Part shown: positions 1 to 33,281 of the stretch, one piece after another
Numbering within the stretch: position 1 is the stretch's first letter
Layout: each line of letters starts with the position of its first letter
Assembly (NCBI GenBank): GCA_902572605.1
Contig: CACGGD010000007.1
Coordinates: 1-33,281, forward strand
From: an uncultured Pelagibacteraceae bacterium
GTDB taxonomy: Bacteria > Pseudomonadota > Alphaproteobacteria > Pelagibacterales > Pelagibacteraceae
DNA length: 33,281 bases
Reading direction: 5' to 3'
Notes under the pieces: model-generated
What the model was told of the DNA's origin: nothing
The model's database searches: none
Seen by the model: only the letters and a program-made list of their open reading frames with translations
Made by a program: the position numbers and the translations under genes

Positions 1-690
1 TATTGAATTAAGAACTGGTATTTTTTTAAGATCTTTTAATTCAAATAATTTTGCTTTCAAACCATCTTCAAGATCATGGCTGTTATAGGCTATATCATCA
101 GAAATTGATGCAATTTGTGCTTCTAGAGACGGTGATTTTTTAAAATTTATTTTCTTTTTAAAAAAATTTTTTCCTAAAATATTATTAAGTCTAGATAAGT
201 CGTAAACTGGTCCATTATGTTTAATTAGCCCGTCTAAAGTGTCAAAAGTTAAATTAAGACCTTTAAAATTATAATACTTATTTTCTAAAAGAGTGACTAT
301 TCTAATTGTTTGAATATTATGATCAAAACCACCGTGTTCTTTCATACATTCATTTAAAGCTTCCTCGCCTGCATGACCAAATGGAGTATGACCTAGATCG
401 TGAGCTAAACTTAGAGTTTCACATAAATCTTCATTAAGTTTAAAACATTTTCCCAATGTCCTTGCGATTTGGGCAACTTCCATTGAATGTGTTATTCTAG
501 TTCTATAGTGATCTCCTGTCGTGTTAACAAAAACTTGAGTTTTATGTTTTAATCTCCTAAATGCAGTTGAGTGAACAATTCTATCTCTATCTCTTTGAAA
601 TGGAGACCTTAATTTGCTTTTCTTTTCAGGGTTAAATCTTCCTCTAGATTTAATAGGAATTGATAATTTAGAGAAGCTATTTTTTTGCAT
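1..690 (-). CDS. dgt: Deoxyguanosinetriphosphate triphosphohydrolase-like protein (3' end beyond window)
   Basis: HD-domain dNTP triphosphohydrolase, a family that cleaves dNTPs to the deoxynucleoside and triphosphate. The frame is open from the ATG at 690 to base 1 (230 codons), so the C-terminal part lies outside the window. The N-terminus has the family hallmark [20 protein letters not shown] (about residues 33-52). The metal-binding HD residues are visible: H68 in [10 protein letters not shown], the H97-D98 pair in [19 protein letters not shown], and a later [15 protein letters not shown] segment that supplies the last acidic residues. It is divergent from the Fe-S carrier gene with only 38 bp between the two starts, so the promoters must overlap. 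In alphaproteobacteria this gene often lies beside an erpA-like gene and xthA, which fits here. The identification is firm; exact nucleotide specificity cannot be read from sequence. Confidence 0.95.
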
Positions 691-728
691 AATCGACTAT
701 TAAAATATATACTACAAAATAAGTGGTT

Positions 729-1046
729 ATGACAAAGAAAATAGAATTTACAGATCGAGCTAAAGAACAAATAGAAAAGATTATTAGTGAAGATCAATTA
801 AAAAAATTTTTTAGAATTTCCGTAAAAGGTGGAGGTTGTTCTGGATTTAAATACGATTTTAGTTTTGATAATAAAATCGACAACAAAGATGTTATATTTG
901 GTAAAGCTGTAATTGATAAAACCTCTCTTGATATTATTTCAGGATCTACCATTGATTTTAAAAAAGAAATGATTGGTGAGTCCTTTGTTATAAACAACCC
1001 TAAAGCTTCATCTTCTTGTGGTTGTGGACTATCTTTTTCTGTTTAA
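729..1046 (+). CDS. erpA: A-type iron-sulfur cluster carrier (HesB/IscA/ErpA family)
   Basis: A 105-residue cytosolic A-type carrier that passes Fe-S clusters to apoproteins. The three invariant cysteines are present: C37 in GGGCSGF and C97/C99 in the terminal SSSCGCGLSFSV. Length and C-terminal position of the CGCG motif match the family. A GTG at 723 would add two residues (M-V), but the ATG at 729 gives the conserved MTKKIEFTDRA start and is preferred. The stop overlaps the xthA start as TAATG, so the two are probably co-transcribed and translationally coupled. Whether it is the ErpA, IscA or SufA member cannot be decided from the motifs alone; the pairing with dgt and xthA favours the ErpA-like copy found in alphaproteobacteria. 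Confidence 0.9.
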   Translation: MTKKIEFTDRAKEQIEKIISEDQLKKFFRISVKGGGCSGFKYDFSFDNKIDNKDVIFGKAVIDKTSLDIISGSTIDFKKEMIGESFVINNPKASSSCGCGLSFSV

Positions 1047-1822
1047 TGAAAATTATATCATGGAATGTAAATTCAGTTCGTGCAAGAATTGAAAATATAC
1101 TTAGTTATGTAAAAGAATCAAATCCTGATATTTTATTCCTACAAGAAATAAAAACACAAAATGAAAATTTTCCATCAGATAGTTTTAAAGAATATGGTTA
1201 CAATTCATATGTATTTGGACAAAAAAGTTATAATGGTGTTGCTTTTTTGTCCAAATTTAAAATAGAAAATGTTAGCAATAATTTCATAAAAGATAAATTG
1301 AAACAATCTAGAATAATTACTGGAGAAATTCTTTTAAATAAAAAAAAAACAAAACTCATTAATGTTTATGTTCCAAATGGAAATCCTGTTGATACAGAAA
1401 AATATGAATACAAAAAAAATTGGCTCTTTGCTTTTATTAAAAAAATAAAAAAGGAGTTAATAGAAAATACTAATATAATTATTTCTGGGGATTTTAACAT
1501 AATACCAGAAGAAATTGATGTATATGATTATAAGAGATATGAAAACGATGCTCTTTTTAAATTAGAAATTAGAAAAAAATATAGAGAACTAATTAATTTA
1601 GGATTTAACGATATCTATAGATATTTTAATAAGTCTAAGCAGGAATACACTTACTGGGATTATTTTGCAGGTTCATGGCAAAAAAATTATGGATTAAGAA
1701 TAGATCATTTTCTAGTCTCAAATAATTTGTTAGAAAATGTGAAATCAATTAGTATTAATAAAAAACCTAGATCAAAAACAAAACCTTCTGATCATACTCC
1801 TATAGAACTAGAAATTAATTAG
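1046..1822 (+). CDS. xthA: Exodeoxyribonuclease III (AP endonuclease)
   Basis: A 258-residue exonuclease III of the EEP superfamily, which incises DNA at abasic sites and removes 3' blocks in base-excision repair. Catalytic residues are all visible: N7 in SWNVNS, E34 in FLQEIK, Y108 in NVYVPNG, D149 and N151 in SGDFNIIP, the IDHF motif, and D249-H250 in SDHTP. The start at 1046 gives MKIISWNVNSVRARI, the usual N-terminus; an in-frame upstream start at 1016 lies inside erpA and is rejected. The gene follows erpA with a one-base overlap and ends convergently, overlapping the 3' end of the guanylyltransferase gene by 8 bp. The coding region holds a perfect 14-bp inverted repeat (1214-1227 / 1242-1255), listed separately. 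Confidence 0.95.
   Translation: MKIISWNVNSVRARIENILSYVKESNPDILFLQEIKTQNENFPSDSFKEYGYNSYVFGQKSYNGVAFLSKFKIENVSNNFIKDKLKQSRIITGEILLNKKKTKLINVYVPNGNPVDTEKYEYKKNWLFAFIKKIKKELIENTNIIISGDFNIIPEEIDVYDYKRYENDALFKLEIRKKYRELINLGFNDIYRYFNKSKQEYTYWDYFAGSWQKNYGLRIDHFLVSNNLLENVKSISINKKPRSKTKPSDHTPIELEIN
1214..1255. repeat. Perfect 14-bp inverted repeat inside xthA
   Basis: TTTGGACAAAAAAG at 1214-1227 is matched exactly by CTTTTTTGTCCAAA at 1242-1255, with a 14-base loop. It lies in the codons for the conserved FGQKSYNGVAFLSKF segment, so it may be a by-product of codon choice in an AT-rich gene. An mRNA hairpin is possible. The TTGGACAAAAAA core also occurs at 12769 in the divergent control region. Confidence 0.7.
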
Positions 1823-3020
1823 CTCGTCCGTAAACATCTTCATAACGGACTATATCAGTTTCTTTTAGAATTAAGCCTAATTGAGCTTCCATAATCTTAA
1901 CAGGTTTCTTATTCGGATTTTGAATTCTATGTATTGCACCTTGAGGTATAAAAATTGTTTCATAAGGTTTTTTTAAAAAATTTTTTTTATTTAGAGTAAT
2001 TTTCGGTTTACCTTGTGTAACGACCCAGTGTTCAGATCTATGGAAATGTTTTTGCAAACTCAAAACTCCTTTTGATTTGACATGCAGTTCTTTTATTAAA
2101 AAGTTATTACCGTTAAACAAGTTTGTATAATTACCCCACGGTCTATAAAAAGTATTTTTTTTACTAAAATATTTATTTCTATTTCTGTGGTACATTAGTA
2201 GGATTTCTTTCCAACTACCCAAATCAGTCCAAGGAATGCTAAGTTTTATAGCATTTATATTTTTTGTTTTTTCTAAAATTGCGTAATCAAAAGATTTCGA
2301 GGAGTTCTTAGAAAATTCTCTTTTATTTAAATAATAGGTATCATTTTTAAAATTACTTTTATAAACCGCTAAAAAAGTATTTTTGTAAATATTTTTTTGA
2401 TATTTTTTATAATTATTTATAATCGAGTCTTTTCTAAGAAAAAACATTCCCGAATTCCAATAACCTCCTTTTTTAATTATCTTTTTAGCCTTTAGTTCAT
2501 TGGGTTTTTCAAAAAATCTTGTGACTTTATTTAGTTTTTTTTTAATTTTTTTAGTAATTAAATAACCAAATTGCCCAGACGGTTCATTGGGTTTTATACC
2601 AAAAATAAAAATATTTTGATCGGTTAGATATCTTTTATTTTTTTTTATTTCATAGTTAAATTTACTAACTTTTTCTATCATATGATCAGCTGTTAAAAAT
2701 AACATTGGCTGTTTATCAGGGATCTTTTTTATAAGTGCTGCAGCAAGTATGGCTGGTCCAGTATTTTTTTTTTCTGGTTCTAATATAATTTTGTATTTTT
2801 TTATCCTATGATTTTTTAAATGTTTTTTTATTTCTTTGAGGTACTTTAAGTTAGTACTTATTATAGGTGTATCGAATATAGATCCTTTAATTCTTTCTAA
2901 AGTTTTTCCAAGTAATGTCCATCCCCCAAAATCAATAAACTGTTTTACTTCATTTCTTTTTGATTCAGGCCATAGTCTAGTTCCAGAACCACCACATAAA
3001 ATAACTGGTTTAATCTTCAT
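1815..3020 (-). CDS. manC: Mannose-1-phosphate guanylyltransferase (ManC-type, with C-terminal cupin)
   Basis: A nucleotidyltransferase that makes GDP-mannose from mannose-1-phosphate and GTP, for surface glycan synthesis. The N-terminus has the pyrophosphorylase loop ILCGGSGTRLWPESKR (residues 7-22) followed by KQF; further family motifs are LTADHM, FFEKPNE, YWNSGMFFLR, SFDYAILEKT and PWTDLGSW. The linker RPWGNY and a cupin-like domain (KHFHRSEHWVVTQGKPKITL, then FIPQGAIHRIQNP) form the C-terminus. At 401 residues it is shorter than classic bifunctional enzymes of about 470, so the C-terminal isomerase part may be reduced. The usual PKQF signature reads VKQF here. The start overlaps the ilvD stop as TAATG, suggesting coupling with ilvD. 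Two glycosyltransferase genes near the right end of the window could belong to the same surface-glycan pathway. Confidence 0.88.
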   Translation of the reverse strand: MKIKPVILCGGSGTRLWPESKRNEVKQFIDFGGWTLLGKTLERIKGSIFDTPIISTNLKYLKEIKKHLKNHRIKKYKIILEPEKKNTGPAILAAALIKKIPDKQPMLFLTADHMIEKVSKFNYEIKKNKRYLTDQNIFIFGIKPNEPSGQFGYLITKKIKKKLNKVTRFFEKPNELKAKKIIKKGGYWNSGMFFLRKDSIINNYKKYQKNIYKNTFLAVYKSNFKNDTYYLNKREFSKNSSKSFDYAILEKTKNINAIKLSIPWTDLGSWKEILLMYHRNRNKYFSKKNTFYRPWGNYTNLFNGNNFLIKELHVKSKGVLSLQKHFHRSEHWVVTQGKPKITLNKKNFLKKPYETIFIPQGAIHRIQNPNKKPVKIMEAQLGLILKETDIVRYEDVYGRAN

Positions 3021-4738
3021 TAAATCTTAGAGTATTCTTTAACTTCTTTTTTTTTACCTGGATGAGTCGGAGCGCCGAGATATGCAGGACCAACCGTTTG
3101 GGCATATTTCCATAGTGTGCCTGAACCAAATGAGGATTTTTTAGCTCTCCATTTTTTCTTTCTAGAGGATAATTGAGATTTTGTCAGTCTAACATTAATT
3201 GTTCCTTTTTTTGCATCAATATCGATAGTATCTCCATTTTTAAGTAATGCGATTGGTCCACCTAATGCAGCTTCAGGACCTACATGCCCTACACAAAAAC
3301 CTCTTGTGGCGCCAGAAAATCTTCCATCAGTTATTAAAGCAACTTTTTCTCCTTTTCCTTGACCATAAATTGCACCAGTAGTTGATAACATTTCTCTCAT
3401 GCCTGGGCCTCCCTTTGGTCCTTCATATCTTATTATTATTATATCTCCATCTTTGTACTTTTTTGTCTGAACAGCTTTCATAGCGTCTTCTTCATTATCG
3501 AAACATCTTGCTTTACCAGTAAATTGTAATTTTTTTAAGCCAGCTATTTTTACAATCGCTCCATCTGGAGCTAAGTTTCCTTTTAAACCCACTACTCCAC
3601 CATCTGGAGATAAAGGATTATTATATTTTCTTAATACTTTCTGGTTAGAATTAAATTTAATATTTTTTAAATTTTCTTTCATAGTTTTACCAGTAACAGT
3701 CATGCAACCACCATGGATAAATCCCCCGTCATATAGAGTTTTTAATAACATAGGAACTCCACCAGCTTCCCACATATCTTTAGCAACAAATCTACCTCCT
3801 GGTTTTAAATCCGCAAGATAAGGTGTTTTTTTAAATATTTTTGCAACGTCCATTAAATCAAATTTAACTCCTATTTCATTTGCTAAGGCAGGTAAATGCA
3901 GAGCAGCGTTAGTTGATCCACCAGTAGCGGCTACAATGGTTGCTGCATTTTCTAAAGATTTTTTTGTTACTATATCTCTAGGCTTTATATTTTTTTCTAA
4001 TAAATTCATTACTGTTTGACCGCTATCAAAAGCATATTTATCTCTCTCCTCATATGGAGCCGGAGTTCCAGCAGAGTAAGGTAAGGCTAAACCTATAGCT
4101 TCAGAAACACATGCCATAGTATTAGCTGTAAATTGACCCCCACAAGCACCTGCACTAGGACAAGCAACTAATTCTAATTCTCTGAGTTCTTCAGATGACA
4201 TTGATCCTGAAGAATGTTTTCCAACAGCTTCGAATACATCTACAACAGTTACATCTTTACCTTTATACTTACCTGGTAAAATTGAACCGCCATATATAAA
4301 AACGCTAGGAACATTTAATCTTAACATAGACATCATTAATCCTGGCAATGATTTATCACATCCAGCAATACCGACTAAAGCATCGTAACAATGTCCCCTA
4401 ACAGTTAATTCAGCAGAGTCAGCTATAACCTCTCTTGAAATCAAAGATGATTTCATTCCTTCATGGCCCATAGCTATACCATCAGTAACTGTTATTGTGC
4501 AAAATTCTCTGGGCGTTCCACCGTATTTTTTAACTCCTTTTTTAACTGATTGAGCTTGTCTCATTAAAGCAGTGTTACAAGGAGCTGCTTCGTTCCACGT
4601 TGAAACAACACCTACGAAAGGTTTAGCAACATCTTGTTCGGTTTCTCCCATGGCATAATAAAAAGACCTATGCGGAGCCCTATCAGGTCCTAAAGATGTA
4701 TGACGACTAGGTAATTTTTTTTTATTAATTTTAGACAT
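3020..4738 (-). CDS. ilvD: Dihydroxy-acid dehydratase
   Basis: IlvD/Edd-family Fe-S dehydratase that converts dihydroxy-acids to 2-keto acids in isoleucine, valine and pantothenate synthesis. The 572-residue length is normal. Three candidate cluster cysteines sit in the conserved settings: C54 in [11 protein letters not shown]127 in [10 protein letters not shown] and C199 in [14 protein letters not shown]. The [12 protein letters not shown] motif, GGPGMREML and the C-terminal [21 protein letters not shown] are also intact. The gene sits 2 bp after valS and overlaps the guanylyltransferase start by one base, so valS-ilvD-manC reads as one operon. IlvD versus the paralogous Edd is settled by length and by the ACGGQ context. 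Confidence 0.96.
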
Positions 4739-4740
4739 AT

Positions 4741-7395
4741 TTAGTTAATACTTGATACAATACTTCTTAATTTTCTATCTTCAACAGTTAATTCCTTGAC
4801 TAATTTTTTATCATTTTGAACAATTTCTTTAGGTGCGTTCTTTACGTAAGCCCTATTTTCAAGTTTTTTATTTAGAGCTTCAATTTGTTTTTTTAAGCTT
4901 TCTATTTTTATCAGAATTTTTTCTTTTTGAGAAGATAAGTCAACATCTTTACTAAATTCTAAAGAAATTTTTTCTTTTAAAACTAAAATATCAATAATAT
5001 TTTTGTTATTATTTCTATTTTTTGTAAAGTTTTCTACTCTTCCTACTTGTTTAATTAGATTAAAGTAATTATTCAATAATTTTTTAAGTTTTCCAGACTT
5101 ATCAGATAAAGACACATCACAAAATAGTTTAGGTGCAATTTTTAATTCAGCTTTTGTCGATCTTATATTAGAAATTAATTCTATTATATCATTAATATCT
5201 ATTTGATTTTTATTAAATTTATGTACATTTTTGTAATTAGGCCAAGAAGATGAAATCAAATCTTTTTTGAAAACATTTTTATATTTGTTTTTAGACCAGA
5301 CTGACTCTGTAAAAAAGGGTACAAAAGGATGTAAAAGTCTTAAAATATTAGCCATCATAAACGAAGAAAAATATTTTGCTTCATTAATTTCAGCCTTGTT
5401 TTTTGAGTTAAAGATTGGTTTCAAAAACTCTAAATACCAATCACAATATGAATGCCATACAAATTGATAAACATGTTTTGCTGACTCATCAAATCTAAAA
5501 TTTTCGATATTCTTTGATACTAAATTTTGTGTCTTAATATATTCGCTAAATATCCATTGATTAATTGGAAGTTTTATAGATTTTATATTTACCTTTTTAT
5601 TTAATTTACAATTATTTAATTTAAGAAAATTGTTAGCACTCCAAATTTTTGTAATAAAATTTCTATTCCCGACTACCCTATTTTTGGATAATTTCACATC
5701 TCTTCCTGGAGAGGCCATTGAAATTAAAGTAAATCTTAAACTATCAGCCCCAAACTCATTAATTAGTTCAAGAGGATCAATTACGTTTCCTTTGGATTTA
5801 GACATTTTTTGCCCTTTTTCATCTCGAACTAATGCATGAACATATATTTTATGAAATGGTGTTTGTTTGTTAAAATAATTACCCATCATTAACATTCTAG
5901 CAACCCAGAAAAAAATTATATCGAAACCTGTGACAAGCACTGAGGTGGGATAAAATTTTGAAAGTTCCTTTGTTTTAGTTGGCCAACCTAATGTAGCAAA
6001 AGGCCATAAAGCTGATGAAAACCACGTGTCTAAAACATCAGTTTCCTGTCTAAGTTTAATTTTTATATTTTTATTTTTATTTCTTTTTTTTGCTAATCTT
6101 AATGCATTTTTTTCATTTTCAGCAACAAAGACATTATTATTTTCATCATACCAAGCAGGTATTCTATGGCCCCACCAAATCTGACGAGATATGCACCAAG
6201 GCTCAATATTTTTCATCCATTGAAAAAATGTTTTGGTCCAATTATTTGGAAAAAAAGAAGTCTTACCTGCATTAATTATACTTATTGGTTTTTTAGATAA
6301 TTTTTTTGCATCTACAAACCATTGTTCTGTTAAAAGAGGTTCGATTATAGTATTTGATCGATCTCCATATGGTACTTTATTATTAATAGTTTCAATTTTT
6401 ACAAGGCTTCCTTCCTCTTTGAGTTGTTTTACTAAAAGTTTTCTTGCTTCAAATCTGTCTAAGCCTATAAATTTTTTAATTCCATTTTTGTTTATTTTTC
6501 CATTTTTTTCAAAAATATTTATTAATTCTAATTTATTTCTTTTCCCTACTTCATAATCGTTAAAATCATGGGCGGGAGTTATTTTTACTGCTCCAGATCC
6601 TTGCTCTGGATCAGCATAGTAATCAGCAATAACCTTTACTTTTCTGTTTACTAGTGGAATTATTAAGTTTTTTCCGATTAAATTAATATATCTTTCATCT
6701 TTAGGATTTACAGCAACTGCTGTATCTCCCATCATAGTCTCAGGCCTTGTAGTAGCAATTGTTATTTTTTTATCTGAGTTTTCAATTTGATAATCTATAT
6801 AATATAATTGAGATTGCACATCCTTTTGTATTACTTCTAAATCTGAAATAGCTGTTTGAAGTTGAGTGTCCCAATTTACTAGTTTTTTATCTTTATAAAT
6901 TAACTTTTTCTTATAGAGATCTACAAATACCTTAATTACGGCATGAGATAGATCTTTATCCATAGTGAATCTTGTTCTTGACCAATCACACGAACAACCC
7001 AATTTTTTTAGTTGATCTAAAATAATACCACCTGACTGTTCTTTCCATTCCCAAACTTTTTGAATAAATCTATCTCTTCCTAAATCATCTTTTTTAATAC
7101 CTTTTTGTTGCAAATTTTTTTCTACAACTGCTTGAGTAGCAATACCTGCATGGTCTGTTCCAGGTTGCCACAAAGTTTCATGTCCCTTCATTCTATTAAA
7201 TCGAATTAGCACATCTTGAAGACTATTATTTAAGGCATGTCCCATATGAAGTCTTCCAGTCACATTTGGGGGTGGAATTACAATCGAGAATGTATTTTTA
7301 ACTCTTCCTTTCTGGGGTTTAAAACAACCTTTTTTGATCCAAAAATCTGAGATTTTTTTCTCTTCTTCCAAATGATTGTATTTTTTAAATTCCAT
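4741..7395 (-). CDS. valS: Valyl-tRNA synthetase
   Basis: Class I aminoacyl-tRNA synthetase charging tRNA-Val. The 884-residue protein has the HIGH-type motif as HMGH (residues 50-53, in [17 protein letters not shown]), the KMSKS loop at 530-534 in [12 protein letters not shown], the editing-domain [13 protein letters not shown] segment, and the C-terminal coiled-coil arm ending in [14 protein letters not shown], which is characteristic of ValS rather than IleS or LeuS. It is the first gene of the valS-ilvD-manC run; the 112 bp between its start and the tRNA-Cys gene on the opposite strand should hold its promoter, although no clear -35/-10 pair could be picked with confidence in such AT-rich DNA. 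Confidence 0.97.
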
Positions 7396-7507
7396 TTTTT
7401 TGATTATCTCTAATATAGTTTATATCAAAAGAAGCAAAACCTAAAAGGGATAGATTTCCCTTTATTGAACTACTTAAATGATTTAAATAGTTTTTAAGGT
7501 AAGTTTA

Positions 7508-7581
7508 GGCCACGTGGCGGAATGGTTACGCAGAGGATTGCAAATCCTTTTATTCCAGTTCGATTCTGGACGTGGCCTCCA
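7508..7581 (+). tRNA. tRNA-Cys (GCA anticodon)
   Basis: A complete 74-nt cloverleaf. The acceptor strands GGCCACG (7508-7514) and CGTGGCC (7571-7577) pair perfectly, discriminator is T as usual for tRNA-Cys, and CCA is encoded (7579-7581). The anticodon arm AGGAT-TTGCAAA-ATCCT type loop reads GCA, and the T arm contains GTTCGATTC. It lies between divergent valS and the convergent secreted-protein gene that ends 10 bp downstream, and marks the left edge of the accessory segment. Confidence 0.96.
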
Positions 7582-7591
7582 GCAAAATTTA

Positions 7592-8170
7592 TTAAAGAGT
7601 ACCTAACCAATTGTAAAATTCTGAAGTTCCAATCGATACTTCAAATTGATCCATTAAATGTCCATGCACTTCTTTATCTTTTTCATGATAAATAGTACAT
7701 TCCAATTTTACTAAATCACCATTTTTGAATTCAAATTGTGAGATATATTGAGTAGAACTTTGGTAATAATAATGTTTTTGACTACCTTCTCTTAATTTTG
7801 TTTTTGGAAAAAGATTTTTTACTTCTTTAACAGCATTTTTTTTTAAATTCATACACTCTTTTAAACTTGTAATCTCAGTTACACCTCTTACTACATGAAT
7901 TTTAAAATTCTTATCTTTTCTTTTTAAATGGAATAATAAATAATCGTAAGGACCACTTCCTGAAGTTAATTGTGTTTCAAAAAATTTACTATTTTTTGAA
8001 TAGTGACCTTGATCATTATTAGATATCTCATCTTTAGACATATGATTGGATAAATTATCACCAATACTAATGCCCTCTATTTCAAAATCACTAATATCTT
8101 CAGCTTTAACACTAACGATAAAGAATAGCGATAAAGAAAAAATTATAAAAATTTTTTTAATTTTCTTCAT
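7592..8170 (-). CDS. Secreted protein of a three-member local family (copy 1)
   Basis: A 192-residue protein of unknown function with a clear N-terminal signal peptide (KKIKKIFIIFSLSLFFIVSV, cleavage probably after VKA). The mature start EDISDFEIEGISIGDNL matches the mature starts of the proteins encoded at 8170-8754 and 17927-18514, and two cysteines (in LKECMNLKK and LECTIY) are at equivalent places in all three, consistent with a periplasmic disulfide. The gene begins by TAATG overlap with the stop of copy 2, so the two are coupled. It is the last gene of the long minus-strand operon and ends 10 bp from tRNA-Cys. No catalytic motif is recognised. Confidence 0.85.
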   Translation of the reverse strand: MKKIKKIFIIFSLSLFFIVSVKAEDISDFEIEGISIGDNLSNHMSKDEISNNDQGHYSKNSKFFETQLTSGSGPYDYLLFHLKRKDKNFKIHVVRGVTEITSLKECMNLKKNAVKEVKNLFPKTKLREGSQKHYYYQSSTQYISQFEFKNGDLVKLECTIYHEKDKEVHGHLMDQFEVSIGTSEFYNWLGTL

Positions 8171-8754
8171 TATTTATAAGCTTCGTTAATAATAAAATAT
8201 GCATAACCTTCAGTTGATATTGATACTTTTAAATTTTTTCTTAATCCACTTTCTTTTGTGAAATGATAACAATTAATTATTATAGATTCAACTGAGGGAT
8301 AAGGTTTAAAATAATTTTGAATTCCATAAACCATAGATTTTCCTGATTTATCATTGTTGGATTTAAACTCTGTAATTTCATTACTATTAAAATTAAAAAT
8401 TTGTTCTAAAGAGGACTGAATTTCATTTTTTAAACTATTACATTCATCTAAAGTATCATAAAATTTAACCCCTGCTATCCCTTGAATAATAAATTTTTTA
8501 TCATTTTTTTTTATATTAATATTTAGTAAATCAAAATTTTCTAATTTTTTAAATTTTTCTGCTCTATACATTATATATTTATCATTCGTAAATTGAGATT
8601 TTGCTTTAGATGATAAAATTTTATCTAGCGAAGTAAATTCTAATAAACTTTGTCCAACACTAAATCCTTCAAGTTCAAAATCTTGAATTCTATCAGCATA
8701 GGATTTAATTGTTGAAAATAAAAGAATTAAGAAAATGCCTAATATTTTTTTCAT
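8170..8754 (-). CDS. Secreted protein of a three-member local family (copy 2)
   Basis: A 194-residue protein with a signal peptide (MKKILGIFLILLFSTIKSYA) and mature start DRIQDFELEGFSVGQSLLEF, paralogous to the proteins at 7592-8170 and 17927-18514. Shared features are the SVGQSL/SIGDNL-type motif, a KDDKKF-like middle strand, the LDECNSLK cysteine, KSGKSMVYG and a second cysteine in INCYHF. A strong ribosome site AAAGGAG lies 9 bases before the ATG, so the gene can start translation independently although only 19 bp separate it from the upstream lipoprotein gene. Function unknown; the exported location is the only firm inference. Confidence 0.85.
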   Translation of the reverse strand: MKKILGIFLILLFSTIKSYADRIQDFELEGFSVGQSLLEFTSLDKILSSKAKSQFTNDKYIMYRAEKFKKLENFDLLNINIKKNDKKFIIQGIAGVKFYDTLDECNSLKNEIQSSLEQIFNFNSNEITEFKSNNDKSGKSMVYGIQNYFKPYPSVESIIINCYHFTKESGLRKNLKVSISTEGYAYFIINEAYK

Positions 8755-8773
8755 AACTATTTACTCCTTTTAC

Positions 8774-9109
8774 TTAATTACAACTCATATTTTCTCTTAA
8801 TCCCATTAGAACTCCTCCCCAAAAACCTGTTACTCCACTACTCATATTACTTTGTCTAACAGACTCACATTCTAAAGCTTTTTTTTGAACTAAATACCTT
8901 TTTCTACTGATATCTAATTCCATCATACAATTAGAGAAATTTAAAGTTCCTTCATTAAATCCATATTTTTTACAAGTTATCTTGTCTAAATTTAATTGAT
9001 GTTCATAGGCAATTTTCTTTTTTTCTAACCTAATTTTTTCTCTTTCGGCATTATAATTTGCACAAGATAAATTTAAACAAAATAAGAAAATTAAAATTAG
9101 ATTTTTCAT
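8774..9109 (-). CDS. Small lipoprotein
   Basis: A 111-residue predicted lipoprotein: the N-terminus MKNLILIFLFCLNLSCAN carries a lipobox (LNLS-C, Cys16). After a charged helical stretch (REKIRLEKKKIAYEHQLNL) comes CKKYGFNEGTLNFSNCMMEL, a pattern of two cysteines flanking a FxxGTxxFxxC segment seen in many small alphaproteobacterial lipoproteins, and a C-terminal glycine-rich SSGVTGFWGGVLMGL. It overlaps the upstream membrane-protein gene by 4 bp (ATGA), so both are likely made together. Probably anchored in the outer or inner membrane; function unknown. Confidence 0.85.
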   Translation of the reverse strand: MKNLILIFLFCLNLSCANYNAEREKIRLEKKKIAYEHQLNLDKITCKKYGFNEGTLNFSNCMMELDISRKRYLVQKKALECESVRQSNMSSGVTGFWGGVLMGLRENMSCN

Positions 9110-9621
9110 TGATTAGTACAATATTGTTTATATTTTAAAGCTTCGTTTTCTGTAATTCCCATTATATTTAATTGTTCATCCTGTGAGTAATTCTTATCAA
9201 AAAAATAACTTGCAGAAGCATTGCCAACCAAACTTAGATAGCACCAATCACTATTATGAGGCTTTCCAAATCTAAGATCGTTAACTGTTTTCCATTCAAA
9301 TCCTGTCCAAATTTTAAATCTTCCAATAACAGGTGATACATCAAACCTTGTTACTTCTTGTGAATAAACAATATTTTCGCCTTCTATGGTTTTATTGATC
9401 TCGGTGCCTTCCTTAACAAGCTCGCTATTAAGATTTTTTTTATAAAGATGGTATGCGTAAGATACTAAAATTAAAAACAAACCCAGCGCTAATAAAAATA
9501 ATGTTAAAGATTTTGTATAACCCCAAACACTTCTGGTATTTCTTATTCGGCTTTTCTCATCAATATATTTGTTTACAGGGCTATAATCATGAACTGAATA
9601 TGTAATTTTTTCATCAGACAT
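9106..9621 (-). CDS. Single-pass membrane protein, unknown function
   Basis: A 171-residue protein with a polar N-terminal tail, one strong transmembrane helix (SLTLFLLALGLFLILVSYAY, about residues 38-58) and a soluble domain of about 110 residues with three cysteines or tryptophan-rich segments (FKIWTGFEWKTVNDLRFG, NSDWCYLSL). The C-terminal YCTNQ ends at the ATGA overlap with the lipoprotein gene. Its own start overlaps the stop of the coiled-coil membrane protein by one base (TAATG). The topology is likely cytosolic N-terminus and periplasmic C-terminal domain. It is not recognised as a known family. Confidence 0.82.
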   Translation of the reverse strand: MSDEKITYSVHDYSPVNKYIDEKSRIRNTRSVWGYTKSLTLFLLALGLFLILVSYAYHLYKKNLNSELVKEGTEINKTIEGENIVYSQEVTRFDVSPVIGRFKIWTGFEWKTVNDLRFGKPHNSDWCYLSLVGNASASYFFDKNYSQDEQLNIMGITENEALKYKQYCTNQ

Positions 9622-11408
9622 TATTTCTTTTTATCCTTTTCGTAATTAGGAGCATTGAAAGGTCCTTTTTTTAATAATGCTTCATCATCTGTAGGAAGTG
9701 GAACATAAACTATTTCTTTTCTTATTGTTTCTTTTGGCACCTCTACTTTTTCATATACAATCTTTGCGCCAACATTTTTTTCAACAATTTTTTCCTTTTC
9801 TACTATTTTCTCAACTTCAACTTCTTTAATTTTGACAATAGGGTCTTTAAGTCTTTTAATTTTTCCCCAAACATACCTATTAATTAAAACGAACATCTTA
9901 GAAAATCTATTAGCAACTCCTCTCCAATTAGCCCCAGGTTTATTTCTAATGGCATGTAATCTAGGATCCAATAAGACCAAACTAGCAAATGCTAACATTG
10001 TGCCAGTAACTGAAATTATAAATCCTAAAACACCAAACCAAAGCCAAAAAGCTGCAGTGAGTGCTGCTCTTGGAATATCTGCATAAACAGACTCTTCTAC
10101 TTTATTTGAACTCAATTTTCGTTTTTTTTCTAAATCTTTTTTCTGATTTTCAAGACTTTTAATTTGGGATTCTATCGCTTCGTTATCCAAATTATTAGTT
10201 TTACTAAACATTGATATTATTTTACCAAACCAGCTTTTTTCAGTTATAGATTTAACTTTTTGATTTTCTAAATCAATTATTTGATCATTTACTTTTTTGA
10301 TTTCTTTGTTGTAATCAATGACAAACCATCCTTTTAACCATGTGGCCACTCTAAATACTTGATTATTAGGAGCTAACTCATCTATTTCAGCAATAAGTTC
10401 ATTTTTTCTATCTTTCAATTCAATAATTTTAATTACTTTTTCTTTTTCATCTAATCTAAAAGTCTCCTTTTTTTCTTCTAAAATCTTAATTTCATTATCA
10501 AGAAGTTTTTTTTCTTCTGTAAGTGATAATAATTGATTTTTGTTATCTTGATTAATAATTGAGATTTGACCTTCATTATCTCTGTTAGATGATTTAATTA
10601 AATCTTTTAACTGTTCGTTTTTTTCATCTTTATCTTTTTCATATTTTTCTATTCTAATATTATTTTGTTCAATTGTTGCATCAATGCCTTTTTTATTAGA
10701 TCCAAAAACTTTACTATCTTTTTGACCAGATAATGTAGTATTTGATTTTAGCAATATCTCAATATTTTTTTCTAAATCTATAATTTCTTGCTTTAGCTGA
10801 TTTATGCTGTCCTGATCAACATTTGACTCTTTTACACTTTGAATTTGTTTTTGAGAGTTAAGGTTTATTTGACCTATTTGTTCATTTAATTCCGCTCTTC
10901 TTTTTATTAAAATTTCTATTTCTTCATTAATATTGTTAACCTCAACATTTTCATTAATATTTTCAATTTGTGTTTTAACGCTATTATATTCAACAATTTT
11001 TTTATCTACTCTTTTAGTTACTTCTCTATTTCTTATTTCAAAACCAGTAATAATTGTTTCAAATGTTGAAATATTTACTAATATTAATGCTATTAAAAAA
11101 ACAACTCTCCAAAATAATCTTACCGAATAATAAACAGCTGTTGCTAAAGGAATTTTAGTTAGCTCTACAACTGCAACAATGATGAATATCATTCCAATAG
11201 TTAAATCATTTAAACTCACCCCCATTGATGCCAAGTCTGTTACATCTGCTACACCTTGGGCACCTCTTATTATTAATATTCCAACACACAAACCTATAAA
11301 TGCTACAAGAATTTCAACACCCCATGCCATTCTTAAAAGAAAAATTCCTTTTTTAGTCGTCTGAGATTGTGGGAAAAACTTATTAAAAATATTATCTAGA
11401 TTTGGCAT
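9621..11408 (-). CDS. Large coiled-coil inner-membrane protein
   Basis: A 595-residue protein with three N-terminal hydrophobic helices (about residues 24-47, 70-92 and 96-118), a long heptad-like coiled coil (about 125-435) rich in E, K, N and I, one more hydrophobic segment (about 443-478, in AAFWLWFGVLGFIISV), and a charged tail with a repeated VEKIVEKEKIVEK-type stretch. The layout (N-terminal helices, coiled coil, returning TM helix) resembles DUF4407-like membrane proteins, but that is a resemblance of architecture only. The start overlaps the end of the TerB-like gene by 17 bp and the stop overlaps the next gene by one base, so it is the central member of a tightly coupled operon. It may be a scaffold or sensor spanning the periplasm. 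Confidence 0.85.
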   Translation of the reverse strand: MPNLDNIFNKFFPQSQTTKKGIFLLRMAWGVEILVAFIGLCVGILIIRGAQGVADVTDLASMGVSLNDLTIGMIFIIVAVVELTKIPLATAVYYSVRLFWRVVFLIALILVNISTFETIITGFEIRNREVTKRVDKKIVEYNSVKTQIENINENVEVNNINEEIEILIKRRAELNEQIGQINLNSQKQIQSVKESNVDQDSINQLKQEIIDLEKNIEILLKSNTTLSGQKDSKVFGSNKKGIDATIEQNNIRIEKYEKDKDEKNEQLKDLIKSSNRDNEGQISIINQDNKNQLLSLTEEKKLLDNEIKILEEKKETFRLDEKEKVIKIIELKDRKNELIAEIDELAPNNQVFRVATWLKGWFVIDYNKEIKKVNDQIIDLENQKVKSITEKSWFGKIISMFSKTNNLDNEAIESQIKSLENQKKDLEKKRKLSSNKVEESVYADIPRAALTAAFWLWFGVLGFIISVTGTMLAFASLVLLDPRLHAIRNKPGANWRGVANRFSKMFVLINRYVWGKIKRLKDPIVKIKEVEVEKIVEKEKIVEKNVGAKIVYEKVEVPKETIRKEIVYVPLPTDDEALLKKGPFNAPNYEKDKKK

Positions 11409-11877
11409 TTATTTTTCCTGTTAAGTTTTTAATTTTGTGCATAATATTTAATCCTAAATTATTTGTAGAAGCGAATATATTATCTAAAAATGTTTTTTTT
11501 ACTTCAAATATTTCAGCTACTTTTTTAATATCTTTATCTTCTTCTTCACTATAGATGTGATCGCTATGTGCAAGCCTGTAAAGAACAGCAATAATAAATT
11601 CCAAAAAATCTTTATGTCTATCGACTAATAATTTTTGTATTCTTACAGCATGGTATTCTATTGGATGAGGATCATTTCCACCTTCTTCCATTATTTTTAA
11701 AAGCATTTTTTTCTGTTGTGGATTGTGAGGAATAATCTTTAAAATTTCTTCCTCTTCATGAATATTGAAATGTCCATCATTCTTACACAGTTTTGCTGCC
11801 AAAATTAAAACACCTATTATACAAATAGTTTGCTGGCTTTCTTTTCTATATTTATCCCAGATGGCAGAACTGCTCAT
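11392..11877 (-). CDS. TerB-like (DjlA N-terminal-like) helical protein
   Basis: A predicted cytosolic all-helical protein of 161 residues. It shows the two acidic repeats typical of TerB/DjlA-N domains: LAAKLCKNDGHFNIHEEEEI early and LAHSDHIYSEEEDKDIKKV late, i.e. DGxxxxxE-type loops followed by helices. TerB domains occur in tellurite-resistance and envelope-stress systems where they bind metal or membrane partners. The longest frame starts at 11982, inside the upstream lipoprotein gene; the ATG at 11877 (MSSSAIWDKYRKE) begins where the domain begins and is chosen, while the ATG at 11937 is an alternative. It overlaps the following membrane-protein gene by 17 bp, implying a joint complex. 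Family assignment is from pattern only. Confidence 0.75.
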   Translation of the reverse strand: MSSSAIWDKYRKESQQTICIIGVLILAAKLCKNDGHFNIHEEEEILKIIPHNPQQKKMLLKIMEEGGNDPHPIEYHAVRIQKLLVDRHKDFLEFIIAVLYRLAHSDHIYSEEEDKDIKKVAEIFEVKKTFLDNIFASTNNLGLNIMHKIKNLTGKINAKSR

Positions 11878-11923
11878 TTTATAAAATTTAACCACTTTTT
11901 TATTCTTGTTTAAAGAATAATTT

Positions 11924-12190
11924 TTATTGATAATCATAACCTTTTTTGTACATACATGTTTTAAAAGTTGCCTCATAACCAATAAGTTGATCTAAAACTT
12001 TATTAGTTTCGTCTGGATCACACATTAAAGGATTTCTACAAATATATCCTGGATACTGAGATCTAGCTAAGGCCTTGCAATAACCATTATCTCTACTAAT
12101 TGAATTATTATTACCAGAGTGATGTGACCATGTTCCTGATGCACATGAAGTTAATAAAGATATTAAAAGAATATTAATTATAAATTTCAT
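11924..12190 (-). CDS. Small cysteine-rich lipoprotein
   Basis: An 88-residue predicted lipoprotein. The signal MKFIINILLISLLTSCAS carries a lipobox (LLTS-C, Cys16). The mature part has cysteines in GYCKALAR, YICRNPLMCDP and FKTCMYKKGYDYQ; the closing CMxKKGY motif is common in small bacterial lipoproteins with a disulfide. The start overlaps the upstream membrane-protein gene by 4 bp. It is one of two lipoproteins in the operon, suggesting envelope function; nothing more specific can be read. Confidence 0.82.
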   Translation of the reverse strand: MKFIINILLISLLTSCASGTWSHHSGNNNSISRDNGYCKALARSQYPGYICRNPLMCDPDETNKVLDQLIGYEATFKTCMYKKGYDYQ

Positions 12191-12429
12191 AATAAAGCTC
12201 CATCATAATTATTTTCAACAATGTCTTTCATTCTTCTTCTAATGTTTGAATTAGTTCTATCTTGAATGTAAGTAGCACTTAATTTAAGCACCGGAGAACC
12301 AGATTTTAGATATCTAAAATTATCTGAAGATATAAGAGATATATTAACTAAAGATATAGTGTAAATTATAAATCCAAATTTACCTAGAGAAGTAATTAAT
12401 CTTATTGATGATGAAATAAATTGTTTCAT
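12187..12429 (-). CDS. Small membrane-associated protein
   Basis: An 80-residue hypothetical protein with a hydrophobic N-terminal half (about residues 10-35, LITSLGKFGFIIYTISLVNI) that could be a transmembrane helix or an uncleaved signal, and a polar C-terminal half (IQDRTNSNIRRRMKDIVENN). It overlaps the downstream lipoprotein gene by 4 bp, which supports it being translated. It lies just after the hairpin at 12443-12466. No family recognised. Confidence 0.7.
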   Translation of the reverse strand: MKQFISSSIRLITSLGKFGFIIYTISLVNISLISSDNFRYLKSGSPVLKLSATYIQDRTNSNIRRRMKDIVENNYDGALL

Positions 12430-12442
12430 ATTATTCTTTAAT

Positions 12443-12466
12443 CTCCCCTTGTTTTGATAAGGGGAG
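12443..12466 (-). terminator. GC-rich hairpin within the envelope operon
   Basis: CTCCCCTT (12443-12450) and AAGGGGAG (12459-12466) form an 8-bp stem with an 8-base loop, unusually GC-rich for this window. It sits between the first small gene and the rest of the minus-strand operon. Neither side carries a long T tract, so it may be an mRNA-processing or stability hairpin rather than a full rho-independent terminator. Confidence 0.55.
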
Positions 12467-12474
12467 TTAAAAGT

Positions 12475-12687
12475 TTATGTACCTTCCTTTCCAAGGCTCA
12501 TTAATGTTGCACCAATAAAGCCAAAAATCATTGGTGAAAATCTTGATGCTCCACCCATAAAACTTGTTAGATTTACTCCAGCCCATGAAAGAGCAAAATC
12601 TGCAACTGCAAAAGCAACTAGTAAAAATCCTAGAATTTGCAATACAGAAGTATTATTTGTTTCTTCTTGTATTTTTACTTTTCTCAT
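12475..12687 (-). CDS. Small two-helix membrane protein
   Basis: A 70-residue protein with two hydrophobic segments, VLQILGFLLVAFAVADFALSW-like and FSPMIFGFIGATLMSLG, joined by a Gly/Ser-rich turn, so a helical hairpin in the inner membrane is likely. The longer frame begins at 12714, but an AGGA ribosome site about 7 bases before the ATG at 12687 (MRKVKIQEE) decides the start. It is the first gene of the minus-strand operon and is separated from the rest by the GC-rich hairpin, so it may be made in greater amount. Function unknown. Confidence 0.75.
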   Translation of the reverse strand: MRKVKIQEETNNTSVLQILGFLLVAFAVADFALSWAGVNLTSFMGGASRFSPMIFGFIGATLMSLGKEGT

Positions 12688-12745
12688 TTTTTTTCCTTTT
12701 GTTTGTGTTTTCATGATTTACATATAGTTGATATTTCAAGAAAAT

Positions 12746-12815
12746 CTTGTCCAGCTTTTAATTACAAATTGGACAAAAAAAATTTAGTCCAAAACATGAA
12801 TATGATTTGGACAAG
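12746..12815. promoter_or_regulatory. Nested inverted repeats in the divergent control region
   Basis: Four TTGGAC/GTCCAA half-sites lie between the two divergent transcription units: CTTGTCCA (12746-12753), TTGGACAA (12769-12776), GTCCAA (12787-12792) and TTGGACAAG (12807-12815). The inner pair forms TTGGAC-N12-GTCCAA and the outer pair CTTGTCCA/TGGACAAG forms a wider inverted repeat. The arrangement suggests an operator bound by a dimer or tetramer, but could also be a folded RNA. Confidence 0.55.
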
Positions 12816-12846
12816 AAATTTTTTAATAATTCCATATATTTAGATT

Positions 12847-13083
12847 ATGAAAAGAAGATTAATTGTATTAGGAATTCTAGCTTTATGGTCTAGTTCACTT
12901 TTTGCTTCAGAAATGAATGATTTATTGGAAAAAAATTTTAAAATTATAAAAACTGAGATCGTCAAATTTGAAAGAAAAGCATTAAAATTATTTACTTTAA
13001 AAAATGGAAAAAATATTTATTTATGTTTAAGTGAAATTGATCGTCGATATGGATTTGATGATACAGAGTGTATAAAACCCTAA
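12847..13083 (+). CDS. Small secreted protein
   Basis: A 78-residue protein with a typical signal peptide (KRRLIVLGILALWSSSLFA, cleavage probably before SEMNDLL) and a short mature domain with two cysteines, in IYLCLSEID and DTECIKP, that could form a disulfide. The start lies 32 bp past the nested inverted repeats and the gene precedes the caspase-like gene by about 100 bp. Those 100 bp (13084-13185) contain a short TAACAATT/AATTGTA inverted repeat and otherwise nothing recognised. The protein matches no family known to me. Confidence 0.75.
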   Translation: MKRRLIVLGILALWSSSLFASEMNDLLEKNFKIIKTEIVKFERKALKLFTLKNGKNIYLCLSEIDRRYGFDDTECIKP

Positions 13084-13185
13084 AAAATACATAACAATTA
13101 AAAATTGTATTAAAAGTGTTGAAACACGTATATCTATTAACTAGAAAAGGATAGATATTTTCACAATATTTAATAGAATAATATA

Positions 13186-14679
13186 ATGACTTTAGTGTTT
13201 AAAAAAATTTTTACACTTGTATTCGTTAGCTTCTTTTTAATTTCATCTGTAGACGCTGCGTGGATAACAAAAAAAACTGATAAATCTAAGGAAGAAATCA
13301 AAGAAGATAAAAAACAAAAAAATAAGTGGATTCAATTTAATAAACTAAAAAGTAAGTTTAAAAAAAAAGAAATTAAAGAAAATAAAAAAAAATATAAAAA
13401 AGAAGAAAAAAAAATTACAAAAGAAGTAAAAAGTTGGATTACAAAAAAATCTAAAGTTACCTATATAGATAGTGTTGATAAACTTCCCGATGGAGTTATT
13501 TACTTTGCTGGAGCTGATGAAACAAAAGATCTTTTATTTTATGGTTATGTTAAACCTGACACCAGTTCAAAAAAAATTAACGGTTACTATGAAACTAGCA
13601 AGGGCGTAGGTTATTTGAATGATGGAAAAACTACCTGTAAAATTGGCTCTACAGTCGTAGATGTATCATCTGGATTAGTTACTGCAAGAGTGTCTGGTAA
13701 ATGTACAAATGGAATTATATTTAACGGTAGCACCTCCCAAACTAAAAACTCTGGCATGGGTTTTGCTGTGACAAAAGATGGTAAAAATAAATTTCTCTTT
13801 GATTTCAATGTTCAAAAGACAATTATTGCTAAGATATTTGAAACAAATAAAGAATTTACAGAAACTCAAGTTGTAGAACGAAAGCTCCCATCTAAAAAAA
13901 GAAAGAAAATTACTTTAAAACCAAACGGGAAATATTATGCTCTTTTAATTGGCAATTCTGTCTATAATGATAAAGGTTGGGATCAACTAGTATCACCAGT
14001 TAATGACATTGATGAAATAAAAAAAGTTTTAGATAATAGTTATAAATTCGAAAAAATTATTACTGTTAAGAACGGGACTAAAAAAGAAATCTTTAGATCG
14101 TTTACAGAACTTTCGAAGCTAACAACTACAAATGATTATGTTTTAATTTATTATTCAGGGCACGGCACAACAAAAGCAGAACAGGCTTATTGGATACCAA
14201 AAGATGGAAGTGCTAATTGGGGAAATGGTGATTGGATAAATATTAATGAATTAAACATATTTTTAACAGAGATTAAGGCCCATCATTTAGCAGTAATGGT
14301 AGACTCTTGTTATGTAGGTGGAAAATTTAAAGGAGTTAACATACTTGATCTTAAAAAGGATGAGCATGTTGATTTGTTTAATCAAAATTTAAAGGATGGA
14401 TTAAATTTAAGAGCTCGATCAGTTTTAGCCTCGGGAAGCAAAGGCCGTGTGAGTGACACAGCTGCAGGTACAAATCATTCTAGATTTGCCTTAGCTTTAA
14501 TAAATATTCTTGAAACTGCTAATAAACAGTCTGTGCCTTTAAATATGACTAACATTGCATTAAACGTAAAATTGGCATTTGCAGGAAATTTTAGTCAAAA
14601 ACCAATCCTTTATCACCCGAGTACATGGCAACATGGAGGTGGAGATTTTATATTCATACCTAAAAAAAATCTTAAATGA
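13186..14679 (+). CDS. Secreted caspase-like protease (peptidase C14 / metacaspase type)
   Basis: A 497-residue exported cysteine peptidase. Residues 1-25 are a signal peptide (IFTLVFVSFFLISSVDA); 26-90 are a very Lys-rich linker with WITKK at 26-30 and again at 84-88; about 92-225 are a beta-rich domain with repeated YFAGADE, FYGYVKPD and GVGYLNDG strands; about 245-490 are the caspase fold. It shows YYALLIGNSVY (first strand), the catalytic His326 in YYSGHG and catalytic Cys375 in VMVDSCYVGG, the correct dyad for clan CD. ASGSKGRVSD and a C-terminal HPSTWQHGGGDFIF follow. Substrate preference after Arg/Lys is typical of bacterial relatives. The stop overlaps the next protease gene as ATGA, so the two proteases are co-translated. 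Periplasmic location is inferred from the signal. Confidence 0.9.
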   Translation: MTLVFKKIFTLVFVSFFLISSVDAAWITKKTDKSKEEIKEDKKQKNKWIQFNKLKSKFKKKEIKENKKKYKKEEKKITKEVKSWITKKSKVTYIDSVDKLPDGVIYFAGADETKDLLFYGYVKPDTSSKKINGYYETSKGVGYLNDGKTTCKIGSTVVDVSSGLVTARVSGKCTNGIIFNGSTSQTKNSGMGFAVTKDGKNKFLFDFNVQKTIIAKIFETNKEFTETQVVERKLPSKKRKKITLKPNGKYYALLIGNSVYNDKGWDQLVSPVNDIDEIKKVLDNSYKFEKIITVKNGTKKEIFRSFTELSKLTTTNDYVLIYYSGHGTTKAEQAYWIPKDGSANWGNGDWININELNIFLTEIKAHHLAVMVDSCYVGGKFKGVNILDLKKDEHVDLFNQNLKDGLNLRARSVLASGSKGRVSDTAAGTNHSRFALALINILETANKQSVPLNMTNIALNVKLAFAGNFSQKPILYHPSTWQHGGGDFIFIPKKNLK

Positions 14680-15956
14680 TTAAGAAGATATATTTTATTT
14701 TAATAGTTTTTTTATATTTTTCACCAAGTCAAGCAAATGTAACAAATACTCTTTTATTAAATTCATCTATATTGGGCAAAGAAAACTTAGAAATAACTGC
14801 CACTCCGCTATCAGATAAAAATCAAATAAAAAACTTAAAATTAGATATTCAAAAAAACAAAGAATATTTGATTAATATCAATCCAAAATTAGTTCGCAAT
14901 AATAAGAACAGACCTCCAAAAACAAAGTTTAAAGGAGGAGCAGAGGAAATTTATGATGAATACGCTAACAGTGTTGTGTTTATAGGAAATAAAAAAAAAG
15001 GTGGTGCTGGTTCAGGGTTTGTAATTAATCATAAAGGTAAAAAAATTATTACAAATTGGCATGTAATTGAAGGAGCTAAGAAAGTAAGGGTGTGGCTTAA
15101 ACCAAAAAATTTAGTCGATGAAAGATATATGATAGGTAAGAACGAGTCTTATATTGCTAATGTTATTAAAGTTGACAGAGAAAAAGATTTAGCACTATTA
15201 GATATTTCAGGTTTACCCAGTAACATCAAGCCTGTTGTCTTTGGAAACTTTGATGATTTGAAAGTAGGAGAAACTGTTTTTGCTATAGGTCATCCAGGAG
15301 AATTAATTTGGAGTTTTAATAGTGGTATGGTTAGTCAAATTCGCCGTAATTACAAATGGGAATACCGTGACTCATATCATCTTGCTAATGTAATACAAAC
15401 TCAAACTCCAATTAATCCAGGAAATTCTGGTGGTCCTTTATTTGATAAAAATAAAAAACTAGTTGGAGTTAACACGTTTACTACTGAAGGTGAAAATCTA
15501 AATTTTGCTGTAGCTGTTAATGACTTGACTGATTTTTTAAAGAAGCCTGAAAAAAAAATTAAAGAAAATAAATATATTAAAAAAAAAGATAAAGGTCCAA
15601 CTTGGATAACTAAAAAAAAGAAAGGAAGTAAAAAAAACAGTATTGATATTAAATTCCCTAACGCCATAAAACGTGATTCGGATAAAAATGGTATAACGGA
15701 CATTTGGTTTATAGACGAAAATAAGAACGGAAAAATTGATACAGCAGCAATTGATATAAATGAGGATGGAATTATTGAAACAGTAGCATTTGACGCAAAT
15801 GAGAACGGTAATTTTGAAATTTTTCTATTCGATGATGACCTTGATGGTAACGCAGACAGAGCGGAAATTGACGAAGATGATAATGGGACCTCAGATATTA
15901 TGGCTTACGACTATGACCAAGATGGTAAATGGGATAAATACAAAGATATTTCCTAA
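14676..15956 (+). CDS. Secreted trypsin-like (S1C/HtrA-type) protease with Asp-rich repeat tail
   Basis: A 426-residue exported serine protease. After a signal peptide (residues 1-20) and a spacer to about residue 95 comes a trypsin-fold domain with the complete triad: H129 in TNWHVIEGAKKV, D171 in DREKDLALLDI and S251 in NPGNSGGPLFD. No PDZ domain follows, unlike DegP/DegQ. Instead a Lys-rich linker containing WITKK (310-314), the motif also seen twice in the caspase protein, leads to seven exact 13-residue repeats (334-424) of the DxDxxGxxD calcium-loop kind. The gene overlaps the caspase gene by 4 bp, indicating one functional unit; one protease may activate the other by cutting at Lys-rich linkers. 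It ends 2 bp from a convergent gene. Confidence 0.92.
   Translation: MIKKIYFILIVFLYFSPSQANVTNTLLLNSSILGKENLEITATPLSDKNQIKNLKLDIQKNKEYLININPKLVRNNKNRPPKTKFKGGAEEIYDEYANSVVFIGNKKKGGAGSGFVINHKGKKIITNWHVIEGAKKVRVWLKPKNLVDERYMIGKNESYIANVIKVDREKDLALLDISGLPSNIKPVVFGNFDDLKVGETVFAIGHPGELIWSFNSGMVSQIRRNYKWEYRDSYHLANVIQTQTPINPGNSGGPLFDKNKKLVGVNTFTTEGENLNFAVAVNDLTDFLKKPEKKIKENKYIKKKDKGPTWITKKKKGSKKNSIDIKFPNAIKRDSDKNGITDIWFIDENKNGKIDTAAIDINEDGIIETVAFDANENGNFEIFLFDDDLDGNADRAEIDEDDNGTSDIMAYDYDQDGKWDKYKDIS
15675..15947 (+). repeat. Seven tandem 39-bp (13-residue) Asp-rich repeats
   Basis: The tail of the trypsin-like protein is seven head-to-tail 13-residue units starting at residues 334, 347, 360, 373, 386, 399 and 412. 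Each follows DxDxxGxx(D/E) then three to four mostly hydrophobic residues, e.g. DENKNGKIDTAAI and DINEDGIIETVAF. The DxDxDG-like spacing resembles calcium-binding loops of EF-hand, dockerin or thrombospondin type-3 repeats. DNA copies are diverged, so this is an old protein repeat and not a recent DNA duplication. Confidence 0.9.
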
Positions 15957-15958
15957 AA

Positions 15959-16426
15959 TTAATTCTTAACATCTATTTTTAGTCTTATTCTCAGTATTTT
16001 GTTTTCTAATTCAGTAATAGCCTGATCAATTTCTCTTTTTTCCAATGGGGAAATTTCTGGACCTTTATCACTTTTTGGATCTTTCGCGCCTTGAACAAGT
16101 TCTGTAAGCTTACCATGAAGAATTGTGGACTTAACAAGCATTTCATTAATATCTTTATTTTCAATATCCAGATTATTGTCTAAAACTTCAGCAATCATAT
16201 GCTCATATGATGTAAATAGAGGTGGTGCCTTACCTTTTTTTATACAAAATTCATCTAACTTAAAAGAGTCGTTGTGATCTATTTGCTGAGGTAAATCAGG
16301 ATTGCTGCATTTTCTGATGTAGGAAGAGGTTTTACCAATAGCCTCTTGAATCTCTTCATCGGTTAAAACTTTTAAAACTTTCATTAACCCGTTTTCTATA
16401 GAAGCACTTTTTCTTATCTTTGCCAT
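15959..16426 (-). CDS. Cro-like helix-turn-helix DNA-binding protein
   Basis: A 155-residue cytosolic protein. The N-terminal part (GLMKVLKVLTDEEIQEAIGK then TSSYIRKCSNPDLPQQID) looks like a helix-turn-helix followed by the YIRKCSNPD...L-x-D-x-F segment seen in phage-type regulatory proteins of alphaproteobacteria, in which a specificity helix reads SYVRxCSDP. The rest is helical and charged. It converges on the trypsin-like gene (2 bp apart) and is divergent from the ion-channel gene, with 46 bp between the chosen starts, so it is placed to regulate the channel gene. The family is judged from pattern; confidence in DNA binding is moderate. Confidence 0.7.
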   Translation of the reverse strand: MAKIRKSASIENGLMKVLKVLTDEEIQEAIGKTSSYIRKCSNPDLPQQIDHNDSFKLDEFCIKKGKAPPLFTSYEHMIAEVLDNNLDIENKDINEMLVKSTILHGKLTELVQGAKDPKSDKGPEISPLEKREIDQAITELENKILRIRLKIDVKN

Positions 16427-16472
16427 TTTAAGTATTATGATTATAATAAGAATAAGTACAATAAAATACTTT

Positions 16473-17924
16473 ATGAATTATAAAAAAATTATAATCCTTT
16501 TTACTAGTTTTATTATATTTTTTTCAACTAATTTAAAAGCTAGTATAAGCGATGAGTTTCATAATAAGATAGTTGAAAGGGGATTAACAGCCAAATATCC
16601 CTTTCTTAAAAGAAATAATGACATTGGAATATTTTATGATTTTGCTTGGAGCAAAAAATACAAAAAGATTATCATTAAAAGAGATGGAAAAAATTATCCA
16701 ATAGTCAGGTATTCTTTATTTAATAAAAAAGATATTAAAAAAGGTAATTCAATTTATAAATATAATGATACAGATCTGTCAAAGATTTCAGACAAAGAAA
16801 TTGAAGCTCTGCACTCACAAAATAAAACTGCTAAACTAAGTTTAAATAATAATAAAATAGTAAATTTAGAACCTTACATCTACGATTACAATGAAGTCAA
16901 ATTAGCAAAATTTGATTTAGAATTTATAAATAAAATTGATACAAATAAGGGTCTACTTGAAATTTCCTTTGCAGCAGACTTTGTAAATCTGAGACCAGAA
17001 TTAAATGAGATTGGAAAAAATTTATTAACAAACGAACCTTTGCCGGCAGATCTACGATATGGATACTTTCCAATTTTATCTCCAGAATTTCAGGAATATA
17101 AATATGACATTGATATAAGAACTGGTATAAAGACTCCAAATCCAGACGGTCTTCCAGTTTATTTTTCTTATGACAAAAATGAAGTTATTACTTTAAGAGA
17201 AGAAAAAGGTATAGGGCAGTTTAGACAACAATTCGATTTTAAAGATTTTCCTTTTGATAATCAAAAATTAATAATTTCAATTGTTTCAGGTGCTACTAAT
17301 TCTTCAAATCCTGATAACGCATGGCCAGAAACTGGCTATGGAGCAGTTCATTTTATTTCTCCAGACAAGGGGGCTTTTTTAGGTTTAGAAAACTATTTAA
17401 ATAATGTTTCTAAAAATTACCTTAAAGAATGGACAGTTAAGAATGTAGACATCAATAGCGAAGAGATTATTAAAGAAAATTATTATAATAAATTTTTAAA
17501 GAAAAACGTTTCATACAATGAAAATGCTATAAATATAATAATTGATATTGAAAGAAACTCAGCGCATTATGTTTATAAAATAATTTTACCCGTATTTTTG
17601 ATTTTAAGCGTTGCTTGGTTTGTTTTATGGATTCCAACTTCTAAACTGGATGCAAGACTTACAACGTCTATGGTTGCGTTGCTTTCATTAATTGCATACA
17701 ATTTTGTATTTTCTGAAGATATACCAAAATTAAATTATCTTACTGCTTTAGATAAGTATATTTTATTATCCTATATATTCTGTTGTATACCTACTTTTAT
17801 GAGTATCGGTTTTAGTAGATTTATCGTGAAAAACCAAAAAGCGGTGATTTTAGTTAACAAAAAATTAAGAACATGGTTAGGGCTTATTTATTTATTATTA
17901 ACAATTCAAATATTTAGCTTTTAA
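16473..17924 (+). CDS. Pentameric ligand-gated ion channel homologue (Cys-loop receptor family)
   Basis: A 483-residue channel-type protein. A signal peptide (NYKKIIILFTSFIIFFSTNL) is followed by an extracellular/periplasmic region to about residue 365, then four helices. The loop equivalent to the Cys loop is FPFDNQ (259-264), lacking the cysteines, as in prokaryotic members. M1 is 369-388 with the conserved Pro373, M2 is about 394-413, the M2-M3 loop has Pro418, M3 is about 426-448 after YLTALDK, M4 is about 466-483. Aligning M2 to GLIC through the A-x-N pair (A408, N410) puts Asp393 at the acidic -2' position, which suggests cation selectivity. About 110-140 residues precede the usual ligand-binding domain. 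The frame is open from 16437, but 16473 gives the signal peptide and leaves promoter room. Confidence 0.87.
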   Translation: MNYKKIIILFTSFIIFFSTNLKASISDEFHNKIVERGLTAKYPFLKRNNDIGIFYDFAWSKKYKKIIIKRDGKNYPIVRYSLFNKKDIKKGNSIYKYNDTDLSKISDKEIEALHSQNKTAKLSLNNNKIVNLEPYIYDYNEVKLAKFDLEFINKIDTNKGLLEISFAADFVNLRPELNEIGKNLLTNEPLPADLRYGYFPILSPEFQEYKYDIDIRTGIKTPNPDGLPVYFSYDKNEVITLREEKGIGQFRQQFDFKDFPFDNQKLIISIVSGATNSSNPDNAWPETGYGAVHFISPDKGAFLGLENYLNNVSKNYLKEWTVKNVDINSEEIIKENYYNKFLKKNVSYNENAINIIIDIERNSAHYVYKIILPVFLILSVAWFVLWIPTSKLDARLTTSMVALLSLIAYNFVFSEDIPKLNYLTALDKYILLSYIFCCIPTFMSIGFSRFIVKNQKAVILVNKKLRTWLGLIYLLLTIQIFSF

Positions 17925-17926
17925 CA

Positions 17927-18514
17927 TTAAAATGCGTCTCCTGACTCTAAAAAGGTTCTCATTTCAAGAGAATGTAAAACTAATCTTAAATTATCTACCC
18001 AATTTTTTTCGGCTGATATTTTATCGCCCCAGTCAGTGCAATAAAGATCAATTGCACCATTTTTAAAATAAAAAAGATATCCATAAGTCATGCTCTTACC
18101 TGTTTTATCGTATCCATGAATAGAGTCTACTTTTTGAAATTTTATTGATGGAATAGATTCTTTAATATCATTCAAAATTATTGTCATTTTTTTTTTGCAC
18201 CCTATCATGTCACTATCAAAATTCATCATTCCACTTATTGAAAAAATTTTATAATTTTTATCGCTTGGTTTTAATACTACTTGAATTTTATCATATTCAT
18301 TATTATTCGTTGGTAGTGTAATTCCCATAAATTTTTTATCTTTATAAAAATTTTTAGTATTTTTTATGCTGTATTGAATTTCATCTTTAGAGTAATGACT
18401 TAAAAGACTTTCTCCAACAGATATTCCTGAGATTTCTAAATTCTCTAAGTTTTCCGCTAAAACAGAATTTAATTGAATTAAGCTTAGAATTATAAATACT
18501 AAAAACTTTCTCAT
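17927..18514 (-). CDS. Secreted protein of a three-member local family (copy 3)
   Basis: A 195-residue exported protein paralogous to the two at 7592-8754. The signal peptide is MRKFLVFIILSLIQLNSVLA, and the mature start ENLENLEISGISVGESLLSH has the same xxLEIxGISVGxSL signature. KSMTYGYLFYF matches KSMVYGIQNYF of copy 2, and cysteines in MIGCKKK and DLYCTDW match the other copies. The frame extends to 18529 but the ATG at 18514 starts the signal peptide. It converges on the channel gene with 2 bp between stops and lies 81 bp before tRNA-Asn, so the family members sit at both edges of the tRNA-bounded segment. Function unknown. Confidence 0.83.
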   Translation of the reverse strand: MRKFLVFIILSLIQLNSVLAENLENLEISGISVGESLLSHYSKDEIQYSIKNTKNFYKDKKFMGITLPTNNNEYDKIQVVLKPSDKNYKIFSISGMMNFDSDMIGCKKKMTIILNDIKESIPSIKFQKVDSIHGYDKTGKSMTYGYLFYFKNGAIDLYCTDWGDKISAEKNWVDNLRLVLHSLEMRTFLESGDAF

Positions 18515-18595
18515 TATTAACATTATCAATATTTTAATATTTTTGTAAATTTTATGGTTGTTTTATTTTTTTAAAAAAAGTATGTTCATTTTCAT

Positions 18596-18671
18596 TCCTC
18601 GGTAGCTCAGTTGGTAGAGCAGTTGACTGTTAATCAATTGGTCGCAGGTTCGAGTCCTGCCCGAGGAGCCA
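18596..18671 (+). tRNA. tRNA-Asn (GTT anticodon)
   Basis: A complete 76-nt cloverleaf. Acceptor TCCTCGG (18596-18602) pairs with CCGAGGA (18661-18667), discriminator G, CCA encoded at 18669-18671. D arm GCTCAGTTGGTAGAGC, anticodon GTT at 18629-18631, T arm CAGGTTCGAGTCCTG. It marks the right edge of the accessory segment; the XRE gene ends 12 bp beyond it on the other strand. Confidence 0.97.
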
Positions 18672-18683
18672 ATTAACTAAAAA

Positions 18684-19049
18684 TTAACCAGTCTTTTCAA
18701 ATTTTGAAGTATTGCTTAATATTTGAAAAATTTTTTCTTTTTGTGCTTTAGACAAAGATGAGAAAGTTCTACTTAGAAATGAATAATTAAGATCTTCATT
18801 CATTGGCTCGTCTTGGTTTGTGCCTTTAAAATCTTTGTAATCTTCAAAAAAATATATAATAGGTACTTTTAAAAATTCAGAAAGTTGCATTAGTCTATTT
18901 GAACTTACTCCATTAGTTCCCTTTTCATATTTCTGAATTTGTTGAAATGTAACGTTAATTGCTTGAGCGACTTTTGTTTGTGTAAGACCTAGTGATAATC
19001 TCCTCATTCTTAATTTTCGACCTAAATGAACATTAAAACTTTCTTCCAT
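18684..19049 (-). CDS. XRE-family transcriptional regulator
   Basis: A 121-residue DNA-binding protein with an HTH_3/XRE domain (about residues 5-65): LGRKLRMRRLSLGLTQTKVA, then the recognition helix VTFQQIQKYEKGTNGVSSNR and LMQLSEFLKVPIIYFFED. The tail is charged. The frame is open to 19142, but a GGGGAG ribosome site 9 bases before the ATG at 19049 (MEESFNVHLGRKLRM) decides the start. XRE proteins of this kind are widespread single-gene regulators in alphaproteobacteria. It lies alone between tRNA-Asn and the DUF3108-like gene; its target cannot be read from the sequence. Confidence 0.9.
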   Translation of the reverse strand: MEESFNVHLGRKLRMRRLSLGLTQTKVAQAINVTFQQIQKYEKGTNGVSSNRLMQLSEFLKVPIIYFFEDYKDFKGTNQDEPMNEDLNYSFLSRTFSSLSKAQKEKIFQILSNTSKFEKTG

Positions 19050-19230
19050 TAAGAATTCTCCCCCACTTTTAATTGTATTAGCTCTTATAAATTTCTTTAA
19101 TACAACCTTAATTTTAAGTTTTTGGCAACAGTAAAAGTTCATTTTGGGTAAGAAATTTTTAGGTATTTTTAGCCAAAAAAAATGATAAAAACTATTGACT
19201 TAAAGGAAAAAAAAGGAACAAAAATATAAT

Positions 19231-19914
19231 TTATTTATAAGTTTTTAATCTATACTCCCAATAACCTGTTTTTTCAAAGGCTGCTTTTACCCAAAGATAT
19301 GTTTCTTCATCGTACCAAATATCGGTATTAAGTTTTTTGCTATCAGGAAGAGACTCGTCTGAAGATTTAAAATTAAAATGTAACGTTTTGTATGTTTTGT
19401 CTCCAATTTTTACTTCTTCCTTGCCTATAAATGTAACTGTTTGCTCTATTATTCTTCCAGAAATACCACTGATCTGTGCTTTAGCTTTAATAATCTCATG
19501 GTTCCACCATGTTCCAACAATATATTCTTTGTCTGCTTTTCCTTTATAAGAAGATCCATCTATTATTAAAGTTTCATCGTTGGAATCAAATTTAATATTT
19601 ACGTATCTGTCTTTTTTGTTCTGCTTCGTTTTAGATGAATAACTTGTAAATATCCCTTTTTCATAATTTTCTTCACTTTTTGCGAAATATTTATATAAAT
19701 CCACTCCAAGTTTTGTAATTTTAAAACTAACTTCACTAACAATTGAGAGGTTGTCTCCATCTCTTATGAAATCATATTTATGATAACCTATTGATTGGTC
19801 ATTTCTAAATAATTCGTACTCTAAGTAGTTATATTGATCATAATGCTGAACATGACTAATAGCTTTAAAATTATATAAAAATAAAATTACAGTTAAAATG
19901 ATAATTTTTTTCAT
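19231..19914 (-). CDS. Exported DUF3108/DUF6134-like protein
   Basis: A 227-residue protein with a signal peptide (KKIIILTVILFLYNFKAISH). The mature part is beta-strand-rich and repeats the family pattern: YLEYELFRNDQSIGYHKYDF, then SEVSFKITKLGVDLYKYFAK, a GTWWNHEI segment and a final DIWYDEETYLWVKAAFEKTG-like block, as in DUF3108/DUF6134 periplasmic proteins thought to fold as a lipocalin-like or beta-barrel-like sheet. Function of the family is not established. The gene stands alone, 111 bp from the end of aapP; 19143-19230 and 19915-20025 show only AT-rich spacer. Confidence 0.78.
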   Translation of the reverse strand: MKKIIILTVILFLYNFKAISHVQHYDQYNYLEYELFRNDQSIGYHKYDFIRDGDNLSIVSEVSFKITKLGVDLYKYFAKSEENYEKGIFTSYSSKTKQNKKDRYVNIKFDSNDETLIIDGSSYKGKADKEYIVGTWWNHEIIKAKAQISGISGRIIEQTVTFIGKEEVKIGDKTYKTLHFNFKSSDESLPDSKKLNTDIWYDEETYLWVKAAFEKTGYWEYRLKTYK

Positions 19915-20025
19915 AATTTATATTATGTAAGTAACATAATTAGATCTCAAATTGGAAATACACTATTAGTTTAATTAAAACAAGTCTCTGATTTAAGCAA
20001 ACTTAATATATTAAAAAAAATTCAA

Positions 20026-20757
20026 TTATAATATTTGACTTAAGAAAAGTTTAGTTCGATCTGATTTTGGATTATTAAAAAAGTCTTTAGTTTTCGCTTT
20101 TTCAACAATACGACCTTCATCCATAAAAATCATATTATCTGCTACTTCTTTAGCAAATCCCATTTCATGGGTTACAACAATCATTGTCATTCCAGCTTTA
20201 GCTAAATCAACCATTGCATCTAATACTTCTTTGATCATCTCTGGATCTAAAGCTGAGGTTGGTTCATCAAATAACATTATTTTTGGTTTCATACATAAAG
20301 CACGGGCTAGAGCGCATCTTTGTTGTTGGCCTCCTGATAATTGACCAGGAAATTTTTTAGCTTGATCTGCTATTTGAACTCTCTCTAAGTTTTCCATTGC
20401 AATTTCTTCTGCTTGTTTTTTCGGCAATTTTTTTACCCATATAGGTGCTAGAGTACAATTGTCTAAAATTGATAAATGTGGAAATAAATTAAATTGTTGG
20501 AATACCATTCCGACTTCAGCACGAATTTTTTCTATATCTTTTGTTTTATCTGATATTTCCTTTCCATCGACTATAATTTGACCATCTTGATGTTCTTCAA
20601 GTCTATTAATACACCTAATTAAAGTAGACTTTCCAGAACCTGAAGGTCCACAAATTACAATTTTTTCTTGTTGATTAACTTCAAGATTGACATCTTTTAA
20701 TGCTTGAAATTTATCAAACCATTTATTCACATTTTTAAGTTCTATAATTTTACTCAT
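20026..20757 (-). CDS. aapP: General L-amino-acid ABC transporter ATP-binding protein
   Basis: A 243-residue ATPase of the polar-amino-acid class that powers uptake through AapQM. Walker [10 protein letters not shown] (37-45), signature [15 protein letters not shown], Walker [15 protein letters not shown] and the switch histidine in VVTHEMGFA are intact. The start overlaps the aapM stop by 4 bp. It is last in the operon aapJ-aapQ-aapM-aapP. HisP/GltL-type ATPases look alike, but the two long permeases upstream favour the Aap/Bzt group. Confidence 0.96.
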
Positions 20758-22016
20758 CTACTTTCAGTACTAAGTTTCTTTTCTAAATTTTGACTATATC
20801 TACTCATAGCATAACAAATTACCCAGAAAACTAAACCAGCAAAAACATACCCTTCCATTGCCATACCTAGCCATTTTGGATTTGTTTTAGCTAAATTTAC
20901 CATACCTGCAAGTTCTAACAGTCCCACAACAAAGATTAAAGGGGTATCTTTTACTAAAGCTAAAAAGGTATTTGCAATACCTGGTATAACCAATTTTAGA
21001 GCTTGAGGTAGAATAATTAGAAAATGCATTCTCCAGTAACCCATTCCAAGTGATTTAGCTGCCTCGTATTGACCTTTGGGTAATGCTTGAAGACCTCCTC
21101 TAATAACTTCTGCCATGTAAGCAGCCTCAAAGAGTGTTATAGCAATTAAAACTCTAATTAATTTATCTACATATGTTCCGTCTGGTAAAAACATTGGAAA
21201 CATCACTGCAGACATGAATAACACTGTTATTAACGGAACTCCTCTCCAAAGTTCTATAAAACCAATTGAAGAGTATCTAATTGCAGGCAAGTTTGATCTA
21301 CGACCTAAAGCTAAAAACATACCTATAGGAAAACACAATATCAGTGCAAAAGCTGAGACTATAAATGTTAATGATAGGCCTCCCCAAGCTCCTGTCTCTA
21401 CGTATTCTAGGCCAAAGTCACCTCCAGAAATAAGCTTAAGACCGATTATAGGATAAATAAAAAGTAAAAATAAAAGTAAATATTTTTTATATTTTGGAGA
21501 TACAAAAAATGAAGCTCCTACCAGCAAAAAAAGCATTAAAAATGAGGTATTAATTCGCCATTGTTCAACATCTGGATACATGCCATAAACAAATCTGTTG
21601 AACCAAACTTTAACAAAAACCCAGCATGCTCCTCCACTAGTACAGTCTTCTTTTTGGTTTCCTAAGAAATCAGCATCAAAAATAAACCAATTTAATAATG
21701 GTGGAACATATTTAATTAGAGTAAAAATAACAATTAAGCTTAAAAAGGCATTAAAATTATTCGAATTAAAGTTTGTATTAATTTTATCAAGAAATTGATT
21801 TCCACTATATTCAATTCTTATTAAGTGCAATCCTATAGTTCCAAAAAACAAAGGTGCGAAAAAGCTCAATCTCTCAGGTAAAAATCCAGTAAAATTATAG
21901 CCCAAAAAAGTATTCACAAGAACATCTAAAAAACTTACAACAATAAGAAGGCTACCTAGACTGACAAAAGTAGTGAAATTTTCCTTATTAGGCTTAGGTA
22001 AATTTAAATTCATCAT
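20754..22016 (-). CDS. aapM: General L-amino-acid ABC transporter permease
   Basis: A 420-residue inner-membrane permease with several N-terminal hydrophobic segments and a C-terminal HisM-type permease domain. The EAA loop reads [20 protein letters not shown] then [20 protein letters not shown], which contacts the ATPase. Length over 400 residues distinguishes AapM/BztC-like subunits from the short HisM/GltK type. The start overlaps the aapQ stop by 4 bp (ATGATG); a GGA lies close upstream. It pairs with AapQ to form the transmembrane channel. Confidence 0.93.
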
Positions 22017-23191
22017 TTTTCCTTTATTGCCATTTTTTTATTGTACCAATTCATAAATACTGAAATTGATAAACTTAATGATAAATATGTGAGCATTGTA
22101 ATCGAAATGATCTCGATAGCTCTTCCAGTCTGCATCAAAGCTGTGCCAGCAAAAACTAAAACAATATCTGGATAGGCTATAGCTGCTGCTAAAGAAGAGT
22201 TTTTTGTTAAATTCAAATATTGATTGGTAGTTGGCGGTATTATTATTCTTAGTGCTTGAGGCATTACTACAAGTTTTAAAATTTGTGCTTTTGTTAAACC
22301 TATAGAAGCTGCTGCTTCTTTCTGTCCTTTATTAACCCCTAATATACCTGCTCTTACATTTTCTGCTATAAAAGTAGCGGTGTACATTGATAAAGCTAAA
22401 GCCAAAGAAATCAATTCAGGAATAATGCTAACTCCACCTTTGTAAACATAAACAGTTTTTGATAACTGGTTAAGTTCAGGAATTTGAAAAGACAAACTCA
22501 CTCCACCTAATAAAAAAGTCAATAAAGGTAAAACAAATAAAATTGCTAATGATATATACAGTGTCGGTATCTGCTTACCAAATTCATCTCTTTGTTTTTT
22601 AGCGTATTTAGATACAAAAAATATTAAAATAAATGAAAAAATTACTGAATATAAAAATAAAGAAAAATTAGTCCAAATAAATTTGGGCACATACCACCCT
22701 TTTACATTTAAAAAGCTAATATCATAAAAATTTATTGAGTCTACCGTTAAAGGTAAAGCTCTTAATGCAGCAAAATACCAAAAAAATATTTGTAAAATTA
22801 ATGGTATATTTCTAAAAATTTCTACATACCATTCAGCTGTTTTTGCAATTAAGTAATTCTGAGATAGTCTTGCAATACCAATGGTAACACCCAAAATAGT
22901 AGCGAAAAAAATACCTATTGCAGAAACTAAAATAGTATTTAGTAAACCTACCAAGAATGCTCTAGCATAAGAATGTGAGCCGTCGTAATCTATTAATGAA
23001 AAAGTAATGTCAAAAGAAGACTCTTGTGATAAAAAACCAAAACCAAAGGAAATTCCTCTATTTCCCATGTTATTTTGTGCATTTATAGTAAAATAAATAA
23101 TTACTAAAACGATAAATAAGATTGTTAAAACTTGAGGTATTAAGTCCTTATTTTTATTGCTTAAATCAAATTTGAAATTTTTAAAATTCAT
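22013..23191 (-). CDS. aapQ: General L-amino-acid ABC transporter permease
   Basis: A 392-residue permease with about eight hydrophobic helices. The EAA loop is ENVRAGILGVNKGQKEAAAS then IGLTKAQILKLVVMPQALRI, and the N-terminal NNMGNRGISFGFGFL is typical of AapQ/BztB. It follows aapJ after 71 bp that contain a strong terminator hairpin, so it is expected to be transcribed at a lower level than the binding-protein gene. It overlaps aapM by 4 bp. Confidence 0.93.
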   Translation of the reverse strand: MNFKNFKFDLSNKNKDLIPQVLTILFIVLVIIYFTINAQNNMGNRGISFGFGFLSQESSFDITFSLIDYDGSHSYARAFLVGLLNTILVSAIGIFFATILGVTIGIARLSQNYLIAKTAEWYVEIFRNIPLILQIFFWYFAALRALPLTVDSINFYDISFLNVKGWYVPKFIWTNFSLFLYSVIFSFILIFFVSKYAKKQRDEFGKQIPTLYISLAILFVLPLLTFLLGGVSLSFQIPELNQLSKTVYVYKGGVSIIPELISLALALSMYTATFIAENVRAGILGVNKGQKEAAASIGLTKAQILKLVVMPQALRIIIPPTTNQYLNLTKNSSLAAAIAYPDIVLVFAGTALMQTGRAIEIISITMLTYLSLSLSISVFMNWYNKKMAIKEK

Positions 23192-23215
23192 CTAGAGTTG
23201 AATATAAGTGAGAAT

Positions 23216-23248
23216 AAAAAAAAGGGCCAGATAAATCCGGCCCTTTTT
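23216..23248 (-). terminator. Terminator or attenuator between aapJ and aapQ
   Basis: Read on the minus strand, AAAAAGGGCC and GGCCCTTTT form a 9-bp stem with a 10-base loop (23224-23243 core), followed by eight T residues: a textbook rho-independent terminator. It lies between the stop of aapJ and the start of aapQ, so part of the transcripts should end here, giving an excess of binding protein over permease. Confidence 0.9.
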
Positions 23249-23262
23249 AATTCTATTAGCAA

Positions 23263-24309
23263 TTATCTTGCTGGTGGTACGTAAAGTATTCCACCTTTCG
23301 TCCATAACTCATTTGGACCTCTGTTTGGTAGAATATTAGTGTCAGCTATATGTTTTTTGTAGCTTTCACCATAATTACCAACTTGCTCGATAATTCTTAA
23401 GCTCCAATCATTATCTAGACCAAAAGCAGCTCCTAATTCACCTTCAGCTCCAACTAATCTTTTGATTGCTGGATTATCTGAATCTTTTAGGCTTGAAGCG
23501 TTTGATGAATTTACACCATACTCTTCGGCTTCGATCATTGTATTTAGAGACCATCTAACAATATCTTCCCACACTGAATCACCTTGTCTTACAACAGGGC
23601 CTAGTGGTTCTTTAGAAATTGTTTCTGGTAATACTTTATGATCATCTGGAGCACTCAATTTAGTTCTTTGAGCAGCTAATCCAGATTTATCAGTTGTATA
23701 AGTATCACATCTTCCAGCGTCATAAGCTTGAACAACTTCGTCTGCTTTTTCAAACGCAATTGGTTCATACTTAATGTTCTTAGAATTAAAGAAGTCTCTC
23801 ATGTTAAGCTCAGTAGTTGTACCTGTATTTGTACAAGCAGATATACCGTCTTTGAAATCATTCACGGAATTAATTCCAGAATTTTTTCTTACCATGAAAC
23901 CTTGTCCATCGTAAAAGTTTACACCAACAAAAGTTAATCCAATGTCAGCATCTCTTGATAATGTCCAAGTTGTGTTTCGTGCAAGTACATCGATTTCACC
24001 AGATGTTAAAGCAGTGAATCTTTCTTTTGCACTTAACGGAGTATATTTAACTTTGTCAGCATCACCTAATACAGCGGCCGCAACAGCTCTACATACATCT
24101 ACGTCAATACCAGTCCAATTTCCAGATGCATCAGCATTTGAAAATCCAGGAAGTCCTTGTGAAACTCCACATTTTACAAAACCGGCTTTCTTAGTGTTGT
24201 CTAAAGTTTTAGATTTTTTTGAACCTGCACCTCCACCACCTTGGCCACAAGCCACAAGCAATGATGAAGCAAGGACAACTAAAATCCAAGTTTTAATTGA
24301 TTTAATCAT
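23263..24309 (-). CDS. aapJ: General L-amino-acid ABC transporter substrate-binding lipoprotein
   Basis: A 348-residue solute-binding protein for the AapQMP transporter. The domain has the family sequences KCGVSQGLPGFSNADASGNW, DVDVCRAVAAAVLGDADKVK, FTALTSGEIDVLARNTTWTL and a C-terminal NRGPNELWTKGGILYVPPAR. The N-terminus MIKSIKTWILVVLASSLLVAC carries a lipobox-like LLVA-C, so here the protein is probably anchored to the membrane, unlike the free periplasmic AapJ/BztA. The frame is open to 24345; 24309 gives the signal. A GAGAGGA sequence lies about 12 bases before the start. In SAR11-like cells this protein class is typically very abundant. The usual AapJ/YhdW length supports the assignment. 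Confidence 0.93.
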   Translation of the reverse strand: MIKSIKTWILVVLASSLLVACGQGGGGAGSKKSKTLDNTKKAGFVKCGVSQGLPGFSNADASGNWTGIDVDVCRAVAAAVLGDADKVKYTPLSAKERFTALTSGEIDVLARNTTWTLSRDADIGLTFVGVNFYDGQGFMVRKNSGINSVNDFKDGISACTNTGTTTELNMRDFFNSKNIKYEPIAFEKADEVVQAYDAGRCDTYTTDKSGLAAQRTKLSAPDDHKVLPETISKEPLGPVVRQGDSVWEDIVRWSLNTMIEAEEYGVNSSNASSLKDSDNPAIKRLVGAEGELGAAFGLDNDWSLRIIEQVGNYGESYKKHIADTNILPNRGPNELWTKGGILYVPPAR

Positions 24310-24333
24310 AATATATGATTTCCTCTCTTTAAG

Positions 24334-24347
24334 TATTGTTAACAATA
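24334..24347. promoter_or_regulatory. 14-bp perfect palindrome upstream of aapJ
   Basis: TATTGTTAACAATA at 24334-24347 is a perfect palindrome 24 bp upstream of the aapJ start codon. A second short inverted repeat, TTGAAA-N6-TTTCAA (24351-24368), adjoins it. Both could be operator sites. The remaining gap (24369-24512) is AT-rich spacer without recognisable genes. Confidence 0.45.
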
Positions 24348-24512
24348 TTTTTGAAAAATGAATTTCAAAACGTTTTCATTATGGATTAATACATGTTGGC
24401 GATCAATATGATTTAAAGTCTCTTTAATTTATAAATATACACTACATCTAGAAGACAGTTTTTTTTTTAGCATATATATGTAATTAGACAACTATTGTTA
24501 CATTTATTGATT

Positions 24513-24589
24513 TGGCGCGCCCTGAAGGATTCGAACCTACGACCCTCGGTTTAGAAAACCGATGCTCTATCCAACTGAGCTAAGGGCGC
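24513..24589 (-). tRNA. tRNA-Arg (TCT anticodon)
   Basis: Minus-strand 77-nt cloverleaf. Acceptor GCGCCCT (5' end at 24589) pairs with AGGGCGC, discriminator G and encoded CCA at 24515-24513. The anticodon stem TCGGT/ACCGA encloses TTTCTAA with anticodon TCT (24555-24553), reading AGA. D arm GCTCAGTTGGATAGAGC, T arm GTAGGTTCGAATCCTTC. Confidence 0.96.
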
Positions 24590-24613
24590 AATTAAATTAG
24601 TAACTATATTTAC

Positions 24614-25684
24614 TTAAAAACATACCAAGTGGTCAATATAAATCGGAGATTTAATACCAAATTTTTCAGATTTTTCATGTTGATGAATATGATGAGAATG
24701 GACAAAAACAGGTAGATGTTCATCATTTTTTGTTTTTAAAGTATAAATGAAATTGGTTCCTCTAAATTTTCTATCAACAACTTCCAATTTTAATTTACTT
24801 TGGTCATCATGAATTAAATCTTCGGGTTGTAAAAGTAATTTTACTTTACTGCCTGAGGGAAAATTATTTGATAATTTTCCCCTAATTTCTCCTAACACCT
24901 CATGATTTAGTCTATGAACTGCACATTCACTGTCTACTACTTTTACGTCAATAAATACTCCTTTGTTTAAAAAATTAGCTATTTCAATTGAATTTGGTTC
25001 ATGGTGAACATTATAAGGAACATCATATTGTTTTAGTTCCTGGTTTAGAATGATCCCACACTTATCAGCCATAGAGAAGGCTTCATAAGAGTCATGAGTT
25101 ACAATAATAGTTGTTAGGTTTATTCTTTTTAAAAGTTTTTTAACAGAAACTTGAATTTCATCTTTTAAACTTTGATCTATATTCGAAAAAGGTTCATCTA
25201 ACAATAATAAATCAGGTTTAGACATTAATGATCTTGCTAAAGAGACTCTTTGAGCTTCTCCAGCGCTTATTTGATGAGGGAATTTTTCTAATATAGGTTC
25301 TATATGCAAAAGTTTTATAATCTCATTAACGTCTATGATAGAGCCACTTCCATTAGCTCTTTTTTTTCCAAAGTTTATATTATCTATAACTTTATAATTC
25401 GGAAACAAAGAATTATCTTGAAATGATAAAGCTACATTTCTTTTTTCTGGTTCAATATGTGTCTTATCTGAAGAAATTAATTTTTTTTTTAGAAAAATTT
25501 CACCAGAATTAAGTTTTTGAAGACCCGCTATAGTTCTTAAAATAGTTGTTTTTCCAACTCCAGAAGGACCTAATAAAGAAACTATTTCTCCTTGGTTTTC
25601 TATCTTCAGGTTAACATTATTAACTTTGTTCTTTTCACTAGCTACAAAGTTACCATTTTTAATTTCAAAAAATTGTTTTGACAT
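24614..25684 (-). CDS. fbpC: Fe(III) ABC transporter ATP-binding protein
   Basis: A 356-residue ATPase of the Fbp/Sfu type. Walker A is GPSGVGKTT (39-47), Walker B LLLLDEPFSNID, and the switch His is in VTHDSYEAFSM. The signature motif is altered to ISAGEAQRVSLARSL instead of LSGGQxQR. A C-terminal TOBE-like domain (about 235-356; LLLQPEDLI, FRGTNFIYTL) is typical of the iron class. It is the last gene of the operon, 13 bp after fbpB. Metal specificity is inferred from the partner genes and the upstream Fur boxes. Confidence 0.92.
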   Translation of the reverse strand: MSKQFFEIKNGNFVASEKNKVNNVNLKIENQGEIVSLLGPSGVGKTTILRTIAGLQKLNSGEIFLKKKLISSDKTHIEPEKRNVALSFQDNSLFPNYKVIDNINFGKKRANGSGSIIDVNEIIKLLHIEPILEKFPHQISAGEAQRVSLARSLMSKPDLLLLDEPFSNIDQSLKDEIQVSVKKLLKRINLTTIIVTHDSYEAFSMADKCGIILNQELKQYDVPYNVHHEPNSIEIANFLNKGVFIDVKVVDSECAVHRLNHEVLGEIRGKLSNNFPSGSKVKLLLQPEDLIHDDQSKLKLEVVDRKFRGTNFIYTLKTKNDEHLPVFVHSHHIHQHEKSEKFGIKSPIYIDHLVCF

Positions 25685-25697
25685 TATATGAATTATA

Positions 25698-27314
25698 TTA
25701 GTTTTTTTGAGAAAGTATATATTTTGAAGAAAATAAAATTAGAATTGTAGCCCAACTAATCAAAAATAATGAAGGTAGAGCAGCTGCTTCTATTAAATCT
25801 TGAGAAGCATAAACATAAGCCTGAGTAGCAAAAGTTTCAAAATTAAAAGGTCTCAATATCATTGTTATTGGTAACTCTTTGATAATTTCTAAAGAGATAA
25901 GAACAATTATTAAAATGATATTATTTTTAAGATAAGGCATATGAATCTTGTAAAAAGTTTTAATTTTTGAGTACCCCAAAAGATATGCGCTTTCATCAAT
26001 TGAATTATTTATTTTCTCATAGCTTGATTTTATTCCATTAAAAGAGAGAGAGAAAAATCTTATAAAGTATGCTAGGATTAAACCAAATATGGAACCAATA
26101 AATATTTTTTTAGTACTTCCAATATTTGTACTGTCATTAATTAGATCACTGAGATTTGAAAACAAAGTTATAAAGGCTACTGCTAAGATTACACCTGGGA
26201 TAGCATATCCTGAAATAGAAAAATTTGTTAAGTAATTTAAAATTTTACTTTTAGAAATTCTGCTTCCATAGTTAATAAATAAAGAAATAAATACTAGAAC
26301 CAAACTAGCTAAACTTACCAAATATAATGTATTTAAATTAATCCTTAGAATATTTATATCTTGAATATATTTAGGAAATTTAATTGTCCAATATATCATT
26401 TGTGAAACAGGAAATACAAAACTGATAAGAAAAACAGAAAGACAAAAAGAAAAAGCTAATAATGATTTTTTTCCACTTAATTTAATTTTATTAATGGGTT
26501 TAAATCCTCTTCCAGGTTGATGATATTTGGCCTCTTTTCTAGAATAAATCTCTAAAGATAAAAGAAGTAGTATGAATAAAAGCAGAATGAATGAGATTTG
26601 ATTAGCAGAATTAAGATCGTCAAAAGAAATCCATGAATTGTAGATCCCAGTTGTTAATGTGGAAACACTAAAAATAGATACTGTACCAAAATCAGACAAG
26701 CATTCCATTGCTACCAAAGCTAAGCCAGCAATTATAGCCGGTCTTGCCGAAGGTAATATAATTTTTAAAAATGTTTCCTTTTCAGATAGACCAAGATTTT
26801 GACCTACTTCAATATAATTATTTGATTGAAAGAAAAAGGAAGACCTAGTTAGAACGTAGACATATGGAAATAATGAAAAACTAATAGCAATAATAGAGCC
26901 TAAAACTCCGTCTAATTTTGGAATATGGGCGTTATAATTATATTCACCAAAAACATTTGTAAGTATTGAGTAAGCTGTACCGTAATTTTCAAAAAAAGCT
27001 ATTATAGAAAAAGCAAATATATATCCTGGAATTGCAAAAGCTAAGATCAAGGCCCAACTAAAAAAATTACATAAAGGAAACTCATAAAATGATATAAAAT
27101 ATGCTGAAATAACTCCTAATAGAAAAGTTATAGATAAAACTGAAATTAAAATTAATAAAGAATTATTTATGTAATCAAAAAGAAATGTATTTTTTAATAC
27201 TGTAAAATAATTACTCGTCTCTGAAAAAAAACTAAAAAAAACTGTAATAATCGGTAAGGCAACAACTAATGCAATAATAAAAGAACTAAAAAACCAAAAA
27301 TTATATTTATTCAT
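25698..27314 (-). CDS. fbpB: Fe(III) ABC transporter permease (fused double domain)
   Basis: A 538-residue inner-membrane permease with about twelve hydrophobic helices, made of two BPD-type permease halves fused in one chain, as is normal for FbpB/SfuB. The two EAA-like loops are NLGLSEKETFLKIILPSARP and LLGYSKIKTFYKIHMPYLKN. The start overlaps by one base (TAATG) the stop of the 50-residue CxxC protein, so translation is coupled to it. It forms the membrane part of the ferric transporter with FbpC. Confidence 0.93.
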   Translation of the reverse strand: MNKYNFWFFSSFIIALVVALPIITVFFSFFSETSNYFTVLKNTFLFDYINNSLLILISVLSITFLLGVISAYFISFYEFPLCNFFSWALILAFAIPGYIFAFSIIAFFENYGTAYSILTNVFGEYNYNAHIPKLDGVLGSIIAISFSLFPYVYVLTRSSFFFQSNNYIEVGQNLGLSEKETFLKIILPSARPAIIAGLALVAMECLSDFGTVSIFSVSTLTTGIYNSWISFDDLNSANQISFILLLFILLLLSLEIYSRKEAKYHQPGRGFKPINKIKLSGKKSLLAFSFCLSVFLISFVFPVSQMIYWTIKFPKYIQDINILRINLNTLYLVSLASLVLVFISLFINYGSRISKSKILNYLTNFSISGYAIPGVILAVAFITLFSNLSDLINDSTNIGSTKKIFIGSIFGLILAYFIRFFSLSFNGIKSSYEKINNSIDESAYLLGYSKIKTFYKIHMPYLKNNIILIIVLISLEIIKELPITMILRPFNFETFATQAYVYASQDLIEAAALPSLFLISWATILILFSSKYILSQKN

Positions 27315-27466
27315 TAATTCTTTTTAAACATTGATGAAACAATATCTTTAATCTCATTTATCTTTATTTCTGACATTCTTCTATTTGAAATTTTTTGCTT
27401 CATCTTTTCAGCTTCTCTCATACAAGGAGAGCAACCAGTTTTCAACTTATTAAAGTTGATATTCAT
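27314..27466 (-). CDS. 50-residue CxxC protein in the iron operon
   Basis: A short gene between fbpA and fbpB. It starts at the ATG at 27466 with a strong GAGGAG ribosome site 10 bases upstream, and its TAA stop shares a base with the fbpB ATG. The protein is 50 residues: MNINFNKLKTGCSPCMREAE followed by a Lys/Met-rich helix (KMKQKISNRRMSEIKI) and DIVSSMFKKN. C12 and C15 form a CxxC that could bind metal or act in redox. Strong start, good spacing and tight coupling make a real gene likely. It is not recognised as a known family; the ferredoxin-like Bfd family is larger and has four cysteines. Confidence 0.8.
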   Translation of the reverse strand: MNINFNKLKTGCSPCMREAEKMKQKISNRRMSEIKINEIKDIVSSMFKKN

Positions 27467-27502
27467 CTTGATTGATCTCCTCATAGATTTAACAAACGTT
27501 AA

Positions 27503-28522
27503 TTATTTCCAACCTGCGGCTGTCATTACTTCTAAAGCATCAGCTTGTCTTTTTCCGTAATTTACAACTTTAGTTTTGAGATCTTGTTTAAAATCCAATC
27601 CCATGTTGACTACTAGCGGATGGGGAGAAATACCTGCAATCATTGGATATTCAAAAGTATTATTTACTATGTGATTTTGCGCTTCTTCACTTAATAAAAA
27701 TTCTACTAATTTGATTGCATTAGCCTTATTAGGTGCACCTTTAACTAACCCAGCGCCACTAATATTCATATGTGTGCCTCTTCCATCTTGATTAGGAAAA
27801 AATGGTTTTACTTTTTTTGCTGCAGCTTGTTGTTCTGGTCCTTTTTTTCCAGACATCATTAGAGCTAAATAATATGTATTAGCTACTGCTATATCGGCTT
27901 CACCTGCAGCTACGGCTAAAATTTGAGCTCTATCATTACCTTTTGGAGGTCTAGCCATATTTGCAACCATTCCTTTTGACCAATCTGCAATTTTTCTTTT
28001 TCCGTTATTTTTAATTAACGAAGCTACAAGAGATTGATTATAGATATTATTTGAAGCTCTTATTACTAATCTACCTTTCCATTTTGGATCAGCTAAACTT
28101 TCATAAGTCAAACCAGATAGCTCTGCACCACTAACTCTTTCTGGAGCAAAATATACTATTCTAGCTCTTTTTGCTATTCCTACCCATTTAGAAGTTCTAA
28201 AGTTACTAGGCACCGCAGATTTAATTGCTGAACTAGTTAAACCACCTTGTAAGTAAGCAGCAAAAGCCCCTAGTCTTCCAGCATCTGCAGTAATGTATAG
28301 ATCAGCTTGACTGTCAGCTCCTTCTTCTATGATCCTTTTTTCCAAGGCTCCTGACTTACCAGATACCACATTTACTTTAATTCCAGTCTTAGACGTAAAT
28401 TTTTCATAAAGTTGAACATCTGAGTCATAGTGTCTTGCACTAAATATGTTTACCTCATTTGCAAATAGGCTTCCCATAAATGCAAATAGCAAAGCATAAG
28501 TTATTAATGTTAATTTTTTCAT
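27503..28522 (-). CDS. fbpA: Fe(III) ABC transporter substrate-binding protein
   Basis: A 339-residue periplasmic ferric-binding protein of the FbpA/FutA group with a signal peptide (KKLTLITYALLFAFMGSLFA). The mature start EVNIFSARHYDSDVQLYEKF has the metal-ligand type RHYxxD motif (H31, Y32), and the paired tyrosines Y217-Y218 in VANTYYLAL are the Fe-ligand pair. GKSGALEKRIIEEG and GRGTHMNISGAGLV also match. A GAGGG ribosome site lies just before the ATG. Two identical Fur-box cores lie upstream, so repression by iron is expected. It heads the operon fbpA-CxxC protein-fbpB-fbpC. Confidence 0.95.
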   Translation of the reverse strand: MKKLTLITYALLFAFMGSLFANEVNIFSARHYDSDVQLYEKFTSKTGIKVNVVSGKSGALEKRIIEEGADSQADLYITADAGRLGAFAAYLQGGLTSSAIKSAVPSNFRTSKWVGIAKRARIVYFAPERVSGAELSGLTYESLADPKWKGRLVIRASNNIYNQSLVASLIKNNGKRKIADWSKGMVANMARPPKGNDRAQILAVAAGEADIAVANTYYLALMMSGKKGPEQQAAAKKVKPFFPNQDGRGTHMNISGAGLVKGAPNKANAIKLVEFLLSEEAQNHIVNNTFEYPMIAGISPHPLVVNMGLDFKQDLKTKVVNYGKRQADALEVMTAAGWK

Positions 28523-28538
28523 TATACCCTCTTTTAAT

Positions 28539-28553
28539 TGATAATGATTATCA
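28539..28553. promoter_or_regulatory. Fur box 1 upstream of fbpA
   Basis: TGATAATGATTATCA is an interrupted palindrome (7-1-7) matching the classical Fur-box core. It lies 17 bp before the fbpA start codon, in a region that should overlap the promoter or leader. An identical copy lies 27 bp away. Confidence 0.88.
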
Positions 28554-28565
28554 TTTACACTATTT

Positions 28566-28580
28566 TGATAATGATTATCA
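28566..28580. promoter_or_regulatory. Fur box 2 upstream of fbpA
   Basis: A second exact copy of TGATAATGATTATCA. The two cores are spaced 27 bp centre to centre, fitting two Fur dimers on similar faces of DNA (about two and a half turns). The site is also 72 bp upstream of the plus-strand small TM-protein gene at 28652, so both directions may be iron-controlled. Confidence 0.88.
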
Positions 28581-28651
28581 TTTGCATTTATGACGCACCT
28601 TATGCTAGAAGAATGGTTGAAAACATAGGATAAATAGAGTTAATCTTAATA

Positions 28652-28867
28652 ATGTTACAAATAAACCCTAAAAAATTTAAGCATATTCAAAACAAAACTA
28701 TACCTTCTCCATTAAGACCAAAATTTAGAAATAGTAACGAAACAAATATTTATTTTTTGTCAAAAAGAAAATTTGAAGGAAAACAAAGAGATCAATTAAT
28801 TAGAAGAATAAAAATTTTTATTTCAGTTCTACTTGTTGGTATTGGTGGGTATTTATTATCAAGCTAA
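28652..28867 (+). CDS. Small tail-anchored-like membrane protein
   Basis: A 71-residue protein with a basic N-terminal part (QINPKKFKHIQNKTIPSPLR, then RKFEGKQRDQLIRRIKI) and one C-terminal hydrophobic helix (IFISVLLVGIGGYLLSS, about 55-71), so it is probably anchored with the N-terminus in the cytosol. It is divergent from fbpA with the two Fur boxes between them and its end overlaps the convergent hydratase gene by 4 bp. No family recognised; reality of the gene is supported mainly by its position and composition. Confidence 0.65.
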   Translation: MLQINPKKFKHIQNKTIPSPLRPKFRNSNETNIYFLSKRKFEGKQRDQLIRRIKIFISVLLVGIGGYLLSS

Positions 28868-29640
28868 ATTATTTTAGTTTTTACAGAGCCCAACTTATCT
28901 ATTTTGCCCTTGTAAACACCTTTACCTAAAATTGGAACAACTCCTACTGTGGAACCTGTAAAAACGTAAAAATCATTGTTCAATTTAATTTTATCCTTTC
29001 TTAACTTTTTTAAAACAAATTTCAAAGAGTTTAAAGGATTGATGTAAACGGTGTTAGTATTACCATATATAGACTGTTTGGCTTTTCTATTGAAGACACT
29101 AGTTTTTAAATTACCAATATTGATATTCTTAAATTTTTTTTTTGATCCGATAACAAATTTTAAATTGGCCCCAAAATCGGAACATAAGTCACCTAAATAT
29201 TTAATTCCTTTTTTTCTTTGTCGGTATCCAACAACTTCAATACAAGGTGCCATATGAGAAATGTATCTTTTTATATTTTTATTTGTAATACTTTTTTTAA
29301 AATCAAAAAACTTTTTTTTAATTAAATAACAGACTTCGAGCTCTATTCCCAAAGTATATTTGTTAATTCTTACACTTTTATTATTTTTTAAAAAATTGTG
29401 TTTATAAACAGAGGCATAAAAAGGTTCTTTTTCATTTAATTTCTTTAATACAGGTATAGCAGTACCTCCAGCTTTAAAACCGATGATTGGCCTTTTTATT
29501 TTACTTTCACATACTTTTCTAAATTTGTCAGCTTGATCAATTTTTTTAGTATATCGAATTGGGATAGGTGAAATAGTTTTATTTTTAAGAAAGGCTTTTA
29601 CCAATCTATTTGCTATTAAATTTATATTTTTATTTTTCAT
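28864..29640 (-). CDS. 2-keto-4-pentenoate hydratase-like protein (MhpD/FAH superfamily)
   Basis: A 258-residue member of the fumarylacetoacetase-like superfamily related to MhpD/2-oxopent-4-enoate hydratase and 4-oxalocrotonate decarboxylase. Family features in order: PIIGFKAGGTAIP, EPFYASVYKHN, the metal-site LGIELEVCYLI, MAPCIEVVGYR, DFGANLKFVIG and a final FYVFTGSTVGVVPILGKGVY. The chemistry is hydration of a dienoate in catabolism of aromatic or related compounds, but the substrate here is unknown and no other pathway gene is near. It is very Lys-rich, in line with the rest of the window. Divergent from the small acidic-protein gene with 45 bp between starts. Confidence 0.82.
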   Translation of the reverse strand: MKNKNINLIANRLVKAFLKNKTISPIPIRYTKKIDQADKFRKVCESKIKRPIIGFKAGGTAIPVLKKLNEKEPFYASVYKHNFLKNNKSVRINKYTLGIELEVCYLIKKKFFDFKKSITNKNIKRYISHMAPCIEVVGYRQRKKGIKYLGDLCSDFGANLKFVIGSKKKFKNINIGNLKTSVFNRKAKQSIYGNTNTVYINPLNSLKFVLKKLRKDKIKLNNDFYVFTGSTVGVVPILGKGVYKGKIDKLGSVKTKII

Positions 29641-29685
29641 ATCTAAAGCGTTTTATTTTTATATAATTAATGCTATGATAAATCA

Positions 29686-29880
29686 ATGGAAGAAGAATAT
29701 AGTATAGATGAAATTTTAAAAGCTGTTAATGAACTTCAAAGCTCAAATAAAGAAAAAAAGATAGATACAATTGTTATTAATAAACCTACTACTAACAAAA
29801 AACTAGACATACCATCAAATACCCTAAGATTAATTGAAGAAGCAGAAAAAACAATAAAATCAAAACTTCATTTGAAGTAA
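29686..29880 (+). CDS. Small acidic protein with PopZ-like N-terminus
   Basis: A 64-residue protein starting MEEEYSIDEILKAVNELQSS. The SIDEILKAVNEL segment resembles the SMEEILASIRRII start of PopZ/DUF2497 proteins of alphaproteobacteria, but the remaining sequence (KPTTNKKLDIPSNTLRLIEE, then AEKTIKSKLHLK) is too short for the complete PopZ, so it may be only a coincidental helix. The gene lies between divergent hydratase and convergent glycosyltransferase genes, 24 bp from the latter's end. Coding status is supported by composition and clean boundaries. Confidence 0.6.
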   Translation: MEEEYSIDEILKAVNELQSSNKEKKIDTIVINKPTTNKKLDIPSNTLRLIEEAEKTIKSKLHLK

Positions 29881-29904
29881 TGAAAACATAATTCTTATAG
29901 TTTT

Positions 29905-30783
29905 TTATAAATCTCTCAAACTTATATCTTTATAAGGTCGATAATAAGAAGATTTATTAATCATGGCAGCAAATAATCCGTGTAGTTCGGCAAAGATTAA
30001 TTGAATACTTTTCTTTTTAAATAAAAGGATACTTTTAAAGAATTTGAAAAGTAATTTAATTAACAAAATTGAGCCTTTTTTATATGCATAAAATGACCCA
30101 TAATGTTTTTTATTAAAATAGAATCTACTCCAATTGTAATGCCAGTTTCGATTTAGTTTTGAATAAAATTCTAGTCTTTTATCATGAGATGCGGATCCTA
30201 TATGATATGTGTTAATAGCTTTTGAAATAAAAATTTTTTTATTTCTATCCTTTAACCTTTTTGAAAAATCTTGAGCTTCGAAATATAAAAAAATCTTTTC
30301 ATCCCATAAATCTTCAATATCAAAATTATCTTTATTTATTAACCAAGTTAAATCAACAAAATCTACTTCCTTAAGCGCAAACTGACTTGAATTTTTAGCT
30401 TCTTGATACTTATTATAAATCTCATAATTCTTAAAAATTGTATCGTTTTTGTCGTAGGGTGTTAAAATAGAAAAATCTTTAAAATCTTTAACGCATTCTA
30501 TTAATTTATTAATACAATTATCTATTAATTTTACATCTGGTTGAGAAAGAAAAACCATTTTTGTTTTAGACTCTTTTATCCCAATATTAAAAGCTGTACC
30601 AAATCCTAAATTTTCATCTGGAATGATAATTCTTACATTTTTAAATTTACTTTCTATTTTCTTTTTAAATTCTAAATCTCTAGAATTTTCTATGATTATG
30701 ATTGGAACTTCTTTATCAATTTCAAGAATTCTTTCTTCAATTAATTTAGAGCTATGAAAGGATGGAATTACAACAGTTAACAT
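29905..30783 (-). CDS. Glycosyltransferase family 2 (rhamnosyltransferase-like)
   Basis: A 292-residue cytosolic GT-A type enzyme that transfers sugars to surface glycans. It opens with LTVVIPSFHSSKLIEERI, then the nucleotide-sugar motif DENLGFGTAFNIGIKESK and the SQPDVKLID segment in the DxD place, followed by WLINKDNFDIEDLWDEKIFL and a YFEAQDFSKRLKD stretch typical of rhamnosyltransferases of the WsaF/RfbF type. The C-terminal SILLIKLLFKFFKSILLFKK is hydrophobic and basic, suggesting membrane association. It lies 23 bp after gap. Donor and acceptor are unknown; GDP-mannose from the ManC-type enzyme at 1815-3020 could feed the same pathway. Confidence 0.85.
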   Translation of the reverse strand: MLTVVIPSFHSSKLIEERILEIDKEVPIIIIENSRDLEFKKKIESKFKNVRIIIPDENLGFGTAFNIGIKESKTKMVFLSQPDVKLIDNCINKLIECVKDFKDFSILTPYDKNDTIFKNYEIYNKYQEAKNSSQFALKEVDFVDLTWLINKDNFDIEDLWDEKIFLYFEAQDFSKRLKDRNKKIFISKAINTYHIGSASHDKRLEFYSKLNRNWHYNWSRFYFNKKHYGSFYAYKKGSILLIKLLFKFFKSILLFKKKSIQLIFAELHGLFAAMINKSSYYRPYKDISLRDL

Positions 30784-30806
30784 CTTAAATTATTTTAGAG
30801 TTTTAT

Positions 30807-31811
30807 TTAAATTAATCCAGCTATTTGGATTGCGGTATCACACATTCTATTGGAAAAACCCCATTCATTGTCGTACCAAGAAAGAACTCTACTAAATTTA
30901 CCTTTAACAACTTGTGTCTGCGTTGAATCAAATATTGAGCTATGCGGATTATGATTAAAATCTTTAGATACTAAAGGTTTTTCATTTATTGCCAGAATCC
31001 CTTTTAATTCTCCTTTAGCTGCTTTGTCCATGGCTTCATTAATGCTCTCTGAAGATACTTCTTTTTCTGTAACTAAAGTTAAATCAATTAAAGAAACATT
31101 TGGCGTGGGAACTCTAATAGCCGTTCCATCTAATTTTCCTTTTAAACTAGGTAAAACTAAACTCATTGCTTTTGCAGCTCCTGTAGAAGTTGGTATCATT
31201 GATCCCTCTGTCGCTCTAGCTCTTCTTAAATCTTTATGTAATGTATCTAAAAGCTTTTGGTCTCCTGTATAGCTATGAATTGTTGTCATGTATCCATAAT
31301 TAATTCCAAAATTTTTTTCTAGAACCATTGCAACTGGTGCAAGACAATTAGTTGTACAGGATCCATTTGAAATAATATTGTGTTCTTTTTTTAGTTCCTT
31401 ACTATTAACTCCTTGCACCACTGTAAAATCAACTTCTTTTGCGGGTGCTGAAATAATTACCTTCTTAGCTCCGGCCTGAATATGCTTTGATGCTGAGGTC
31501 TTGTCTAGAAAAATTCCTGTACATTCAAGTACAACTTCTGCGCCAACTTTTTCCCAAGGAATGTTTTTTGGATCTCTTTCAGCAAAAACTTTTATATCTT
31601 GATTAGCTATTTTAAATCCATCTTTAGAAGTATGAATTTCCTCATTAATGATCCCATGAGTGCTGTCAAATTTAATTAAATGAGCGTTTGTTTCGATAGA
31701 TCCCAAATCATTTATCGCAACAACTTGAATTTTATTTTGAAAGTTTTCTATTATGGCTCTGAGAATAAGCCTTCCTATTCTTCCGAAACCATTTATTCCA
31801 ATTTTTATCAT
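30807..31811 (-). CDS. gap: Glyceraldehyde-3-phosphate dehydrogenase
   Basis: A 334-residue glycolytic/gluconeogenic GAPDH. The Rossmann motif GINGFGRIGRLILRAI opens the protein, Asp35 in VAINDLGS points to NAD preference, catalytic Cys152 is in SNGSCTTNCLAP and His179 in TTIHSYTGDQ. The C-terminal SWYDNEWGFSNRMCDTAI is typical. The downstream glycosyltransferase begins 23 bp after its stop and may be co-transcribed. The 72 bp upstream (31812-31883) show only AT-rich spacer. Confidence 0.97.
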   Translation of the reverse strand: MIKIGINGFGRIGRLILRAIIENFQNKIQVVAINDLGSIETNAHLIKFDSTHGIINEEIHTSKDGFKIANQDIKVFAERDPKNIPWEKVGAEVVLECTGIFLDKTSASKHIQAGAKKVIISAPAKEVDFTVVQGVNSKELKKEHNIISNGSCTTNCLAPVAMVLEKNFGINYGYMTTIHSYTGDQKLLDTLHKDLRRARATEGSMIPTSTGAAKAMSLVLPSLKGKLDGTAIRVPTPNVSLIDLTLVTEKEVSSESINEAMDKAAKGELKGILAINEKPLVSKDFNHNPHSSIFDSTQTQVVKGKFSRVLSWYDNEWGFSNRMCDTAIQIAGLI

Positions 31812-31883
31812 AAGTTATTTAAAGATTTTTAATATCTATATTAAATTTAAAAAAGTATCAAATCATTAATAATTAATAGAAAC

Positions 31884-32144
31884 TCACTGTTGATTGATTT
31901 CTGTTAATATTTTTTTAAAAAATTCACTAAATAATTTTGCATCATCTTTATTTAAAATATTTTCTTTTTTATTAGCTTCTCTTACTTCTTCTCTGATTTT
32001 TTCTTTAATAAAATGAATCTTATCTTTTGAAAAAGCATTATAAATCTTATTTTCATAAGATCTGAGCGCATATCCAAAAGTTAAGTGAAAAAGCAAAAAG
32101 AACAACAAACAAACAAGTAAAGATTTATATATGAATAATTTCAT
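31884..32144 (-). CDS. Small single-pass membrane protein
   Basis: An 86-residue protein with an N-terminal hydrophobic helix (FIYKSLLVCLLFFLLFHLTF, about 4-23) and a helical, charged rest (DKIHFIKEKIREEVREANKK, then KLFSEFFKKILTEINQQ), compatible with a signal-anchored periplasmic helix. The start overlaps by 4 bp (ATGA) the stop of the GT-C glycosyltransferase gene, implying coupling and a possible helper role. Not recognised. Confidence 0.75.
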   Translation of the reverse strand: MKLFIYKSLLVCLLFFLLFHLTFGYALRSYENKIYNAFSKDKIHFIKEKIREEVREANKKENILNKDDAKLFSEFFKKILTEINQQ

Positions 32145-33281
32145 TTAATTTTTTTGTATACAGAATAAACTTTTATATCATCAATATATAAAGTTTTAAA
32201 TATATTAAAGTTTTCAGGTATTGAATATTTTTTATTATATCTGGTATCTATCTCATAAAAAAAATTAGTATAAATGTAGTCTGCATTTTCCATGTTCGCA
32301 GTACCTGTAAATAAGATATCCTTTTTTATATGATTTGGAACCATAGATAGACCATTTTTTAAAGGTGTCCACGAGGCAGTAGCGACTATTGTAGTTTGTT
32401 TTTTTGTATCTTTCATTATTTCTATAATTGCCTCTGATCTTGATAATGATTGGTAATCAGCATCATATAAGTTTTTATTTTTTTGACTCATAAAATTATT
32501 TAAATAAATACTTTGGTAGGGATGATATTGAACAAGCTTGTATATTACCTCAGAAAAACATAATGAAATGATTAAAATAAATAAATTTATAATTATTCTT
32601 CTTTGTCTTAAATAAGATAATAAATAATAAATTCCAAAACTAGCAAAATAAATTATAAAAAAGTTTAAAAATAAAAAGTGTGTCCATCCTTTAATCAAAT
32701 TTGGCGTTCCAGATAAATAAACTGCCAAAACTTGGAAAAAAGAAAAAAATATAAAAAAATCAAATTTTTCATTTTTTCCTTTCCATAAATCATTGCCTAG
32801 GTTTTCATCTTTAATATTTATTAGTCTTGAAAAAATTCTTTTAAAGTAAAATAAAAATCCAATTGCAAATAATATCAAATAAAAGATAGGTGTGCTTATT
32901 ATTATCCATTTTGGAATATACTTTAGTGGTAAATAACTCGATTCATAAAAATTTCCCTCAAAAAAAACTTTTAAATCAGTATGAACTTTAAAAGGGTCAA
33001 AAAAACTTTTGATCTGACTATAGTCAAATGTCCACATATAAGGCCAGTGTAAAAAAAGAAATACTAAATAAAAAACAACAAAAATTAACAGTAATTTTAA
33101 ATTTTTTATTGAATTATTTGAATTTAGCATTTTTAAAAAAGTTAAGAAAATAAAAGAGATAGGCAACATTAAACCAAATATTCTTGAAGAAGTAGCAAAT
33201 GAAAAAAATAAAGCCATTAAAGCCAAAGATTTCAAATTTTTATTTTTTTCATAACTAAAATAAAAATATAGAGAAATAGTT
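32141..33281 (-). CDS. GT-C type membrane glycosyltransferase (5' end beyond window)
   Basis: The frame is open through base 33281 (380 codons seen), so the N-terminus with the catalytic first loop is outside; the internal TTG at 33235 is not a real start. The seen part has about eight hydrophobic helices (SLALMALFFSFATSSRIFGL, LLLIFVVFYLVFLFL, ISTPIFYLILFAIGFLFYF, IINLFILIISLCFSEVIY) and a soluble C-terminal part with YDADYQSLSRSEAIIEI, in the layout of PMT/ArnT-like glycosyltransferases that use lipid-linked sugars. The SRIFGLMLP stretch and HWPYMW loop are typical of this group. Its stop overlaps the small membrane-protein gene by 4 bp. Substrate not deducible. Confidence 0.8.
   Translation of the reverse strand, partial: TISLYFYFSYEKNKNLKSLALMALFFSFATSSRIFGLMLPISFIFLTFLKMLNSNNSIKNLKLLLIFVVFYLVFLFLHWPYMWTFDYSQIKSFFDPFKVHTDLKVFFEGNFYESSYLPLKYIPKWIIISTPIFYLILFAIGFLFYFKRIFSRLINIKDENLGNDLWKGKNEKFDFFIFFSFFQVLAVYLSGTPNLIKGWTHFLFLNFFIIYFASFGIYYLLSYLRQRRIIINLFILIISLCFSEVIYKLVQYHPYQSIYLNNFMSQKNKNLYDADYQSLSRSEAIIEIMKDTKKQTTIVATASWTPLKNGLSMVPNHIKKDILFTGTANMENADYIYTNFFYEIDTRYNKKYSIPENFNIFKTLYIDDIKVYSVYKKIK

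What the first reader, a model, noticed from the sequence alone, without database searches (positions are those of the whole stretch)
13186..15956. Translationally coupled periplasmic caspase and trypsin pair
A caspase-like protease (His326, Cys375) and an HtrA/trypsin-like protease (H129, D171, S251) overlap by ATGA and both carry signal peptides. Caspase + trypsin pairs are known in cytosolic bacterial conflict systems, but here both would act outside the cytoplasm. Lys-rich linkers in both proteins offer cut sites for a caspase-like enzyme with Arg/Lys preference, so a two-step zymogen cascade is plausible. The pair is next to an envelope operon, fitting a damage or phage-triggered response.
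Basis: partly seen in the sequence, partly recalled or inferred. Interest (0 to 1): 0.75.

Follow-up and report, generated by a model that had tools for sequence, protein, structure and literature searches.

The report
Secreted caspase-trypsin-channel island in SAR11
A marine bacterium carries two apparently exported protein-cutting enzymes, a caspase relative and a trypsin relative, in a conserved gene island with a relative of nerve-receptor ion channels, which suggests an unstudied alarm or self-destruct pathway that works in the cell envelope instead of inside the cell.

Summary
Window 13186-14679 encodes a caspase-fold protease and 14676-15956 an HtrA-type trypsin, overlapping by ATGA; both look exported, and catalytic residues are conserved. 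The pair is adjacent in the window and the 8 close Pelagibacteraceae loci found, and in more distant Pelagibacterales. The finding is larger than stated. The pair belongs to an island with a small protein gene (15959-16426) and a pentameric ligand-gated ion channel homologue (16437-17924). Of 397 Pelagibacterales genomes, 43 have this channel family and 25 of those also PrsW intramembrane protease, always within 10 kb. In one relative a CHAT protease replaces the caspase in one run with trypsin, channel and PrsW. Both proteases share a rare WI-x-K-K motif beside Lys-rich linkers; four trypsins without a motif-bearing caspase partner lack it. The caspase prodomain, a predicted beta barrel, is swapped between alleles independently of the catalytic domain, as expected of a sensor. 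Best reading: an envelope alarm in which sensed damage or ligand activates the caspase, which processes the trypsin; the proteases then act on an inner-membrane target, most likely the channel. Localisation, cleavage, gating and any phage link are untested.

The parts
13186..14679 (+). Predicted exported caspase-fold protease (Peptidase_C14), 497 aa: signal peptide aa 1-24, Lys-rich helix with WITKK at both ends, beta-barrel-like prodomain aa ~100-221, low-confidence linker 222-242, catalytic domain aa 250-497 (His326 codon 14161-14163, Cys375 codon 14308-14310)
   Evidence: Pfam; alignment; AlphaFold2 model pLDDT 73, pTM 0.51; Foldseek/VIA metacaspase and MALT1
14676..15956 (+). Predicted exported HtrA-type serine protease, 426 aa, no PDZ found; His129 (15060-15062), Asp171 (15186-15188), Ser251 (15426-15428); C-terminal acidic D-x-[DN]-x-[DN]-G repeats, aa ~334-422
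   Evidence: Pfam; alignment of 14; PDB profile; NCBIfam
13261..13275 (+). WITKK motif 1, directly after the predicted signal-peptide cleavage site of the caspase
   Evidence: 8 of 8 aligned caspases; genome-wide pattern
13435..13449 (+). WITKK motif 2, end of the Lys-rich helix of the caspase
   Evidence: 7 of 8 (YITKK in L044)
15603..15617 (+). WITKK motif in the linker between protease and acidic repeats of the trypsin
   Evidence: T309, W310, I311, K314 invariant in the 12 trypsins of A11 left after the two motif-free rows L073 and L039 were dropped
12847..13083 (+). Small (78 aa) protein gene with signal-peptide-like N-terminus (by eye) upstream of the caspase; candidate regulator
   Evidence: tblastn: present upstream of the caspase in 6 of 8 other close loci (L041-L046), 57-62% identical
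15959..16426 (-). Small protein 'SML', 155 aa, without signal peptide by eye, no named family
   Evidence: Next to the pair in 9 of 9 close loci; no Pfam or NCBIfam hit at E 0.01
16437..17924 (+). Pentameric ligand-gated ion channel homologue 'CHAN', 495 aa: hydrophobic N-terminus, extended N-terminal region, FPFD loop, C-terminal membrane domain
   Evidence: (family profile vs DeCLIC 6v4a E 4e-31)
11392..11982 (-). TerB-like protein gene, head of the neighbouring membrane operon
   Evidence: Pfam TerB 26.2 bits vs cut-off 24.4; recurs near CHAN in L197, L198 and L184
9621..11408 (-). 595-aa membrane and coiled-coil protein gene (W595; features by eye), same operon
   Evidence: recurs next to CHAN and PrsW in L197 and L198 (E 2e-67, 9e-66); E 8e-8 for a frame cut by the end of L184
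7508..7581 (+). tRNA-Cys, left flank of the island
   Evidence: ARAGORN
18596..18671 (+). tRNA-Asn, right flank of the island
   Evidence: ARAGORN

Best explanation
It is an extracytoplasmic protease-channel surveillance island. The caspase is exported, held inactive or tethered by its Lys-rich helix and its variable beta-barrel prodomain; the barrel binds a ligand or damage product in the periplasm (inferred). The activated caspase cuts after Lys, at or near the WI-x-K-K units in itself and in the trypsin linker, separating the HtrA-type protease domain from its acidic, probably Ca-binding repeats (inferred). The proteases then act on an inner-membrane protein with a periplasmic domain. In this island that is most likely the pentameric channel, whose periplasmic N-terminus (PDZ-bearing in some relatives) would be trimmed or would bind newly made peptide ends, opening or closing the pore and stopping growth or killing the cell (inferred). 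Shown here from sequence: coupled genes, conserved catalytic residues, predicted export, shared motif, linkage to channel and (in relatives) PrsW, CHAT replacement, and prodomain swapping. Trigger, cleavage order, channel target and outcome are inference.
For: Same order caspase-trypsin-SML-channel in 9 of 9 close loci, with one extra 227-aa ORF after the trypsin in L042. In G373 SML-PrsW-channel-trypsin-CHAT run on one strand with overlapping ends, trypsin and channel by 4 bases; G156 has SML-PrsW-channel-trypsin likewise. Channel and PrsW: 25 of 43 channel genomes have PrsW, in all 25 within 10 kb, Fisher p 5e-16 uncorrected for kinship. Of 14 caspase genomes 7 have the channel, p 2e-4, uncorrected. 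WI-x-K-K-type motif: 0.01 copies expected by shuffling vs 2 in the window caspase. Of 48 WITKK-coding sites in 25 genomes, 20 lie in this system, 2 in a nucleotidyltransferase-like gene and 26 in short frames that do not look like genes. The 4 motif-free trypsins have a motif-free caspase, a CHAT protease or no caspase as partner. Prodomain swapping: L044 vs L042 catalytic 90% but barrel 37%; L044 vs L045 barrel 86% but catalytic 50%; window vs L047 barrel 97%, catalytic 62%. In G026 and G320, trypsin and caspases neighbour a sigma-factor-like gene and a gene with an anti-sigma look, so an inner-membrane target may recur.
Against: No biochemistry. The channel model failed (pLDDT 38, pTM 0.25), so no gating or docking model exists. 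PDZ matches 5 of 17 channel homologues only weakly (best E 0.004), passes its Pfam cut-off in one distant relative (G156) and is not detected in the window channel. PrsW is absent from the window's own genome as held (82% complete) and from 3 of the 9 close loci as read (window, L043, L047). Channel and caspase are separable: 12 of 34 channel loci read have a C14 caspase, 7 of 14 caspase genomes lack the channel, and G132 has the pair with no channel or SML on its 13.9-kb contig. The motif correlation may reflect one ancestral event. Sigma and anti-sigma labels rest on scores below the curated cut-offs.
Confidence: 0.4

Rival explanations
1. Regulated-proteolysis signalling: the pair acts like DegS-type site-1 proteases feeding PrsW or another intramembrane step, and the output is transcription or SML activity; the channel is a co-regulated part, not the target.
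For: PrsW is a known site-1 protease for an anti-sigma factor in Bacillus (recalled); PrsW linkage to the channel; sigma-factor-like and anti-sigma-like genes near trypsin and caspases in G026 and G320.
Against: No sigma-factor or anti-sigma gene seen in the window island; PrsW missing from the window genome as held; sigma labels are below cut-off.
Confidence: 0.25
2. Envelope protein quality control: both are periplasmic housekeeping proteases for damaged proteins; the island merely groups envelope genes.
For: Protease domain closest to HtrA/Do enzymes; catalytic residues intact.
Against: Rare and patchy (caspase in 4 of 61 genomes, own included) while some HtrA-like match is in 49 of 61; no PDZ found; swapped prodomain.
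Confidence: 0.17
3. Secreted or surface antagonism or kin recognition: the polymorphic prodomain and the multi-copy DUFS proteins nearby act on neighbouring cells.
For: Allele mosaic; DUFS tandem arrays of up to 7 copies beside the islands.
Against: No secretion-system or toxin family among the Pfam results for the island genes scanned, though not every gene was scanned; the channel is an inner-membrane type.
Confidence: 0.1
4. About the motif only, compatible with any of the above: WI-x-K-K is a cationic-aromatic anchor to lipid or peptidoglycan that co-localises the two proteases, not a cut site.
For: It follows the signal peptide directly, where a cut would do little; it repeats up to three times in a caspase; an 87-aa protein in G306 consists largely of such repeats.
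Against: In the trypsin it lies in the interdomain linker; a caspase of this type is expected to cut after Lys (recalled).
Confidence: 0.4

Closest known systems
Bacterial gasdermin and CARD-NLR operons
   Same: Proteases act upstream of a membrane effector (PMC13236601, passages; caspase-like partners of gasdermins recalled)
   Different: Those act in the cytosol (recalled); here both proteases look exported, no gasdermin, CARD or NLR match was seen among the island genes scanned, and the membrane protein is a Cys-loop-type channel homologue
canu caspase-nuclease loci and trypsin-nuclease pairs (Hachiman, AVAST)
   Same: Two-gene units in which one partner proteolytically activates the other (PMC12799240, passages)
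   Different: No nuclease found here; both partners are proteases with signal-peptide-like N-termini
Orthocaspases / bacterial metacaspases
   Same: Peptidase_C14 domain with His-Cys dyad; N-terminal helices that may be signal peptides were already noted (PMC3501461, passages)
   Different: Barrel prodomain, WI-x-K-K array, trypsin partner and channel island; 'trypsin', 'SAR11' and 'Pelagibacter' do not occur in that paper's main text
DegS / HtrA envelope-stress proteases with RseA and sigma-E (recalled)
   Same: Periplasmic serine protease that acts on an inner-membrane partner
   Different: No PDZ found in the protease; acidic repeats instead; caspase partner
DeCLIC-type prokaryotic pLGICs with N-terminal domains
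   Same: Channel with an extra periplasmic N-terminal domain (PMC9897478 and PMC12664993, abstract starts in the listing); best PDB profile matches are 9ftg and DeCLIC 6v4a
   Different: Here linked to PrsW and proteases; PDZ-like N-terminus in some relatives

Membership tests
Orthocaspase / metacaspase (clan CD, C14) | Peptidase_C14 domain above curated cut-off | tested here: met
   64.5 bits vs 21.4; best structural matches are metacaspase 4 (VIA Z 19.1, 207 residues, rmsd 2.7) and MALT1 (Z 17.7, 201 residues, rmsd 3.0)
Orthocaspase / metacaspase (clan CD, C14) | His-Cys dyad intact | tested here: met
   His326 and Cys375 invariant in 8 of 8
Orthocaspase / metacaspase (clan CD, C14) | Cleavage after Arg/Lys | not testable with these tools
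   Only the conserved Asp373 of VDSC points to it (role recalled)
EACC1-associated caspase (NCBIfam NF047832) | Score above curated cut-off | tested here: not met
   69.5 bits vs 140
HtrA/Do (DegP/DegS) family | HtrA-type protease domain with His-Asp-Ser | tested here: met
   Trypsin_2 103.6 bits; triad invariant in 14 of 14; the 60 PDB matches shown are mostly HtrA/Deg enzymes
HtrA/Do (DegP/DegS) family | C-terminal PDZ domain and family cut-off | tested here: not met
   No PDZ hit in Pfam at E 0.01; Do model 130.8 bits vs 416.2, DegS 70.4 vs 423
Known caspase or trypsin anti-phage systems (PADLOC) | Partner genes such as gasdermin, nuclease, NLR or reverse transcriptase in the locus | tested here: not met
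   PADLOC matches are protease-domain models plus one marginal LmuB hit of W595, E 0.003; no such partner among the Pfam results for the island genes scanned
Known caspase or trypsin anti-phage systems (PADLOC) | Cytosolic location | tested here: not met
   By prediction only: signal-peptide-like N-termini in 8 of 8 caspases and 14 of 14 trypsins (own heuristic)
Pentameric ligand-gated ion channel | Homology over ligand-binding and membrane domains | tested here: met
   Neur_chan_memb in 17 of 17 and Neur_chan_LBD in 8 of 17 members at E<=1; the window member has only Neur_chan_memb, 24.8 bits, below the cut-off of 28.1; NCBIfam LGIC_1 79.4 bits vs cut-off 500; family profile vs DeCLIC E 4e-31
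Pentameric ligand-gated ion channel | Confident channel fold, pentamer and pore | tested here: inconclusive
   Model pLDDT 38; pentamer not modelled

The most novel reading that the evidence does not exclude
A proteolysis-gated Cys-loop channel system in the bacterial envelope: a polymorphic-barrel caspase (or CHAT protease) senses attack or kin, switches on a PDZ-less HtrA protease through WI-x-K-K sites, and the pair opens a PDZ-linked pentameric channel to depolarise the cell, an extracytoplasmic counterpart of pyroptosis built from a neurotransmitter-receptor relative.
Probability: 0.25. Interest if true: 0.92.

Novelty: new variant of a known kind. Interest (0 to 1): 0.72.

Why it matters
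Bacterial caspases are known mainly as cytosolic parts of immune or stress systems, and the natural role of prokaryotic pentameric channels is largely unknown (both recalled). An island that couples apparently exported caspase/CHAT-trypsin pairs with such a channel, and in relatives with PrsW, in SAR11-type ocean bacteria with very small genomes, offers a concrete, testable role for both: envelope surveillance by proteolysis. The swapped prodomain makes the sensor hypothesis directly testable by domain exchange.

Tried and rejected
Channel structure: a 9-sequence alignment gave pLDDT 38; not used. PDZ in the window channel: hhalign against SAR11 Deg PDZ gave probability 0.3 for the window group and 58 for five distant relatives; G156 passes the Pfam cut-off, G168 shows no PDZ. 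Viral origin: scans of viral contigs with caspase, channel, SML and trypsin profiles found no relative (only the short patterns named there were scanned). 'SML and channel are core flanking genes': rejected, they are in 8 and 10 of 61 genomes. 'Caspase next to trypsin is usual in Alphaproteobacteria': of 77 places outside the window genome matched in a class sample, 29 were fetched and 0 of 29 had a trypsin-like frame within about 1.5 kb or to the contig end, against 8 of 15 loci by the same test in Pelagibacterales. The profile used was built from the trypsins studied here; as a control it found 24 of 24 DegP-like proteins and 3 of 3 TPR-trypsins. 'One search lists all caspases': rejected, G259 and G357 were missed and found by reading neighbourhoods, so 12 of 397 is a lower bound. 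Promoter scan: 30 sites vs 31.8 in shuffles, uninformative. SML: only weak Pfam hits for one relative and PHROGs without a name, the best one E 2.4e-10 in 2 of 11 members; a CII-like activator hit is marginal, E 0.05. Literature: nine searches, of which I saw the listings (2 to 15 papers each, out of up to 8,348), showed no title or abstract start on this combination; a passage search of PMC6411480 (microbial PDZ proteins) found no ion channel, PrsW or caspase. The library holds only open-licence PMC papers. The fold search covered mainly the catalytic domain; barrel matches (E 8e-4 and weaker) are designed and lipocalin-like barrels and name no family.
Full report
What is there. The window is contig C7 of a 909 kb, 82% complete genome; the close relatives named in the genome collection are Pelagibacteraceae or Pelagibacterales single cells. 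Two overlapping + strand genes encode a caspase-fold protease (13186-14679) and an HtrA-type serine protease (14676-15956). Nothing was assayed.

The pair is conserved. One search found 8 loci, which with the window make 9; all have caspase, trypsin, SML and channel in that order, with one extra 227-aa ORF after the trypsin in L042. L043's caspase is frameshifted in the poly-A-rich Lys segment. Four of the 8 are contigs also seen as G005, G035, G205 and G413. Adjacent pairs also occur in G132, G264, G259 and G357, and in the 4-kb contig of G398 the trypsin overlaps a caspase frame cut by the contig end while another, shorter caspase frame lies 603 bases away. Other Pelagibacterales caspases also sit near trypsin-like genes: G320 overlapping by a few bases, G026 2.5 kb away, and TPR-trypsins 70 bases (G354), 2.1 kb (G306) and 5.4 kb (G273) away; G147's neighbourhood was not read. 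In a class-wide sample, 0 of 29 fetched caspase loci, of 77 matched places outside the window genome, had a trypsin-like frame within about 1.5 kb (detection control).

The island. Next to the pair lie SML (15959-16426, minus strand) and a channel gene (16437-17924). The channel is a pentameric ligand-gated ion channel homologue: its family profile matches DeCLIC at E 4e-31 and the membrane-domain model hits 17 of 17 members at E<=1, the window member itself below the curated cut-off. SML and channel are not core genes: 8 and 10 of 61 genomes. In 397 order genomes the channel is in 43, SML in 43 and PrsW (over cut-off) in 46; channel and PrsW coincide in 25, all within 10 kb; channel and SML in 23, of which 21 within 10 kb. 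Fisher p-values (5e-16, 3e-14) ignore kinship. Of 14 caspase genomes (12 plus G259 and G357) 7 have the channel. Of 34 channel loci read, 25 have PrsW, 26 SML, 15 an acidic-repeat trypsin and 12 a C14 caspase; some loci were chosen because they had both channel and SML, so the SML count is inflated, whereas PrsW played no part in the choice. The window genome itself has no PrsW hit. Upstream of the pair, relatives carry PrsW-S304-M499 (L040-L042, L044-L046; L043 without PrsW), while the window carries a TerB-W595 operon that recurs beside channel and PrsW in G109 and G113 and beside the pair in G259.

Replacement of the caspase. In G373 a 1218-aa protein with a CHAT domain (E 4.4e-44) and a hydrophobic N-terminus (by eye) stands where the caspase would be, in one operon-like run SML-PrsW-channel-trypsin-CHAT with overlapping ends. 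CHAT is another caspase-fold protease domain (recalled). In G156 the same run ends in a trypsin followed by short ORFs; no CHAT or caspase was found there.

The shared motif. WITKK occurs twice in the window caspase and once in the trypsin. Shuffling predicts 0.01 and 0.006 copies of the wider pattern; 0 of 1000 shuffles reach 2 for the caspase and 6 of 1000 reach 1 for the trypsin. In 25 genomes 48 sites encode WITKK; 19 lie in these caspases or trypsins, 1 in an 87-aa repeat protein of G306, 2 in a nucleotidyltransferase-like gene (name by eye) of G047 and G048, and 26 in open frames of 12-93 aa that do not look like genes. Of 19 trypsins examined, 14 have WI-x-[KR]-K in the linker, one (G408) has YITKK, and four lack it (G320, G026, G156, G373); those four have motif-free caspases (G320, G026), a CHAT partner (G373) or none (G156). 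For the 14, a caspase with the motif is next to the trypsin in 12; in G398 the motif is seen in the other caspase frame on the contig, and in G357 the caspase N-terminus is cut off by the contig end. Six caspases of the order without a motif are in G320 (three), G026, G273 and G354. One ancestral event could also produce this pattern.

The swapped prodomain. The caspase model (pLDDT 73, pTM 0.51) shows a Lys-rich helix 35-74, an eight-stranded domain 105-207, a low-confidence linker and the catalytic domain. Identities in the parts disagree: window vs L047 97% in the barrel and 62% in the catalytic part; L044 vs L042 37% and 90%; L044 vs L045 86% and 50%. Trypsin and channel alleles group differently from one another as well. 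This looks like recombination of modules, as in recognition systems, though it is not proof of sensing.

Mechanism. See Best explanation: steps shown from sequence are gene coupling, predicted export, residue conservation, motif, linkage, CHAT replacement and mosaicism. Inferred steps are sensing by the barrel, cutting after Lys at WI-x-K-K, release of the HtrA domain, and action on the channel. The sister context in G026 and G320, with sigma-factor-like genes scoring under the ECF model's cut-off (40.6 and 34.2 vs 42.9 bits) and anti-sigma-like proteins (zf-HC2 below cut-off in one; membrane segment by eye), suggests that such pairs act on inner-membrane proteins, and keeps the signalling rival alive.

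Comparison with the known. Protease-activated effectors are established in bacteria: caspase-nuclease and trypsin-nuclease pairs (PMC12799240, passages) and CARD-NLR systems (PMC13236601, passages). Extracellular roles for bacterial metacaspases were speculated on in 2012 (PMC3501461, passages). None of the listings seen describes caspase/CHAT, trypsin and pentameric channel together outside the cytoplasm. I therefore class it as a new variant of a known kind: it may work like protease-triggered membrane effectors, but it fails the tests for membership in those families.

Noticed in passing
window 7592-8170, 8170-8754, 17927-18529; L043, L044: A family of ~200-aa proteins with signal-peptide-like starts ('IEGISIGDSLL'; no Pfam hit for the three window members) stands in tandem arrays of up to 7 copies beside the islands.
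   Followed up: partly
L043:7986-8500: Frameshift in the poly-A-rich Lys segment of an otherwise open caspase gene: sequencing error or phase variation.
   Followed up: partly
L075:2993-3256: An 87-aa protein with signal-peptide-like start, made largely of WI-K-type repeats, near a WITKK caspase in G306; a possible decoy or inhibitor.
   Followed up: no
L187:5229-6788: Pentameric channel homologue with a PDZ match above the Pfam cut-off, in a run with an HtrA-type protease and PrsW.
   Followed up: partly
L039:681-7928 and L073:4899-15809: Sister islands: acidic-repeat trypsin, sigma-factor-like and anti-sigma-like genes, small proteins, and two or three caspases, some with MORN-like repeats (by eye).
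   Followed up: partly
window 7508-18671: The island genes lie between tRNA-Cys and tRNA-Asn; related islands sit in other chromosomal places, some near tRNA-Leu (L040, L045, L046).
   Followed up: partly
L186, L190, L192, L193, L194: A flavin amine-oxidase-like gene next to channel genes in caspase-free islands (Pfam tested for L192 only; others by similar N-terminus and size).
   Followed up: no
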